Shown here piece after piece: positions 1 through 64,000 of a DNA stretch of 64,000 nt. The position numbers were made by a program, and so were the translations under genes. Position 1 is the first letter of the stretch; every line of letters begins with the position of its first letter. Where the stretch lies: the NCBI RefSeq assembly GCF_904846315.1, contig NZ_CAJHAF010000001.1, forward strand, positions 1,550,001 to 1,614,000, in the 5' to 3' direction. The notes below the pieces were generated by a model, which had not been told where the DNA came from, did no database searches, and saw only the letters and a program-made list of their open reading frames with translations. This stretch comes from Psychrobacter jeotgali (GTDB lineage Bacteria; Pseudomonadota; Gammaproteobacteria; Pseudomonadales; Moraxellaceae).

Positions 1-750
1 GCCCACATTTTTTCTACGGGGTTTATTGGGGTTGGCTAGATCTAAGATTCTGATCTTATCATTAATATCCATATCTTTACTATAAGCCAGACCTAGAGTA
101 TAGCCAGCCTCCGGCTCATATAATAGCGCAGTAGCAAAACCATCTTGATCACTATCATCATCAGATCCAAAGCTTTCATCAGCAGCGTACTGTAGCCTCA
201 ACTCTAAGGGTATATCTTGGTATTTAGGTGAAATCCATACTATAGAATTACTTTGCCGCGAATCATCAAGCATATTTAGTGCTCTAAGCTCATCTTCACT
301 TTTTAGCTTACTGTCTCCTAGATTATCGAGATAACCTTCGGTAACGATAGATTTATCCACTTCACCAAGTACGGATGAGTTACGGCCCACACGGATTTGA
401 CCAAACGTCTTATTATCTAGCCCTAAATAAGTATCTCGACTTTTAAAGGTTTTGTCATCACCATCAACACTAGTACCATATTCTAGTTTATAAATGACAT
501 CAGTATTTTCAGTCATAGCCTCAGAACCTCTAAGACCTATACGAGATCCATGCGAATTAAGCTCTATGGTATTCTCGTCATAGTTATCTAAAGCTTCGGT
601 GGTTTCATTGGGACCAAGACGGGTATTTATATCTGCTTGGGCATTAATATAATCAGCAGTAAGAAATATTTTACCATAAAATTTTGGAGCTGCTTGAGCA
701 GTAGATAGGGATAGCGCAGCAATAGCGGTGGCTAAGAGTAGTTTTTTCAT
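1..750 (-). CDS. Gram-negative porin, 3' part cut by the window edge
   Basis: The reading frame is open from the ATG at 748-750 down to base 1, giving 250 codons without a stop. The product starts with MKKLLLATAIAALS and a signal peptide ending near AQAAP, followed by the FYGKIFLTADY strand start seen in the two porins upstream of it. It shares with them the internal blocks SRIGLRGSEAMT, LEYG and FKSRDTYLGL, so it is an outer-membrane 16-strand general porin of the Porin_4 type. It would let small hydrophilic solutes diffuse through the outer membrane. The C-terminal third, including the terminal Phe, lies outside the window. It is the last of three tandem copies on this strand. Confidence 0.9.
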   Translation of the reverse strand, partial: MKKLLLATAIAALSLSTAQAAPKFYGKIFLTADYINAQADINTRLGPNETTEALDNYDENTIELNSHGSRIGLRGSEAMTENTDVIYKLEYGTSVDGDDKTFKSRDTYLGLDNKTFGQIRVGRNSSVLGEVDKSIVTEGYLDNLGDSKLKSEDELRALNMLDDSRQSNSIVWISPKYQDIPLELRLQYAADESFGSDDDSDQDGFATALLYEPEAGYTLGLAYSKDMDINDKIRILDLANPNKPRRKNVG

Positions 751-977
751 GGAGAGATCTCTATTTAGGACTTCAGCGATAGGCTGTGAAACTTAGCAAC
801 TAAAAATTATTAAGGTATATTTATTAAGGTATATATAGTCACTAGTGTCGGAAATTATCTTAGACGACATTTATCATCGAATTCGTAATTTACCTTCCAG
901 CCTATCACTTTTAAAATAGTTTGCAATACCCTTACTTGCATAGTTGATTTGAAATGCAATAAGTACAAAATCTAGTG

Positions 978-2093
978 CTAAAAAAGATACTCTAAACCGC
1001 CACCAACAGCGAAGACATCGATATCTGCTACTGATCTCGTAGGATCCATAGGACTGGTATAGTCGGCTGAGTTCTGGCCGATATAAGCATGAGCAATAAT
1101 GTTGTCTTTAAACTGGTATTCACCACCCAGTACAATCTGATCCGAATCATTATTACTGATACCATTTAGATTGTCTGTCTTATTGTACTGTAAATAGACC
1201 GTGGTGGGTTTAGCAAAGTTATTCAGTGCCATCTTACCGCTGACTATTAGACCTTTTTCTTTCTTAGAACCTCTAAAGTCATAATCAGCTTGCTGATAGA
1301 CAGCGCCTAAAGTTATAGGCGTGCCTAGGTCGATATATTTATCCAAATCGACAGTTAAAGTACCGCGAATAGCATCACCGCCATAACTGACTCTACCCTC
1401 AACATTATCGTCAGTGACAAAATCTAAAGTGTTGATACTACCACTAGCCTCGATATCTTTACTGTAAGCAAGGCCGGCAGTATAGGCTGCTTTAGCAAGC
1501 TTTATTGATGCTCCATAACCGTCTTCATTATTATCGAAACTCTCGCCAGCGACATATTGAACGACCAACTGTAAGTCGTTGTACTCAGGAGCAATCCATA
1601 ATGCCGAATTGTCTGAGCGTGTATAATCAAGCATATTTAGAGCAGCAGCACCTCCACTATCATTGAGGGTACGTTTACCTAAATTATCCCAGTAAGCTCT
1701 AGTAACCATAGGTTCGTACACATAGCTGAAGACCGAGGAGTTGCGACCAAAGCGAAACTCGCCATAGTCTTGATTGTTTAATCCTAAATAAGTATCACGA
1801 CTTTGAAAGGTTCTATCCTCGCCATCAATCTCAATGCCATACTCTAATCGATAAACGACATCAGTATTGGTCGTCATAGCCTCAGAGCCTCTCAAGCCTA
1901 TCCTAGAGAAGTTTGAATTGATCTGAAATGAGTCTTCATCAAAATCTTTAGTAGCATTGATACGCTGATCATAGTCTGCTTCACTATTGATATAATCCAT
2001 GGTCATAAAGGCTTTACCATAGATCTCTGGGGCAGCCTGAGCTGTTGTTACAAAGAGGCCTGCTATTATTGAGGCTAAAAGTCGTTTTCTCAT
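978..2093 (-). CDS. Gram-negative porin (second tandem copy)
   Basis: The product is 371 residues, an outer-membrane beta-barrel porin for passive diffusion of small solutes. A signal peptide (MRKRLLASIIAGLFVTTAQA) is followed by alternating hydrophobic residues typical of barrel strands, and the chain ends in GGGLEYLF with the terminal Phe expected for outer-membrane insertion. I chose the ATG at 2091-2093 because GGAGA lies six bases upstream; a GTG further upstream would put that ribosome site inside the gene. It is clearly paralogous to its two neighbours (shared SRIGLRGSEAMT, SRDTYLGL and IAHAYIGQNSADY). A 165-base gap with a terminator separates it from the upstream copy, so it probably has its own promoter. 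Substrate preference cannot be read from the sequence. Confidence 0.93.
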   Translation of the reverse strand: MRKRLLASIIAGLFVTTAQAAPEIYGKAFMTMDYINSEADYDQRINATKDFDEDSFQINSNFSRIGLRGSEAMTTNTDVVYRLEYGIEIDGEDRTFQSRDTYLGLNNQDYGEFRFGRNSSVFSYVYEPMVTRAYWDNLGKRTLNDSGGAAALNMLDYTRSDNSALWIAPEYNDLQLVVQYVAGESFDNNEDGYGASIKLAKAAYTAGLAYSKDIEASGSINTLDFVTDDNVEGRVSYGGDAIRGTLTVDLDKYIDLGTPITLGAVYQQADYDFRGSKKEKGLIVSGKMALNNFAKPTTVYLQYNKTDNLNGISNNDSDQIVLGGEYQFKDNIIAHAYIGQNSADYTSPMDPTRSVADIDVFAVGGGLEYLF

Positions 2094-2206
2094 CAAGGTC
2101 TCCACTTTATATTTTTAAAGATAAGCAGTTCTAATAATCTGCAAATTAATACCTTATCGTTATAAGCTACGATAAAAGCTATAAGACTAGTCAAAATCAA
2201 CATAAT

Positions 2207-2238
2207 AAAAAACTCATCCCGAAGGATGAGTCTTTTTT
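2207..2238 (-). terminator. Rho-independent terminator of the third porin
   Basis: An 8-bp perfect stem (2212-2219 with 2224-2231, ACTCATCC) around a CGAA tetraloop is followed on the minus strand by a T-rich tract. It lies about 20 bases after the stop of the porin at 2259-3341. Confidence 0.9.
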
Positions 2239-2258
2239 AGAGCTGTATTAGCTTTGGA

Positions 2259-3341
2259 TTAGAATATGTATTCTAGACCGCCACCAACAGCAAACAAGTC
2301 GGCATCATAACTACGATAAACGCCACTGCTGTCAAGATAACGAGCAACACTATCGGCTGAGTTTTGACCGATATAAGCATGAGCAATCATGTTGTCTTTA
2401 TACTTGTACTTACCACCCAAGACGATTTGGTCTGAATCAGCACCACTGAAGCCACTTAGGTTATCAGTTTTGTTGTACTGTAAGTAAACAGAAGCTGGGC
2501 GAGCAAAATTAGTTAGACCCATCTCAGCACTAACCACTAAACCTTTCTCTTTTTTAGAGTCGTAAAGGTAGCCAGCTTCGTGATCATAATCAGCTTCCTG
2601 ATATAGCACACCCAAAGTTACTGGATAAGCAACGTAATTACCTAGATCAACACTAGCAGTACCACGGATGATATCACCGCCCGTTCCGATACTCATGTCT
2701 TTATCATAACCGATACCCGCAGTAAAACCGGTACCTTGGTCAAACATTAATGAAGCACCAAAACCATTGTCACTATTTTCAAAGCTTTCATCAGCACCAT
2801 ACATAAGCGCAAGCTGTAATGGTAGGTCGTTATATTTTGGTGCAATCCAAACGATTGAGTTATCAATACGAGTGCCATCCGTTAAGTTACGGCTTGAAAC
2901 GATGTCATTCTCACTAAGAGTGTTAGCGCCTAAATTATCCCAGTAACCTTCGTTGATTGCGACGTTATTGATATAGTCAATAACAGCGAAGTTACGACCA
3001 GCACGGAACTGACCAAAGTCTTTATTAGCAAGACCTAGATAGGTATCACGGCTTTTAAAAGTTCTATCATCACCATCAACACGAATACCATATTCTAACT
3101 GATAAATCACATCAGTATTAGCAGTCATGGCCTCAGAACCTTTTAAGCCGATACGTGAAGCATTTGAGTTAATCTCTACGGTGCTATTGTCTTCTTTTAC
3201 AACATTAGTTCCATCAAAGACGTAAGCTTCTTTATCGACATAATCAGCAGTAACGAATGCTTTACCATAGACAGTCGGTGCCGCTTGCGCTGCAGATACA
3301 GATAGAGCAGCGATTGCTGTAGCTAAAAGTAGTTTTTTCAT
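2259..3341 (-). CDS. Gram-negative porin (first tandem copy)
   Basis: The product is a 360-residue outer-membrane porin. The signal peptide MKKLLLATAIAALSVSAAQA is nearly identical to that of the copy at 1-750, and the mature part carries the shared blocks SRIGLKGSEAMT, LEYGIRVDGDDRTFKSRDTYLGL and IAHAYIGQNSAD, ending in GGGLEYIF. The ATG at 3339-3341 is preceded by GGAGA at a good distance; the longer GTG start overlaps that site and is unlikely. It heads the tandem array and has a 541-base gap in front of it, where the promoter must lie, and a strong terminator behind it. The three copies differ mostly in the loops, as expected after duplication and divergence. Confidence 0.93.
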   Translation of the reverse strand: MKKLLLATAIAALSVSAAQAAPTVYGKAFVTADYVDKEAYVFDGTNVVKEDNSTVEINSNASRIGLKGSEAMTANTDVIYQLEYGIRVDGDDRTFKSRDTYLGLANKDFGQFRAGRNFAVIDYINNVAINEGYWDNLGANTLSENDIVSSRNLTDGTRIDNSIVWIAPKYNDLPLQLALMYGADESFENSDNGFGASLMFDQGTGFTAGIGYDKDMSIGTGGDIIRGTASVDLGNYVAYPVTLGVLYQEADYDHEAGYLYDSKKEKGLVVSAEMGLTNFARPASVYLQYNKTDNLSGFSGADSDQIVLGGKYKYKDNMIAHAYIGQNSADSVARYLDSSGVYRSYDADLFAVGGGLEYIF

Positions 3342-3753
3342 GGGTATCTCCACTTTACAATTTTAGTAATGAGCGAGCTATTATTAGCGAGTGCTCAAAA
3401 TGGTATCGTCACAAATCCTCAAAGATATAATGTGTAACTGGCTACCGAAATCAGTCAGAAACAAGCGTGGCGAAGTGCTATTACTGTAAGAAGAAAAAAC
3501 CAAAAATTACACGGTTGTAACTATGAAAGCACGTCTCAATGTAACTACTATGTAAACTTGGGTCTTTAACACTCTAGTGTGTAACATCCGTTACCAAACT
3601 CATACTTCAGCTATAAGCATAACAACTCTGACATAATTTGCAACATCTTTTTTAACTTTTGTTAATAGTTTTTTATAAAAGATTGCTAAAACTTCTGTTA
3701 TTAGCTGATATCAAAGCGTTTATTAGTAGTTATCAACAATATATATTTTCCAT
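3342..3753. other. Long AT-rich leader/promoter region of the porin array
   Basis: There is no convincing ORF in this stretch. It lies directly upstream of the first porin on the minus strand, so the promoter and any 5' regulatory element of that porin should be here. I found no repeat or protein-binding box I would defend. Confidence 0.5.
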
Positions 3754-3790
3754 AGAAAAACCTTCACCTGCCAAAACAGATGAAGGTCTT
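3754..3790 (-). terminator. Terminator of glcB
   Basis: On the minus strand ACCTTCATCTG pairs with AGGTGAAGGT across a short TTTTGGC loop (one mismatch), and a T run follows. It stands about 95 bases after the glcB stop. Confidence 0.85.
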
Positions 3791-3882
3791 ATCAAAAATA
3801 GCTCAAAGAGAAGATAGTTATCAAATAGAACTGATAATCTATCGGGTCATAAAAGCCTAATTACTAAGTCCTAATTACTAAG

Positions 3883-6081
3883 TTATGCACTAGACTTTAG
3901 ATCACGACGTGCTTGATGCAATAACGGCTCAGTATAGCCACTTGGCTGCTCACGACCTTTGAATACTAAATCACAAGCGGCTTTAAAGGCATAAGAGTTA
4001 TCAAAGTCGGTCGCCATAGGCTGATAAGCAGGATCATTGGCGTTTTGCTCATCAACAACTTTTGCCATACGCTTCATCGCCTCCATCACCTGCTCTTCGC
4101 TGACGACGTTGTGATGTAGCCAGTTAGCAATATGCTGACTAGAGATACGTAGGGTGGCACGGTCTTCCATCAAGCCGACATCATTGATATCAGGAACTTT
4201 AGAACAGCCTACTCCTTGGTTGACCCAGCGTACGACGTAACCTAGGATACCTTGAGCGTTGTTTTCAAGCTCGTTCTGCTTTTCTTCGTCAGTCCAGTTG
4301 GTATCCTTGGCTAGCGGTATGGTCAAGATATCGTCGACACTAGGACGAGTACGTGACTTGAGGCTATCCTGCACATCAGAGACATTGACTTGGTGGTAAT
4401 GCATGCTATGCAAAGTGGCACCAGTAGGCGAAGGAACCCATGCGGTACTAGCTCCAGCTTGTGGATGCGCCGCTTTGGTATCCATCATCTCTTTCATCTC
4501 ATCAGGCTTGGCCCACATGCCTTTACCAATCTGAGCACGTCCTTGTAGGCCAGTTTCAAGACCGATATCGACGTTCCACTGCTCATACGCAGGCTGCCAA
4601 GTTTGCGACTTCATATCGCCTTTACGTACGAAAGGACCCGCATTCATACTGGTATGCATCTCATCGCCTGTACGATCTAAGAAGCCGGTATTAATAAAGA
4701 TAACGCGTTCTTTTGCTTGGCGGATGGCTTCTTTAAGGTTGACCGTCATACGACGCTCTTCATCCATCACACCTATCTTTAGGCTATTACGTGGCAGACC
4801 TAATAAATCTTCTGAAGCATCAAATAAGTCATTGGCCATTTTAACTTCATCTGGGCTATGCATTTTAGGCTTAACGATATACATAGAGCCTTTGCGCGAG
4901 TTCGACAGCTCGTTTTTACCTTTGATATCATTAATAGATAATAGTGGCGTGATTAGCGCATCCATAATACCTTCAAAGATCTCTTCTTGACCTTCTCCTA
5001 AATCGACCAAAATAGCAGGGTTCTGCATCAAGTGTCCGACGTTACGGATAAGTAATAGTGAGCGACCTGGAAGCACTAATTTGCCGCCATCTGGCGTAGT
5101 GTATTCACGATCTGGATTTAGCTTACGAGTACGGGTCTTACCGCCTTTCTCAAAAGTCTCTTCCAAATCACCATTCATCAGGCCAAACCAGTTGCGATAG
5201 ACTTCTACCTTTTCTTCTGCATCAACCGCAGCGATAGAGTCCTCAGAATCTTGAATAGCCGTCACCGCCGACTCGAGCAGTACATCTTTGATACCAGCAG
5301 GATCGTCTTTACCGATCGGATTACTGCTATCGATTTGAATCTCGGCATGTAGTTTATTATTTTTTAATAAAATACCGGTTGGGCTATCGGCATCACCAAC
5401 ATAACCAACAAACTTGCTAGGGTCTTGTAGTTGGGTACTGTTATCTCCTTGAGCGATTACTAGCTTACCATCCGCTACCTTGAAGCCGGTTACTTCTGTA
5501 TAAGAACCTGATTCTAAAGCAAAGTTATCATCCAAGAACTGCTTGGCATAAGCGACTACCGCCGCACCGCGAGTAGGATTATAACCGCCTTTGTTTTCTT
5601 GACCGTTTTCCTCACTGATGACATCGGTACCGTATAGAGCATCGTATAAGCTGCCCCAACGTGCGTTGGTAGCGTTTAGCGCATAACGAGCGTTACGTAC
5701 GGGCACCACCAACTGTGGCCCTGCGATATGAGCAATTTCGTCATCAACATTTTCAGTTGTTACGGTAAAATCTTCGCCTTCTGGCAATAAATAATCAATA
5801 TCTTGTAAAAACTTTTTATAAGCTGGAAAATCTATCTCACCATTTTTGGCAGGGTTGTCCAAATGCCACTGATCTATTTTTGCTTGAATATCATCACGAG
5901 TCGCTAACAGCTCTTTGTTACGCGGCGTAAATGTCTGGACTACCTTTTCAAAACCTGACCAATAACTGTCCGAATCAATATCAACTCTAGGCAGTACTTC
6001 ATTTTCGATGAAGTCATATAATTGTTGGTCTATTGCAAGAATTCCTTTTTGGATACGATTAGCATGAGAAGCCTGACTCAT
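3883..6081 (-). CDS. glcB: Malate synthase G
   Basis: The enzyme condenses glyoxylate with acetyl-CoA to give malate in the cytoplasm. The 732-residue length fits the G isoform (about 720) rather than the shorter A isoform. Recognisable family blocks include [18 protein letters not shown] near residue 340 and [20 protein letters not shown] with the following [11 protein letters not shown] near residues 625-660. The start ATG has AAGGAC a short distance upstream. It is a single-gene unit with its own terminator. No isocitrate lyase or glycolate oxidase gene is next to it, but the window encodes a purine pathway (46-53 kb) whose end product is glyoxylate, a plausible substrate source. A large hairpin sits in its leader (6113-6172). 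Confidence 0.97.
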
Positions 6082-6112
6082 ATTGTTGTCCTTATATGTT
6101 ATGGGTGGGAGG

Positions 6113-6172
6113 GTTATTTGATAGTAAGATAAATTGCCCTAAAAGCAAAATATTATCCTACTATCAAATAAC
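6113..6172 (-). repeat. 60-base inverted repeat in the glcB leader
   Basis: The left arm (6113-6132) and right arm (6153-6172) are complementary at 19 of 20 positions, separated by a 20-base loop. The repeat starts about 32 bases upstream of the glcB ATG and there is no T run after it, so it is not an ordinary terminator. It may be an operator for a dimeric regulator or an RNA hairpin in the leader. Confidence 0.75.
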
Positions 6173-6454
6173 GAAATAAACAAGGATAAGGTATTTAGTA
6201 TATAAATATTGGCATTATATACAAATGATGTTCTATAGCCTGACTGCCTTAGGTAGCTTTTTAATATTGGTTATACAAGTAGACTTAAGAGTAAACTTAA
6301 ACTGTAAGCAATCATTTCAGAGAGGTTTTAGCGGTTTGCCAGCCAGTTTGCCATTATTTAATAGCGCTCAGTTAGTAGGTATATTTACTGTTATAATCTA
6401 TAAATGAAATAACCGTTTATAGATAACCACCTCTTGATACAGCTTGATTAAACT
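6173..6454. other. Divergent promoter region between glcB and miaE
   Basis: The spacer must hold the start of miaE and probably of glcB. A 60-codon plus-strand ORF at 6225-6407 has no ribosome site and no recognisable domain, and I do not call it a gene. Confidence 0.5.
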
Positions 6455-7231
6455 ATGAATACCAACGAAAACCCTTCTATTAGTAACAAAAGTAATAACC
6501 GCTCAAATATCAACTCTGATGATTATAATAACTATAGCTTAAGCGTAGGAAATAGCACTGATGACCTAAGCGATGACAGTAATAATGACAGCACCGATAT
6601 TAATCAGCTAAAGACGCCTATAAAGGTGGATTTGTCAGCTGTCTATGATTTTTTAGGTGGCAGAACTTCGCAAGCTTGGGTCAAGGCGGCCATTGATAAT
6701 CTGCCCCTCATCATCCAAGATCATGCTAATTGTGAGAAAAAAGCGGCTGGAACCGCTATGAACCTCCTATTTCGTTATGAGTTCTCTTATGAGCTTCAGC
6801 GTAAATTAGCACAATTGATCCGTGAAGAGATGCTCCACTACGAGCAGGTTTTAGGCATCATGCATGAGCGCGGGCAGCAATGGGAATATCTAAGTGCAGG
6901 CCGTTATGCTAAGGGTATGCTTAAACATAAACGCACTTACGAGCCGGCAGCCATGGTTGATGTATTGATCATTGGCGCCTTTATTGAAGCGCGCTCCTGT
7001 GAGCGTTTTGCGGCGCTGGCGACAGCTATGGATGACGAGCGTTTGGCTAAATATTATCGTTATTTACTTAAGTCTGAAAGCCGTCATTTTGAGGATTACC
7101 TAGCATTAGCACAGTCTTTATCTACAGATAATATTGATGAGCGGGTGGCTTTTTTTAAACAAGTAGAGAGTGAGCTTATAACCCGTCCTGACCCTGAGCT
7201 GCGCTTTCATAGTGGCGAGCCTGCGGCTTAA
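6455..7231 (+). CDS. miaE: tRNA-(ms2io6A37) hydroxylase
   Basis: MiaE is a ferritin-like di-iron monooxygenase that hydroxylates the isopentenyl side chain of ms2i6A at position 37 of tRNAs reading U-starting codons. The core from about residue 60 has the expected two ExxH iron motifs, EEMLH (in REEMLHYEQVLGIMHERG) and ESRH (in SESRHFEDYLALA), plus GAFIEARSCERFAALA. The 258-residue length is close to the family norm, but the first 50 residues are a low-complexity Asn/Ser/Asp-rich stretch not needed for the fold. It is transcribed alone and ends at a bidirectional terminator. A start nearer residue 60 would still give a complete enzyme core, so the N-terminus is the only uncertain part. Confidence 0.93.
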   Translation: MNTNENPSISNKSNNRSNINSDDYNNYSLSVGNSTDDLSDDSNNDSTDINQLKTPIKVDLSAVYDFLGGRTSQAWVKAAIDNLPLIIQDHANCEKKAAGTAMNLLFRYEFSYELQRKLAQLIREEMLHYEQVLGIMHERGQQWEYLSAGRYAKGMLKHKRTYEPAAMVDVLIIGAFIEARSCERFAALATAMDDERLAKYYRYLLKSESRHFEDYLALAQSLSTDNIDERVAFFKQVESELITRPDPELRFHSGEPAA

Positions 7232-7261
7232 TTTTTTTCCAACTAATGGTTTAAAAGCCAT

Positions 7262-7295
7262 AAAAAAAGCAATGGCCATTTGCCATTGCTTTATC
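7262..7295. terminator. Bidirectional terminator between miaE and a small gene
   Basis: The stem GCAATGGC (7269-7276) pairs with GCCATTGC (7282-7289), flanked by A and T tracts. The longer T run is on the minus strand, so it serves the gene at 7354-7560 best and miaE less strongly. Confidence 0.85.
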
Positions 7296-7353
7296 ATTTC
7301 TAGCTACTGTTATGTATTATAAACCTATCGTTAATAGATGCTGCTTTGGTTTT

Positions 7354-7560
7354 TTACTTTTTATTCTCAGTCAGGTCAGTATCATACTGCTTAACATTTT
7401 TTGCTACATTATGGATATCATGATCAGCAGTCGCTTTCTCAGCAGCAGCTGGATTTACCTTTTGTAGCGCATCATCAGGAACGATACCTTCGTTATCACC
7501 CGCATCTTTTAACTCATAATCCTTATTTTTATCTGGATTGATATCCTTTGATGTACTCAT
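7354..7560 (-). CDS. Small charged, probably disordered protein (68 aa)
   Basis: I do not recognise a named family. The product is very rich in Asp, Lys, Asn, Ala and Glu, has no Cys or Trp, no hydrophobic core, no signal peptide and no membrane segment, so it is likely intrinsically disordered. The ATG has AGGAA at good spacing and a terminator follows the stop, which supports a real gene. It is the last of four similar small genes on this strand, each with its own leader. The composition resembles hydrophilins, which in relatives such as Acinetobacter are linked to desiccation tolerance; that role here is inference only. Confidence 0.75.
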   Translation of the reverse strand: MSTSKDINPDKNKDYELKDAGDNEGIVPDDALQKVNPAAAEKATADHDIHNVAKNVKQYDTDLTENKK

Positions 7561-7667
7561 GGCTATTCCTTTTTATAATTATAGGTTTATAGTTATACGT
7601 TTATGGTCATAAAATTTATGATGGGATAAAGTCCATAAAAGTCTACGCTATGTTCTCAGACTGTGTA

Positions 7668-8054
7668 TTAATCTGGATCTTTTTCATCAGGGTTCAATAT
7701 ACGTGACTGTGCATTATCCACACTGGCATAACGATTCATATCCGTAATTTCTTCGCTTTTTTCACCCTCACTCCCCATTGTATCCTCGTTGATATTACCA
7801 TCAAAAGGCGAGCTACCTTGTTGGTCACGGCGATCGGGTTGACGTGCTGGGTTATCGTCGTCGTTAACATGCTGGGTTTCTACAATATCTTCTTCAAAAG
7901 TATCCGTTCCCTTGTTAATTGTAGTGTTATCTTCAATATCTTCATGATTTGCACGATTATCAGCTACTTTTACATTTGCTGTCTCTGCCCGAGCTGCTGT
8001 TTCAGTAGTGTCAGTGATTGGGGTTTTCGTTAGAGCAGGATCCTTGGTTTCCAT
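7668..8054 (-). CDS. Small acidic, probably disordered protein (128 aa)
   Basis: I cannot assign a function. The chain is dominated by Asp, Glu, Thr, Asn and Ala, lacks Cys and Trp, and has almost no clusters of large hydrophobic residues. It therefore looks disordered along its whole length, and strongly acidic in the second half (DDDNPARQPDRRDQ, SEGEKSEEITD, NPDEKDPD). I start at METKDPAL because GGAG stands six bases before that ATG; the ATG four codons earlier would include the ribosome site in the gene. It is the longest member of the four-gene group. A charged phase-separating, DNA-mimic or protective role is possible; nothing in the sequence decides. Confidence 0.75.
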   Translation of the reverse strand: METKDPALTKTPITDTTETAARAETANVKVADNRANHEDIEDNTTINKGTDTFEEDIVETQHVNDDDNPARQPDRRDQQGSSPFDGNINEDTMGSEGEKSEEITDMNRYASVDNAQSRILNPDEKDPD

Positions 8055-8229
8055 ATCTTTCTCCATATATATAAAAGGTTATTAGAACGATTGGCGCTGG
8101 ATAGTTAGTGGCGCTCTTAGATGAGAAAAGACCATTAAATGCAAAGCTAATCAACTTCTCAGCAAATGGTGGCTGCTTATTATTGTTGTAATTAAAGTAA
8201 GGTTACAGAGCTAAGCATTTTGAGCTAAA

Positions 8230-8490
8230 TTATAAGTCATCTCGGCCCAAGTTATCAGCCGTTAAATCTCCGACATTCTTACCACCAGCAGGTAAATCTT
8301 CTTCTTTTCTCGGGTCAGAATACACTTCATCAGTCTCTTGGGAGTCTTGTATAGGACCGTCTATCTCTGGGTCGTATTTGCGCCCTTCATAACTGTCTCT
8401 TGGGTTTTCTGGTTTTGTTGAAGCTGGGTCATTAACCACTACTTTTTCTTCAGTAGGATCATTATTAACCACTTTATTATTATTGGTCAT
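8230..8490 (-). CDS. Small acidic, probably disordered protein (86 aa)
   Basis: There is no family I recognise. The N-terminus has a short internal repeat (VVNNDPTEEK followed by VVVNDPASTK). The middle is rich in Pro, Asp and Glu (YDPEIDGPIQDSQETDE), and Cys and Trp are absent. No signal or membrane segment is visible. GAGGG lies eight bases before the ATG. The genes on either side belong to the same compositional class, and the 175-base gap to the next gene leaves room for a separate promoter. The reading frame on the opposite strand here is a poor candidate with no ribosome site. Confidence 0.75.
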   Translation of the reverse strand: MTNNNKVVNNDPTEEKVVVNDPASTKPENPRDSYEGRKYDPEIDGPIQDSQETDEVYSDPRKEEDLPAGGKNVGDLTADNLGRDDL

Positions 8491-8614
8491 GGCATATCCC
8501 TCGCATGCATTGGTTATAGTAGTTTGTTTATAGTAGTAAGGCTTTATGATAGTTGGTATACATAATAAGGAGAAAAACTTGATAAATGATGCTTTTAACC
8601 TTACTTATAAACTC

Positions 8615-8803
8615 TTACTTATCAGTACGTACTTGTTGGTTTATAAAGGAAGTTTCTTGCTCTTCAGTCAAGTTTTCTGGCTCATTCGTTGCCTTTTCAT
8701 CCTTCAAGTTACCATTCAAATTCTTTTCAATTTGCTCGACATTAGCCTTTTCAGCCGCTTCTCTTACATCCGATTTATCAGTGTGATTATTATCAGTAGT
8801 CAT
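8615..8803 (-). CDS. Small charged, probably disordered protein (62 aa)
   Basis: Function is unknown. The product is rich in Glu, Asn, Lys and Thr (VREAAEKANVEQIEKNLNG, NLTEEQETS) and has no Cys or Trp. The central part could form an amphipathic helix, but there is no hydrophobic core. AGGAG at seven bases before the ATG is a strong ribosome site and decides the start. It is the first of the four-gene group on the minus strand. A CTATAGCTATACC stretch lies just upstream in the leader and could be a -10 element, possibly for a stress sigma factor. Confidence 0.72.
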   Translation of the reverse strand: MTTDNNHTDKSDVREAAEKANVEQIEKNLNGNLKDEKATNEPENLTEEQETSFINQQVRTDK

Positions 8804-9058
8804 TACCTATCTCCTATCTTATTTATATTTTGGTATAGCTATAGCATAAACGGCACATACTGATCGATTGAAACGCCTATAGCAGCTATAACCATTTCAA
8901 TCTCAATGTTCCATCTAACTGGTTTAACTTGACTTAAGTATAGATAAGAAATTTACCTATACGCCAGTGCACTGCCGTATCAATATGTGAATAATTGTGA
9001 GCTTAAAAGGCAGTTTGTAACCAGTGCTCAGATAGAATCGGTGCAAATTTGATAGCAT

Positions 9059-11269
9059 TTAAGTTGATTCGCTTACATGATTAATAGTCTTGAGCAAATA
9101 GTCTTGAGCAATGTGTATAGGCTCGTCTACAGCACGCTGAACTTGTTGCCAAACGCCATCACCATTTAACACCCAAGCTTGTACATTATCCTGTAAATAG
9201 TTTTGCAGACCATCTTGATAAATCTGTTTGAATAGCTTTTTGTCCTCGATAGGAAACGCTACTTCAACACGGTGGAATAAGTTGCGATCCATCCAGTCGG
9301 CACTACCACAATACAGGCGCTCATTGCCATTATTATGGAAGTAATAAACTCGTGTGTGCTCCAAAAAGCGACCAACGATCGAGCGCACAGTGATATTCTC
9401 AGACAGCCCTTTTACTTGGGGACGTAGGCAACAAATAGAGCGTAAAATCAGCTCAATTTTGACCCCAGCTTGCGAAGCATCATAGAGCTTATCAATCAAG
9501 CGGCGCTCCGTTAGCGCATTGACTTTGACAATAATGTGCGCACGCTTGCCTGCTTTAGCATGAGCTATTTCATCGTCAATAAAGCTCATCAATTTATCAT
9601 GCAAGGTAAAGGGCGCATGGAGTAGTTTTTTCAGATTAGCTGGTTTGCCCATACCGGTAAGCTCTTGGAAGATTTTGTGCACGTCCTCTGAGATATCAGG
9701 ATCAGCGGTAAATAGACCATAATCGGTATAGACTTTAGCGTTGGCAGCATGATAATTACCGGTGCCTAAATGCACGTAACGACGGATATAATTGTCTTCA
9801 CGGCGGACAATAAGCATAAGCTTGGCATGGGTCTTATAACCGACAATGCCATAAACTACCACTGCGCCAGCCTCTTGTAAGTAGTTGGCGACAGCGATGT
9901 TCGACGCTTCATCAAAACGTGCACGTAGCTCAATAACAGCGGTAACTTCCTTGCCATTACGGGCAGCGGCGGCAAGTGCTTGCACTATCTCAGAATTGGT
10001 GCCTGAGCGGTATAGCGTTTGCTTGATAGCCAACACTTTAGGGTCAGTAGCAGCTTGCCATAGCAAATTAATAACAGGCGCAAATGCATGAAAAGGATGG
10101 TGCACTAGCACGTCGCCTTTACGCATGGCGCCAAACATGCTGGTGGAGCGATCGAGTTTATCAAACTCACGCCGAAATGGCTTGGGCATGATATGAGTGA
10201 ATGGCTGATAGCGTAGCTCTGGAATATTAAAATCAAATAATAACCGGGTCAGATTGACCGGCCCATTGACTCGGTATAATTGGTTATCATGAAGTTCAAA
10301 CTCATTAAGCAAATAATCACTAATAGCTGTCGGACAATCGGTGGTGACCTCCAAGCGTACTTTGTCACCAAAACGGCGGTTCTCAAGCTCGCCTTCTAAT
10401 GCTTTAGCAATATCATCGACATCATCAGCCAAGTCCAAATCTGCGTTACGGGTTAATCTAAACTGATGGCAACCGGTTACATTCATACCAGGAAATAGCT
10501 CGCCCACATGTTCATGGATCACGGCTGAAAGCATAATATGATGTTCTTTGCCGTCGGTAAGCTCATCCGGCAGACGTATCACCCGTGGCAAGCTACGCGG
10601 CGCGGGGACAATCGCTAAATTAATATCACGACCAAAAGCGTCCTTGCCTTCTATAGTAGCGATAAAATTCAGGCTTTTATTGACCAAGCGCGGGAATGGA
10701 TGCGCCGGATCGATACTGATAGGCGTAAGCACTGGTGAGACCTGTTCAGTAAAATAACGCTTCATCCATGCCGACTGCTCCGCATTGAGCTCATCACGTT
10801 TTAGATAGCGAATATCTTGCTCTGCTAAGGCTGGTAAAACATCTTCATTAAGAATGCGATACTGCTCATCAATAGCGTCGTGAGCCACTGCTGATATTTC
10901 GTTTAAAACCTCACTAGGACGCATACCGTGCGGGCTGGTGGCGACGTTACCAAGGTTGAGCTTTTGCATAATACCAGCAACACGAATCTCAAAAAACTCA
11001 TCCATATTGGAAGAGAAAATAATTAAGAAAAATAGGCGCTCAAGCAAAGGGTGGCGTGGACTGGCTGCCTGCGCCAATACGCGCAAATGAAACTGTAATA
11101 AGGACAAATCACGATTGATATAACTGCTCGGTGAATAGCTTCCGTCCTCAGAACGCTGCCAATCGATTTGGGTCAGAGAATTGTCATCTGCTCTTTCGTG
11201 ATTGATACTGTTTTTATTGACACTGTCGCTATCAGCTTTATCAGTTTGCTGCTTATTTACATTTGCCAT
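9059..11269 (-). CDS. ppk1: Polyphosphate kinase 1
   Basis: PPK1 makes long-chain inorganic polyphosphate from ATP, reversibly, through a phosphohistidine. Family blocks are clear: the N-terminal [20 protein letters not shown], the catalytic region with [12 protein letters not shown] (phosphorylated His), [20 protein letters not shown] and, near the C-terminus, [21 protein letters not shown]. The 736 residues exceed the usual 690 or so because of a 35-residue polar N-terminal extension. The ATG is supported by GGAGGG six bases upstream, so the extension looks real. It follows the four stress-type small genes and precedes none in an operon. Polyphosphate is a general stress and phosphate store. 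Confidence 0.97.
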
Positions 11270-11374
11270 ATTGCGCCCTCCATCCTTGTTATTAGTCGTT
11301 ATTGGTCACTATTTACTTCATTTAAGCATAACTGCTACTCAAAATCTTACTACTAATCAACACCTCACTACCAT

Positions 11375-12061
11375 TTATGTTGCTTGCGGCAATACGGCAT
11401 TATTCATCCGCTTTTTGACGATGCGCTGCTTATTACGCAGACGTCTATCACTTTGATGATCTTGGTAATATTTAGGATTGGTCAGCATGCTGATTAGTAA
11501 TGCTGACTCGTCACGGTTGATATTGGCCGCTGACTTATTAAAATAATGCTGAGAGGCAGCTTCAATACCATAAATACCGTTACCAAACTCGGCCACATTC
11601 AAATAAGCAGTCAGAATTCGCTGTTTATCCCAAAACGTCTCAAGCATAACGGTAATAATCGCTTCTTCACCTTTACGAATATAAGAGCGATGCGAAGTCA
11701 AAAATAAATTCTTCGCTAGTTGCTGAGTAATCGTTGAGCCCCCAACCGAAGCTTTACCTGAAGCTTCGTTCTTTTTCATCGCTACCTCAATACCTTCAAG
11801 ATCAAAGCCATTATGATGACTAAATTTTGAATCTTCACTGGCAATAGCTGCTTGTTTGGCGGACTTGGCAATAGCGTCATACTCCACCCAATTTTGGGTA
11901 ACGCTGCCGCCCGTTAAGCGATGAGTGAGCATAAACATACTATTGTTAATCGGCTGAGTTTTCCATATCAATAGCAGCCCTGCTACTAATACATGAAAAG
12001 CGACCACTAAGAGCATTAATGCCAATAGCAGCCGTTTCATAAATTTGCCAAAACTTGTCAT
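11375..12061 (-). CDS. mtgA: Monofunctional biosynthetic peptidoglycan transglycosylase
   Basis: The enzyme polymerises lipid II into glycan strands at the outer face of the inner membrane. It has one N-terminal membrane anchor (residues about 9-30) followed by a single GT51 domain and no transpeptidase part. The catalytic motifs are visible: ASEDSKFSHHNGFD with the catalytic Glu, and GGSTITQQLAKNLFL, then the AYLNVAEFGNGIYGIEAAS block. The length of 228 is normal for MtgA. It sits 105 bases upstream of ppk1 on the same strand but need not be co-transcribed with it. Confidence 0.95.
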   Translation of the reverse strand: MTSFGKFMKRLLLALMLLVVAFHVLVAGLLLIWKTQPINNSMFMLTHRLTGGSVTQNWVEYDAIAKSAKQAAIASEDSKFSHHNGFDLEGIEVAMKKNEASGKASVGGSTITQQLAKNLFLTSHRSYIRKGEEAIITVMLETFWDKQRILTAYLNVAEFGNGIYGIEAASQHYFNKSAANINRDESALLISMLTNPKYYQDHQSDRRLRNKQRIVKKRMNNAVLPQAT

Positions 12062-12250
12062 GCGTAAGGTGTCCGAATGGTTAAAAAAGCGACTAAAACA
12101 TAAGTGTCATAAATAAAGATTAGGAATAGGTATAAGATATGCAAGTAGGCTATCTTACCTAATCCGACAATCGCTGTCATTATTGGTACGATTTCTTTAT
12201 CATATAGCAATAAATCAGTAGCCTTAAAACTTTAACTCAAAAGTGTGTAT
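12062..12250. other. Divergent promoter region, mtgA / glutaredoxin-like gene
   Basis: It holds an imperfect inverted repeat, TAGGTATAAGATA at 12127-12139 against TATCTTACCTA at 12151-12161 with an 11-base loop. There is no other structure I would support. Confidence 0.4.
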
Positions 12251-12616
12251 ATGAATATAAATATAAGTGCTCACAGCAATCATAATTATGCAAAACCCGG
12301 CACCCAGTCTTCCGCGAAGGCGCTAAGAGCGGCGATTATTAAGGCTATGCCCAGCTTATCTGAATCCAATAAGAAACAGGAATGGTGGCTACTGGGTACC
12401 TCTAATTGTCATTTATGTGAGCAGGCTGAAGCGCTAATGAAACGCTTCCAAGCGGTCCAGCCTATCACTTATCAGCACGTTGATATTGCCGATTTTGATG
12501 AAACTCTAATGATGGCGTTTGCGACCACTATTCCGGTGATATTAACTGAGAATAAGCGTTTGAATTATCCGTTTTCAGTGATGGATTTACAGCAATTACT
12601 AGATGAAAGCAGCTAA
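12251..12616 (+). CDS. Glutaredoxin-like protein (DUF836 type)
   Basis: This is a short thioredoxin-fold protein. From about residue 40 it reads WWLLGTSNCHLCEQAEALMK, with a CxxC active-site pair (CHLC), then TYQHVDIADFDE and a cis-Pro region TTIPVIL, the order expected of the glutaredoxin-like DUF836 family. The first 35 residues are polar and may not be translated. I chose the ATG at 12251 over a GTG six bases earlier, but the ATG at 12347 is also possible and no ribosome site settles it. The gene is 46 bases before the dehydrogenase gene on the same strand, so the two may share a transcript. The redox partner is unknown. Confidence 0.8.
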   Translation: MNINISAHSNHNYAKPGTQSSAKALRAAIIKAMPSLSESNKKQEWWLLGTSNCHLCEQAEALMKRFQAVQPITYQHVDIADFDETLMMAFATTIPVILTENKRLNYPFSVMDLQQLLDESS

Positions 12617-12661
12617 ACCTATTATAAAATAAAAAAAGCCCCTTTATCGGCGAGAAAAACT

Positions 12662-13873
12662 ATGAAAAAAGATCTAAGTAAAATCACTGAGATCGAAGAC
12701 TTACGCCGTGTGGCTGAGCGCAAAGTACCACGGATGTTTTACGATTATGTTGATTCAGGCTCATGGACTCAAACCACTTATCGCAATAACGAGACTGACT
12801 TTGACCGTATTAAGCTGCGTCAACGGGTGCTGGTCAATATGGAAGGGCGTTCGCTTGCTACCCAAATGGTAGGGACTGAATCGTCGATGCCGGTCGCCAT
12901 TGCACCGACTGGGTTCACCGGTATGATGTGGGCAGATGGTGAGATTCATGCGGCGCGAGCGGCTGAAAAGTTTGGCGTACCCTTCTCTTTATCGACGATG
13001 AGTATTTGCTCAATCGAGGACATCGCTGAGCACACCAGTGCACCTTTTTGGTTTCAGCTCTATGTCATGCGGGATCAGGAGTTTATGGCCAATTTGATTC
13101 AAAGGGCTAAAGACGCCAATTGTTCGGCTCTGATTCTAACTGCTGACTTGCAAGTATTAGGGCAGCGTCATAAAGATATCAAAAATGGTCTATCTGCCCC
13201 GCCAAAACCGACTCTGACTAATATTTTAAATCTAATGACTAAGCCTGAATGGTGCCTAAACATGCTCCAAACTCGCCGCCGCACCTTCGGTAATATCGTT
13301 GGTCATGCCAAAAATGTTGAAGATATCTCGTCGCTGTCGGCATGGACGGCAGAGCAATTCGATCCCCGTTTAAGCTGGGATGATGTCGCTCGTATCAAAG
13401 ACCAGTGGGGCGGCAAGCTGATTATCAAAGGCATTATGGAGCCTGAAGACGCAATACTTGCTGCTCGTAGCGGCGCTGATGCGCTGGTGGTCTCCAACCA
13501 TGGTGGTCGTCAATTAGATGGTGCGCCCTCCTCTATCGCTGCGCTTAGCGATATCGTGCAAGCGGTACGAGCGGAAAACAGTCAAATTGAGATTTGGCTC
13601 GATAGCGGTATTCGCTCAGGTCAAGATGTGCTCAAGGCGATGGCGCTGGGTGCCAATGGCACCATGATTGGACGTGCGTTTCTCTATGGTTTGGGGGCTT
13701 ATGGCGAGGATGGCGTGCGCCGCGCGCTTGAGATGATCTATAACGAGTGCGATATCAGTATGGCGTTTTGCGGACATACCGATATCAGTCAGGTGACCAA
13801 AGATATCTTGGTCAAAGGCACTTATGAGCAGCTCAAATCTGCTCTACCTTATGTGGCACCGATGCGCTGGTAA
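12662..13873 (+). CDS. lldD: FMN-dependent alpha-hydroxy-acid dehydrogenase (L-lactate type)
   Basis: The family oxidises L-2-hydroxy acids such as L-lactate to the 2-oxo acid, passing electrons to quinone or oxygen. The TIM-barrel landmarks are present in order: MFYDYVDSGSW at the N-terminus, PVAIAPTGFTGM, WFQLYVMRD, the substrate and flavin block KLIIKGIM, the active-site signature SNHGGRQLDG with the catalytic His and Arg, and DSGIRSGQDVLKAMALGA for phosphate binding. The length of 403 is typical. The LTADLQVLGQRHKDIKNGL segment is that of the broader hydroxy-acid oxidase group rather than of E. coli LldD, so the true substrate may be another hydroxy acid. No lactate permease or regulator is next to it. 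Confidence 0.85.
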   Translation: MKKDLSKITEIEDLRRVAERKVPRMFYDYVDSGSWTQTTYRNNETDFDRIKLRQRVLVNMEGRSLATQMVGTESSMPVAIAPTGFTGMMWADGEIHAARAAEKFGVPFSLSTMSICSIEDIAEHTSAPFWFQLYVMRDQEFMANLIQRAKDANCSALILTADLQVLGQRHKDIKNGLSAPPKPTLTNILNLMTKPEWCLNMLQTRRRTFGNIVGHAKNVEDISSLSAWTAEQFDPRLSWDDVARIKDQWGGKLIIKGIMEPEDAILAARSGADALVVSNHGGRQLDGAPSSIAALSDIVQAVRAENSQIEIWLDSGIRSGQDVLKAMALGANGTMIGRAFLYGLGAYGEDGVRRALEMIYNECDISMAFCGHTDISQVTKDILVKGTYEQLKSALPYVAPMRW

Positions 13874-14055
13874 CTCTGCATTCCATCTTCGTAAGCATTC
13901 ATTAGCATTTAGGGCTAAAAGTGTCCGCTGTGCCTAATTAATCGATATTAATTTGTGGCTGAAGGCTTTATATATTGAATTATTCGTCAGTAGCTTTGTT
14001 TATAGGACCAATAGCCCTTATACTTTACTTATAATCTTTACCGATATGCGGATTT

Positions 14056-14952
14056 ATGACCATTAATCAGCTTTTAAAAACAGCACCTGTGACTACCTTA
14101 TTATTGATCAGTTTTATTGGACTGTTTATCATACAATTCTTGACAGGTGTAGACATCAACAGCCCATCGACTGAGGCTTTGCTCAATTGGGGCGCTAATG
14201 CCTTGCCTTTAACCATGACTGACGAGCCTTGGCGACTGGTGAGCAGTGGGTTTTTGCATATTGGCTTGATGCATTTATTATTTAATGGTTTTGCCATGTA
14301 TTTCTTTGGTCAAATAGCCGAGCCAATGTTTGGTTCCGCTAAATTTTTGGCGCTGTTTTTGCTGGCGGTCATCGGCGGTAACTTACTGAATAATTACGTC
14401 ACTTGGCAAGGTATTTTGGACGGCACTGGACAACCGGGGCTCTCTGCTGGTGCCTCTGGCGGTATTATGGGTATTGGGGCGGCGCTATTGATCGCCGCAT
14501 TATTTAAGATATCGGTTAATGGTATGGTGCTGAACCTGCGCAGTTTGGTCTTCATCATGGGTATCAACCTCGTTTATGGTTTTGCAGTGCCGGGGATTGA
14601 TAACGCAGGACATATTGGCGGTGCGGTGACAGGCTTAATCATTGCTTTAGGTTTCGCTATTGCTTATCGTCAGCGTATGGCAGCTATACAACAAGACCGT
14701 ACTATTTATTCTACCCATTATGGTAATTATTCACTAAATAATGAGGTTTATAACCATACTAACGCTGATATCCCTGTAAACTCTACTATTAATAGCCGTC
14801 CTATTGATGTGACTCCTACTAAAACTTCTAAACCTACCCTACTATGGTCATTACTCCCATGGCTAGTGATGCTACTTATCGCTATAGGCTTTGTTTGGTG
14901 GTGGCAAGATATTCACAATCAGATACTACAAATATTAAGTACTGTTGAATAA
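14056..14952 (+). CDS. Rhomboid-family intramembrane serine protease
   Basis: This is a polytopic inner-membrane protease of 298 residues that would cleave single-pass membrane proteins within the bilayer. The rhomboid signature residues are in place: HIGLMHLLFN (HxxxN) in the second segment, the GxSG nucleophile in SAGASGGIMG, and the catalytic His in DNAGHIGGAVTG. I count six or seven hydrophobic segments, with an extra C-terminal one (LLWSLLPWLVMLLIAIGFVWWW) after a polar linker of about 60 residues. The gene stands alone between the dehydrogenase and a MipA-like protein. Natural substrates cannot be predicted. Confidence 0.92.
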   Translation: MTINQLLKTAPVTTLLLISFIGLFIIQFLTGVDINSPSTEALLNWGANALPLTMTDEPWRLVSSGFLHIGLMHLLFNGFAMYFFGQIAEPMFGSAKFLALFLLAVIGGNLLNNYVTWQGILDGTGQPGLSAGASGGIMGIGAALLIAALFKISVNGMVLNLRSLVFIMGINLVYGFAVPGIDNAGHIGGAVTGLIIALGFAIAYRQRMAAIQQDRTIYSTHYGNYSLNNEVYNHTNADIPVNSTINSRPIDVTPTKTSKPTLLWSLLPWLVMLLIAIGFVWWWQDIHNQILQILSTVE

Positions 14953-15043
14953 AAACTAGCATTTACTTACTATAACTATATAAACTATTAGATAATAACT
15001 GAATGTTAGAGCCCCTATTCCTACTCGCACATGAGAAATAATT

Positions 15044-15853
15044 ATGTATAAATTATCCGCGCTATCTCCAACCTCTACCCGTGTTTTATTGACTACCCTT
15101 ACCACCACAGCGCTGCTCGGTACTGCGAGTATAACCTATGCCGCTCCTTTCAAAAACCTGCCTGCTGACCAAGATGCTGAGTTGAGTGTCGGCGCTAATG
15201 TTATGATTGTACGTTCAGGCTATGATATGGATGACAGTACCGAAGTACGCGTGCTGCCGGGCGTATTTTATGACAACAATAAAATCTATGCCCGCGGTGC
15301 ACAAGCTGGCGCTTACTTGATCAATGACGGCACTAATCAGCTGTCTGCTTATGCGCAGCTGGCTGGGACCCAGTTCGATCCTGATGATGCTAATGGTGCC
15401 CTACAAGGTTTGGATGAGCGTAAATGGTCAGCCGCTGCTGGCGTTACTTATCTGCGCCGTACGCCTATTGGCGGCTTTCGCGGGCAAATCGCTACTGACG
15501 TATTGGGTCGTAACGATGGCACCTTTGGGCGCTTGACCTATCTTGCAAGAATTAATAAAGACAAGTTGACCGTCTATCCAAGTATCGGCGTTGAGTGGAA
15601 TAATAAAGACTACAACGATTATTATTATGGAGTAAGTGCCGCCGAATCTGCACGCACCGGCGTCAATACCTACTCACCGAGCTCAAGCTTTAATCCCTAC
15701 ATTAATATTAGTGCCAACTACGATATCAATGAGCGCTGGGCAGGATTTGCCAATCAAAGCTTAAGCTATCTATCGGACGAGCAATACGATAGCCCCATGG
15801 TAGACTCGCGTACTGAATCGCGGACAACCATTGGTCTGCTTTATAAGTTTTAG
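15044..15853 (+). CDS. MipA/OmpV family outer-membrane protein
   Basis: The product has a cleavable signal peptide ending near TYAAP and about 240 residues of alternating barrel-type sequence ending in TIGLLYKF with a terminal Phe. The segment VYPSIGVEWNNKDYNDYYYGVSAAESARTG is the hallmark of MipA/OmpV proteins, which in E. coli scaffold a murein synthase-hydrolase pair and in other species act as porin-like barrels. GAGAAAT lies upstream of the ATG. It is a single-gene unit closed by a weak terminator. The rhomboid gene before it is on the same strand with a 91-base gap and is not obviously related in function. Confidence 0.9.
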   Translation: MYKLSALSPTSTRVLLTTLTTTALLGTASITYAAPFKNLPADQDAELSVGANVMIVRSGYDMDDSTEVRVLPGVFYDNNKIYARGAQAGAYLINDGTNQLSAYAQLAGTQFDPDDANGALQGLDERKWSAAAGVTYLRRTPIGGFRGQIATDVLGRNDGTFGRLTYLARINKDKLTVYPSIGVEWNNKDYNDYYYGVSAAESARTGVNTYSPSSSFNPYINISANYDINERWAGFANQSLSYLSDEQYDSPMVDSRTESRTTIGLLYKF

Positions 15854-15882
15854 GATTTTAAGAGTTTAAAGTTTTGATATAG

Positions 15883-15911
15883 AAAGCTGAGCATTTTGCT
15901 TGGCTTTTTTG
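15883..15911 (+). terminator. Terminator after the MipA-like gene
   Basis: An interrupted stem (AAAGC/GCTTT with inner AGC/GCT) around an ATTTT loop is followed by a run of six T. It is moderate in strength. Confidence 0.6.
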
Positions 15912-15940
15912 ATATGAGCGTATGGTTAAGCTACATCACC

Positions 15941-15969
15941 CTTGAAATTCTATAGACAGCCTTTATATA
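15941..15969 (+). promoter_or_regulatory. Possible heat-shock (sigma-32-type) promoter of hsp20
   Basis: A CTTGAAA box at 15941-15947 matches the sigma-32 -35 consensus exactly and is preceded by CCC. Twelve bases later comes CCTTTATATA, a weaker match to the -10 consensus CCCCATnTA. It is about 50 bases before the start of a small heat-shock gene, which makes the match more believable. Confidence 0.5.
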
Positions 15970-16017
15970 TATAGTAGGTAAGATAAACAACTAACAATTC
16001 ATTTTAAGGAGCATATT

Positions 16018-16446
16018 ATGAGTAAACTAGTTACCCGTAACTCAATATTTGATAACTTCTTTGATGAGATGGCACCCAGCTTTTTGATGCGCCCTCTACA
16101 TGGTGAAGCATTGCCTAATGCGAGTCAAATCAAGATTGATGTTAGTGAAAAAGATGACGCGTTCCATGTTAATGCCGAAATACCGGGCGTTGCCAAAGAA
16201 GATATCGATCTATCTATCACTGGCGATATTGTCTCTATCAGCGCTGAAATTGCACAAAAAGATGAGCAGAAAGATGGCGATAAAGTACTACGTAGCGAGC
16301 GCTACTTTGGCTCAGTATCACGTAGCTTCCAGTTGCCTTCTAAGATTAAGGTCGATGCGGCAGATGCGTCTTATGAAAACGGTATACTAAAACTAGTCCT
16401 ACCAAAAGAGACCAGTTCAGAGCGCAAAAAGCTTGAGATTAAATAA
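16018..16446 (+). CDS. Small heat-shock protein, Hsp20/alpha-crystallin family
   Basis: This is an ATP-independent holdase chaperone that binds unfolding proteins in the cytoplasm. The 142 residues contain an alpha-crystallin domain from about residue 37, starting KIDVSEKDDAFHVNAEIPGV and ending with YENGILKLVLPKE, the classic last strands. The N-terminal MRPLH segment and short C-terminal tail (RKKLEIK) are normal. A strong AAGGAG site precedes the ATG. It is monocistronic, with a heat-shock-like promoter upstream and a strong terminator downstream. Confidence 0.95.
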   Translation: MSKLVTRNSIFDNFFDEMAPSFLMRPLHGEALPNASQIKIDVSEKDDAFHVNAEIPGVAKEDIDLSITGDIVSISAEIAQKDEQKDGDKVLRSERYFGSVSRSFQLPSKIKVDAADASYENGILKLVLPKETSSERKKLEIK

Positions 16447-16485
16447 AAAAACAAAGAAGCTTTGATAAAAATTGAGTGAAATTAT

Positions 16486-16520
16486 AAGGGCACATGATTA
16501 ATTCATGTGCCCTTTTTTTA
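16486..16520 (+). terminator. Strong terminator of hsp20
   Basis: A 12-bp perfect stem (16486-16497 with 16503-16514, AAGGGCACATGA) is closed by a short loop and followed by seven T. Confidence 0.93.
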
Positions 16521-16535
16521 TGTCATCTGTTTGAT

Positions 16536-16835
16536 TTAGATATACTCAATAGACTCAATATCATCTAAAAAATCAAGGTCATTCGTCTCAACCAAACGCA
16601 ACTCATAAGTGGATTGCAGACTTAACCAAAACTGGGCGCTACCACCAAAATATTTGGCTAAACGTAGTGCAGTATCTGCCGTAATACCGCGCCTCTCGCG
16701 TATAATCTCGTTAATACGCGCAGGGGTGACAGCAAGCTTTATCGCCAATGCATTGGCACTCATATCGAGCGGCTCAAGAAAATCTTCTCGTAATACCTCA
16801 CCGGGATGAATGGGACGCATACCGTTTTTAGTCAT
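16536..16835 (-). CDS. higA: HigA-type antitoxin (HTH)
   Basis: The 99-residue product is an XRE-type DNA-binding antitoxin that would bind its toxin and repress their shared promoter. The family opening GMRPIHPGEVLREDFLEPL is followed by a helix-turn-helix, MSANALAIKLAVTPARINEIIRERRGIT, and the ADTALRLAKYFGGSAQFWLSLQSTYEL block that defines HigA/VapI proteins. The toxin normally precedes HigA, and a higB-like reading frame does lie 34 bases upstream, but it appears broken. HigA may therefore be an orphan that still regulates this or another locus. Confidence 0.92.
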   Translation of the reverse strand: MTKNGMRPIHPGEVLREDFLEPLDMSANALAIKLAVTPARINEIIRERRGITADTALRLAKYFGGSAQFWLSLQSTYELRLVETNDLDFLDDIESIEYI

Positions 16836-16869
16836 AGTTTTTTCTCTTTGTCTCGTAACTTATTTTTAA

Positions 16870-17124
16870 TCAGTGATAATCTACAATTTCTACATCTGTA
16901 ACACCTTGCTCCGTCCAAACAAAGCACAATCGCCATTGCGCATTGATGCGGATACTATGTTCACCTTCTCTATCACCATGCAAGGCTTCCAAGCGATTAC
17001 CAGGCGGTGCTTTTAAATCTTCAAGCATAGTTGCGTTATCTAATAGCAATAATTTACGCTCTACAACGTTTTTAATAGTTGATATGAAAAGCTAAACTTT
17101 GTGCTCAGCCTTGAACTGGATTAA
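16870..17124 (-). pseudogene. higB: Broken HigB-type toxin gene
   Basis: Reading the minus strand back from the TGA at 16870-16872 gives 73 codons of clear HigB/RelE-type sequence. The best blocks are ERKLLLLDNATMLEDL, PPGNRLEALHGDREGEHSIR, INAQWRLCFVW and VEIVDYH at the end. There is no usable start: a TAG at 17092-17094 interrupts the frame. The residues before it (LIQFKAEHKV) resemble a decayed toxin N-terminus (usually MIKSF...) without a start codon. About 20 N-terminal residues are thus lost or degenerate. A sequencing error, or initiation at a rare codon inside the frame, could still rescue a shorter protein. Its position directly before higA is the normal higBA order. Confidence 0.75.
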
Positions 17125-17410
17125 TTGACTTTCTTCTTTTGCTATTCTAGAGCCTCTATTATGTGTACACTTCTAAAATACATTATAAGTACTGAAATTT
17201 AATAAGCACCGTTTTTAATACTGACGATTTTAGGCATATGTAATAAGATGAGGTTCTATTGCATCGGACGTACTCACCATATGCTCATATAGATTACAAG
17301 CAAACACTTAGTAAAAAAGCTGTGCAATTTTGGTACTATTAACAAGATGACAAGTCTAACTATAGCAAAGTGTACTTTTAAATCTAACACAGATCAGGCG
17401 GTCCATTATC
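17125..17410. other. AT-rich spacer between the higBA remnant and the unknown cassette
   Basis: I see no gene. It should contain the promoter of the gene starting with GTG at 17411, and the old higBA promoter on the other strand. Confidence 0.4.
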
Positions 17411-17965
17411 GTGAGTAAGCAAGAATTAAAGGCTTTGGAAAAGCGTTTTAACCACATCATAGACTATGAAATGAGTCCAGAGTTCTATAATCATTATCTG
17501 CAGTTAAAGCCTCATCTTGATGATCTTGAAAGAAGTATGGCTGAACGTAATAGCTTACTAAAAGAAAAAGATTATGAGTGGTTAAAGTGGCTTGTCGCAA
17601 TAGCAGCAGGTGTGTTTTCTGTGATTGTTACTCAGATACCTAAAATATCTTTTTTGCAAGCTGATCAATTAATTTTGCTTAAAATCGCTATATCAGTAAA
17701 TGCTTTAGGAATTGTGCTCGGTGCTATTTATCTTTATACCGACGTAAGACATGCGAAGGACTTGGTTCGTAAATTGCAAATCCAACGCTACTACTTACTG
17801 CTAGAAGGTAAAAATAAATACAATAATGTCGTAAGTTCTGACAGACTACGATTTGCGGAGTTATGCAAACCTTTTAGTTTAATTTGCTTTTTAATTGTCA
17901 TTTGTATTTGGGTATGGTTTGTATGGCAAATGCAGATAGACCCTCTACCGCTAGTAGTGAAGTAA
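17411..17965 (+). CDS. Unknown membrane protein with three transmembrane segments
   Basis: I do not recognise this 184-residue protein. The first 60 residues are charged and helical, possibly a coiled coil (LDDLERSMAERNSLLKEKDYEW). Then come two hydrophobic segments, about 61-78 (LVAIAAGVFSVIVTQIP) and 92-115 (ISVNALGIVLGAIYLY). A cytosolic loop rich in Lys/Arg and a third segment near the C-terminus (FSLICFLIVICIWVWFVW) follow. The start is GTG with only a weak ribosome site. It is followed after 58 bases by another unknown gene on the same strand, so the two are probably one unit. The surrounding DNA is visibly AT-richer than the housekeeping genes, which fits acquired DNA. Confidence 0.75.
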   Translation: MSKQELKALEKRFNHIIDYEMSPEFYNHYLQLKPHLDDLERSMAERNSLLKEKDYEWLKWLVAIAAGVFSVIVTQIPKISFLQADQLILLKIAISVNALGIVLGAIYLYTDVRHAKDLVRKLQIQRYYLLLEGKNKYNNVVSSDRLRFAELCKPFSLICFLIVICIWVWFVWQMQIDPLPLVVK

Positions 17966-18023
17966 ATAAACTTTAATTCTTTATGAAATAAAAAACTTCT
18001 AATTTTTAACATCGGAGAAGTAA

Positions 18024-18944
18024 ATGCAAGCAATCCCATTGGCGGCTAATGAAAGAATAATAGAAGCAGATTTTAAAGTTACTTATAATACTGAGAGTCC
18101 CCCAAGTGTCAAAGACGTCATCAAAAGCCTATCTAGCTTAGAATACCTAATACAAAAAGGTGTGCTAGTTTTAGAAGCAGCTTACCCTGATATTAAAATA
18201 GTCAGTACTGATGTTTATGTTCAAGATATTGAAGCTGGCAGTCTTTATGAATGGCTCAAAGTTACCTGCTTAACTCGTGCCATTGGTGACGACAACTTAC
18301 AAAAACTAGAAGAGGTGTTCAATGATATTCTTCAGGATGGTGGAAAAGTGAACAGCCTTGTAATGTTAGGTACAGGAGCTTTTATTGGTGCTGGTATTGT
18401 AGCAGGCTCTGCTTTGCTTAGTGATGATGAAGTACAGCCTGTAAATACATACAACACAGTTAATATCGTAAGTGTAGCACAAGATGCAGGGATCACTGGT
18501 GAGCAGATTGAAAGTATCGTAGTAGCTAACATGAATAAAAAAGTAGCTACCAGTGCAGTGGAGTTTGTGCAACCTGCTAAAGACGAGAGTGCTACAATTT
18601 CGCTGGGTGATAATGAGACGCTTACTATACCTAGCGAAGTGGTAAAAAACGCTCCAACTGTGACTAATTTTGATCCGCCTGAACGGAAAGAAGACAATTA
18701 TAGCAATATTGACTTGTATGTTTATGCTAGTGATCAAGACAGTAGCAGTCGTGGTTGGGCCGGTATCGCGCCTGAGCTATTTGAAAAGCGGGTTAAGTTT
18801 GAGTTAGGAGACGAGTTGGATCCATTTACCTTACATAACGCGGGCAAGAAGATTAAAGCCAATATAACTCTTGTTAAAAAATATGATAAGGAAAAACGAG
18901 ACTATGTGCCTGAAAAAATCATTATACATAATACGATTGTCTAA
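18024..18944 (+). CDS. Unknown protein with a central hydrophobic segment (306 aa)
   Basis: Function is unknown. Residues 1-112 form an alpha/beta-looking domain with SSLEYLIQKGVLVLEAAYP and YVQDIEAGSLYEWLKV. Residues about 113-136 (SLVMLGTGAFIGAGIVAGSALLS) are a Gly/Ala-rich stretch that could span the membrane. The remainder is soluble and beta-rich, closing with GWAGIAPELFEKRVKFELGD and an end segment YVPEKIIIHNTIV. A strong site GGAGAAG precedes the ATG. The sensor-domain, membrane segment, second-domain layout and a membrane-protein partner just upstream would suit a two-component defence or stress device, but I have no domain hit, so this is only a hypothesis. Confidence 0.75.
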   Translation: MQAIPLAANERIIEADFKVTYNTESPPSVKDVIKSLSSLEYLIQKGVLVLEAAYPDIKIVSTDVYVQDIEAGSLYEWLKVTCLTRAIGDDNLQKLEEVFNDILQDGGKVNSLVMLGTGAFIGAGIVAGSALLSDDEVQPVNTYNTVNIVSVAQDAGITGEQIESIVVANMNKKVATSAVEFVQPAKDESATISLGDNETLTIPSEVVKNAPTVTNFDPPERKEDNYSNIDLYVYASDQDSSSRGWAGIAPELFEKRVKFELGDELDPFTLHNAGKKIKANITLVKKYDKEKRDYVPEKIIIHNTIV

Positions 18945-19191
18945 CACTTAACCCCTACAAAATCAAAAAACTCTATTTTTTTATAGCCTGTTAACAAATA
19001 TCAATCAATGATAACGCTGTCTCAGCTTTTTACTGGTTTTGGGAGTTTTAATTATATAATAACTTGAAAATATAGATAATGTTGTTGGGTGTCACAAGTT
19101 CCACGCCAACCTACAAATTAAATATTTTCAAACTTTGTTAGATATTAAAGCCCAAACTACGATAATTATATGTAAAAACGAGATGCAACCG

Positions 19192-19335
19192 CTAGCCCTG
19201 ATTGCAGCGGATATCCTTGGTGCAGCATGGCGTTACAGGCGCTTAGCAAGGGGCGTTATCGCTAGGTCAGGAACGACCTTTGCTACTAGCGCCTGTCGCC
19301 TTGCTAGCCAAGATAGCAGCAAAAAGCGGGAATAG
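19192..19335. repeat. 144-bp imperfect palindromic element
   Basis: The left half (from CTAGCCCTGATTGCAGCGG) and the reverse complement of the right half (from CTATTCCCGCTTTTTGCTGC) align through most of their length. They share the cores CTTGG, ACAGGCGCT and TAGCAA(A)GG around a loop near 19255-19272. The plus-strand ORF that crosses it is a by-product. The end GCGGGAATAGCTCC and the start TAGCCCTGATTGCAGCGG recall, from memory, palindromic intergenic elements common in Flavobacteriia; this needs a search. Confidence 0.7.
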
Positions 19336-19357
19336 CTCCAAAGATTTCATAAAGCAC

Positions 19358-19395
19358 AAAAAAACCTTGCCACATAACATGACAAGGTCTTTTTC
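19358..19395 (-). terminator. Terminator of fumC
   Basis: On the minus strand ACCTTG pairs with CAAGGT, with inner CA/TG pairs around a TGTTATG loop, followed by seven T. It is about 65 bases after the fumC stop. Confidence 0.85.
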
Positions 19396-19457
19396 GGTCA
19401 AATGACTTCGGCGGGTTACGCTTAAGCTAACCAACCCTACTAACTACCTTAAAAGAT

Positions 19458-20846
19458 TTATTTAGGATGTACCATATCTGCAGGCGTGACCCACTCATCG
19501 AACTGAGCTTCGGTCATTAGATCCAGCTCTACTGCCACTTGCTTAAGAGTCTTATCTTCTTTATAAGCCGTCTTAGCAATCTTCGCTGCATTCTCATAGC
19601 CAACATGACGGTTTAAAGCGGTCACTAGCATCAATGAGTTGTGCAAGAAATCATCAATCTTCTCTTTAACCGGCTCGATACCGACGGCGCAATTATCGTT
19701 GAAGCTGTTGCACGAATCGCCTAATAGCTGGATAGACTGCAATAAGTTAAAGGCGATAACCGGCTTATAAACATTAAGCTCAAAGTTACCCGATGCGCCC
19801 GCCATACTGATAGTAGTGTCATTACCCATCACTTGCGCAACGACCATAGTCATCGCTTCTGACTGGGTTGGGTTCACTTTGCCCGGCATAATTGACGAGC
19901 CTGGCTCATTCTCTGGAATGGTAAGCTCGCCCAGACCACAGCGAGGGCCTGATGCTAACCAGCGTACGTCATTAGCAATTTTATTGAGGCTACCTGCTAG
20001 CGTTTTTAGTGCGCCTGAAGCAAATACTTCGGCATCACGTGCTGCTAGCGCTTCAAACTTATTGGGTGAGGTGACAAACGGCAAGCCCGTTAATTCCGCC
20101 AATTGCTCAGCCGCTTTTACTGCGTAATCAGGGTGAGCGTTCAGACCGGTACCGACAGCAGTACCCCCTAGTGGCAACTCATACAAGCCTTGCAGCGCAT
20201 TGTCAATGCGAGTCAATGAGTGGTCAAGCTGGCTAACATAACCGCTAAATTCTTGACCTAGAGTCAAAGGCGTGGCGTCTTGCAAATGGGTACGACCAAT
20301 TTTGACGATGCTATCGAATTCTTTGGCTTTTTTATCCAGCGTATCCCGTAGCGCTTTTACCGCTGGGATCAATAAGCTATTGATTTGACGAGCAGCGGCG
20401 ACACGGATAGCGGTTGGGAAGCTATCGTTAGTTGACTGGGCGTGATTGACATGGTCGTTAGGATGAATCGGCTTATAGCTACCGCGCTCGTTTCCTGCAA
20501 TTTCGTTGGCACGATTAGCCAGTACTTCGTTCATATTCATGTTTGACTGCGTACCAGAACCGGTTTGCCAAACGACGAGCGGGAACTGATCGGTAAGACC
20601 GCCATTGATGACTTCGTCCGCCGCTTGAATAATTAAATCGCGCTTGTCATCTTCTATACGCTCGAGGCTGGCATTGGTGATCGCAGCAGCTTTTTTGACT
20701 AGCGCCATAGCTTCAATCATCGGGCGCGGCAAAGTCTCACCACCAATCTTAAAGTTCTCACGACTACGCTGAGTTTGTGCGCCCCAATAGGCGTCAGAGG
20801 GCACTTCTACGTTGCCCATGGTGTCTTTTTCGGTACGAGTTGACAT
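19458..20846 (-). CDS. fumC: Class II fumarate hydratase
   Basis: The enzyme interconverts fumarate and malate in the TCA cycle, without an iron-sulphur cluster. The 462 residues carry the superfamily signature [13 protein letters not shown] near residue 320, the [14 protein letters not shown] block near 98-111 and [20 protein letters not shown] near 185-205, all class II features. AGGAG lies before the ATG. It is monocistronic with its own terminator. It is the only TCA-cycle hydratase in the window, and links metabolically to glcB, which makes malate. Confidence 0.97.
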
Positions 20847-21039
20847 AACATCTCCTGCTTATGATTATAGATTTCACGGATTAGAATTTGTTTTGATACT
20901 TTTGATACTAAAGGTGTTAAATGAATAGTTGAGCTTATAATTTGCTTAAAACGTCTACCTAACTTCTGTCTAAAGAAAGTTAGCGCAATTATGATAGCAT
21001 GACTTATCATAAATTTCTGCATATCTACAAGGGATACAG

Positions 21040-21657
21040 ATGTCAAAAGCTCAAATAATATCCTCTATCAATCCGCCCCGACGTCAATTTACTCGCCAGC
21101 GTCGTCAGCTAACCGATGGTGAGCGCAGACAGCTGGCACGTTTAGCGAGTCTACATTTGGTTAAACTGCAACAACGCTTGCCAACACAGGCACGCATCGC
21201 TTTATATTATGATGGCTTTGGTGAGCTACCGACTCAGCCATTACTCGATTGGTGCCAGCGCTCGGGCTATCAAGCGTATCTACCTGTGGTGGGCTCGCTT
21301 GGACGTGATAATAAATGTCTGCGCTTTGTGCCGATTTATCATGACAAGTTAATCAATGTACCTACCCTCATTCACCGTTTGGGTATGAAACAAAGTTATA
21401 ATCGAAAATTGCTATGGGCAGAAGAGTTGGATTTAGTGATCTGTCCATTGGTAGCGGTCGATAATGAGGGCAATCGAATGGGCATGGGCGGCGGCTTTTA
21501 TGATGCGACCCTTGGTAGAAGCTATCGCTCCGGTGCAAAGAAGCCTTTGAGGATTGGTTGGTGTTATGACTTTCAAGTGGTCAAACAATTACAGCGACAA
21601 CCTTGGGATGTGCCCTTAGATGGGTTGATGACCCCAAGCGGTATAAGGTGGTTTTGA
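21040..21657 (+). CDS. fau: 5-formyltetrahydrofolate cyclo-ligase
   Basis: The enzyme converts 5-formyl-THF to 5,10-methenyl-THF using ATP. The N-terminal RRQLARLASLHLVKLQQRL region is followed by LDLVICPLVAVDNEGNRMGMGGGFYDATLG, the family's nucleotide and folate signature, and the length of 205 is normal. The stop TGA overlaps the ATG of the next small gene (TGATGA), indicating translational coupling. The fumC gene diverges from it across about 190 bases. Confidence 0.92.
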   Translation: MSKAQIISSINPPRRQFTRQRRQLTDGERRQLARLASLHLVKLQQRLPTQARIALYYDGFGELPTQPLLDWCQRSGYQAYLPVVGSLGRDNKCLRFVPIYHDKLINVPTLIHRLGMKQSYNRKLLWAEELDLVICPLVAVDNEGNRMGMGGGFYDATLGRSYRSGAKKPLRIGWCYDFQVVKQLQRQPWDVPLDGLMTPSGIRWF

Positions 21658-21896
21658 TGAAAAATAATAATAAAAAGTCTGATGGAAAAAAATCTAGTGC
21701 GGATAATGTTGCAGAGCATTTAGAACGATTGGCAGATAATGACGCTGTTGAGCAGCGTTATTATAGTCAGGAGCAGCCTTTTAGTGCGGAGGAGCTGGCA
21801 AGCGTGATTAATGAAGCACGTTTGAATGAGTTGCTTATGCAAAGTGATGAGTTTTTAAGTGGTTTATCGGGTGAGATTGAGGATTTTGATGAATAG
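21657..21896 (+). CDS. Small acidic protein coupled to the cyclo-ligase gene
   Basis: The function is unknown. The 79-residue chain begins with a Lys/Asn-rich segment and continues as acidic helical sequence (VAEHLERLADNDAVEQRYY, EELASVINEARLNELLMQSDE), with no signal or membrane segment and no Cys. The start ATG overlaps the stop of the gene before it by one base, and AAGGTGG lies just upstream. The longer GTG start further inside the preceding gene is unnecessary. Translational coupling implies a stable link to folate enzyme expression, perhaps historical only. Confidence 0.75.
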   Translation: MKNNNKKSDGKKSSADNVAEHLERLADNDAVEQRYYSQEQPFSAEELASVINEARLNELLMQSDEFLSGLSGEIEDFDE

Positions 21897-21915
21897 TTCT
21901 TTATGCAACAATCAT

Positions 21916-21978
21916 ACACACCTTTACACACTATTTTATTGATATGATCTATACAGTGTGTAATAATACACACACTTA
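21916..21978 (+). promoter_or_regulatory. Promoter and likely operator of hicAB
   Basis: TTGATA at 21939-21944 and TAATAA at 21961-21966 are spaced by 16 bases. The -10 element is embedded in a palindrome AGTGTGT-AATAATA-CACACACT at about 21955-21976. A further copy of the half-site, ACACACCTTTACACAC, lies just upstream at 21916-21931. A repeated half-site overlapping the -10 is what an autorepressing HicB would need. Confidence 0.65.
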
Positions 21979-22001
21979 ATTAGCAGAAATTCGAGGTACC
22001 T

Positions 22002-22187
22002 ATGAAAAGTAGTAAGCTGATTAAGTTGCTGCAAGAGGATGGTTGGATAATTGATAGGATTAAAGGCAGTCATCATATTCTAAGAAAAGAAGGTATTGAT
22101 AGTATCATCTCAATTAGCCATCCTGAAAAAGATGTGTCTCGACATCAATTGGCTCAAGCAAGACGCATTTCCGGTTTGAAGCTCTAG
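22002..22187 (+). CDS. hicA: HicA-type mRNA interferase toxin
   Basis: HicA is a small dsRBD-fold ribonuclease that cleaves mRNA and stops translation when free of HicB. The 61-residue product has the whole family pattern: SSKLIKLLQEDGWIIDRIKGSHHILRK with the catalytic His in GSHH, and the C-terminal hydrophobic segment. GAGG precedes the ATG. The antitoxin gene follows, but with an unusual 107-base gap that contains a short GC-rich palindrome. Confidence 0.93.
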   Translation: MKSSKLIKLLQEDGWIIDRIKGSHHILRKEGIDSIISISHPEKDVSRHQLAQARRISGLKL

Positions 22188-22208
22188 ATAGAACAATTTT
22201 TAGCTCTT

Positions 22209-22230
22209 GGTGCGCGGGGCGCACCCTACG
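22209..22230. repeat. GC-rich palindrome between hicA and hicB
   Basis: GGTGCGC-GGG-GCGCACC at 22209-22225 is a perfect 7-bp inverted repeat, continued by CTACG. It is GC-rich in an AT-rich context, so it looks like an inserted repeat unit. There is no T run directly behind it. Confidence 0.7.
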
Positions 22231-22294
22231 AGACTTTCAACTAATAGATTTAAACTCTAAACTTATTATTAAAATCATATTCATAGGGGGTTAT

Positions 22295-22699
22295 ATGTTA
22301 AATTATCCCATCGCTATATTCAAAGACGAAGGCATGGACAACTATGCGGCTATCGTACCTGATATCGATGGCTGCTTCCCTTTAGGAGATACCATCGATG
22401 ATACTATTCAAGAAGCTGAGTCGCTAATTTATGACCATATAGAATATATGCTCGATAAAGGTATGAGTTTTGACTTTCATACCAGTGAGATAGAGTCATT
22501 GAAAACCAATCCAGATTTCAAAGATACTTTGGTTTGGGCTATCGTCAGTATTGATGATACTAAATTCTCAACTAAGCAGGTACGCTTTAACGTCAGTTGG
22601 CCAGAGTATTTGCTCAAGCGAGTTGACCATTATGCCGAAGCAAACCATGAGACTCGTTCAGGATTTTTGGCAAAAGCGGTACAAAAAGTATTGGTATAA
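22295..22699 (+). CDS. hicB: HicB-type antitoxin
   Basis: HicB binds and neutralises HicA and represses the shared promoter. The N-terminal partially degraded RNase H-like domain is seen in YPIAIFKDEGMDNYAAIVPDIDGCFPLGDT, followed by the helical EAESLIYDHIEYML. A ribbon-helix-helix-like C-terminus (residues about 95-134, VSWPEYLLKRVDHYAEANHETRSGFLAKA) would bind the operator. The length of 134 is normal for this two-domain type. It has its own good ribosome site (AGGGGG), which compensates for the separation from hicA. Confidence 0.93.
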   Translation: MLNYPIAIFKDEGMDNYAAIVPDIDGCFPLGDTIDDTIQEAESLIYDHIEYMLDKGMSFDFHTSEIESLKTNPDFKDTLVWAIVSIDDTKFSTKQVRFNVSWPEYLLKRVDHYAEANHETRSGFLAKAVQKVLV

Positions 22700-22737
22700 T
22701 CAGATTATCGATGTTTTTTATTGCCAGTTTAGAAATA

Positions 22738-22766
22738 TAAAAGCTACCTTAAAGGTAGCTTTTTTG
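22738..22766 (+). terminator. Terminator of hicAB
   Basis: The stem AAGCTACC/GGTAGCTT (22741-22748 with 22754-22761) has a TTAAA loop and is followed by T. Confidence 0.88.
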
Positions 22767-22794
22767 GCTCATATTCTTGATCAAATTTATCTTG

Positions 22795-24156
22795 TTACAA
22801 CACCATCGCTGCAATCCAACCAAATATCAATAGCGGAATATTATAGTGTAGAAATGTTGGCACAACGCTGTCTCTGATATGGTCGTGCTGCCCATCAACG
22901 TTAAGACCCGATGTTGGCCCCAAAGTCGAATCGGACGCTGGCGAGCCGGCATCACCCAGCGCTCCTGCTGTACCGATAATGGCAACGGTCGCTAGTGGCG
23001 AGAACCCTAGTGACATACATAGTGGCACATAAATCGCCGCCACAATCGGAATGGTCGAGAATGACGAACCGATACCCATGGTGACCACCAGACCAATCGC
23101 TAACATCACTAGCGCAGCCACGGCTTTATTGCCAGCGAATAAATTGGTTGCGCCATCAATGAGCGGTGCAATCTCCCCCGTCGCTTTCATAACTTCGGCA
23201 AAGCCTTGCGCAGTAATCATGATAAAGCCAATCATTGCCATCAGCTTGATACCATCGTTAAACACCGTATCGGCATCCCGCCACTTGACCACGCCTGTCG
23301 CCATAAATACCGCAAAACCAAACATCGAACCGAGCAACAGCGAATCGGTATAGAGCTGGACCACAAAAGCGGTCACAATCGCAGCGAGAGCCACTAGGGT
23401 TTTCATTTTACTTTGAGATTGCGCACTGGCGGCCTTTTTACTTAAATCGTTGCCTTCTACAATGGCATCACGCTCTTCTTTATTGATAGCCAATTGCTGA
23501 TACTGCCGCGGCTTGCGATAACTTATGAATATAGCTGTGAGCAAACCGACAAACATGCCCAGTGCTGGAATCGCCATGGCTTTGGTAACTGAGATATCAG
23601 TGATATCGATACCCGCCTCGCCGACGTTTTTCAGCATGATTTGGTTAAGATAAATATCTCCAAAGCCATACGGGATAAACATATAAGTGGTCACCAAACC
23701 AAAAGTTAGCAAACAGGCAATTAAGCGTCTATCAATCTGCATGCGGTTAAAGGCTAAGAGCAATGGCGGCACCAATAGCGGGATAAAGGCGATATGAATG
23801 GGGATCAAGTTTTGGCTAAAGCAGCTCATCATCACCAGACCAGCAAACAGCGTATACTTAATCATGCCGCTGGTGCCGCCAGCATCGATACGTTTGATAA
23901 CCGCGCCTGCCAAAGATTGCGGCAGTCCTGAATGCGCAATAGCTACCGCAAAAGCGCCAAGCAAGGCATAAGAGAGCGCAATACCAGCGCCGTTTTGGAT
24001 ACCTTCTTGAAAGGCCTCTAAGGTCGCAGTGACGCCCAAACCTGCGATAAGACCGCCTGCCAGCGCGCCAATAAGCAAACTGAGCACCACATGTACCCGC
24101 GCCAGTGATAGCCCAAGCATGATGACTACCGCTAGTAATACTGCGTTTATGGTCAT
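22795..24156 (-). CDS. Na+/H+ antiporter family (NhaC/YuiF-like) inner-membrane transporter
   Basis: The 453-residue protein is a polytopic transporter with about 12 hydrophobic segments. It has the family landmarks CFSQNLIPIHIAFIPLLVPP in the first half and GIGSSFSTIPIVAAIYVPL and GALGDAGSPASDSTLGPT in the second half. Members are annotated as sodium/proton antiporters and some YuiF-like members as amino-acid permeases, so the cargo is open. AAAGGG precedes the ATG. A large 76-base hairpin stands 80 bases upstream of the start. No operon partner is seen; it is convergent with hicB. Confidence 0.85.
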   Translation of the reverse strand: MTINAVLLAVVIMLGLSLARVHVVLSLLIGALAGGLIAGLGVTATLEAFQEGIQNGAGIALSYALLGAFAVAIAHSGLPQSLAGAVIKRIDAGGTSGMIKYTLFAGLVMMSCFSQNLIPIHIAFIPLLVPPLLLAFNRMQIDRRLIACLLTFGLVTTYMFIPYGFGDIYLNQIMLKNVGEAGIDITDISVTKAMAIPALGMFVGLLTAIFISYRKPRQYQQLAINKEERDAIVEGNDLSKKAASAQSQSKMKTLVALAAIVTAFVVQLYTDSLLLGSMFGFAVFMATGVVKWRDADTVFNDGIKLMAMIGFIMITAQGFAEVMKATGEIAPLIDGATNLFAGNKAVAALVMLAIGLVVTMGIGSSFSTIPIVAAIYVPLCMSLGFSPLATVAIIGTAGALGDAGSPASDSTLGPTSGLNVDGQHDHIRDSVVPTFLHYNIPLLIFGWIAAMVL

Positions 24157-24238
24157 AGCCCTTTACCCTTACTTTGTCGTCTATTTACATTTAATTGATA
24201 TTGATAATGCTGAGTCACTTTAAAAGTGTTACAACTCA

Positions 24239-24314
24239 GTGCTGCTGGTATTTGTTTTGCGCAGCCTCTGTCAGCGTAGACACAGCACGCAAGTAAAATG
24301 AATACCAGCAGCAC
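24239..24314. repeat. 76-base hairpin upstream of the antiporter gene
   Basis: Perfect 14-base arms (GTGCTGCTGGTATT at 24239-24252 and its complement at 24301-24314) enclose further pairing (TTTTGCG with CGCA...AAAA, and CTGTC with GACAcAG) to give one long stem. It has no T tract on either side. It may be a small mobile palindrome or a folded leader of the antiporter transcript. Confidence 0.8.
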
Positions 24315-24495
24315 GTGGCTAAATATGTCAGTTTTATTTGAGATTAACTATATTTGCCAAAAGCCATCACTTTTGATCACAAGCTCTGTTTATAACTCAT
24401 TCACTTTAAAACCGATACGGTGCGCCTATTAGCGTAGTGATCTTATTTTGAGCTAACTATAAGACGGGCGTAAGTTTACCTGATTTTATCTATAA

Positions 24496-24540
24496 AACCT
24501 ATGCATAGAATCTATATATAGAACCTATGTATAGAACCTA
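24496..24540. repeat. 13-bp tandem repeat, three and a half copies
   Basis: The unit AACCTATGCATAG occurs at 24496-24508, then AATCTATATATAG and AACCTATGTATAG, then AACCTA. It lies about 150 bases upstream of lon. Each unit is itself nearly palindromic (CTATGCATAG). Confidence 0.8.
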
Positions 24541-24605
24541 AGCGCTCTAAAATGGGCGTCATTTAAATAGGTAAGCACTATTTTACGACGGCTTAAATGC
24601 CAAGC

Positions 24606-24634
24606 CTTGCAATTTTCGCCAAGGGCACCATTTA
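24606..24634 (+). promoter_or_regulatory. Possible heat-shock (sigma-32-type) promoter of lon
   Basis: CTTGCAA at 24606-24612 and CACCATTTA at 24626-24634 match the sigma-32 boxes (CTTGAAA and CCCCATnTA) with a 13-base spacer, inside the normal range. It is 56 bases before the lon ATG, and lon is a heat-shock gene in other proteobacteria. Confidence 0.55.
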
Positions 24635-24689
24635 TCTAGACATGAACCACAAACTAGACTTACAGAGCTAGTTAACGAGGAAAAAATAT

Positions 24690-27203
24690 ATGAGTGAACA
24701 TAACATTGACAAAGACAACATCGATATCGATGTTTCAGCTGCTATCTCTGATGATAACGAGCCCGATAATATTCAGGAGCAAACACCGGAGAATTATCTA
24801 CCGCTGTTAGCCTTAAGAGATGTCGTGGTCTATCCGCACATGCAGATTGCCCTATTCGTTGGTCGTGCGCCTTCGGTGAAAGCCGTTGAGCTGGCACAAG
24901 CGGAATACGGCGATAAGGTGCTGGTTGTGGCACAAAAAGATTCGCTAACCGAAGATATTGATCAAGATAACCTTTATCAATATGGTACGGTTTGTCGTAT
25001 CGTTAGCACCATGCCGCATGATAGCGATGAGAACTGCATCAAGGTTCTTATCGAAGGTCAATACCGTGCCCGTGTCGACACCTTAGAAGATCATCAAGAA
25101 GTGTTGATGGCGACCTTTGAGCGTGCTGATATTGAAGTCGAGATGGATGACAGTCAGCAAAAGAACACTATCAAAGCCCTAACCGGTCTATTTGAGGATT
25201 ATGCGGATGCCCGTCTGCGTAATGCTCGTGAGTTGACCCGGGTGGCTAAGCGTATCGATGACTTATTAGAGCTGGTGTACTTCATTTCTACTCGCGTATC
25301 TATGGAGCTTGATGTTAAGCAATCATTTCTAGAAAATGATGATATCAAAGCCCATATCAACACTTTGACTGAATACTTAGTCAAGCAAAGTGCTGAGCAA
25401 AATATCGAGCAAGAAATTCAAGATGCGGTTCGTCAGCAAATGGAAGACAATCAGCGCGAATACTTCTTGAATGAGAAGATGAAAGCCATTAAGAACGAGC
25501 TTTCTGATATGAATGACGGGGCGTTCGACGGTGAAGATGATGTTAGTGAGCTTGAGCAGCGTCTAGAGGATGCTGATCTACCGGAGGATGTACGCAAAAA
25601 AGCGGATCAGGAGCTTAAAAAGCTCAAGATGATGCCGCCTGCTTCTAGTGAATCATCTGTCGTGCGTAACTATATTGAATGGATATTGGATACGCCGTGG
25701 AATGCGACGACTAAGGTCTCTATCAATCTAGATAAAGCCAAAACTGTGCTTGATGAAGATCATTACGGTCTAAAAGACGTCAAAGATCGCATCTTAGAAT
25801 ATTTAGCGGTACAGTCGCGAGTGAAAAAACTACGCGGACCTATCCTGTGCTTAGTCGGCCCTCCGGGTGTCGGTAAAACCTCGTTGGGTGAGTCGATTGC
25901 CCGCGCCACCGGTCGTAAATATGTACGTATGGCGCTTGGCGGCGTGCGTGATGAAGCTGAGATTCGTGGGCATCGCCGCACTTATATCGGTGCAATGCCG
26001 GGCAAAATCGTCCAGTCTCTGGCGAAGGTTGAAGTCAAGAACCCGCTATTCTTATTAGATGAGATTGATAAGATGGCGCAAGATTTCCGCGGCGATCCAG
26101 CATCAGCGTTACTTGAAGTGCTAGATCCCTCACAGAACGATACGTTTAATGACCATTATTTAGATATGGACTTGGATCTATCGCAAGTGATGTTTATCTG
26201 TACCGCAAACAGTATGGATATCCCGCCAGCGCTACTTGATCGCATGGAAGTTATTCGTCTGCCAGGTTATACCGAAGAAGAAAAGGTCAATATCGCCCAG
26301 AAATATCTAGTGCCAAAAGCGATTAAGCAAAATGGTCTAAAAGACGGCGAGATTGAGATTGTAGAAGCGGCATTGCATAGCATCGTACGTAACTATACTC
26401 GTGAAGCGGGTGTGCGTAACCTTGAACGTGAAGTCAATAAAATCTGCCGTAAAGTGGTTCGCGGTTCGGTTGAGTCGCATGGTGCCCGTGCTCCGAAAAA
26501 GGCTGAGCGTGAACTGGTAGTGGTCGATGATAAAAATATCGACGACTATCTAGGTGTCCATCAGTATGACTATGGTCTAGCTGAAGAAGAGCCTGAGATT
26601 GGCCGGGTGACTGGCCTTGCTTGGACGCAAGTTGGTGGTGAGCTGCTGACTATCGAAGCCGTCGCTATGAAAGGTAAAGGCGAGCTTAGCTTTACGGGCT
26701 CCTTGGGTGATGTAATGAAAGAGTCCATTCGGGCTGCCATGAGCGTGGTACGTGCTCGCGGCGATAGCTTAGGTATTGACTATGAAACGGTCAAAACCAC
26801 CGACGTCCACGTGCACATGCCAGAGGGCGCAACTCCTAAAGACGGGCCTTCTGCGGGTGGTGCGCTCACCACTGCACTGGTATCGGCGCTGACCGGTATT
26901 GCTATTCGTCCAGATATTGCGATGACTGGTGAGATTACCCTGCGTGGTAAAATCCTACGTATCGGTGGTCTAAAAGAGAAGCTACTCGCAGCCCATCGCG
27001 GCGGTATCAAGCACGTCTTGATCCCTGCGGATAATGAGCGCGACTTGGCGGATATCCCGGATAATGTCAAAGAAGGTCTGACTATTCAGCCGGTATCAAC
27101 CATTGATGAGGTGCTAAAAGTGGCGTTAGTCAGTATGCCGACACCCCTCAAGCCTGCCAAGGTCACGGTTGATAAAACTGCTGGAAAAGCACTACATAAC
27201 TAA
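24690..27203 (+). CDS. lon: ATP-dependent Lon protease
   Basis: Lon degrades misfolded and short-lived regulatory proteins in the cytoplasm. The domains appear in order: N-terminal LON substrate domain (about 37-230, starting YLPLLALRDVVVYPHM), coiled-coil region, AAA+ module with Walker A GPPGVGKT near residue 390, and the Ser-Lys protease domain with the nucleophile in PKDGPSAGGA near 719. At 837 residues it is a little longer than the E. coli enzyme, with a 30-residue acidic N-terminal extension and a short C-terminal tail. GAGGA precedes the ATG. It is monocistronic and ends in a strong terminator. Confidence 0.98.
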   Translation: MSEHNIDKDNIDIDVSAAISDDNEPDNIQEQTPENYLPLLALRDVVVYPHMQIALFVGRAPSVKAVELAQAEYGDKVLVVAQKDSLTEDIDQDNLYQYGTVCRIVSTMPHDSDENCIKVLIEGQYRARVDTLEDHQEVLMATFERADIEVEMDDSQQKNTIKALTGLFEDYADARLRNARELTRVAKRIDDLLELVYFISTRVSMELDVKQSFLENDDIKAHINTLTEYLVKQSAEQNIEQEIQDAVRQQMEDNQREYFLNEKMKAIKNELSDMNDGAFDGEDDVSELEQRLEDADLPEDVRKKADQELKKLKMMPPASSESSVVRNYIEWILDTPWNATTKVSINLDKAKTVLDEDHYGLKDVKDRILEYLAVQSRVKKLRGPILCLVGPPGVGKTSLGESIARATGRKYVRMALGGVRDEAEIRGHRRTYIGAMPGKIVQSLAKVEVKNPLFLLDEIDKMAQDFRGDPASALLEVLDPSQNDTFNDHYLDMDLDLSQVMFICTANSMDIPPALLDRMEVIRLPGYTEEEKVNIAQKYLVPKAIKQNGLKDGEIEIVEAALHSIVRNYTREAGVRNLEREVNKICRKVVRGSVESHGARAPKKAERELVVVDDKNIDDYLGVHQYDYGLAEEEPEIGRVTGLAWTQVGGELLTIEAVAMKGKGELSFTGSLGDVMKESIRAAMSVVRARGDSLGIDYETVKTTDVHVHMPEGATPKDGPSAGGALTTALVSALTGIAIRPDIAMTGEITLRGKILRIGGLKEKLLAAHRGGIKHVLIPADNERDLADIPDNVKEGLTIQPVSTIDEVLKVALVSMPTPLKPAKVTVDKTAGKALHN

Positions 27204-27235
27204 GCTGATTGGTTATAAATAACAGTATAAAAGTC

Positions 27236-27271
27236 AAAAGCCGCTCATCACTATGATGAGCGGCTTTTTTA
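27236..27271 (+). terminator. Strong terminator of lon
   Basis: A stem of at least 11 bp (GCCGCTCATCA at 27240-27250 with 27254-27264) is followed by six T. Confidence 0.93.
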
Positions 27272-27346
27272 TTAGGTTACGCTTTTAGACAAAGCTTATT
27301 TATATAAAAATGCTATATTTTATAAAATGTCTTAAGTAGAGATTTC

Positions 27347-28447
27347 ATGATGAATAGCTTAGTGATTAAAACACTAACAATATCGAGCTATATTTGGCTT
27401 ACTTTAAGCTTAACTAGCAGTTTTGCAGCAAATGCGAGCCCACCTAGCGCCGTACCGCAGCTATCTTCTATCAATGAGCCTTCCTCTATTACTGAAATCC
27501 TGCCCGTACGCATACCTCTTATAGTAGGATCTCAATTGCCTGAATCAACCTATACGCAACCTTCTTTAACTGCTTTAAACCGTTATCAGTGGCGATTAAC
27601 TCAGGTTACGGATGAGCAAAGTCAAACCACTGCTATCCCTACTGACCCGCCTTTAGTAATGGATATTCAGCCAAATAAGTTGTTATTTTACAATATTTGT
27701 AATCGCTATCGTTTTTATTTCTCTGATCGTCTATTCAGTGATTTTCCCTATCAGATGCACCACTCTGACTCTTTATCGATGAGCTGTACTCCTAATGCTG
27801 GAAATAGTGATGAAACCGATTTGGTTAGCATAGGCTTAAAAAGCACCCTGCAATATACTGATGGACGCGGTTTTGGCTTTAAGTGGTTGACGCAAACTGC
27901 TGATTCAGCGACTGTGGCACTCAAGGTTGACCAAGGTAAAACCTTGATCTGGCAAGGCGATAGTAAGCCTGATGCGCCTATTATAGGTTTACCGATTACT
28001 ACCAAGTTGCTTGAAAGCTATCAGTGGCATCTGGTTAGCGCTATCGATAACTCCAATAAGACCTCCAAGCCTATAGCTGACTTTTACTACCCTGAGGTGC
28101 CTATCAGCGCACACTTTAGCACTAACGATCAGCGTTCAAGAGTGTACTTTGATGATACTTGTAATGGCGTTAGCGGAGGCTATCTGTTGACCGCTGATCA
28201 AAAACTTATGATAGGACAGCACCCTAGTACGGATATGGGCTGTAGCATTGAACGTAATCGAATTGAGAGCAAGCTTGAGAAATTAATGCATAACAGTACC
28301 AGCCAGCTGCATTTAAGCTTGCAACCTTCAAATCAAAAAACAGAAGACTTTCCACGCTATAACTTACTCCAGACAATGGAAACCGGTGAGACTTTAGTAT
28401 GGCAAAACACCAAAAAACCAAAACGTAGTTTTGAATTTATTGATTAG
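27347..28447 (+). CDS. Secreted protein with two META/HslJ-like repeats
   Basis: The product has an N-terminal hydrophobic signal (about residues 12-29) and probably a cleavage near SFAANA. Two repeats follow, each with a Trp-containing start (YQWRLTQVTDE near 80; YQWHLVSAIDN near 225) and an ending with a Cys pair. The second repeat ends in the META pattern DTCNGVSGGYLL and STDMGCS. META/HslJ domains occur in heat-inducible outer-membrane lipoproteins. Its position after lon is suggestive, although lon's terminator separates them. The first repeat is more divergent. The function is not known. Confidence 0.7.
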   Translation: MMNSLVIKTLTISSYIWLTLSLTSSFAANASPPSAVPQLSSINEPSSITEILPVRIPLIVGSQLPESTYTQPSLTALNRYQWRLTQVTDEQSQTTAIPTDPPLVMDIQPNKLLFYNICNRYRFYFSDRLFSDFPYQMHHSDSLSMSCTPNAGNSDETDLVSIGLKSTLQYTDGRGFGFKWLTQTADSATVALKVDQGKTLIWQGDSKPDAPIIGLPITTKLLESYQWHLVSAIDNSNKTSKPIADFYYPEVPISAHFSTNDQRSRVYFDDTCNGVSGGYLLTADQKLMIGQHPSTDMGCSIERNRIESKLEKLMHNSTSQLHLSLQPSNQKTEDFPRYNLLQTMETGETLVWQNTKKPKRSFEFID

Positions 28448-28643
28448 TTTATCGAGATAAAGGTAAATTATATGAGTCAGCGCATTTTGATGACTTACAT
28501 TTATTAACCGATTGTTGCGCATTTGGTGAACAACTATAATAATTGTTTGGCTATACTAACTCTGACATCTACAAAATCTGTAGAAATTGTAGAAGCACTC
28601 ATAACTACAAGAGTCAAACGATTGAATATTAATGGAGATAATT

Positions 28644-29201
28644 ATGAAAAAGATGATGTTTGCAAGTGCCTTATTATGCGGTTCAGCTTTAGCTTTGACC
28701 GCCTGTCAAACGACTGAAGGTCAATTACAGACGGGTAACCCACTGAACCAGCCTGCATTGAAATCAACTATTAAAACTGTAGATGGAACTAACCGCGAAG
28801 TTGGCCAAATGTATCTGCGTCCTGTAGATGGCGGTGTTCAAGTTTATGGTAAGCTTATGAACATGAAGCCAGGAGCGACTGTGGCGTTACATATTCATGA
28901 AACTGGTAGCTGTGCTGATGGCGGTAAAGCGGCAGGTGGTCACTTCAATCCTGACAACAACCCTCATGCTCATCCTGATAATATGGACGGCCACGCAGGT
29001 GACTTACCAAACTTGAAAGTTAATGCTGATGGCGTTGCTACTATAAACTATGTTAATAAGAAAATCTCTGCGGCTGAAGCTGGTAAATACAGTGTGCACC
29101 GTCGTGCCTTTATCGTCCATGCCGGCGCTGATGACTATACTAGCCAACCAGCAGGCGCTTCAGGCGACCGTATTGCTTGTGGCATCATTGAAAAGAACTA
29201 A
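28644..29201 (+). CDS. sodC: Superoxide dismutase-like [Cu-Zn] lipoprotein
   Basis: The enzyme dismutates superoxide in the periplasm. A lipoprotein signal MKKMMFASALLCGSALALTACQ has the lipobox LTAC, so the protein is anchored to a membrane. The copper and zinc ligands are visible: HIHETGSC, GGHFNP, HAHPDN and DGHAGD, with the disulphide Cys in GSC and IACGII. I start at the ATG at 28644 because GGAGAT stands just before it; the ATG at 28632 would contain that site. The final His ligand is probably in the SVHRRAFIVHAG stretch, as expected. The length of 185 is normal. A terminator closes it. Confidence 0.94.
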   Translation: MKKMMFASALLCGSALALTACQTTEGQLQTGNPLNQPALKSTIKTVDGTNREVGQMYLRPVDGGVQVYGKLMNMKPGATVALHIHETGSCADGGKAAGGHFNPDNNPHAHPDNMDGHAGDLPNLKVNADGVATINYVNKKISAAEAGKYSVHRRAFIVHAGADDYTSQPAGASGDRIACGIIEKN

Positions 29202-29280
29202 TAATTTAGGTCAAAGTCATAGCTTTGATACTTAAGTTTTATAATTAGTTTTTATATTAAAAAATAGCTTTTCCTATAAC

Positions 29281-29312
29281 AAAAAACCTCTTAGACAATC
29301 TAAGAGGTTTTT
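29281..29312. terminator. Bidirectional terminator between sodC and topA
   Basis: An 11-bp perfect stem, AACCTCTTAGA with TCTAAGAGGTT (29285-29295 and 29299-29309), around a CAA loop, with A/T tracts on both sides. It ends both converging genes. Confidence 0.92.
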
Positions 29313-29376
29313 TTAATTTAAAGATTATACTTATTAAGCAAGGGTCAATTAGAGCCTTAACGGTGGATACAGGCAA

Positions 29377-32046
29377 TTACTCCTCTACCCATTCACCTTT
29401 ACGCCAATATACGCCCCAACGAGTGGCCTTGCCGTTTTTCTCCGAGCCAATATACTGCTCCTTTTTCTTACGCGACCAGCGTAGAATCGTAGGATTGCCA
29501 TCGGGGTCTTCATCTGGCCCTTCAAATAAATACTGGAATTTATCTTCCATTTTGTCTTGAATAGGACGGAGCTCTGCCAGTTTAGGGGCGCGAGTTTCGC
29601 GTACTTTAGGGAACTTGGACGCCGCCAAGAACATTCCAGCCGCCCCTTCGCGTAAGATGAAATAATCGTCATGCTTGGTCGATTTAAGATCCGGCATGTG
29701 GATAGGATCCATACGCGGCGGTGCAGGCTCACCAGTTTTGAGTACTTTACGGGTATTATCACAGTTCTGACAAGCAAAGTACGGTCCAAAACGTCCGGTC
29801 TTGAGCTCCATTTGCCCATCGCACTTATTACAATCAATGGTTGGTGCATCTGAGCCCGGCACTTCAAACTTGCCTTCTTCTAAGATATAGCCATCGCAGT
29901 CAGGGTTATTACCACAGACGTGCAACTTGAGACCACCATCAACGATATAGCCGTTCATGGCGGTACCGCATTTAGGGCAGCGTTTTTTCTCCATCAAATC
30001 TTTGACTTCAGCGGTATCATCATCGCCTTCCGCATCATCAAGATTGGCAAAGGCTTCAACCGGCATCAGGTTTTTGGTACCTTTACAGCGCTCTTTAGGC
30101 GGCAAATTATAGCCTGTGCAGCCTAAGAATACCCCGGTCGAACCGGTACGTAGCTGCATTGGACGACCACACAGATCACAGTGTACATCCGGTACATCGG
30201 TCGGATCATTAGGGCGCATGCCGTCTTTATCTTTGGCATGTTCAACCTTTGACTTAAAGTCGCCATAGAAGTTATCTAGCACATCTTTCCAGTTTTTACC
30301 CCCTTCAGCGACATCATCAAGCTTATCCTCAAGCGCAGCAGTAAAGGTATAATCCATCAAATCGGGGAAGCTGTCAGTCAATCTATCGGTGACAATATCG
30401 CCCATCTTTTCAGCGAACAGACGTTTGTTTTCAAGCTTGACGTAACCGCGATCTTGAATGGTGGAGATAATCGAGGCGTAAGTTGATGGACGACCAATAC
30501 CTTTTTTCTCCAGCTCCTTGACTAGACTGGCCTCCGTATAGCGTGGTGGTGGCTTGGTAAAGTGCTGACTAGGATCGAGCTTATCTAATGTTAATACATC
30601 ACCTTTTTTGACATCGGGCAGTAGCGTATCATCAGTTTTAGCAGGTGGCATAACTTTAGTGTAACCATCAAAAGTCATAGTACGACCACGGGCCTTTAGC
30701 TCAACGTTGCCCGCTTCTACAAACAAATTCACCGATAAATATTTGGCTGGCATCATCTGACAGGCCACAAACTGCCGCCAAATCAGCTCGTACAGACGAA
30801 TAGCGTCACGCTCAACCCCTTTGAGCTGGGTCGATTTCATATGGACATTTGAGGGCCGAATCGCTTCGTGCGCCTCTTGTGCGTTTTGCTTATTGCCATA
30901 GAAATTTGGCTTTTCAGGCACATATTTATCGCCGTAGCTGTCTTCGATAAACCCGCGTGCAGCCGCTAGCGCATCCCCTGATAAAAAGGTCGAGTCAGTA
31001 CGCATATAAGTAATATGACCCGCTTCATAAAGACGCTGCGCCAAGATCATAGTCTTTTTGACCGAGAATCCTAAACGGGTACTAGCGGCTTGTTGCAAGG
31101 TCGAGGTAATAAAAGGCGCACTCGGGCGTGATTGAGTGGGCTTTTCTTCACGCTCTTTAACTAGATAGTCAGCCGTTTTGAGAACTTCTAATACTTTGTC
31201 AGTTTGCTCTTTGTTGACCAGCTTAAGCGTTTTGCCCGCTTGCTTGGTAGCCTCCAAGCGAATGCCTATATCTTCAGCAGCCTTTTTGGTATCTTCTATA
31301 TGCGTATCAGCATGAATCTGCCAATACTCTTCAGGAATAAAGGCACGAATCTCATGCTCACGCTCGACCACTAAGCGCATAGCAACCGACTGCACCCGCC
31401 CTGCCGATAGTCCACGAGCGACTTTTTGCCAAAGAATAGGCGATACCATAAAGCCTACAACGCGATCCAAAAAGCGTCGTGCTTGCTGCGCATTTACACG
31501 GTCGATATCGAGCTTGGAGGGCTCTTTAAAGGCATTTTGAATCGCATTTTTGGTAATTTCATTAAACACTACCCGCTCGTATTTACTATCAGCACCGCCG
31601 ATGACTTCTTTGAGATGCCAAGCGATAGCTTCCCCCTCTCTATCCATATCCGTTGCCAGATAGATTTTGTCCGCATCTTTAGCTAGGGCTTTTAGCTCTT
31701 TGATCACTTTGGTTTTATTCGGCAATATCTCATAGACGGCCGCCCAATCATGCTCGGGATCAACCCCCATACGTCTTACCAATGCTTGCTGCGCTTTCTC
31801 TTCTTTGCTCAAGCTCTCATCTTTTTTGGTAGTCGCTGATTTTTTAGTGCTTTTGCTAGCGCTGACAGGTAAATCACGCACGTGCCCAATACTTGAGCGT
31901 ACGATAAAATCATCACCTAGATATTTATTAATTGTTTTTGCTTTAGCGGGTGATTCGACGATCACCAAAGACTTGCCTTTTGGACTCTTGGTAGCAGCGG
32001 CAGGACTTTTCTTAGTTGCGGTTTTTGCCATGTTTGACGACACCAT
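29377..32046 (-). CDS. topA: DNA topoisomerase I
   Basis: Topoisomerase I relaxes negative supercoils. The TOPRIM part is at about residues 26-150 ([33 protein letters not shown] with the metal acidic residues), the catalytic Tyr is in ITYMRTDS near 350, and the C-terminal part has three Cys4 zinc-finger repeats ([24 protein letters not shown]). It is preceded by a Lys/Ala/Thr-rich N-terminal extension. The total of 889 residues is within the proteobacterial range. The start is uncertain: [13 protein letters not shown] could begin at either Met, and neither has a clear ribosome site. It is transcribed alone and shares a terminator with sodC. Confidence 0.97.
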
Positions 32047-32443
32047 AATAAATGGATTAAAAGTAGCTAAATGTGGTTGAAAATGAATAGCTTAAAAATG
32101 AGTAGTCATGCAGCGGTTGTGACCGCCTAATAATAGTGGTGACTACCAATAAGTGCTTATAAAATACATGACAGCGACGAGATGATTACTTTAGTGCCGC
32201 AGTAGATTTACAATGACGTTACACTGCTATGCGCTGAGCTGTCAACTATTGATACTCAGCTGAGCGTCAAATTGTTGCAATATCATAAGCTATTTAATTC
32301 TAAATATAGCCATTCATCTTAACGGTTATATAGCTTCGGTTTATAATATAAATTTTGTATAGTAACTTAGTATTTCGTATAGTAACTTAGTATATTGTTC
32401 TAATATCTTGTTCTTCAATGCCTGCGCCCAAAGTAATAGTCCG
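32047..32443. other. Intergenic region upstream of topA
   Basis: There is no credible ORF. It contains a direct repeat, GTATAGTAACTTAGTATTTC at 32357-32376 and a close copy (18 of 20) at 32377-32396. The topA promoter must lie here; I cannot point to it. Confidence 0.5.
32357..32396. repeat. 20-bp tandem repeat, two copies
   Basis: The two adjacent 20-base units differ at two positions near the end. They lie between topA and an unknown gene, beyond the end of the latter. Confidence 0.8.
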
Positions 32444-33064
32444 CTAATCAAATAGAATAGTTGGTTTTTGGGGCTGATACTGCATTTGTCTCGCCCACTT
32501 TTCAAGCTGTGATTTTAGCGCTAACAAATCAGGCTCAATAGCATTGGGCTGATAGCTAGGATTAGTAACAGGGCGAACATAAGCAATATCCTCCCAGTAG
32601 ATAATGATAGTGTTGGCTTTGGTCGTTAACCCTTTTACAAACGGCTCAATCGTTGCCGGTAATGCTAATGGGGCTTTATCTAAGCTAAAATCAGGCTTTT
32701 TAGCGGGTTCACTAATGGGACTGTTAAGACTACGCACCACACTAGGAATATTAAGCTTAGTATCATCGACACCAATATCAACAAGGCTGCTATCGGGGCG
32801 CCACTGTCCATCAAGCACTCGGTAGCGTGTGTGAGGCAGCTTAATATTATCTAGTTTCAAACAATATTGGCCCATCATGCCGCGGCCATACTCATTATCT
32901 TTGCCCTGGACCCAGTCAGGACAGGCCACTAGCTTTGGATTAAGCTGCAAGGAGCGTGCGGTTAGGCGTAACTTGTCTAGACGCTGGTCAACTCCATTAG
33001 GTTTAAGCGCCATCATACTCCCTAATACAAACAGTGCAATAAGAATGGCTATCCACATCCCCAT
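32444..33064 (-). CDS. Unknown membrane-anchored protein (206 aa)
   Basis: I do not recognise the family. The N-terminus MGMWIAILIALFVLGSMMAL is a single membrane anchor or signal anchor. The rest is soluble and contains two Cys (in VACPDWVQG and GQYCLKL) that could form a disulphide outside the cytoplasm. I start at this Met because AAAGGT stands nine bases upstream; a GTG and another Met further upstream give longer versions of 229 and 216 residues with no better site. It is the only gene in its direction before topA. No functional hint comes from its neighbours. Confidence 0.7.
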   Translation of the reverse strand: MGMWIAILIALFVLGSMMALKPNGVDQRLDKLRLTARSLQLNPKLVACPDWVQGKDNEYGRGMMGQYCLKLDNIKLPHTRYRVLDGQWRPDSSLVDIGVDDTKLNIPSVVRSLNSPISEPAKKPDFSLDKAPLALPATIEPFVKGLTTKANTIIIYWEDIAYVRPVTNPSYQPNAIEPDLLALKSQLEKWARQMQYQPQKPTILFD

Positions 33065-33364
33065 AATAGTTCGACCTTTTAGCTGGGTTAACATTTTAAT
33101 GTTCAAAAAAGACTGTAGGCTACTGTTCAGCACCGCTAAATATTCAGCCAGAAATCAATAGCAGGTACTCATAATAAGCGCGAACCACGAAAAATCAAGC
33201 CCAGTGCATTGAGTAACTCAGTAAAACCAAGCATTAAGTCGGTTATTTACAGTTTTATATCAATCACTTAGCTTTATTTAGAATCAATAATCTACAAGAT
33301 ATAAAACGCTACTAATAATAAAAAATGCTATGATAAAGCATAGTTTTGAACGGGCAGGTTTATT

Positions 33365-33916
33365 ATGACTTACTTTTCTAGATTAAAATTATTACCTAAA
33401 AGCGCAAATAGTACCATGACTAGTAAATTTATAAATAAAGTGAATAAGCCTAAAATTGGCTTATCACTGTTAGGTATAGCATTGTTAACTTTATCAGGCT
33501 GTGCCACCACCAAACCGAATCTAACCCCGCAGCAATGTCAAACTAGTAATTGGCAAGAAGTAGGTTACGCTGATGGACTGCGTGGGCGCTCAGGGGCTTA
33601 CTTTGGTCACTATGCTAATAGCTGCGCTAATGTGATTGGCGCTACTCCCAATCGAGTGCTTTGGGAGCAAGGTCGTCAGCAAGGACTCAAAAACTATTGT
33701 ACTGAGCTAAACGCTTACAAACTAGGCCGTGAAGGTTACGACTGGCAGCCAGTCTGCCCGCTTGAAGGTATCGATAAGTTAGAAGAAGCCTACGCACAAG
33801 GGCGCTACTACTATATCCGTCAACGTGACCTCGACTATCTGCGCTCGCCTTATCCTTTTGGCTACAGTAACTTTGGCTACGGCCCTTTTTATAGACCATT
33901 TGGCTACGGTTGGTAA
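33365..33916 (+). CDS. DUF2799 lipoprotein
   Basis: The 183-residue protein has a signal segment around KIGLSLLGIALLTLSGCAT with the lipobox LSGC, so it is probably a lipoprotein; the first 40 residues are longer than needed, and the second Met at about residue 19 may be the real start. The mature part has the DUF2799 pattern: CQTSNWQEVGYADGLRGRSG, CANVIG, WEQGRQQGLKNYC and EGYDWQPVCP, with YAQGRYYY. The C-terminus is Tyr/Gly/Phe-rich. Several Cys may form disulphides in the periplasm. Function is unknown for the family. Confidence 0.85.
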   Translation: MTYFSRLKLLPKSANSTMTSKFINKVNKPKIGLSLLGIALLTLSGCATTKPNLTPQQCQTSNWQEVGYADGLRGRSGAYFGHYANSCANVIGATPNRVLWEQGRQQGLKNYCTELNAYKLGREGYDWQPVCPLEGIDKLEEAYAQGRYYYIRQRDLDYLRSPYPFGYSNFGYGPFYRPFGYGW

Positions 33917-33951
33917 AGTTGGAGCTGGTAAAGCAGACTTTATTAGCAGTA

Positions 33952-33992
33952 TAAAAAAACCTTTGTTAAATTGATAAGCAACTTAACAAAGG
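33952..33992 (-). terminator. Terminator of tonB-exbB-exbD
   Basis: The stem CCTTTGTTAA/TTAACAAAGG (33960-33969 and 33983-33992), with inner TTG/CAA pairs, is followed on the minus strand by seven T. Confidence 0.85.
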
Positions 33993-34106
33993 CTGGAGAT
34001 AAGATTATTATTTTAATTTTTCTTCTTATTGTAGTGGCACTGTTTTTGCTTATAAGTTTGCTGGTTTATTTGGCAAGCTTATTGTTATAGTGGTTTATCC
34101 AAACTG

Positions 34107-34508
34107 CTATTCATTGACAAAAGCAATCTTGGTCAATCCTGCTCCACTCGCCGCCGCTAACACTTGAGCGACGGTATCATACTTACCTTCTTTATCTGCA
34201 CGTAACTGAATAGAAGGATCATTGCCAGCTGCACCCTGTTGCTGCAAACGTGTCTGTAACTCTGCCATAGTGACAGACTCATCATCCCAAAACAGCCCCG
34301 CATCCTTATCAATACTGATTTGAATAGGGTCGACTGGCGGCTCATTCACCTCGGCGTTAGTTTGAGGCAGATTAAGCGGAACCGTTGGATTCAAAACCGT
34401 TGCGGTTAACAAGAATATAATCATCAACACTAACATCACATCAATGAGAGGAATAAGATTCATCTCATTCATGCTTTGGGTGTCGTCATCGCCTAATTGA
34501 AAAGCCAT
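34107..34508 (-). CDS. exbD: ExbD/TolR biopolymer transport protein
   Basis: ExbD is the small single-span partner in the ExbB-ExbD proton channel that energises TonB. The 133 residues start with a cytosolic NEMNLIPLIDVMLVLMIIFLLTATVL containing the conserved membrane Asp (LIDVML). The periplasmic domain from about residue 45 has the expected fold pattern (DPIQISIDKDAG, PSIQLRADKEGKYD). It follows exbB by 34 bases and is the last gene of tonB-exbB-exbD, ending before a terminator. The operon is next to a siderophore uptake system. Confidence 0.94.
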   Translation of the reverse strand: MAFQLGDDDTQSMNEMNLIPLIDVMLVLMIIFLLTATVLNPTVPLNLPQTNAEVNEPPVDPIQISIDKDAGLFWDDESVTMAELQTRLQQQGAAGNDPSIQLRADKEGKYDTVAQVLAAASGAGLTKIAFVNE

Positions 34509-34542
34509 AATAATCTCAATCTTGGGTTAATTATCTATCAAA

Positions 34543-35202
34543 CTATACGCTATGTTGATTAGCCGGCGCATTTACCATACCTGCCATTTTTTGATTACTA
34601 GGTACTGCATTTGCGGACTTGCTAGCAGTTGAATGGGCAGGTTTGACCACATCAACAGCTTGCGCCAATAAGTCATGCGCCCGGTCATTAGCTTGATACA
34701 TTACGCGGCGATTGATACGAATAGCTAGGTTATAGAACACTACCGCTGGAATAGCTACAGCAATACCCAAACCCGTCATAATAAGCGCCTCACCTACTGG
34801 TCCTGCGACTTGATCAAGACCCGCTTGACCACTGGTACCAATATTGTGCAGGGCATGAAAAATACCCCATACCGTACCAAATAGCCCGATAAATGGGGCG
34901 ATAGCTGCTGTAGTGCCTAAGATAGGTAATCCGCGCTCACTAGCAAAGCGATAACGGCCGATATGTTTGAGCAATGCCTGCTCGGTAATCAAACGCCGAG
35001 TGGCAGTATCAGCTGTAGCCAGCTCAGCATTTTTTGTTTGAATTTGCGCACTCAAGTCGTCAGCGACGGTTGTTGCCAATTTACGACTTTGAATAATTCG
35101 GATGATACCGGTCACCCAAGAAAGCACTGATAAGGCTAACAAGAGAAAGAACAGTGCTCTAGTTACCATATCGCTATATTGCCAGTAGCTTGCAAAGTCC
35201 AT
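34543..35202 (-). CDS. exbB: ExbB/TolQ-type proton channel
   Basis: ExbB forms the channel that uses proton flow to energise TonB. Three membrane spans are visible: residues about 13-35, then the long pair near 95-115 (GLPILGTTAAIAPFIGLFGTVWGI) and 135-165 (PVGEALIMTGLGIAVAIPAVVFYNLAIR), the last two being the MotA/ExbB signature. The length of 219 is typical of short ExbB proteins without the long N-terminal extension. It sits between tonB (77 bases) and exbD (34 bases), an arrangement that argues for ExbB rather than TolQ. Confidence 0.94.
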   Translation of the reverse strand: MDFASYWQYSDMVTRALFFLLLALSVLSWVTGIIRIIQSRKLATTVADDLSAQIQTKNAELATADTATRRLITEQALLKHIGRYRFASERGLPILGTTAAIAPFIGLFGTVWGIFHALHNIGTSGQAGLDQVAGPVGEALIMTGLGIAVAIPAVVFYNLAIRINRRVMYQANDRAHDLLAQAVDVVKPAHSTASKSANAVPSNQKMAGMVNAPANQHSV

Positions 35203-35279
35203 TCAAGACTCCTTAGTATTTTGATTTCTTACCTAGTATGTATTGACTAGCCATATTTGATTTTTATGCTATAAACTTA

Positions 35280-36365
35280 CTATTGCTGCTTCATTCTGAA
35301 TTTGAAGTTGGCGACACTTTTGACAGGTTTTTCATCTATGGTTGTCGGTTTAAGCTTAGCCTTTGATAAAGCATTTATAAAATCTTTACCAAAACGATTG
35401 CTACCTGAGTTTTTGATTATTTTTATATTACTTATGTTGCCATATACATCAACCGAAAAACTAACCTCTATGCTAAGTTCAGGTGTTTTAAAGTTGTACT
35501 TGTTGTTTTGAATAGAGTTAAAGTTTGGCGACGTTTGCCAGCTTGAGTCATTGATATTGCCATATGTTATAGGCTCATTATTGGTAGCCGGTGGTGTCGC
35601 TATAGCATCCTTTTTAGGAGCCTCATCTCTACCCTTGGGAATCGGACGCTGGCTTTTACCATCACGGTTCGCCTGCGGCATACTACTAACAGTAGGGGCG
35701 GTAGGAATGGTTGAGTGCGGAGTATAACCTCCCCCATAAGTTTCCGCGGCTGGCGCTGAAGTAGATGGCGAAGCGTTACTAGCCCCTGAATTATCACTTG
35801 AGCTTTTAATGGTAGTGGTTGTGCTCGTTATCACCCCAGACTTTAATTCTGGCTCAGTAGCGGGCGGTTGTGCAGACTCCACCTGTGCTTCAGGCTCTAT
35901 AGTTTCAGGCTCAGGCGGTATAACTTCAGGCTCGGGCTCTGTAATTTCGGGCTTAGGTGCTACTAGCTCGGGGGCAGGCTGACGTTCGACTTCGACTATA
36001 GGTTCTTGCTCAATCTCAGGTTCTGGTTCAACTTGTGGCTCAACTTCTAATTCCGCTTCGGGTTCTATTTGAGCTTCAGGCTCAGCTTGCGCTTCTTCAA
36101 TCGTCGCTTCTTCAGCATCGATTACTTCCGCATTGTTTGCTTCGCCATCATTATTACTATCACTGTCACTTTCGCTGGATGTAGTGTCAGCAATAGTCAG
36201 AAGCTCAATCTCAATCGGCGGCGTTTCTTGAAGTGGCTCGATGACGGGCGTAGGCGTTTTAACTAGCGTCAAGGCAATAGCCGTCAGTACATGCAATAGC
36301 ACTACGATACCGATTGCGCTGAGGATTAGCTTAGTCGATGGTCTGTCAAAACTTGCTGAACTCAT
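35280..36365 (-). CDS. tonB: Energy transducer TonB
   Basis: TonB links the inner-membrane ExbB-ExbD motor to outer-membrane receptors. It has an N-terminal membrane segment (LILSAIGIVVLLHVLTAIALTLV, residues about 13-35). A long linker between residues 40 and 190 is made mostly of Glu and Pro (PEAQIEPEAELEVEPQVEPE), where many TonB proteins use Pro-Lys. The C-terminal domain (about 285-361) starts FKTPELSIEVSFSVDVYGNI and carries the mixed-sign face of the TonB fold. The 361 residues are long because of the linker. A Fur-like box lies 70 bases upstream. Confidence 0.93.
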   Translation of the reverse strand: MSSASFDRPSTKLILSAIGIVVLLHVLTAIALTLVKTPTPVIEPLQETPPIEIELLTIADTTSSESDSDSNNDGEANNAEVIDAEEATIEEAQAEPEAQIEPEAELEVEPQVEPEPEIEQEPIVEVERQPAPELVAPKPEITEPEPEVIPPEPETIEPEAQVESAQPPATEPELKSGVITSTTTTIKSSSDNSGASNASPSTSAPAAETYGGGYTPHSTIPTAPTVSSMPQANRDGKSQRPIPKGRDEAPKKDAIATPPATNNEPITYGNINDSSWQTSPNFNSIQNNKYNFKTPELSIEVSFSVDVYGNISNIKIIKNSGSNRFGKDFINALSKAKLKPTTIDEKPVKSVANFKFRMKQQ

Positions 36366-36434
36366 AACACCCTAGCGCTTAACACAAATCGAAGTGAATT
36401 TAAGAGGAGATTAAAAAAGTGGGTTGATAATAAT

Positions 36435-36453
36435 ACAAACGATAATCATTATC
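36435..36453 (-). promoter_or_regulatory. Fur-like box upstream of tonB
   Basis: GATAATCATTATC at 36441-36453 is a perfect palindrome that matches the core of the 19-base Fur consensus; the left hexamer is degenerate. It sits 70 bases upstream of tonB, where Fur repression would be effective. Confidence 0.75.
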
Positions 36454-36701
36454 AATATAAAAGTAATATTTTTGCTATCTCTCGACACTAATTGATAACC
36501 GGATCACTATTAACCGACCACTATGACAACGGCCCAGCACCTGTATATCATGATTTAATTATCCACACCTATAGCTTAGCACTTATAAACTTAAGGGTTC
36601 TATACCCGAACTTTACGGTAAGTTAAAAAGCCTTGCCAATTTATATTTGCTGTCATAACTGCCATCTTTAGATGATAATATTGTTAATATTAATAGTAAC
36701 A

Positions 36702-36720
36702 ATTATCATTATCATTGATA
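36702..36720 (+). promoter_or_regulatory. Fur-like box upstream of the siderophore-binding gene
   Basis: Three abutting hexamers ATTATC-ATTATC-ATTGAT (36702-36719) fit the repeated NATWAT description of Fur sites. The site is about 100 bases upstream of the binding-protein gene at 36818. Confidence 0.72.
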
Positions 36721-36817
36721 AATAAGTTTATATCATTTACCATAATGGCATTAAATATTTCTATGGCTTTAAAATAAATAAACTATCCGTCTCCACTTAT
36801 GATATATCGAGCTTAAC

Positions 36818-37840
36818 ATGTCTAACCCCACTACCTTTTTAAAACGTTCCTCCTTAACCGCTATAACGGCTGCCCTTTTCGCTACTATAAGCTTGACCGG
36901 TTGTACTTCTAGTGATTCTGAAATCAATGATAGCAAAGTAGAAAACAATACCGCTGATGCAGCCTCAAATGTCGCTGATAATGATGCGGTTTCAGTAGCG
37001 ACTATCGCAGTTGATACGGTCAAAGGCCCTGTTGACTTAGCCATGAACCCCTCTCCCCTAGTCGTATATGATATGACCTTGATGCAAGATTTGGCGGCGC
37101 TTGATGTAGCGATTGACGGGGTGCCAAGCAATCTGCATTTAGATAATTTGCAATCTGATACTCAATCCGAACCCAAAACAGTCGGCACCTTGTTTGAGCC
37201 TGACCTTGAAGCATTAAACGCCATGCAACCGCAAGCTATTCTAGTGGGTTCGCGGATGGCGGAGAAATACAATGAGCTCTCTAATATTGCGCCAACCTTA
37301 GACATGACCATCGATACGGCCAATATTTATGAGTCCAGCAAACAACGTTTGCATGATCTAGGAGCTCTATTCGGCAAAAGTGATCAAGCGTTAAAACTAC
37401 AACAAGATATCGATGGGATGATTGAGCAAACCCAAGCCTTAACTAAGGATAAAGGTAACGGCTTGGTGGTGATGGTCAACGGTAATAAGCTCTCTACTTA
37501 CGGCGATAAATCCCGTTTTGGTTTTATTCATAGTGTCCTTGGCGTGCCCATGGCCGATAACCAAATAGAGGACTCCCGCCATGGTCAACCCATCTCGTTT
37601 GAGTATGTACAAAAGGTAAATCCAGACTGGTTATTTGTGATAGATCGTAGCGCGGCTATCGGTGAAGATGGTGCTGGAGCCAAAGCGGTGCTCGACAATC
37701 CATTAGTTGCCCAAACTAGTGCTTGGAATAAAGATCAGGTGGTTTATTTAAGCCCAGATTCTTACCTTGCTTTTGGCGGATATTACCAATGGATGCAGGA
37801 TTTGAACACTATTAAAGCCGCTTTTAGTAAAACCCAGTAA
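36818..37840 (+). CDS. Siderophore ABC transporter, substrate-binding lipoprotein
   Basis: This periplasmic component (PF01497 type) hands the iron chelate to the permease. The signal MSNPTTFLKRSSLTAITAALFATISLTGC gives lipobox LTGC. The mature part has MNPSPLVVYDMTLMQDLAAL, the usual VGTLFEPDLEALNAMQPQAILVG core, and the ending SPDSYLAFGGYYQWMQDL. The 340-residue length and the block structure resemble FatB/CeuE/VctP-like proteins for catecholate chelates, but the exact siderophore cannot be named. It starts a four-gene unit (binding protein, two permeases, ATPase) running 36.8-41.1 kb, under a Fur-like box. Confidence 0.9.
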   Translation: MSNPTTFLKRSSLTAITAALFATISLTGCTSSDSEINDSKVENNTADAASNVADNDAVSVATIAVDTVKGPVDLAMNPSPLVVYDMTLMQDLAALDVAIDGVPSNLHLDNLQSDTQSEPKTVGTLFEPDLEALNAMQPQAILVGSRMAEKYNELSNIAPTLDMTIDTANIYESSKQRLHDLGALFGKSDQALKLQQDIDGMIEQTQALTKDKGNGLVVMVNGNKLSTYGDKSRFGFIHSVLGVPMADNQIEDSRHGQPISFEYVQKVNPDWLFVIDRSAAIGEDGAGAKAVLDNPLVAQTSAWNKDQVVYLSPDSYLAFGGYYQWMQDLNTIKAAFSKTQ

Positions 37841-37969
37841 AATCGGTATTATTGCTCATAAATGATAGCTAGCTACTCGTTATTTCACTACTTTTTTAAG
37901 ATTGTTTGAACCAGGTAGTTATTACAATCAGCTTTTTTGCTCAGCCAAAATGTTAAGCCAGCAACCATT

Positions 37970-39091
37970 ATGTCGTTATTCTCTCGCCAAGCCTCTGCTC
38001 ATCAAGTCGGTGACAGCTTAGATGAATTAAAAGCCTCTCTACCAGTCACTGCTTCACCGCAGTGGCAGCGGAAAGTCGTTGGTAATGCTAATCATAAACC
38101 GCGCCGCGCCGCCATGCCGCCTTGGCTTATTAATACCGGTAGCCTATTTATTATGGGGCTGCTGATATTGTTAAGCCTATCTATTGGGGTATCAGACTTT
38201 TCTTGGTCGGGAGTCATCCAAAGCCTGATTAATCATAGTGCTAACGCTGATAGCTCCTTACTATTAGTCAGCCGTTTGCCCCGCACGGTAGCTATTATTT
38301 TAACTGGTATTGCCATGGCGGTCGCCGGGATGATTATCCAAGTGGTGCTCAAAAACCGTTTTGTTGAACCTTCAATGGTCGGTGCCACCCAGAGCGCCGC
38401 CCTTGGGTTATTAGTGGTTAGCCTACTCTTCCCCGCCAGTGCACTGATTATAAAAATGAGCGTAGCAACCGTCACCGCAGTCTTTGGCATGATGCTGTTT
38501 ATGCTACTTATCCGCCGGATTCCGCCCACTGACTTTCTGATGATTCCGCTTATCGGTATCGTCTTTGGCGGTATTATTGAGGCGGTAACCACCTTTATCG
38601 CTTACCAAACCGAATCATTACAGATGCTTAGCGTTTGGCAATTTGGCGACTTCTCCAGCGTATTAGCGGGTCGTTATGAGCTGTTATGGCTGACAGGCGT
38701 GCTGTGCGTTATCGCTTATATTATCGCTGATAAGCTGACTATTATTGGTTTGGGCGACAATATTGCGCTTAATTTAGGTATCAATAAACGCCAGATTACT
38801 TGGATTGGTGTCGGCATGGTAGCAATGATGAGTGCGGTGGTGGTCGTTACGGTGGGGATGATTCCTTTTATTGGCTTAGTCGTGCCTAATATCGTCAGCC
38901 GTATTATGGGTGATAAGCTACGGCGCAGCTTGCCGGCCGTCGCCCTGCTAGGTGCCTCAGCGGTCTTACTGTGCGATATTATTGGACGCTCTATTCGCTA
39001 TCCGTTTGAAATCCCTGTCGCCACGGTATTTGGCGTCGTCGGTACGGTGATATTTTTATGGTTATTATTGCGTGCGCCTGCACAAGAATAG
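37970..39091 (+). CDS. Iron-siderophore ABC transporter permease (first)
   Basis: An FecCD-family inner-membrane permease with about nine spans. The family marks are LLLVSRLPRTVAIILTGIAMAVAGMIIQ near residue 100 and MIPFIGLVVPNIVSRI near 300, the latter being the ATPase coupling region. The start is uncertain: I use the ATG at 37970 because the annotated alternative at 37937 is a TTG without a site, though no good ribosome site precedes either. The protein is 373 residues. It is 129 bases after the binding protein gene and pairs with the second permease to form the heterodimeric channel. Confidence 0.9.
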   Translation: MSLFSRQASAHQVGDSLDELKASLPVTASPQWQRKVVGNANHKPRRAAMPPWLINTGSLFIMGLLILLSLSIGVSDFSWSGVIQSLINHSANADSSLLLVSRLPRTVAIILTGIAMAVAGMIIQVVLKNRFVEPSMVGATQSAALGLLVVSLLFPASALIIKMSVATVTAVFGMMLFMLLIRRIPPTDFLMIPLIGIVFGGIIEAVTTFIAYQTESLQMLSVWQFGDFSSVLAGRYELLWLTGVLCVIAYIIADKLTIIGLGDNIALNLGINKRQITWIGVGMVAMMSAVVVVTVGMIPFIGLVVPNIVSRIMGDKLRRSLPAVALLGASAVLLCDIIGRSIRYPFEIPVATVFGVVGTVIFLWLLLRAPAQE

Positions 39092-39157
39092 ATTAACCTT
39101 TAATTATTAGTGAGCTCTTAAACACTGATTTTAAATCCTTTTTTATAAGATTTGCGT

Positions 39158-40228
39158 ATGTTATTCTCGTCCGACTCTCCTACTAAAAATGCGCAAAATA
39201 ACGCCATATCTATAGCTGCTGCTAATCCATCGAGCCAGCACTCACCAAACCATCGATTGTTGAAAGTTTGGCAGACCGTCACTAACCATCCTATTCTGGT
39301 TGCTAGCCTTCTATTATTGTTATCAGCATTACTGTTTTTAACCTTAAACGTTAATGGCCATTGGGACTTCACCCTACCTTTACGCAGTAAAAAACTGCTG
39401 GCATTAATGGTGGTCGGTTATGCTATCGGGGTTTCCACCCTACTGTTCCAGACCTTGACCCACAATCCTATTTTGACCCCGTCATTATTGGGCTTTGATG
39501 CTTTATATGTCCTGCTGCAAAGTCTACTGGTATTTTTCTTAGGAGCGATTAGCTTTACTAGTATCAACCCCGTAGCGAAGTTTGGGCTTGAAGTGATATT
39601 GATGTTTGGTGCGTCATTATTACTATTTCGGGTGCTATTCTCTAAGACCAATCAGGACTTAACTCGGCTGATACTGGTAGGCGTCATCTTTGGGGTTTTG
39701 TTTCGCAGCTTATCAGCACTGGTAGCAAGGCTCATTAATCCCGATGATTTTGTGGTGGTACAATCTGCTAGTTACGCCCAGTTCAACACTATCAATCCGC
39801 AACTGCTGGGTATCAGTATCGCTATTTGCGCCATCAGTGCCATAGTAATATGGCGCTGGCGTTATCAGTGTGATGTGTTAATGCTTGGTAAGCCACAAGC
39901 CATAAATTTAGGAATAAATTATCAGCGTTTGGCTTTCGGTTTGTTGACCGTTATTGCGGTCTTGGTAGCCACAGCGACTGCCCTAGTGGGGCCGGTGACT
40001 TTCTTTGGACTATTGGTTTGTGCCTTGACCAATCGAATGACTAACACTATGGCTCATAGTCAGCGCTTGGTTCTGGTTAGTTTGATTGCGATGATTTGCT
40101 TGGTGCTCGGTCAGGCTATTTTTGAACAACTACTAGGCATGGCAGGCGTACTGTCGGTGGTTATTGAACTGGCAGGCGGCTTGGTATTTTTACTATTGAT
40201 ATTTATGACTCAGCGTCGCCGAGTATAA
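39158..40228 (+). CDS. Iron-siderophore ABC transporter permease (second)
   Basis: The second FecCD-type permease, 356 residues. After a polar N-terminal stretch of about 35 residues it has hydrophobic spans beginning TNHPILVASLLLLLSALLFL, with the family block VGYAIGVSTLLFQTLTHNPILTPSLLGFDALY and ATALVGPVTFFGLLVCAL near the C-terminal third. I chose the ATG at 39158 over a TTG six bases earlier. The 66-base gap after the first permease and shared strand support one operon. It should pair with the first permease. Confidence 0.92.
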   Translation: MLFSSDSPTKNAQNNAISIAAANPSSQHSPNHRLLKVWQTVTNHPILVASLLLLLSALLFLTLNVNGHWDFTLPLRSKKLLALMVVGYAIGVSTLLFQTLTHNPILTPSLLGFDALYVLLQSLLVFFLGAISFTSINPVAKFGLEVILMFGASLLLFRVLFSKTNQDLTRLILVGVIFGVLFRSLSALVARLINPDDFVVVQSASYAQFNTINPQLLGISIAICAISAIVIWRWRYQCDVLMLGKPQAINLGINYQRLAFGLLTVIAVLVATATALVGPVTFFGLLVCALTNRMTNTMAHSQRLVLVSLIAMICLVLGQAIFEQLLGMAGVLSVVIELAGGLVFLLLIFMTQRRRV

Positions 40229-40303
40229 AGCGTGGTGTAGAGGCTAAAACATAGCCTACGCCTCGTATTTACGTCAAAGACCTATCTAAAAAAAAGATCT
40301 ATT

Positions 40304-41077
40304 ATGATTAAAATAAACCAGCTTTCGCATCAGATTGGTAAACAGCAAATTTTGCACGATATCAATTTATCCTTACCGCCATCGCAAGTGATTGCCTTAA
40401 TTGGCCCAAATGGCGCAGGCAAATCAACTTTATTTTCGGTGATGGCACGTCTGCAACCGCTGCAAACGGGTTCGGTAAGCTTTGCTGTAGATAATGAGCC
40501 GCGTGATATTGTTAACTGTGATGCTCGTACGCTGGCTACTACGGTGGCGATGCTCAGCCAAGAAAACCAAGTGCAAGGGCGCCTGCGCGTGCATGAGTTA
40601 TTAATGTTTGGCCGTTATCCCTACCATCAAGGACGACCTACGCCCCAAGATGTACAAAAGGTAGATGAGATTATCGAGCGCTTTGAATTGCAAGAGCTTG
40701 CCAATCGCTTCTTATCGACGCTATCAGGTGGTCAGCGCCAGCGTGTGCTAATTGCGATGATTGTCTGCCAAGATACGCCTTATGTATTGCTTGATGAGCC
40801 GCTCAATAATTTGGATATGTACCATGCTGGTCGCCTGATGCGCGAGCTACGAAGCTTGAGTCATACTGAGCAGAAAACAGTGGTGATTGTGCTGCACGAT
40901 ATCAATCAAGCAGCGCAGTTTGCCGATACCGTAGTGACTATGAAAGGCGGACAAGTCATGGCGGTTGGTAGTCCTGGCGAGGTCTTGACCAAAGAGACTA
41001 TGAAAGACTTATATGACGTAGACGTTACCGTATTGACCCATCAAAATCGACCGGTCATTGTAGATACGGCTCAATAA
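40304..41077 (+). CDS. Iron-siderophore ABC transporter ATP-binding protein
   Basis: The ATPase of the uptake system. Walker A is GPNGAGKST near residue 34, the signature is LSGGQRQR near 146, and Walker B is YVLLDEPLNNLD near 166, followed by the switch His in VVIVLHDINQAAQ. The 257 residues are the usual length. It ends the four-gene unit at a strong terminator that also stops the receptor gene coming the other way. Its permease partners are the two genes before it. Confidence 0.96.
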   Translation: MIKINQLSHQIGKQQILHDINLSLPPSQVIALIGPNGAGKSTLFSVMARLQPLQTGSVSFAVDNEPRDIVNCDARTLATTVAMLSQENQVQGRLRVHELLMFGRYPYHQGRPTPQDVQKVDEIIERFELQELANRFLSTLSGGQRQRVLIAMIVCQDTPYVLLDEPLNNLDMYHAGRLMRELRSLSHTEQKTVVIVLHDINQAAQFADTVVTMKGGQVMAVGSPGEVLTKETMKDLYDVDVTVLTHQNRPVIVDTAQ

Positions 41078-41120
41078 AATAGCGCCATAAAAACAGCTCA
41101 ATAAAAATAATTAATAAATA

Positions 41121-41157
41121 AAAAGCCAGCTATCTAAAATAGATAGCTGGCTTTTTT
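41121..41157. terminator. Bidirectional terminator between the ABC ATPase and the receptor
   Basis: A 15-bp perfect stem (41121-41135 with 41141-41155, cores GCCAGCTATCT) with AAAAT loop and T tracts on both strands. Confidence 0.94.
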
Positions 41158-41177
41158 AGAGCTATTTATAATAACTT

Positions 41178-43226
41178 TTAGAACTGATAAGTTAGTGACG
41201 CTTTGATATTACGACCCATCTCAAAGTCAGTAGTTGCATCATCAATAGCGTTGTAACGTGATGAGTGGCTGGCATAAGTTTCATCAAACAAGTTATAGAC
41301 CCCAACCGTGGCTTTAATACCTTCAAGCTGACGTGGCGAGTAGTTCATATAGACATCATGCACATCATAATTTGACTTAGTCTCTCCCTGATTATCAGTG
41401 ATGGATGCCACATAGGTACTGCGCCAGCCAAGTCCTATCTCATCGTTTGGCTCATAGTTTAGATTTACCATGTAGCGATCACCTGAGTCAGCACTACCAC
41501 CACTTACTGATGGAATGCTATTGCCTGTTCTGTCGCCTTCACTACGGGCGCGCGAGTAGCTTAGACCCATACCAAAGTTGTCTGCTCTATAGTCTGCTGC
41601 CAGCTCAACCCCCTTTATCTCAAAATCTTCATCGCTGTTAATCATACCTTGGCATTCACCGCCAATTTCTCCAGTCTCACAATCAATTCCAAATCTACCT
41701 GGACGATTACCTGTTCTCATAAACTGTTGATAGTTTTCGATATTAGACTTAAAGTATTTAGCACTTAGTTGCAGCGCATCGTCAGCTATGGTCAGCCCCC
41801 GCAGGGTGGTGGCAACACCCACTTCAGAGTTATAACCCTCTTCTGGTTTTAAGTCATTATTGACATAAATACCAGCACCATTGCTATTGAAGATCGCTTG
41901 GCCTAAGTCGGGGCCATTAAACAACTGGGTATAGCTGGCAAAGACTTGGGTACGCGGCGCAATCTCGTAACTGGCGGCCAAGGCACCCACCACATTGTCA
42001 TAGGTCTTACCGCCTGATACAAATTCAGGCGACTCGTAACGGTCATAACGGACCCCTGGAGTTAAGCTAAACTTACCCATCTGCCACTGATCTTCTAAAT
42101 ACACTGAAGTATTTTTTGCACTATCACTATTTGCACTATTATTATCTCGTGCCATCTCCGATTCTTTTTTATAGTGTTCTGCCCCTGCTATCAACTTATG
42201 GCGGCCCATTTCAGTTTCAATAACACTGGTATTTTCAACCTTGGCGCCAGTAGTTTTTACCTTAGCATTCCAGTCATAACCTGGCGATACGTCAGGTTGA
42301 TTATCACGCAAAATCTCTGTTTCAGTTTGATAAATAGTAGTATCAACATCAATCAAAGTGTTTAAGGGGTTAAAGTTATGATCCACCGTATAAGTATTTC
42401 TCTTTACCTTTTGCGGGATTGGGTCATCACCTAAACTAGGAAAATCAGGACGAAATGGAAAGGTACCTTTTTTCTCAGTACGGCTAAAGCTAGCGCCGAT
42501 ACGGTTATCATCATTGATAGCCACCCCAGCTTTTAATAAGATGTTTTCACTTTTGCTGTCTTCAAAAAGCTCACGACCGTCACCATCTTCGCCAGAATCT
42601 GTATCGCGCTTACCATAATAAGCCAATAAATCAATATTATCGGTTGGAGCACCATAGACAGTTGCCGAAGTCAGAAGCTCGTCATTGTTACTACCATAAC
42701 CTGCATGTATTTTTGCACCCACTCTTTGACCAGGTTTTAGCAGGTCTGCCGCATCTACCGTTTCAAAAGCCACGGCTCCGCCAATAGCATCATTACCCAA
42801 GGTAACTGAATTATTACCCACGGCTACTTCTGCTTTTTTTAATAAATCTGGGTCGATGGTGATATCACCCATGTGGTAAAACATTGCGCCTTCTTGACGA
42901 GCACCATCAATCGTGACTTTTAAATTGGTATCATCAAGACCACGTACGCGCACACGCTGGTTAACTGTTGACGTCCCACCAACGGTAACCCCCGGTACTA
43001 CGTTCAAAAAGTCACTTAAATGACTGGCTTGCGCTGCTGGCGTGTAGTCTTCTATATAGACAGAATCCTCTTGCACACTTTCACGTACCGAATTATTGGC
43101 GGTTACAGTGATGGTTTGCAAAGTGGTACTGGGCAGCTCCTCAGCACTCGCTACTTGTGACCACAACACTGCTGCTACACTCATCGATAATACGGTTACT
43201 CGACTAGAAAACCTCATTTTACCCAT
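41178..43226 (-). CDS. TonB-dependent outer-membrane receptor
   Basis: The 682-residue receptor has a signal peptide ending near SAEELP, an N-terminal plug with the TonB-box region (TLQTITVTAN) and the plug motif RVRGLDDTNLKVTIDGARQE, and a 22-strand barrel ending in SLTYQF with the terminal Phe. The NLKVTIDGARQEGAMFYHMGDI plug is closer to heme or siderophore receptors of the HmuR/CirA group than to ferrichrome types. Ligand assignment is unsure. It converges with the ABC unit and probably feeds it; a Fur-like box stands 143 bases upstream of the start codon. Confidence 0.9.
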   Translation of the reverse strand: MGKMRFSSRVTVLSMSVAAVLWSQVASAEELPSTTLQTITVTANNSVRESVQEDSVYIEDYTPAAQASHLSDFLNVVPGVTVGGTSTVNQRVRVRGLDDTNLKVTIDGARQEGAMFYHMGDITIDPDLLKKAEVAVGNNSVTLGNDAIGGAVAFETVDAADLLKPGQRVGAKIHAGYGSNNDELLTSATVYGAPTDNIDLLAYYGKRDTDSGEDGDGRELFEDSKSENILLKAGVAINDDNRIGASFSRTEKKGTFPFRPDFPSLGDDPIPQKVKRNTYTVDHNFNPLNTLIDVDTTIYQTETEILRDNQPDVSPGYDWNAKVKTTGAKVENTSVIETEMGRHKLIAGAEHYKKESEMARDNNSANSDSAKNTSVYLEDQWQMGKFSLTPGVRYDRYESPEFVSGGKTYDNVVGALAASYEIAPRTQVFASYTQLFNGPDLGQAIFNSNGAGIYVNNDLKPEEGYNSEVGVATTLRGLTIADDALQLSAKYFKSNIENYQQFMRTGNRPGRFGIDCETGEIGGECQGMINSDEDFEIKGVELAADYRADNFGMGLSYSRARSEGDRTGNSIPSVSGGSADSGDRYMVNLNYEPNDEIGLGWRSTYVASITDNQGETKSNYDVHDVYMNYSPRQLEGIKATVGVYNLFDETYASHSSRYNAIDDATTDFEMGRNIKASLTYQF

Positions 43227-43368
43227 AACGCACTCGCTTGATTTAACTATTAGATTTATTTTTAAAATGATTCATCAACCACAATTCTTTAAATGACTTT
43301 TATCTTCTCTAGTTTTTAAACCATTTAAAGTATTTACAAGCTCTATGAATCGTATTAATAAAGTTAAT

Positions 43369-43387
43369 GATAATTGTTATCATTATC
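43369..43387 (-). promoter_or_regulatory. Fur-like box upstream of the TonB-dependent receptor
   Basis: GATAATTGTTATCATTATC agrees with the 19-base Fur consensus at 16 positions. It lies 143 bases upstream of the receptor ATG on the minus strand. Confidence 0.78.
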
Positions 43388-43657
43388 ATAACGAAAAGCA
43401 TGATAACCGAGTATTAACATTTTGGCAATAATTAATATAAGGATTTTAGAACTAAATAGCTTTATGACTTAGCTTAGAAGGTTTGGGACTCTACATTAGC
43501 TTAAGCTTCTTAAAGCGCTGATGACCCACAATTGCATTGTTTTAGCACTGAAAACTACACAAGCTACTGCTATTTATAAATAATCAGTAATAAAAACAAC
43601 TATTAATATTAAAAAAACATTGCAATAACTGACCTTTTCACTATATTCTATTTAGAG
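43388..43657. other. Divergent spacer between the iron and purine blocks
   Basis: No gene is seen. AT-rich sequence between the Fur-like box of the receptor and the RutR-like site of the permease. Confidence 0.4.
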
Positions 43658-43673
43658 CTGACTAAATGGTCAG
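43658..43673. promoter_or_regulatory. RutR-like operator in front of the purine permease
   Basis: CTGACTAAATGGTCAG is a 16-base near-palindrome that agrees with the RutR consensus TTGACCAnnTGGTCAA, as I recall it, apart from one internal and the two end positions. It is about 210 bases before the NCS2 permease gene. The same motif occurs in front of the regulator itself. Confidence 0.65.
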
Positions 43674-43881
43674 GTTTTTATGGACTAATTAGTTTTATCT
43701 TTAGCCATTGTTTAGTTTTTAGCTTTTGTAGTAGCACAAGGACAGGTGCGACTCTTTATTGAATCGACAGCCATTATTGTAATAGGAGACTTAGGGGTAT
43801 TTATCCCTAAGTCTATATCAGATAAATGGCTGAATAATCGATGAGGGTTAGGCTTAGCAGTTATTCAAGGAGAGAGCCACA

Positions 43882-45297
43882 ATGAGTGATCCCAATGCAA
43901 AAACGCAAATAAATACCGATTTATTATACGGACTACACGATCGCCCTGCCCCTGCAAAAGCGTTTTTGGGCGCTATTCAGCATGTACTCGCCAGCTTTGT
44001 CGGCATTATTACTCCGTCACTCATCATTGGCGGGGTTTTGGGCTTAGGCGAGCATATCCCTTATCTTATCAGCATGTCTTTGATGGTATCAGGGGTAGCG
44101 ACCTTTATTCAGACCCGCAAAGTGGGGCCGGTAGGCTCTGGTCTTATGGCGCTGCAAGGTACTAGCTTTGGTTTCTTAGCTGCGGTACTAGCCGCTGGTT
44201 TTGTGGTCAAAAATCGCGGCGGCAGCCCAGAGGAGATTCTGTCAGTTATCTTTGGGGTCTCCTTTCTGGGCGCCTTTATTGAGATATTTTTGAGTCAATT
44301 TATCACTAGACTCAGATCGCTAATGAACCCTATCGTCACCGGCTGCGTCATTGTCACTATTGGCTTGTCTTTGACTAAAGTGGGGCTCACTGATTTGGCA
44401 GGCGGCGTTGGTGCTAAGGACTTTGGTAGTATGCAAAACCTATTACTGGGCGGCGGTGTACTGGTCAGTGTGGTGTTGATTAGCATTATTAATAATAAAG
44501 TTATTCGCTCCAGTGCGATTTTTATCGGACTGATGCTGGGCTTGATTGCCGCTATATTTATGGGGCGGATTGATTTTTCTTTGGTTAGTGAAGCCCCGTT
44601 ATTTACCTTTCCCGTACCCTTTAAATTTGGTTTCGGTTTTGACTGGCAAGCCTTTATCCCTATCGCTTTTATGTATGTTATTACCAGTATTGAGACTTCA
44701 GGTGACTTGACCGCGACTTCGATGATTTCAGGCGAGCCGATAAAGGGGCCGATATACGAGAAGCGCATTAGAGGCGGAGTATTAGGTGACGGGGTGAACT
44801 CTTTAATTGCGGCAATATTTAATACCTTCCCTGTCACTACTTTCAGCCAAAATAATGGGGTGATTCAGATGACGGGAATCGCCAGCCGTTACGTTGGTCT
44901 TTATGTGGGCGGTATCTTATTTTTTATGGGTTTATTTCCCATTATCGGCGCTATCTTTACCCAGTTACCAAAACCAGTAGTTGGCGGGGTTACCTTATTG
45001 ATGTTTGCCACGGTAGCGACTGCCGGTATTCGCATTCTATCCACGGTGGAATTTACCCATCGCAATATCATGATTATCGCCACCTCCTTAGGGCTATCGA
45101 TGGGCATTGCCTTTGTCCCTGACGTGCTGGCGCAGACGCCGCAGCTGTTTCGTAATATCTTTGGTTCAGCGGTAACTATGTCAGGCATTGTCGCTATCAC
45201 CTTAGATACTATCTTACCCAAAAGCTACGGAGTGGAGTTTGATACTCCAGAACAGCCGCTTGATAAAGCTTTAGAGCCTATACAAGAGTTATCTTGA
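43882..45297 (+). CDS. NCS2-family purine permease (urate/xanthine type)
   Basis: A nucleobase:cation symporter-2 transporter of 471 residues with about 14 spans. Recognisable blocks are QHVLASFVGIITPSLIIGGVLG at the N-terminus, GSGLMALQGTSFGFLAA, MYVITSIETSGDLTATSMISG with the conserved Glu of the substrate site, and TFPVTTFSQNNGVIQMTGIASRYVG, the NCS2 signature. The position next to the urate pathway favours urate or xanthine as the substrate. It is followed, convergently, by the TetR regulator, and a RutR-like site lies upstream. Confidence 0.93.
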   Translation: MSDPNAKTQINTDLLYGLHDRPAPAKAFLGAIQHVLASFVGIITPSLIIGGVLGLGEHIPYLISMSLMVSGVATFIQTRKVGPVGSGLMALQGTSFGFLAAVLAAGFVVKNRGGSPEEILSVIFGVSFLGAFIEIFLSQFITRLRSLMNPIVTGCVIVTIGLSLTKVGLTDLAGGVGAKDFGSMQNLLLGGGVLVSVVLISIINNKVIRSSAIFIGLMLGLIAAIFMGRIDFSLVSEAPLFTFPVPFKFGFGFDWQAFIPIAFMYVITSIETSGDLTATSMISGEPIKGPIYEKRIRGGVLGDGVNSLIAAIFNTFPVTTFSQNNGVIQMTGIASRYVGLYVGGILFFMGLFPIIGAIFTQLPKPVVGGVTLLMFATVATAGIRILSTVEFTHRNIMIIATSLGLSMGIAFVPDVLAQTPQLFRNIFGSAVTMSGIVAITLDTILPKSYGVEFDTPEQPLDKALEPIQELS

Positions 45298-45321
45298 GAG
45301 ATTTATTGGATAGTAGCGCGG

Positions 45322-45993
45322 TTATTCGAGCCCACAGCCGCGCAGTATAAAGGGGACTAAAAAATCAGCGGCACGGGTTTCATCTTGCTGATCATAAGCC
45401 TCTTTTTGTAATAGACCCACTATCTCGGTTTCGAATTCTGCATAACGCTGGGTGGTTGCCCAGATCAAGATTAATAGTTGCAGCGGATCAGCAATAGTAA
45501 TTTTGCCTTGCTCATGCCAAGTTTTCATAACCTGCGCTTTATCAAGCGCCCACTCTTGCATGGTGGTTGACATAAATTCTTGCAAATGCGGCGCACCGCT
45601 AATGACCTCTAAAGCAAACAGTTTGTGCCGATTGGGATTGGCAAAGGCTTGGCGCAGTTTGGTACGGACAAACTTTTCAATGACGGCTTTGGGATCACTA
45701 TCAACCGTCATAGTGACCAAGCCATCATTCCACTCTTCAATGATTGAACGTAGCACCGCCTTATATAAGTTCTGTTTATTTTTAAAGTAATAATGAATAT
45801 TGGCTTTGGGCAGCCCCGCTCGATCAGCGATACCTTGCATAGTGGCGCCGCGATAGCCTTGCAGTACGAACTCTTCTTCAGCGGCGCTAAGAATCAATGC
45901 TTGGTTATGGGCGCGAATATCTTGTTGGCTACGCTGAGGCGAAGGTTCGGATGAGGGTGAAGGTAAGGAATTTGCTTGCTGGGTATTAATCAT
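45322..45993 (-). CDS. TetR-family regulator, RutR-like
   Basis: A one-component repressor of 223 residues. The helix-turn-helix is ALILSAAEEEFVLQGYRGATMQGIADRAGLPKANIHYYFKNKQNLYKAVL (residues about 30-80), and the C-terminal ligand domain resembles RutR, which senses uracil or thymine in E. coli. Here it is embedded in a urate-degradation block, so its ligand may be a purine-derived compound. A near-perfect RutR-type palindrome lies between it and uraD at 46122-46137, indicating autoregulation and control of the pathway. The 25-residue polar N-terminal arm is unimportant. Confidence 0.9.
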   Translation of the reverse strand: MINTQQANSLPSPSSEPSPQRSQQDIRAHNQALILSAAEEEFVLQGYRGATMQGIADRAGLPKANIHYYFKNKQNLYKAVLRSIIEEWNDGLVTMTVDSDPKAVIEKFVRTKLRQAFANPNRHKLFALEVISGAPHLQEFMSTTMQEWALDKAQVMKTWHEQGKITIADPLQLLILIWATTQRYAEFETEIVGLLQKEAYDQQDETRAADFLVPFILRGCGLE

Positions 45994-46121
45994 AAATGCA
46001 ACCGTTAGCTATAAATGCATATAAAGAGCCGTATTCTAATGGGTTATTACCATAAAACCCAAATATTACGAGATATAGTTGATGAAATATAGCATAGCAT
46101 TAAAAATAGTTTATAAACTAG

Positions 46122-46137
46122 TTGACCATTTGGTCAG
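46122..46137. promoter_or_regulatory. RutR-like operator between the TetR gene and uraD
   Basis: TTGACCATTTGGTCAG matches TTGACCAnnTGGTCAA at every defined position but the last. It lies in the divergent promoter gap, 129 bases before the TetR gene and 90 before uraD, so it can control both. Confidence 0.8.
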
Positions 46138-46226
46138 CTTTAAGCAGAATAGAAACTATGTCATAAAAACTTTAGTAAAAACCGTCCTAACTCATCAGTA
46201 GCCATTTTAAAAGACAAGGATGTCAA

Positions 46227-46778
46227 ATGACTTCTAGTTCCGCAGCTTCTAATCCAGCACCTTTAACTTTAGCCGCCTTTAATAAATTATCTCATACAGA
46301 GGCCACTGCTCAGTTATTAACCTGTTGCACCAGTAGCAGTTGGGCAAGCCAACTAGCCAGCAAGCGCCCTTTTCCAGTTTTAGAAACCTTATTCGCAAGC
46401 AGCGATAGCGTTTGGCAAGAGGTGCAAACCCAAGAGGCAGACTTGTTAGAAGCGCTCGATGGTCATCCACAAATTGGCAATGTAGCTACCCTGAAACAAA
46501 AGTATCGCAACACTCAAGATAGCGCCGCGCACGAGCAATCAGGTGCCAACGACGCTGACGATGCAGTGCTGGCAGCACTGGCGCAAGGCAATCAAGATTA
46601 TCTCGATAAATTTGGCTTTATCTTTATCGTATTTGCGACTGGCAAGAGTGCCCAGCACATGCTGGATTTATTGCTTACCCGTCTGCCCAATGATCGTGAT
46701 ACCGAGCTTACCACTGCCGCTATTGAGCAGAACAAAATCACTCGGTTACGCTTACAAAAACTGCTAAGCGCGGCGTAA
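46227..46778 (+). CDS. uraD: 2-oxo-4-hydroxy-4-carboxy-5-ureidoimidazoline decarboxylase
   Basis: The enzyme decarboxylates OHCU to S-allantoin. The 183-residue product has the family core: FNKLSHTEATAQLLTCC at the start, DGHPQIG with the catalytic His near residue 75, and a final block NQDYLDKFGFIFIVFATGKSAQHMLDLLLTRLPND. It starts the pathway operon, 74 bases before uraH. The RutR-like operator lies immediately upstream. The reading frame overlapping it on the other strand is spurious. Confidence 0.94.
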   Translation: MTSSSAASNPAPLTLAAFNKLSHTEATAQLLTCCTSSSWASQLASKRPFPVLETLFASSDSVWQEVQTQEADLLEALDGHPQIGNVATLKQKYRNTQDSAAHEQSGANDADDAVLAALAQGNQDYLDKFGFIFIVFATGKSAQHMLDLLLTRLPNDRDTELTTAAIEQNKITRLRLQKLLSAA

Positions 46779-46851
46779 CTTATTTAAACCGTAAGCCTTA
46801 TGTCAGCCTTATTTTTATCTCTATTTTGACCGCCTATTCTAAGGAAATATT

Positions 46852-47220
46852 ATGCCCGCCACTCTTTCATCGCACATTCTAGATACTCATCTAGGCAAGC
46901 CTGCTGCTGATATTGCAGTGACGCTGCACCGCGTTACCGATAATGATGCCGCTAAGCTGCTAGCAAATGCTACCACCAATAACGATGGGCGTATCTCCCC
47001 CGACAGTTGGGAGTTTGACCCTGCCCTTAATAACTCTGAGTGCGCCTTAGATAGTGGCCGCTATATTTTAACCTTTGACACTCAGTCTTATTTTGACGCA
47101 CAGCAACTAACCACATTTTATCCGCAAGTGGTTATCGACTTTGTGGTTAGCGACAATAGCCACTACCATGTGCCGCTACTGCTCAGCGCCCATGGTTATA
47201 GCACTTATCGAGGCTCATAA
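46852..47220 (+). CDS. uraH: 5-hydroxyisourate hydrolase
   Basis: A transthyretin-related enzyme that hydrolyses 5-hydroxyisourate to OHCU. The 122 residues begin LSSHILDTHLGKPAADIAV with the first active-site His, continue with VVIDFVVSDNSHYHVPLLLS containing the second His, and end in the family C-terminal tag STYRGS. AAGGAAAT precedes the ATG at normal spacing. The gene is 74 bases after uraD and 79 before puuD, consistent with an operon. Confidence 0.96.
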   Translation: MPATLSSHILDTHLGKPAADIAVTLHRVTDNDAAKLLANATTNNDGRISPDSWEFDPALNNSECALDSGRYILTFDTQSYFDAQQLTTFYPQVVIDFVVSDNSHYHVPLLLSAHGYSTYRGS

Positions 47221-47299
47221 ATAGCGAAATAGCATAGAACAAAGTATTGGATAACAAGGTATTGGATAACTGAGCATTGGACAAAAGGACATTGGCCGT

Positions 47300-48616
47300 A
47301 TGGGTACATATCTTCTCGACTGGGTAGCTTTATTTTTTCGCTGGTTCCACGTTATCGCGGGGATAGCTTGGATTGGTGCCTCATTTTATTTTGTATGGTT
47401 AGATCTTAGCCTGCGTAAACCGCCGCAGTGGAAAACCGATAAAGGAGTCTCAGGCGATTTATGGGCGGTACATGGCGGCGGTTTTTATGAGATTGCCAAA
47501 TACAAGCTTGAACCTGAAGAGATGCCAAAGACCCTGCACTGGTTTAAATGGGAAGCCTATACCACGTGGCTAACGGGTATGGCGATGCTCTCTATTGTCT
47601 ACTATGCCAATGCGACTGCTTATTTGATTGATCCCAGCAAGATCGCTTTTACCAATGTAGGCGCCATCTCTACCAGTTTATTGTTCCTATTCGGCAGCTA
47701 TTTTATCTATGAGGTAATCGTTCGTAGTTATATTGGCAAAAATGCGCTTATTTTTAGCTCGACTATTTTTATTCTATTGGTGATTGCTTGTTGGGGGTCT
47801 TACCAGTTATTTAGTGATCGTGCCTCTTTTATTCATATTGGTGCTATCCTCGGTACGGTAATGGCAGGTAATGTATTCTTTGGCATTATGCCTGCCCAGC
47901 GTGCGCTAGTAGATTGTGTGCGCCGCGGTGAGAAGCCGGGTAAGGAAGTAGCAGATTTGGCGTTGATGGCTAAAAACCGCTCCTTGATGAATAACTACTT
48001 CACCTTACCGCTTATATTCACCATGATCAGCAATCACTATCCGATGATGTACTCCCATGCTCACGGCTGGCTGGTATTGGTTTTTGTCGGGGTTATCACC
48101 GCTATCGTTCGTCATTATTTTAACCAAAAGCATTTGGGCAATACCCAGCCGAAATTTTTATGGATTCCTGCCATACTGACGGTATTATTAATCATTTGGA
48201 TGCGCCCAGAGCCAATCGAACCGTTACCTGCTATCACTGCTGTCGCTGCTGAATCTGTAGCCATTGACAGCACACCCCCAGCTACTGACAATGAGGTAGC
48301 AAGCGCTGCTGTTAATTCTGCTGCTAATTCTAATCAGAGCGTCACTGCTGAGCCATTACCAGTGACTGCCTCAGCAGATACTGCCATGATGGCTATGGTA
48401 CACACACGCTGCACCAGCTGTCATGCTGCTCAGCCAACTCAGCAAGGATTTGCAGCGCCGCCAGCAGGCATCATTTTGCAGACACCTGAAGACATGAAGA
48501 TACATAAAAACAAGATCATCACTGCGGTACAAAGTGGCTATATGCCGCTGGGTAATCTTACCCAATTGACAGATGATGAGCGTCAGAAAATATTGGCTTA
48601 TACCTCAGGATTATAG
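47300..48616 (+). CDS. puuD: Membrane-bound urate oxidase PuuD with C-terminal cytochrome c domain
   Basis: PuuD oxidises urate to 5-hydroxyisourate and passes electrons to its own cytochrome c domain rather than releasing peroxide. The N-terminal part has about eight hydrophobic spans starting WVALFFRWFHVIAGIAWIGASFYFVWLDLSL, the PuuD-type urate oxidase region. After a linker of about 60 Ala/Thr/Pro/Ser-rich residues (about 315-370) comes a haem c motif CTSCHAA near residue 372 and the C-terminal axial Met in GYMPLGNLTQLTDDER. The whole is 438 residues, normal for PuuD. No cofactor-free uricase (UOX or HpxO) is encoded here. Confidence 0.93.
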   Translation: MGTYLLDWVALFFRWFHVIAGIAWIGASFYFVWLDLSLRKPPQWKTDKGVSGDLWAVHGGGFYEIAKYKLEPEEMPKTLHWFKWEAYTTWLTGMAMLSIVYYANATAYLIDPSKIAFTNVGAISTSLLFLFGSYFIYEVIVRSYIGKNALIFSSTIFILLVIACWGSYQLFSDRASFIHIGAILGTVMAGNVFFGIMPAQRALVDCVRRGEKPGKEVADLALMAKNRSLMNNYFTLPLIFTMISNHYPMMYSHAHGWLVLVFVGVITAIVRHYFNQKHLGNTQPKFLWIPAILTVLLIIWMRPEPIEPLPAITAVAAESVAIDSTPPATDNEVASAAVNSAANSNQSVTAEPLPVTASADTAMMAMVHTRCTSCHAAQPTQQGFAAPPAGIILQTPEDMKIHKNKIITAVQSGYMPLGNLTQLTDDERQKILAYTSGL

Positions 48617-48776
48617 CGGCAATTGAGCAGTCTGTTGAAAACAACCTATATGCTAATTGATGATAATGACCTACTAATAAAAATAGCTTCCGTATCATGC
48701 TCTGTTCTCCGATAGAACCTAGGAAGTTAGGTTTTTGCTCTAATTAAAAAATTATAGATCAAAACTAAGATTTATC

Positions 48777-48792
48777 TTGACCAAAACGTCAG
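48777..48792. promoter_or_regulatory. Possible RutR-like half-palindrome before the NCS1 permease
   Basis: TTGACCAAAACGTCAG has an intact left half (TTGACCA) and a right half with three differences from the consensus TGGTCAA. It lies 60 bases before the permease gene and would be a weaker third copy of the operator. Confidence 0.45.
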
Positions 48793-48851
48793 ATATCCCT
48801 ACAGTGAAAGCAAGCTTAATTATGCTTATTCTCCGCTAAAAGGAAGAACGG

Positions 48852-50363
48852 ATGTCTAATGATACGCGACAAGGAAGTCAGCGAGATGGTCAGCCAATCA
48901 GTGCTATCTATGATTGCAACCTGTTCGATCCAGAGCGTAAAAACTCAAGGCTGTACAACGACGATCTAGCTCCCTTGCAACCAGAAGATCGCAAATGGGG
49001 TTGGTTCTCAATATTCAATGTGTGGTCCAATGATATTCAAAGTTTGTTTGGTTATACGCTTGCTGCATCGCTGTTCTTAAGCTATGGATTAAGTGGTTGG
49101 TGGGTAATGGCTGCTATCATTTGTGCCGGCTTTATTGTGATGGTGATGGTTAATCTAACCGGAAAGCCTAGTGTCAAATACGGCGTACCTTTTCCAGTAT
49201 TGATACGAGCCAGCATGGGGGTAAATGGCGCTAATCTGCCCTCTTTATTACGTGCAATTATCGGTATCTTTTGGTATGGGGTGCAGACCTACTTTGCCTC
49301 CACAGCCGTTGCTATCTTACTGGCGGTGTTTATAGGTAGCTCGGATAGTACCTTTTTAGGGCTTAACGGCACTGCTTGGCTTGCTTTTGTCATCGTTTGG
49401 GTATTTCAGATCATGCTGTTTTGGGCTGGTATTGAGCCTATTAAGCACTTTTTGAACTGGGCTGGGCCGCTGGTTTACGTGGTCATGATTATTTTGATGG
49501 CGATGATATGGTATCAATCAGGTGCTGAGCTCTTGCCTGCGATCAACTCTATCTTCACCAGTGGTAGCGATTATACGGGTACTTCTGTCCAAGCTTTTAC
49601 GGCTATTGTCGGTACTATGGTGGCTTATTTTGCCGCTGTGGTGATTAACTTTGGCGACTTTTCGCGCTTCTTACGCAGTGAGCGCGATATGCGCCTAGGT
49701 AACTTACTGGGCTTGCCGGTTAATATGGTGTTCTTTTCATTTATCGCCTTAGTTATTACCGCCGGCACTTTGGTATTATTTGGCGAAGCTTTAACCAACC
49801 CCTCAGACATCGTTGAGCGTGTTGATTCGCTACCATTGACTATCGTTGCCGCCCTGACATTTTTTGCCGCAACCGTAGGTATTAATATGGTCGCCAACTT
49901 CATTCCGCCTGCCTATGATTTGGCTAACTTATTTCCTAATCATATTAACTTTCGTAGAGGTGGTTTAATCACCGCAGTGATTGCTTTTTTTGTTGGTGCT
50001 CTCTGGTTATCGGTCATTAGTAAAATTGGTATTGTTGGCTTCGTCAACGTGGTCGGCGCAATCATTGCGCCCTTCTTTGGCATTTTGGTCATCGATTATT
50101 ACATTATCAGACGTCAACATATTAATATGAATGACTTGTTCTCCGCACAGCCGACCGGCGCTTATTACTATAATAAAGGCTGGAATGTTCGCGGTCTTAT
50201 TGCCTTTGCCATCGGTGCGCTATTTTCAGTAGCTACTGTATTGGTGCCAAGTATGACCAAATTTGAAGGTTATGGTTTCTTATTAGGCGCAGCATTAGGC
50301 GGTATCGTTTATTGGCTTCTTATGCGCAAATACGCTATTGAGCTGAATAAAGTTACAGAATAA
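48852..50363 (+). CDS. NCS1-family permease (allantoin/nucleobase)
   Basis: A nucleobase:cation symporter-1 transporter of 503 residues. After a 45-residue hydrophilic N-terminus it has about 12 spans. NCS1 signatures include NDIQSLFGYTLAASLFLSYGLSGW near 60 and VKYGVPFPVLIRASMGVNGANLPSL near 110, then FGDFSRFLRSERDMRLGN and a VINF region. AGGAAG precedes the ATG. Placed directly before puuE, the likely cargo is allantoin, as for PucI-type transporters, though other hydantoins or nucleobases are possible. It is the second permease in the block. Confidence 0.92.
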   Translation: MSNDTRQGSQRDGQPISAIYDCNLFDPERKNSRLYNDDLAPLQPEDRKWGWFSIFNVWSNDIQSLFGYTLAASLFLSYGLSGWWVMAAIICAGFIVMVMVNLTGKPSVKYGVPFPVLIRASMGVNGANLPSLLRAIIGIFWYGVQTYFASTAVAILLAVFIGSSDSTFLGLNGTAWLAFVIVWVFQIMLFWAGIEPIKHFLNWAGPLVYVVMIILMAMIWYQSGAELLPAINSIFTSGSDYTGTSVQAFTAIVGTMVAYFAAVVINFGDFSRFLRSERDMRLGNLLGLPVNMVFFSFIALVITAGTLVLFGEALTNPSDIVERVDSLPLTIVAALTFFAATVGINMVANFIPPAYDLANLFPNHINFRRGGLITAVIAFFVGALWLSVISKIGIVGFVNVVGAIIAPFFGILVIDYYIIRRQHINMNDLFSAQPTGAYYYNKGWNVRGLIAFAIGALFSVATVLVPSMTKFEGYGFLLGAALGGIVYWLLMRKYAIELNKVTE

Positions 50364-50451
50364 AAAAGAAGATTTTAGGCGATTAAATTTATAGAAAAAT
50401 AACAATTAAAAGAGTTTTCATAAAGCTATAAAAGTATAAAGGAAAGACACT

Positions 50452-51462
50452 ATGACTCAAAAGAACAATATGACTCAAAAAATAACCAGCGATTTTGATC
50501 AATCTGCTTACCCTCGCGACCTCAAAGGCTACGGCGGCAACCCGCCCAAAGCCAATTGGCCGGGCGGTGCCAAGATTGCTGTGCAGTTCGTACTAAACAT
50601 TGAAGAAGGCGCAGAAAATAGCGTCATCCATGGCGATGCTGAGTCAGAGCGCTTTTTGTCCGATATCTTGGGTACGCCCTCCTTTGTCAATCGTCACCAA
50701 TCTATCGAGTCAGCTTTTGAATATGGTAGCCGGGTTGGCGTTTGGCGAGTGTTGGACGTGTTTAAGGAATACGGTGTGCCTATCACTACCTTCGCCTGCG
50801 CGGCGGCCGCTGAAAAGACCCCGCATATTATCGAACGTGTATTAGAAGACGGTCATGAAGTTGCTAGCCACGGTCTGCGCTGGATTACTTATCAATATAT
50901 GTACCGTGAAACTGAGCGCGAGCATGTACGCCGTGCTACCGAAATCTTTGAGCGCATGCTGGGACATCAACCCCTTGGCTGGTATACCGGACGTGATAGC
51001 CCTAATACTCGCGAATTGGTGGTGGAGCAAGGCGGCTACGTTTATGATTCTGACTCCTACGCCGACGAGCTGCCCTACTGGTTAAATGTCAGAGTCGAAG
51101 ATGGCGATCAAATATTACGTAAGCCGCACCTAATCATTCCCTACTCGCTTGAAACCAACGATATGCGCTTTTCATCCAGCCCCGGTTACACCAACGCCGA
51201 ACCCTTTTATCAGTATCTCAAAGACAGCTTTGATACTCTGTATGAGGAAGGGGCCAAAGACGGTAAAAACACGCCCAAAATACTCACTATCGGTTTGCAT
51301 TGCCGCATCATTGGCCGTGCTGGGCGCATTACTGCCCTTAAACAATTCTTAAAATATATCACTAGCAAGCCTGACGTCTGGATCTGCCGCCGTGACGAGA
51401 TTGCGAAGCACTGGTATGAAAATCATCCCGCAACTAGCGATAATAGCGCAGATTGGCTGTAA
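50452..51462 (+). CDS. puuE: Allantoinase PuuE
   Basis: PuuE opens the allantoin ring to allantoate. It belongs to the polysaccharide-deacetylase (NodB-like) fold, not the metal-dependent amidohydrolase allantoinases. Visible marks are YPRDLKGYGGNPPKANWPGGAKIAVQFVLNIEEGAEN at the start, EVASHGLRWITY with the His after the family barrel strand, and GLHCRIIGRAGRITALKQFL at the end. The length of 336 is a little longer than usual (about 310). It has a good ribosome site and is followed by alc 54 bases later. Confidence 0.94.
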   Translation: MTQKNNMTQKITSDFDQSAYPRDLKGYGGNPPKANWPGGAKIAVQFVLNIEEGAENSVIHGDAESERFLSDILGTPSFVNRHQSIESAFEYGSRVGVWRVLDVFKEYGVPITTFACAAAAEKTPHIIERVLEDGHEVASHGLRWITYQYMYRETEREHVRRATEIFERMLGHQPLGWYTGRDSPNTRELVVEQGGYVYDSDSYADELPYWLNVRVEDGDQILRKPHLIIPYSLETNDMRFSSSPGYTNAEPFYQYLKDSFDTLYEEGAKDGKNTPKILTIGLHCRIIGRAGRITALKQFLKYITSKPDVWICRRDEIAKHWYENHPATSDNSADWL

Positions 51463-51516
51463 TCCTACCTCTAAAATAAACCTGAATAAATTTATAACCT
51501 ATAAAAAGGAGTTCTT

Positions 51517-52620
51517 ATGAGTATCGTAGAAGCTTTTCCAATTATTCCAGCTGACAATTTACCCGAAAACCTGCCTGCCTTTACCAAAAAAACCAATGTC
51601 GCTGACAATCGTCTAGGCGCAAAAGTGCTATTCGCTACTGACGACTTTTTTGCGGATAAAAGCCGTATTTTAAACCCTTTCCCGCCCGTATTTATGGTGG
51701 GTAAGTTCGATGACAACGGTAAATGGATGGACGGCTGGGAGACCCGCCGTAAGCGCCATCTGGGTTATGACTATATGGTAGTTCAGCTCGCTCGTCCCAC
51801 CAAAATCGCCGGTCTCGATATTGATACCAGCCACTTTACCGGTAACTTTCCCTCATCAGCGAGCGTAGATACGTTATACGCGCCAGATTTATTGCAAAAA
51901 GATGCAGAAGAGCTTACTCAAATGACTAAAGAGGAATGGGATAGCAAAGTATGGCAGACCATCGTCGGTATGACTCCGCTGAAGGGGCATAATCATGAGT
52001 TTATCGATATCAATGATGAGACAACCGTCACCCACCTGCGTCTCAATATCTATCCTGATGGCGGCGTGGCACGTCTTCGGGTCTATGGTGATATTCAGTT
52101 GGATGAAAATGTTCATAATCAAAGCGAAAGTATTGACCTCGCTAATGCCTTGAATGGTGGCCGCGCTATCGCCAGTAATGACGCTCACTTTGGCGGTGCC
52201 AGCAATTTGCTACTGCCTACTGAAGCGCCCAATATGGGCGATGGCTGGGAGACCCGCCGCCGCCGTGAGCCCGGTAATGACTGGTGTATTATTGCTTTAG
52301 GTCAAGCGGGTATCGTCGACGCCATCGATGTCGATACCGCCCATTTCAAGGGTAATTATCCTGACAAAGTCTCTATTCAAGCGGTCTATGCGCCAGATAC
52401 CCCAGAGCAAACGCTGGTGACCCAAAGTATGTTTTGGCAAACCTTACTTGAGCCCCAGACTACCGAAGCCCACAAAGTACACAGCTACAATCAAAGCCAG
52501 CTCAAGATTGATAAGCCCATCACCCATATTCGGATTAATATCTTTCCAGATGGCGGGCTCAGCCGCGTGCGTGTTTATGGCAAGGTGGCTGACAGTACTG
52601 ACACCGCTCACCATTCATAA
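51517..52620 (+). CDS. alc: Allantoicase
   Basis: The enzyme hydrolyses allantoate to ureidoglycolate and urea. The 367 residues are two similar jelly-roll repeats, each with a signature motif, [15 protein letters not shown] in the first (near residue 72) and [16 protein letters not shown] in the second (near 245). The N-terminal [20 protein letters not shown] is the family start. AAGGAG precedes the ATG. It is co-directional and 8 bases from allA. The presence of alc with allA indicates the urea-releasing route rather than the ammonia-releasing one. Confidence 0.96.
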
Positions 52621-52628
52621 GGAGTATT

Positions 52629-53153
52629 ATGAGCACTACAATTATTGCTAAACCTTTGACCAAAGCTGCATTTGCGCCCTTTGGCACGGTTATCGAGCCT
52701 TATGAGCAACAGCAACAAACCTCTGAGAACTGCTACTATATTAATAAAGGTTACGCCTGCCGCCATAATGCTATTGCCAAAGCATCACTTGACGGCGGTG
52801 AAGTGGGCATGAGTATCTTTCGTGCCAAAAAGCGTGACTTTCCTATTGCGCTATCGGTGATGGAATATCATCCGTTTGGCACCCAAGCCTTCTTTTCGAT
52901 GCATGGTCAAGATTATATCGTCGTCGTTGCCCCCAAAGGCGAGCCGCCGCAGTCTGCTGCCGATTTAACGGTATTTTATGCCAAATCCCATCAAGGCGTG
53001 CAGTACGATGCCAATGTTTGGCATCATCCGCTATTGGCGCTGGGGCGTGATTCGGACTTTTTGGTTATTGACCGTATTAATGGCGAGGGCAATAATTGCT
53101 ACGAGCTTGATATCGAGGTTTGGCAGGTTTTCGTTAAGCTTGAAAACCGTTAA
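52629..53153 (+). CDS. allA: Ureidoglycolate lyase
   Basis: AllA splits ureidoglycolate into glyoxylate and urea. The 174-residue cupin-like protein has [38 protein letters not shown] with the family's HPxGxQ-type segment, [17 protein letters not shown] with the active-site His pair, and an acidic ending. It starts 8 bases after the alc stop on its own AAGGAG and closes the pathway block, ending before a bidirectional terminator. Glyoxylate could be used by malate synthase (3883-6081). Confidence 0.95.
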
Positions 53154-53174
53154 GAGTATAAAATTTTAGGTATA

Positions 53175-53211
53175 AAAAAGTCTTTTACTTAGCGAGTAAA
53201 AGACTTTTTAT
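53175..53211. terminator. Bidirectional terminator between allA and the ABC transporter
   Basis: A 15-bp perfect stem (AAAAAGTCTTTTACT at 53175-53189 with 53195-53209) with a TAGCG loop and A/T tracts on both sides. Confidence 0.93.
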
Positions 53212-53243
53212 TAAAACTTCTAAATGATCAAAAACTTCAAACG

Positions 53244-53987
53244 CTACTCACTAATACGCTGCAAAAATGCCTGCGTACGCGGATGTTTCGAGAGCTCAAA
53301 CATCTGCTTGGGACTGCCCTCTTCTATGATGTGCCCGTCTTCGATGAGTACCACATGGTCAGCCACATCGCGCGCAAAATTAATCTCATGAGTGACCACT
53401 ACCATCGTCCAGCCTTCAGATGCCAGCTGCTTCATAGTTTCAAGCACATCTTGTACCAGCTCTGGGTCGAGCGCGGAAGTTGGCTCATCGAACAATAATA
53501 GCGACGGCTCAATGGCTAAGGCACGAGCAATACCAATACGCTGCTGCTGGCCGCCTGATAACTGAAAGGGATAAAGATCAGCCTTGTCCGACAGTCCAAC
53601 CTTCTTCAGCAGCACTAAAGCTTGCTCACGTGCCTGCGCTTTACTTTGTCCTTGCACTACCGTTGGCCCAAGCATTAAATTCTCAATTGCAGTCTTGTGC
53701 GGAAACAAGTTATAAGACTGAAAAACCATGCCAGACTTACGTTGTAATGCTAGCAGGGCTTTCTTTTTGGGCTTAGTAGCAAAATCTACGCTCAAGCTGC
53801 CATCGTCAAAAGCGATCACCCCTTTATCAGGAATTTCAAGCGCATTTAGGCAACGTAAAAAGGTCGTTTTGCCTGATCCTGACGGCCCTAATATGACCAC
53901 GACCTCACCTTTAGCAATGGTCAAGTCAATGCCTTTGAGCACTTGATTATCACCAAAAGCTTTATGGATATTAGTAACTTGGATCAT
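53244..53987 (-). CDS. Polar amino-acid (cystine-type) ABC transporter ATPase
   Basis: The ATPase of an amino-acid importer, 247 residues. Walker A is GPSGSGKTT near 33, signature LSGGQQQRIGIARALA near 146, Walker B LLLFDEPTSALD near 170 and the switch His in VVTHEINFARDVADHV. It resembles GlnQ/TcyC/YecC proteins. It follows the permease gene by 60 bases on the same strand as part of a three-gene unit (binding protein, permease, ATPase) at 53.2-55.6 kb. The block is unrelated to the purine block except by position. Confidence 0.94.
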   Translation of the reverse strand: MIQVTNIHKAFGDNQVLKGIDLTIAKGEVVVILGPSGSGKTTFLRCLNALEIPDKGVIAFDDGSLSVDFATKPKKKALLALQRKSGMVFQSYNLFPHKTAIENLMLGPTVVQGQSKAQAREQALVLLKKVGLSDKADLYPFQLSGGQQQRIGIARALAIEPSLLLFDEPTSALDPELVQDVLETMKQLASEGWTMVVVTHEINFARDVADHVVLIEDGHIIEEGSPKQMFELSKHPRTQAFLQRISE

Positions 53988-54047
53988 AAAGATTCCTGCA
54001 AGGTTAGAACAAATGATTTATGACTATATTTATTTGAGACGAATGAA

Positions 54048-54776
54048 CTATTTGGCAATATAACGATCTAATCGGGTTTCAAGTTTACCTTGGATAAAGG
54101 TCAAAAACAGACAAATTCCCCAATATATAAACGCCGCTTCGGTATAAACCAGCATAAACTCGTAATTACGCGCGGTGATAATCTGTGCTTGCTTAAACAG
54201 CTCAGTGACCAACACCAGCGATGCCAAGGAGGTATCTTTTACCAAGCTAATAAAAGTATTGGACAACGGCGGCACTGATACTCGTAAAGCTTGCGGCAAG
54301 ATCACATGGCGAAAGGTTTGCATATAAGTCAAACCAACCGTGGAACCTGCCTCCCACTGACCTTTAGGAATAGATAAGATCGACGCCCGTACCGTCTCTG
54401 AAGCATAAGCACCGATATTGAGCGAAAAAGCAATGATCGCTGAGGGAAAAGGGTCAAGCTTCACCCCCACACTGGGTAGCCCATAAAAGATGATAAACAA
54501 CTGCACCAGCATCGGTGTACCACGAATGGCGGACACATAAATACGTGCTAGCCGATAAAGAATCTCATGCAACCAGCCAGCACGCGGTACGATACGAATA
54601 AGTGCTACCGTTAGCGCAATAATCATGCCTATAGCAAACGATATCAGCGCTAGCGGTATTGAATAGTAAATACCGCCTTTAAGCATGGGCCAAAAGGAAT
54701 CGATAACAATTTGGGCCCGATTAAGATCCATGAAAGGTAATATTGCTAGAAGCTCAGCTAGCCATGACATTGACAT
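54048..54776 (-). CDS. Polar amino-acid (cystine-type) ABC transporter permease
   Basis: A HisM/GlnP-type permease of 242 residues with five spans. The coupling region is [29 protein letters not shown], and the first spans are preceded by the [23 protein letters not shown] segment typical of cystine TcyB/YecS permeases. The start codon overlaps the stop of the binding-protein gene by one base (TAATG), so translation is coupled. The specificity cannot be proven; the binding-protein gene points to cystine. Confidence 0.93.
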
Positions 54777-55582
54777 TATTTCTGCTGGCTTATATCAGCA
54801 TTGAAAAAGTCTTGGCTAATCTTAGTCAAGGTGCCATCAGCTTTTAACTCAGCCATCGCTTCATCTAGTTTTGCTACCACTTCATCGTTACCTTTAAGTA
54901 GTACTAAACCTGAACCACGCTGCTCACTTGCCGGGGCAACCAGTTTAATCTCAAGTCCACTGTCAGGGAATTTTTTGAGATAGTCTAATACCGCAAGATT
55001 GTCATTCATAGTAAAATCAGCGCGACCTTGCTTAACCAATTGAATAGCTTGTGACATTCCGTCAACCGGAATAATCTCGGCTTCATAACGCTCAGCCAAT
55101 TCTCCATAGTTACTGGTCAATGATTGGGCGCTGCGCAGGCCTTTTAGGTCCTCCCAAGCGCTATAGCGTTCATCATAAGTAGGTGCTAATACCACAGCAC
55201 CTGACCAACTATACGCTTCTGCTTTATCATACTTAGCTTTGCGCTCAGGCGTGGTTAGGCTAACTTGATTGGCCACCATATCAAAACGCTTGGAGTCCAG
55301 ACCGGCTAGCATGGCATCCCACTGAGTCTCTTGGAACTCAACCTCTACACCTAACTTATCTGCGACAGCACGAGTCACTTCAACATCATAACCGGTAAGC
55401 TTGCCGCTCTCATCATGATAAGTAAACGGTGGATAAGTGCCTTCGGTACCAACATTAATGGTACCGCCATTATTAATGCGTTGGAGCAGATCAGGATTAG
55501 TAGCGGCATCGTTAGTAGATTGTCCACAGGCTGCTAATAGTACAGTACTGGCAGCGAGTGCTAAAAGAGTACGACGTTTCAT
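54776..55582 (-). CDS. Cystine-type amino-acid ABC transporter, substrate-binding lipoprotein
   Basis: A periplasmic or membrane-tethered receptor of 268 residues. The signal [21 protein letters not shown] carries the lipobox LAAC. The ligand-binding domain begins [37 protein letters not shown] and continues [21 protein letters not shown], a pattern of cystine-binding TcyA/FliY rather than glutamine or lysine-arginine receptors. It starts a three-gene operon with a TAATG junction to the permease. Other polar amino acids cannot be excluded. Confidence 0.9.
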
Positions 55583-56041
55583 AAGGCGTCCTTATTTTAA
55601 TAAATGAGGTAGAAATTTTTAACGCAGTAATAACCATATAAGCCTTGGTTATGAGAGTAAATATAACATAGGCGTTACTATATTTGAGTATTTGAAGCTG
55701 ACTAAACGATTTGAAGGTATTGAGCCTATTTTTCAATACTATTGTTATACTCTAGTGCTGTTTATTATTCTAAGTCAAACCGACCTTTGCAACCCTACAA
55801 TTTTGTGAGTCTATAAAAAGCTTATTAGGCTCATTAACCATTGGGTAACTATATGGTAACCCTTTTTTCTTATCATCAACGTACGAAAATAGTGAACAGG
55901 TATAGTACTTCCCCTTCACCAGTACCACTGTAACCTACGACAACTCATACTAGCTACGACTAGCTACGAACAACTCATACTAGCTACGAATAGAAGGATG
56001 CATTATTTACTATTTATTCTGTACCGATAATCTGTACTGAT
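55583..56041. other. Intergenic region upstream of the ABC operon
   Basis: No gene is supported. Two nearly identical 20-base units (caactcatac tagctacga-type) at 55941-55960 and 55971-55990 form a 30-base period with a short ctagctacgaa between them. The region also holds the promoter of the binding-protein gene. Confidence 0.5.
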
Positions 56042-56080
56042 AAAAAAACCTGCCGATATCCATCAGCAGGTGGCTTTTTT
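56042..56080 (-). terminator. Terminator of the PepSY gene
   Basis: The stem ACCTGC/GCAGGT with inner GAT/ATC pairs is followed by seven T on the minus strand, about 40 bases after the stop of the gene at 56120-56698. Confidence 0.8.
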
Positions 56081-56119
56081 GACTGTCCGTTCGCTACTTA
56101 ATAAGGCTTTATAGCGCGA

Positions 56120-56698
56120 TTAGTTTTTAACTTTGCGCTCAAACTCGCGGCCGGTGTCAGCGTTTATTTTTATCTCAGTGATCTGATTGCCTTTGAGTAT
56201 CTCTACTTCATAATAAGTAGGATGATCATTATAATCACGGTCATTCTTAAACTCGATCTCCAGAACCTTGCTACCGGTCTGTTTTTCAATAGCATTAATG
56301 ACTGACATCATACTTATCTTTGCACGGCGTTGGACGTTATAATCATTGATATCACCACTATCCAAGCTGTCGGTATCTAGATCAACCACTTGACCAGTGA
56401 TAGCATCAACCTTGATCTCATACTCTGTTTTGCCATCACTAAACTCTAGCTCATAAACACCGCCCCCACTTTGGGAGTCGCTATCATCATCGTCAAATTC
56501 TGCATCAACTAAAATCCCAGAAGCCTGTTTACTAGCAATATCAATCGCTTGCTTTAAATTAATCTTTGCTGCTTGAGCGGCGCGTATTTCACTTGCCGTG
56601 TCTGCATGAACAGTAGTACTAATAACGCCTGTGCTCAACGCCAAAGTAAGACAGGCACCTAAAGTCGTAAGTTTAAGGCTTTCTAATGGTTTATACAT
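56120..56698 (-). CDS. Exported protein with two PepSY domains
   Basis: The 192-residue protein has a signal peptide ending near VHADT. Two PepSY domains follow, about residues 38-105 (KINLKQAIDIASKQASGILVDAEF, then YELEFSDGKTEYEIKVDAITGQVVDLD) and about 120-190 (KISMMSVINAIEKQTGSKVLEIEF, then YYEVEILKGNQITEIKINADTGREFE). PepSY domains occur in inhibitors of proteases and in sensor or iron-related proteins. No function can be given. Between gdhA and the ABC operon it is alone, with its own terminator. Confidence 0.85.
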   Translation of the reverse strand: MYKPLESLKLTTLGACLTLALSTGVISTTVHADTASEIRAAQAAKINLKQAIDIASKQASGILVDAEFDDDDSDSQSGGGVYELEFSDGKTEYEIKVDAITGQVVDLDTDSLDSGDINDYNVQRRAKISMMSVINAIEKQTGSKVLEIEFKNDRDYNDHPTYYEVEILKGNQITEIKINADTGREFERKVKN

Positions 56699-56821
56699 AG
56701 AATCATCTCCTTTTCTTTATTGAGGTTATTATCACTTTGTCTTTATAGTAACGCTTATAGATAGTTACTGTAAGCTAGAAAAGTAGCTCTATGTATAGTT
56801 GATGTTTAAAGCATGTTGAGC

Positions 56822-56862
56822 ATTAAAAATACCGCGCCTCTTTAACAGAGACGCGGTATTGA
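56822..56862 (-). terminator. Terminator of gdhA
   Basis: ATACCGCG pairs with CGCGGTAT, with an inner CTCT/AGAG, and five T follow on the minus strand, about 35 bases after the gdhA stop. Confidence 0.87.
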
Positions 56863-56895
56863 AATTAGCAAGCAGTAGATTGACGCTGGCAGATA

Positions 56896-58242
56896 TTAGT
56901 TCAAAATACCGTAAGCTACTAAAGCATCAGCGACACGCTTGAAGCCCACGATATTAGCGCCGGCCATATAATTGATATAGCCATTATCGGTTTGACCATA
57001 TTTCTCTGAAGCTTCGGCAGCACAGTCATGAATATTCTTCATGATAGCCTTTAGGCGCTCATCGATTTGCTCAAAGGTTTTATATTGACGCACAGAGTTT
57101 TGTGACATCTCGAGCGCTGAAACCGCTACTCCACCTGCATTAGCCGCCTTACCAGGTGCATAATGGACGCGGTGCAAACAAACATAATCAACTGCTTCAG
57201 CAGTTAATGGCATATTTGCGCCCTCAGCCACATACTTTATACCGTTTTCGACCATTAGCTTGGCATCATCTTCGTCGACTTCGTTTTGAGTGGCTGAAGG
57301 AATAGCTATATCGCCTTTGAACTTCCAAGGCTTTTGTTTAGCTAACCACTCGCCACCAAACACCTCTACATAGTCCGCTAATGGTTTACTTTGCTCTTTT
57401 TGTTTCTTGAGCCAATCTATTTTTTCTTGATCAAAACCGCTTTCGTCATACAAAGTCCCTTGCGAGTCGGAAACAGTGATTACTTTAGCACCAAGCATAT
57501 TTGCCTTTTCAGCAGCATGCAATGAGACGTTACCTGCGCCTGATACTAAGACGGTTTTACCTTCCATACTATCGTTTTGGGCGGCCAACATATTTTCTAA
57601 GAAATACACTGCCCCATAACCTGTGGCTTCTGTCCGCATCAAGCTCCCACCAAAGCCAACACCTTTACCGGTTAAGACTCCGCCATATTCGTGCGTTAGG
57701 TTTTTATACATAGCAAACATATAGCTAACTTCACGACCGCCCACTCCAATATCACCAGCAGGAACGTCAATATCCTTACTCACGTATTGATGCAGCTCAC
57801 GCATAAAAGCATAACAAAAACGACGAATCTCATTGTCTGTTTTGCCTTTTGGATCAAAATCAGAGCCGCCTTTGCCGCCGCCCATAGGCAAACCGGTCAA
57901 CGCATTTTTGAATATCTGCTCGAAGCCTAAGAACTTCAAAACGGATTGGTTTACTGTAGGATGAAATCTAACACCGCCCTTATATGGGCCTAGAGCATTA
58001 CTAAACTGGACACGCCAGCCTCGATTGACCTGTACTTCACCTTTATCATTTTCCCAGTTGATGCGAAAGCCAATCACACGGTCAGGCTCGATGAGACGCT
58101 CAAATATTTTAAAAGTTTCGTATTCAGGATGGGCGTCGTATAAAGGGGCGATAGTAAGGGCAACTTCTTTTACTGCTTGGATAAACTCGGGTTGATGCGC
58201 ATAACGGGCTTCAACTTTTTCGATGGCCTGACTGATACTCAT
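56896..58242 (-). CDS. gdhA: NADP-specific glutamate dehydrogenase
   Basis: The enzyme makes glutamate from 2-oxoglutarate and ammonia. The 448 residues have the family's substrate region GPYKGGVRFHPTVNQSVLKFLGFEQIFKNALTGLPMGGGKGGSDFDPKGK, with the catalytic Lys in PMGGGKGG near residue 125, and the nucleotide-binding GAGNVSLHAAEK near 238. Length and the NADP-type sequence match E. coli GdhA. It can assimilate ammonia; the urate pathway here releases urea rather than ammonia, and no urease is seen. It is monocistronic with its own terminator. Confidence 0.97.
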   Translation of the reverse strand: MSISQAIEKVEARYAHQPEFIQAVKEVALTIAPLYDAHPEYETFKIFERLIEPDRVIGFRINWENDKGEVQVNRGWRVQFSNALGPYKGGVRFHPTVNQSVLKFLGFEQIFKNALTGLPMGGGKGGSDFDPKGKTDNEIRRFCYAFMRELHQYVSKDIDVPAGDIGVGGREVSYMFAMYKNLTHEYGGVLTGKGVGFGGSLMRTEATGYGAVYFLENMLAAQNDSMEGKTVLVSGAGNVSLHAAEKANMLGAKVITVSDSQGTLYDESGFDQEKIDWLKKQKEQSKPLADYVEVFGGEWLAKQKPWKFKGDIAIPSATQNEVDEDDAKLMVENGIKYVAEGANMPLTAEAVDYVCLHRVHYAPGKAANAGGVAVSALEMSQNSVRQYKTFEQIDERLKAIMKNIHDCAAEASEKYGQTDNGYINYMAGANIVGFKRVADALVAYGILN

Positions 58243-58865
58243 ACTTTTTCCTTTACTCTACAAAGTGTGTTCGCTCTTGATTACATCCGCGCAATATCGT
58301 ATTACACTAGCTCACAGTATTGCAAACATTAATTTGGGATTGAGGGCATTTTTATACGTTTTCACGAATAAAAACGGGCGGGATTAAAGGTCAAAATCTT
58401 TAGATTAATAAATATTTCAGTCGAGATAGACTTGATATCTTATCTACTATGCTAATTGCACGAGAAGCTACCCTAATATCGATAGCATGAAAAACATGGT
58501 GGGATTCAATCAATAAAGTGGTATCTAGCGTACTTTTAGAGTTAAAACTTAACCTCTCCTTTTTAATTTACCTTTCTGCTTGAAAAAGTCAATACTTTAT
58601 ATTGAATTTTATAGTCTTAAAAAAAACTAGCACTTATCGAAAACCGCTCATGCACTTGCTACCTTTTGGCAACAATCACTCATAACTCATGAACGATAGC
58701 AATGATAACGTCCTTATAAGTAACAATAGTTTACCTGTAAATGGGACATAATAAAGAGAGATTATTATATTTACTAATTAATAATTATTATGTACTTTAT
58801 AACCAACTCTTGATAGTGGCAACTTTTGCCAAACCTTGCATTTATGCTCATTTTTAGGAAAGTTT
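58243..58865. other. Long intergenic region between gdhA and a methyltransferase gene
   Basis: This 623-base AT-rich region contains no ORF I trust. It must carry the divergent promoters of gdhA and the methyltransferase. Apart from a short GGCAACTTTTGCC hairpin near 58818-58830 I find no defensible site. Confidence 0.5.
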
Positions 58866-59531
58866 ATGACTTCGCTGACTTCTGTACGCGTGCGTTATCA
58901 AACCATTGAGATCGGCAATACGGATATTCATATCTGCACGCTGCGTGATAATCAACAGTTTAGTGACCCTGATGGTGAGGCATCAGATTTAGGTATTTGT
59001 TCTGCCTCTTGGCCTTTATTTGGAATAGTTTGGCCATCAAGCTTGGTTCTTGCCAACCACATGCTCAACTACGATATCGCTGGCAAGCGTATTCTGGAAG
59101 TAGGCTGCGGTATGGCGTTGTCTAGTCTACTACTCAATCATCGCCATGCAGATATTACCGCTACCGATTATCATCCGACTGTTGAGTATTTTCTCGATAA
59201 AAACACCGCTCTAAACAATAATAAAGAGATTGCTTTTGAGCGCTTAGACTGGGCGGAGGACAATAGTCATCTTGGACGCTTCGACATGATCATCGGTAGC
59301 GACTTGCTCTATGAAGATCCCCATGTCGAGATGTTAGCTGCCTTTATTGAGCGTCATGCCAATCCCAACTGTGAAGTCATCATCGTAGACCCTGGCCGTG
59401 GGCGCAAAAACAAACTCACTAAGCAAATGGAGAGCTTTGGGTTTAGCAGTCAACACGTTAAGCCCACTGATACCTCTTATCTTGAGCTACCCTTTAAAGG
59501 CTATATTTTGACATTTTCGAGAAAAGGATAA
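58866..59531 (+). CDS. Class I SAM-dependent methyltransferase
   Basis: The 221-residue enzyme carries SAM-binding motif I as RILEVGCGMALSSLLLNH near residue 80, followed by ITATDYHPTVEYFL and DMIIGSDLLYEDPHVEML. This is the arrangement of the lysine/nicotinamide methyltransferase-like group (methyltransferase family 16 type). I start at the ATG at 58866 because AGGAAAG is just upstream; the TTG at 58836 is unlikely. The substrate is unknown. It converges with the acetyltransferase gene and a hairpin at the shared end stops both. Confidence 0.88.
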   Translation: MTSLTSVRVRYQTIEIGNTDIHICTLRDNQQFSDPDGEASDLGICSASWPLFGIVWPSSLVLANHMLNYDIAGKRILEVGCGMALSSLLLNHRHADITATDYHPTVEYFLDKNTALNNNKEIAFERLDWAEDNSHLGRFDMIIGSDLLYEDPHVEMLAAFIERHANPNCEVIIVDPGRGRKNKLTKQMESFGFSSQHVKPTDTSYLELPFKGYILTFSRKG

Positions 59532-59547
59532 TTATTTATCCTTTTCT
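59520..59547. terminator. Compact bidirectional terminator overlapping two stop codons
   Basis: AGAAAAGGATAA at 59520-59531 pairs with TTATCCTTTTCT at 59536-59547. The hairpin includes the stop codon of the methyltransferase and reaches into that of the acetyltransferase. Confidence 0.7.
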
Positions 59548-60100
59548 ACGACTGCTCCCAGTCCCGCTGAGTAATCTTATATAGCACCTGCTCAGCAAGA
59601 CGGTGACTAGACTCAAGCATAGGATGAGAAAAATTATCTTGGGTATTACTCATACCGATGCGGTGCATAATTAGCTGTGAGCGTTGATTGATAACCGCAG
59701 TAAAGGCAACGACCTCCTCTACACCAAGCTCACTAAAAGCAAACTCCAAAGCCGCACGTGCCGCCTCAGTGGCGTAACCTTGTCCCCAATAATCTTGGTG
59801 TAGCCGCCAACCAATCTCTACGCTAGGCGCAAACGGCATATCAGCGTGGGTTTCATTCAAGCCTACCATGCCGATAAAAGCTTCATCTGCCTTTAGACTT
59901 ACCGCCCAAAACCCCCAACCTTTATCCGCAATGAGCTTTTGACACTTATCAGCTATAGCATCGCTTAGTTTTGGTGATAAGGCTTTAGGAAAGTATTTCA
60001 TTACCTCGCTATTGGCATTGATCTCAGCAAATACGGCATAGTCGCTTGGTTGCCATTGCCTTAGATACAACCGTTCTGTTACTAGCGTGGGTTCTGTCAT
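59546..60100 (-). CDS. GNAT-family N-acetyltransferase (RimJ/RimL type)
   Basis: The 184-residue protein starts TERLYLRQWQPSDYAVFAEIN, the usual opening of RimJ/RimL-like acetyltransferases. It has the acetyl-CoA-binding region EIGWRLHQDYWGQGYATEAARAALEFAF (motif Q/RxxGxG/A as WGQGYA) near residue 105. Those enzymes acetylate ribosomal protein N-termini, but most members modify other proteins or small molecules, so the substrate is unknown. It is convergent with the methyltransferase gene. Confidence 0.92.
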   Translation of the reverse strand: MTEPTLVTERLYLRQWQPSDYAVFAEINANSEVMKYFPKALSPKLSDAIADKCQKLIADKGWGFWAVSLKADEAFIGMVGLNETHADMPFAPSVEIGWRLHQDYWGQGYATEAARAALEFAFSELGVEEVVAFTAVINQRSQLIMHRIGMSNTQDNFSHPMLESSHRLAEQVLYKITQRDWEQS

Positions 60101-60200
60101 ACTTTAGGCTCCATACTCTTACCTTACGTCTATTGCTTGTTCTTAGATGACGCTAAGCCCTTACTCTATACATTTATTCTAACTACTATTGTAGTTTAAA

Positions 60201-60725
60201 CTAATTACCACTGATCACATAAGTTGGTAGTGTAAGCTCAGTTCCTGGTTGGGTTCTAATAACCTCAGAAACTCGCTGATTGGTTGCTTTATCTATAATC
60301 CACAAATCCACATAACTGTTATCAGACATCCACTGAGTACCAATATCAGTCGCAAACTCAAGCTGATAAATGCGATTAGGCTGTGCTGTAAATTGCATCA
60401 GAATCGGTATGGCACTAAAGGATCCAGCGCGATAAGTAGCCGTTACCGTACGATTGCCTGTACTAATAGGATAAACGCTATCCCAAGTATCACTCTGCCT
60501 GGCACTACGGCTACTCAGTACTGGTTTACCGTCGATAGCCGTAATATAAGCCACACGACCAGCAGCAAACTTACTATCCCCAGGTTGTAATTTACCGGTG
60601 ATAATAGCTTTTGCACCCGAATAAGGTGGTTGGTAAGTAGAAGTATTCGCCGCACTTTCCACAATATAATTACTGCTACAAGCAGCCAAAAACGGTACTG
60701 CCAACATCAATCCATACAACTTCAT
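60201..60725 (-). CDS. Hypothetical lipoprotein (174 aa)
   Basis: I do not recognise a family. The signal MKLYGLMLAVPFLAACSSNY has the lipobox LAAC. The mature 155 residues are beta-rich, with AKIITGKLQPGDSKF-like and RVAYITAIDGKPVLSSRSARQSD segments and IYPISTGNRTVTATYRAGSF, a pattern seen in small periplasmic or outer-membrane lipoproteins. It is flanked by the acetyltransferase on the same strand (100-base gap) and a divergent oxidoreductase gene. No functional clue comes from the context. Confidence 0.78.
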   Translation of the reverse strand: MKLYGLMLAVPFLAACSSNYIVESAANTSTYQPPYSGAKAIITGKLQPGDSKFAAGRVAYITAIDGKPVLSSRSARQSDTWDSVYPISTGNRTVTATYRAGSFSAIPILMQFTAQPNRIYQLEFATDIGTQWMSDNSYVDLWIIDKATNQRVSEVIRTQPGTELTLPTYVISGN

Positions 60726-61057
60726 AACTTACCCTCAGTAAAATTTATTTTGCTGACTAATTCTAAAGACTATTAACTCTTAATTCATCTTTTATAACAC
60801 AAATTATTATCAGGAATGAATATATTTGAAAGCTTTCAAGCTAGCCAACTAACAACCTTCACAAATAAGCACTATTAATGACAGATCAGCTAAAAAACCT
60901 ACGCAACTTTACTTTATCTCTAATAAGAGCGCATGATAATGTGAATAATATAAGGTATAAATAAAATTGCTACCTATCAAAGTAATAACCCTACTAAGTT
61001 TATAGTAACGAGTTTAGTTTATAGTAATGAACTTACAGTAAAGAAGAGGAATATATT
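60726..61057. other. Divergent spacer with a tandem repeat
   Basis: No ORF. Near its right end it holds a 19-base direct repeat, AGTTTATAGTAACGAGTTT at 60997-61015 and a 16-of-19 copy at 61016-61034, followed by AGGAAT-type ribosome site of the gene at 61058. Confidence 0.55.
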
Positions 61058-61711
61058 ATGAGTAATACAGAAAAACCGCTTAGAATTGATATCGTATCAG
61101 ACGTCGTCTGCCCCTGGTGTGTTATTGGCTATCGCCAACTGGCCGAAGCCCTTAAGCAAACCAATACCCAGCATGAGATTCATTGGCATCCATTTGAGCT
61201 TAATCCTAGCATGCCAAGTGAGGGGCAAAATTTGCGTGAGCATATCATAGAAAAGTATGGTTCTAGCAAGCAAGAATCTGATGCCAGTCGTGTGCGAATG
61301 ACCGAAGCTGGGGCAGAAGTTGGTTTTGACTTTAACTTCAATGACGACACCCATATGCATAACACCTTTAATCTACATCAGCTGCTGCATTGGGCTGAGC
61401 AACAAGGACGCCAGCATGATCTAAAGCAAGCGTTGTTTAGCGCTCACTTTACCCATAACCGTGATATCTCAGATACCGAGGTGCTTGCCGATATCGCCGC
61501 AGAAAACGGGCTAGATCGAGCTCAAGCCTTAGCGGTAGTAGAAGAGCAGCGCTTTGCTCAGGAGGTACGTGAAGCAGAGCAGCACTGGCAGCAACAAGGG
61601 ATTCAAAGTGTACCTGCGATTATATTTAATGAGCGTCATTTGGTTAGCGGTGCGCAAGGTGTGGAGAATTACAAAAATATTTTAGAAAAGTTGGCTAATA
61701 TGGAAGACTAA
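61058..61711 (+). CDS. DsbA-family oxidoreductase (FrnE/2-hydroxychromene isomerase-like)
   Basis: The 217-residue cytoplasmic thioredoxin-fold protein has an N-terminal active site DVVCPWCVIGYRQL with CPWC, and the FrnE-type helical insert SASR..VGFDFNFNDDTHMHNTFNLHQLLHWAEQQG. It ends with the cis-Pro loop IQSVPAIIFN. It has no signal peptide, so it is not a periplasmic DsbA. FrnE-like members act in oxidative stress. Its stop overlaps the stop of the antiporter on the other strand by four bases. Confidence 0.92.
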   Translation: MSNTEKPLRIDIVSDVVCPWCVIGYRQLAEALKQTNTQHEIHWHPFELNPSMPSEGQNLREHIIEKYGSSKQESDASRVRMTEAGAEVGFDFNFNDDTHMHNTFNLHQLLHWAEQQGRQHDLKQALFSAHFTHNRDISDTEVLADIAAENGLDRAQALAVVEEQRFAQEVREAEQHWQQQGIQSVPAIIFNERHLVSGAQGVENYKNILEKLANMED

Positions 61712-63558
61712 ATGGTTTTTAAGCCGATAGTTCTTAGATTGCCATATTGATCAAGCTCTTTGACCACCAACACCCATTCCTCATTGATAGCAACCGTATC
61801 ACCAGAGACCGGTTTGGTCTCTAAATGGGTGGCAATATATTCAGCGACGGTTTGTTGCCACATATTTACGGGTTCACCCTGATGTTCCGTCGTTGAATCA
61901 GCCGTTGAATCAAACGTCTGTTGCTGATTAGCTATCAAATTAGCTTCAGACGAATTAGATTCAACCTCTTCAACTTCTCTTGGCGGGTATTCAGATTGCA
62001 TTTTTCCGGTGAAAAACGGTAGCTCTCCTAATTTAGCACTAGGAGAGAGTAACCAGTCGCCATAAAAGTCGTCTATCTCTTTGCGATTCAAAGTAGTGTT
62101 ACTAAAGATCTGGGCAATTTTGCTAGCATGCTTACCTCTTAGCCCATACCATACGCTGTCGCCTACTTTTAATTGCGTGTTTGCATCTACTCCAACCAGT
62201 TGTTGACCACGCACCAACGCAAACATTTTAATCTCATCAGGGTTGATTCTGCTGGAGATGGCTTTTGGATGCCGCCCATTAGCAAATGCTCCAGCTTTTA
62301 CCTCAAACTCGTATAAAGTAATACTGGCATTGTCTGATACCCAAATCTCCATCTCCTCCTTAGGCTCATTTTTGACCGGAATACGCACTTTGAATAAATC
62401 AGCCATCATAGGAATGGTCATGCCTTGTAATACCAAAGACAGAATTACCACCCCAAAGGCGATATCGAATAGCAAAAAAGCATCCTCTACCGAGGCCATG
62501 ATGGGCAAAATAGCCAGCGTAATAGGCACGGCTCCACGCAGTCCGACCCAAGAAATAAAGCCGATTTCTCGATTTTTAAAACCAAAAGGTTTTACCCCGC
62601 TATAAACAGCAAGCGGTCGAGCAACCAAAATCATAAAGGCGGCAATCGCCACCGAATAAGGCCATACGTCAATAATATTGGATGGCGTAACTAATAACCC
62701 CAGCACTACGAACAGTATCGCTTGTGACAACCAAGCAAAACTATCCATCACTCGCATCACATGCTCGGTTGATCGCACTCTATTATTACCAATAATGATC
62801 CCAGCCAGATATACCGCCAAAAAGCCACTACCCCCCGCTAGATTGGTAGCGGCGAATACTGATAGACCGGCGGATAGAATCAAAATCGCATACATACCCT
62901 CTGCTAGGTTTACTTTTGGCAATAGTTTAGATAACAGATAGCCTGAGAGCAGACCAAATACCAATCCGAAGCCAAGTTGCTGTAATAGCAAACTCAAGAA
63001 ACCAAGTACAGTCTGGCCTGCTGGATCTACATTGAGGGTGATAAGTCCCGTAACCAATAAAATAGCAAAAGGGTCGTTAGCGCCAGACTCCAGCTCAAGC
63101 GTAGCTTGGACGCGATCGTTGAGCTTAACTCCCCCATTACGTAGCAAAGAAAATACTGCTGCTGCGTCAGTTGAACCGACAATAGCCGCCATCAACAAGC
63201 CAATTCGCCAATCAACATCGAGTAGCCAAGTAACAAAAACACCTAATATGACAACAGTAGCAAAGACTCCCCAAGTCGCTAGGGTGACCGCCGGTTTTAG
63301 ACCCACTCGAAAGGATTTGAAAGAAGTGCGTAAGCCGCCGTCTAACAGAATACAGGCTAAGGCCGCTTGGCCGATGAAATTTGCAGCGCCATACTGCGAG
63401 AACTCAATACCTAAGATACCCTGCTCGCCTGCCAGCATGCCTATTGCCAAAAATAATAGCAATAGGGGTATCCCCAAACGGGCGGACAAGGTACTTGCCA
63501 TGATGCTCGAAAATATTAACAACGCCCCTACTAAATATAGGATATTTAAGGTTTGCAT
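61708..63558 (-). CDS. K+/H+ antiporter (NhaP2/CvrA type)
   Basis: The 616-residue protein has an N-terminal sodium/proton-antiporter domain of about 12 spans, with the family blocks GMLAGEQGILGIEFSQYGAANFIGQAALACILLDGGLRTS and LMAAIVGSTDAAAVFSLLRNGG and the Asp pair of the ion site. A cytosolic RCK_C-like domain (residues about 400-480, KAGAFANGRHPKAISSRI) and a C-terminal CorC/HlyC-like end follow. This architecture is that of NhaP2/CvrA, which expel K+ at high osmolarity. The gene is convergent with the DsbA-like gene by four bases. Confidence 0.92.
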   Translation of the reverse strand: MQTLNILYLVGALLIFSSIMASTLSARLGIPLLLLFLAIGMLAGEQGILGIEFSQYGAANFIGQAALACILLDGGLRTSFKSFRVGLKPAVTLATWGVFATVVILGVFVTWLLDVDWRIGLLMAAIVGSTDAAAVFSLLRNGGVKLNDRVQATLELESGANDPFAILLVTGLITLNVDPAGQTVLGFLSLLLQQLGFGLVFGLLSGYLLSKLLPKVNLAEGMYAILILSAGLSVFAATNLAGGSGFLAVYLAGIIIGNNRVRSTEHVMRVMDSFAWLSQAILFVVLGLLVTPSNIIDVWPYSVAIAAFMILVARPLAVYSGVKPFGFKNREIGFISWVGLRGAVPITLAILPIMASVEDAFLLFDIAFGVVILSLVLQGMTIPMMADLFKVRIPVKNEPKEEMEIWVSDNASITLYEFEVKAGAFANGRHPKAISSRINPDEIKMFALVRGQQLVGVDANTQLKVGDSVWYGLRGKHASKIAQIFSNTTLNRKEIDDFYGDWLLSPSAKLGELPFFTGKMQSEYPPREVEEVESNSSEANLIANQQQTFDSTADSTTEHQGEPVNMWQQTVAEYIATHLETKPVSGDTVAINEEWVLVVKELDQYGNLRTIGLKTI

Positions 63559-63779
63559 CTTTTTTATGCCCTATTGTTTAATGATGGTGACCATAGCATT
63601 GGTAAATATTTATTATCTATAATGGAGCAAATATAAAGAGAGTATAAATAGAGTGAACAAGGAAGATCAATAAAGTAAAACTAAGGCTTTTTATTAGAGT
63701 CTGTTGCCATAACATCCTCTATTGCATTCAATAAAAGTAATAGCTCTATCAAATGAGAAATAAAAAAGCTAATTTTTTT

Positions 63780-64000
63780 CTAACGGTTAGTTAAAGTTAT
63801 TTGATACTCCAGCTCAACCTTTAACTTTTTAGCACATTCAATAATCTTTCTTCTATCAGCCGCTATAGCGCCATGTTCGATAGCAATCTCTCGCATTTGC
63901 AAAGTAACGTCATAATGTGGATAGCTGGCATTGCGATGAAATAAACGCTTATCCAACTCAATAAGCTCGGCGAATTCATGCAACTCTTGTAATGAGTCTG
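63780..64000 (-). CDS. Unknown protein, 5' part cut by the window edge
   Basis: The frame is open from the stop at 63780-63782 to the window end, 73 codons, with no start needed inside. The visible part reads LQELHEFAELIELDKRLFHRN through YQITLTNR. It is charged, likely helical, without hydrophobic spans. The TTG near 63983 is not convincing as a start, so the gene probably begins outside. No family is recognised. Confidence 0.6.
   Translation of the reverse strand, partial: DSLQELHEFAELIELDKRLFHRNASYPHYDVTLQMREIAIEHGAIAADRRKIIECAKKLKVELEYQITLTNR

Follow-up and report, generated by a model that had tools for sequence, protein, structure and literature searches.

Between the polyphosphate kinase gene ppk1 and miaE, Psychrobacter jeotgali carries four short reading frames, raising the question of whether these are genuine genes, how they are switched on and what their products might do. 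The window analysed here is a 64,000-nt stretch of this genome, to which all coordinates refer. A preliminary description had listed four small genes on one strand with ribosome sites at this place; an ORF check of the window found all of them (D1 to D4) on the minus strand between ppk1 and miaE, each preceded by a plausible ribosome site.

Four conserved genes for small disordered proteins

The locus contains the following features:

6455–7231, plus strand: miaE, convergent neighbour and conserved flank (PF06175, E 1.1e-69)
7266–7292, both strands: bidirectional terminator-like hairpin with an 11-bp stem (terminator scan; consensus match only)
7354–7560, minus strand: D4, 68-aa disordered protein
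7668–8054, minus strand: D3, 128-aa disordered protein
8230–8490, minus strand: D2, 86-aa disordered protein
8615–8803, minus strand: D1, 62-aa acidic disordered protein
8937–8942, minus strand: –10 hexamer TATACT, 20 nt after the conserved element (genus consensus TATAAT)
8963–9021, minus strand: 59-bp conserved upstream element, a putative activator array; window copy GTTACAAACTGCCTTTTAAGCTCACAATTATTCACATATTGATACGGCAGTGCACTGGC
9059–11269, minus strand: ppk1, polyphosphate kinase of 736 aa, upstream neighbour (PF17941, PF13090, PF02503, PF13089)

An alternative in-frame ATG at 8066 would extend D3 to 132 aa. The hairpin sits between D4 and the convergent miaE, closing the operon. A search of positions 7200–9200 against Rfam returned four matches, every one far under its gathering score. 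At 236 bits against the NCBIfam equivalog cut-off of 320, the window's miaE product counts as divergent for its family, and it has a long N-terminus with many Asn and Ser residues.

All four window proteins lack Cys and Trp, are strongly hydrophilic (GRAVY –1.57, –1.42, –1.38 and –1.24), have isoelectric points of 4.15–4.77 and carry net charges of –5 to –20, bearing out the initial characterization of them as Cys/Trp-free, charged and of low hydrophobicity. For comparison, the 48 six-frame ORFs in the window that reach 150 aa or more never fall below a GRAVY of –1.0 (minimum –0.67). Among relatives, one Cys or Trp occurs in 4 of 69 D3 and 1 of 51 D4 proteins, the absence being nearly, not fully, kept. 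The proposed disorder was likewise upheld: charge-hydropathy analysis classified 243 of 243 collected family members as disordered, and AlphaFold2 run with alignments found no fold for D2 (pLDDT 61.2, pTM 0.19; 15 of 86 residues at pLDDT 70–90) or D3 (pLDDT 59.1, pTM 0.15; 18 of 128 residues in that range), the two proteins modelled. No curated Pfam or NCBIfam family matched the window proteins, LEA-type and other desiccation families in Pfam included, and the single Pfam match at E≤1 was SchA_CurD on D1 (12.9 bits vs. a cut-off of 24.2). Among 24 D4 members searched against Pfam at E≤0.1, three matched SWIB, two DUF7059 (best E 0.0035) and one Fer4_15. Neither the D1 nor the D3 profile hit a PDB chain at E≤1. 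None of the six profile pairs gave evidence that the four families share an ancestor. Among the papers listed in literature searches, none describes the proteins in its title or the opening of its abstract, and the named hits seen were all 'hypothetical protein'.

In a genus sample of 105 Psychrobacter genomes, the window's own included, D3 homologues occur in 101 and D2 homologues in 99. D1 was found in 97 by profile (114 matches minus 4 in another genus, g7, and 13 in a further one, g15), two of these being partial (G039, G005); a single-sequence search at E≤1 recovered it in 95, including one with E 0.38. D4 is present in 83 genomes at E≤1e-10 and in 86 at E≤1, the three extra matches (E 0.1–0.4) probably being due to chance. 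Dropping duplicates left 71 loci with at least one D gene and two more without any. For the genes present, the order ppk1 > D1 > D2 > D3 > D4 < miaE and the expected strands are kept in 71 of 71 loci (both flanks visible in 67), and single-sequence search found all four D genes in 43. A second set of 80 named ppk1 loci comprised 50 from Psychrobacter, some cut by contig ends, with D1 in 43, D2 in 44, D3 in 47, D4 in 40 and all four in 34; the 30 others (Moraxella, Acinetobacter, Alkanindiges and two further records) contained no D gene. P. lutiphocae has none either, its ppk1 and miaE adjoining each other (L083, L181).

Across 299 genomes of the family, D2 is confined to Psychrobacter and D3 reaches four genomes of g7, where D1, a diverged middle protein and D3 occupy the same place (ORFs listed for two of the four). 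The g7 middle gene (L132, 2961–3308, plus strand; L133, 3690–4310, minus strand) encodes a diverged protein of 116–207 aa; the two proteins share the motifs EDSVTHQ.G.GVT and ETPDIFDN.PQAAVK and give no D2 profile match. Apparent D3 relatives in g15 (G162, G253; E ~0.04) lie antisense within an MFS transporter gene and were set aside as chance matches. A basal group of Psychrobacter, mostly mammal-derived, grows at 37 °C according to the available part of PMC8546975. As the distribution of the D set tracks phylogeny, any ecological association is confounded.

The reading frames evolve as coding sequence. By the Nei-Gojobori method, median dN/dS is 0.10 for D1, 0.09 for D2, 0.06 for D3 and 0.07 for D4; among the pairs with 0.1<dS<1.0 (75, 93, 77 and 77, respectively), none reaches 1, and third codon positions vary most. 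Neutral drift is thereby excluded, and D1 to D4 are real genes under strong purifying selection. Together with the collinearity in Psychrobacter, this supports the earlier proposal of a dedicated set of four disordered proteins in a conserved neighbourhood.

Despite their disorder, the proteins contain near-invariant motifs. D1 contains an IxxAxExxDxxxIxxNL-like segment and a (P/S)FI...RTDK tail, with N28, F53 and I54 invariant besides the start (n = 31). The D2 motif reads YEGRKHxPxIDGPQQxSQETDEIYxDPRK...LPAGGKNVxDLNAxDL (12 invariant columns, n = 33). D3 carries a conserved C-terminal module, HVNDGDNPARQPDRRDQ..FD..INE....NRYA.(I/V)DNAQ(T/S)R.L, and its 17 invariant columns (n = 28) all fall inside residues 62–118; family length ranges from 81 to 290 aa, mostly through variation in the N-terminal half. 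For D4, the motif is GIVPDDALQKVNPAAAERATxDHDPHNVAK..KQYD.

Several loci depart from the usual layout. D3 exceeds 200 aa in L044, L045, L047, L072 and L073 (290, 217, 231, 214 and 207 aa, respectively), and in some long forms (L050, L072) the N-terminal half repeats KGT(E/Q)T(L/F)(Q/R)ET-like segments. At L049 (G005, 2636–2950, minus strand), the D2 frame opens with a D1-like N-terminus, SDIKKAAEQADS, and seems to be a naturally occurring fusion of D1 and D2 that lacks the tail of D1; the 59-bp element lies 91 nt upstream of this frame. At L077 (G051, 3420–4358), D1 and D2 are set apart by roughly 0.9 kb of additional DNA.

One conserved element upstream of D1

The CTATA-type –10 elements previously assigned to the leaders were confirmed for D1: 33 of 53 D1 leaders contain CTATA[ACT]T, compared to 9.8 in shuffled sequences. 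For the other leaders they were not, the counts for D2, D3 and D4 (5 of 65, 2 of 69 and 3 of 50) being about at or below shuffle level (4.5, 5.2 and 2.3). Alignment of the 53 D1 leaders revealed a block of 59 bp with a mean top-base frequency of 0.89, compared to 0.58 before the block, 0.53 over the following 20 nt and 0.34 in the rest. An enriched promoter motif is missing from the D2 to D4 leaders, and the notion of a separate promoter for each gene is not supported.

All 65 distinct copies of the element are 59 bp long, and 63 are followed by TATA[AC]T at exactly 20 nt. These copies were collected by a regular expression that allowed other lengths and fixed some bases, at which invariance arises by construction, so that the leader alignment gives the unbiased figure for conservation. 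The hexamer at the usual –35 place, GGCGTA, is not a consensus sequence, making an activator likely. Half-sites TTACA, TCACA, TCACA and TACAC start at element positions 2, 22, 32 and 51, near a 10-bp phase.

Of 40 genus genomes, 34 gave strong matches to a sequence model of the element (R1), without exception at the D operon; in the six others, ppk1 is 76–83% identical to that of the window. The regular expression left the element unmatched in 17 of 71 D-bearing loci, mostly of divergent species, at least one of which (L060) has a recognisable variant. Second copies in G003 and G104 (E 1e-3 and 2e-3) lie antisense within a phosphoesterase gene and were dismissed as chance (ORFs were listed for L230; L231 is near-identical in sequence). 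At three loci in which both searches found no D1 (L015, L016, L017), the element is retained 116–168 nt upstream of D2, as would be predicted of an element acting on the operon as a whole. On sequence grounds, then, D1 to D4 form one operon marked by a single conserved, activator-type promoter upstream of D1.

Of 51 loci, 41 have a terminator-like hairpin between ppk1 and the element, compared to an average of 0.8 and a maximum of 3 in shuffled sequences, and in most relatives ppk1 is probably a transcription unit separate from the D operon. In the window, no such hairpin was found in the 37-nt gap between ppk1 and the element (9022–9058), so read-through from ppk1 is possible there.

Possible roles: protection, docking or both

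We consider it about evenly balanced that the locus is a lineage-specific, activator-driven stress operon for four unrelated, motif-bearing, disordered cytoplasmic proteins. Under such a scheme, a DNA-binding activator at about –91 to –33 would switch on the whole operon under conditions that we infer to be adverse (salt, cold, freezing, drying or stationary phase). As soluble protectants, its products would then hold or shield clients, their short conserved motifs docking each on particular partners and their variable acidic segments keeping them soluble. Psychrobacter is a cold- and salt-adapted genus; found in nearly all of its sequenced species, strongly selected and encoding products with no name beyond 'hypothetical protein' among the named hits seen, the operon makes a good candidate for a component of stress biology in these bacteria.

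To judge from composition, the D proteins are probably stress protectants. The hydrophilin rule demands a hydrophilicity index above 1.0 and more than 6% glycine (PMC7448490, in the part available); with the former taken as a GRAVY below –1.0, all four proteins satisfy it. Glycine contents are 1.6% for D1, 7.0% for D2, 3.9% for D3 and 2.9% for D4. By composition, the earlier suggestion of hydrophilins fits D2 and fails on glycine for D1, D3 and D4. Further findings temper this reading. The proteins are conserved in sequence and not just in composition, which is unlike a generic hydrophilin and counts against protection as their role; moreover, a search of 40 genomes turned up the element at no other site, leaving the stress interpretation without the backing of a stress regulon.

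The conserved motifs suggest specific binding partners, and an alternative, which we rate as possible though clearly the less probable, is that the D proteins are specific adaptors, in which short linear motifs bind one conserved machine each and regulate it, candidates being the ribosome, an enzyme acting on nucleic acids or a complex in the membrane, and disorder merely provides a linker. The invariant blocks in the chosen D1, D2 and D3 alignments favour it, as does the recurrence of the D1 module outside the genus. The D1 profile matches small ORFs in g15 (E 4e-4 to 0.016), whose close relatives bear Acinetobacter names in the databases. Nine of the 13 matches were used, the other four lying in frames of 984–1017 aa. 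The nine proteins (A6 family; 'hypothetical protein' where named, e.g. in A. haemolyticus, A. halotolerans and A. ihumii) are hydrophilic and end in IR.A.E..D....NL.....P......PFI; this C-terminal module aligns with D1 (hhalign 93.2%, E 2.9e-7), and comparison with the D2 profile gave nothing. The A6 proteins differ from D1 in being longer (116–134 aa), in carrying an extra EGLTD block and in their genes lying in two other neighbourhoods, as seen in three loci listed. Alkanindiges relatives also match the A6 profile, and their named members keep EGLTD and the helix, with PFI changed to PFS or lost. The search for homologues in Acinetobacter located the D1 module in disordered proteins, encoded away from ppk1 in the three loci with ORFs listed. 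Its recurrence in otherwise different proteins implies that conservation acts on the module and not on composition, which speaks for a conserved partner of the shared helix-plus-PFI segment. Against adaptors weigh the lack of any Pfam or NCBIfam match for the window proteins and of a PDB chain for the D1 and D3 profiles at the thresholds given above; besides, a cocktail of protectants would also take the form of several small acidic proteins, unrelated to each other, from a single operon.

Somewhat more speculatively still, the two ideas might be combined: a Moraxellaceae-specific class of disordered proteins with motifs, produced in Psychrobacter as four together from one activator-driven promoter, could dock on conserved machinery and shield or silence it under stress, the helix-plus-PFI of D1 serving as a shared docking unit retained in Acinetobacter. 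If true, the system would answer stress through specific targets and not as a generic protectant, and its operator would be one seen at a single operon in the 40 genomes searched. Whether bacterial disordered stress proteins work by composition or by specific binding is a question that the conserved motifs make amenable to test, and the 59-bp element offers a defined bait for finding the regulator.

Candidate regulators, polyphosphate and known systems

Membership of the D operon in a BfmR/RstA (OmpR-family) stress regulon would be compatible with protectants and adaptors alike. We regard it as unlikely, even though a close homologue of these regulators is present in the genome (L245, with BfmR 5hm6 and RstA 5e3j as its top PDB matches, E 2.6e-67), one of eight Trans_reg_C matches and the one compared with the PDB. 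The near 10-bp phase of the half-sites recalls OmpR-family tandem sites, and hydrophilins DtpA and DtpB of A. baumannii fall under such a regulon, a cluster with dtpA and dtpB dropping in a bfmR mutant (PMC13232832, as far as available). However, the match to the RstA box, TACATNTNGTTACA (PMC4117788, in the accessible part), is weak at 9/12 and attained by 24% of shuffles; two 9/12 sites arise in 3% of shuffles, and the window copy has only one. The best tandem TTACAT reached 10/12, as did 4.6% of shuffles, with nine motifs tried. PhoB, CRP, FNR, CpxR, Fur and LexA boxes fitted the element no better than shuffles, and the fits of OmpR-type, IHF and RstA operators were equalled by 4.6%, 6.2% and 24% of shuffles, respectively, among the nine operator motifs. 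Hence, no known operator box convincingly matches the element.

Sigma-S, formerly considered for the CTATA-type leaders, was rejected, as no rpoS was found in this genome: the best match to TIGR02394 scored 284.3 bits (654-aa frame) against a cut-off of 378.7 and the next 147 bits (353-aa frame), so that this model finds sigma factors below cut-off only; among 14 control genomes, one exceeded it. The part of PMC10325922 available describes A. baumannii and related Moraxella-family species as lacking rpoS.

Least supported is the idea, likewise raised at the outset, that the D proteins form condensates with the polyphosphate produced by the adjoining ppk1, or organise it, which is very improbable: its basis is proximity, the D genes adjoining ppk1 in the Psychrobacter loci and the four g7 genomes, but the proteins are net negative like polyphosphate itself, their operon has its own promoter and usually a terminator after ppk1, ppk1 persists where D genes are missing, and the Acinetobacter D1-like genes lie away from ppk1 in the three 4-kb loci with ORFs listed.

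Returning to the reading of an activator-driven stress operon, two known systems invite comparison. Like OmpR-family tandem arrays, the element has ACA half-sites phased at about 10 bp and closely precedes a –10 that has no consensus –35 partner; unlike them, it spans 59 bp, is nearly invariant and is strong only at the D operon across 40 genomes. The proteins themselves are small, highly hydrophilic and disordered, as are hydrophilins and LEA-like proteins, including Acinetobacter DtpA and DtpB, whose genes are clustered with other desiccation genes (PMC13232832, from the same portion); this likeness is one of general description. They differ from that group in having no Pfam match, in passing the glycine rule with D2 alone and in the strong conservation of their motifs.
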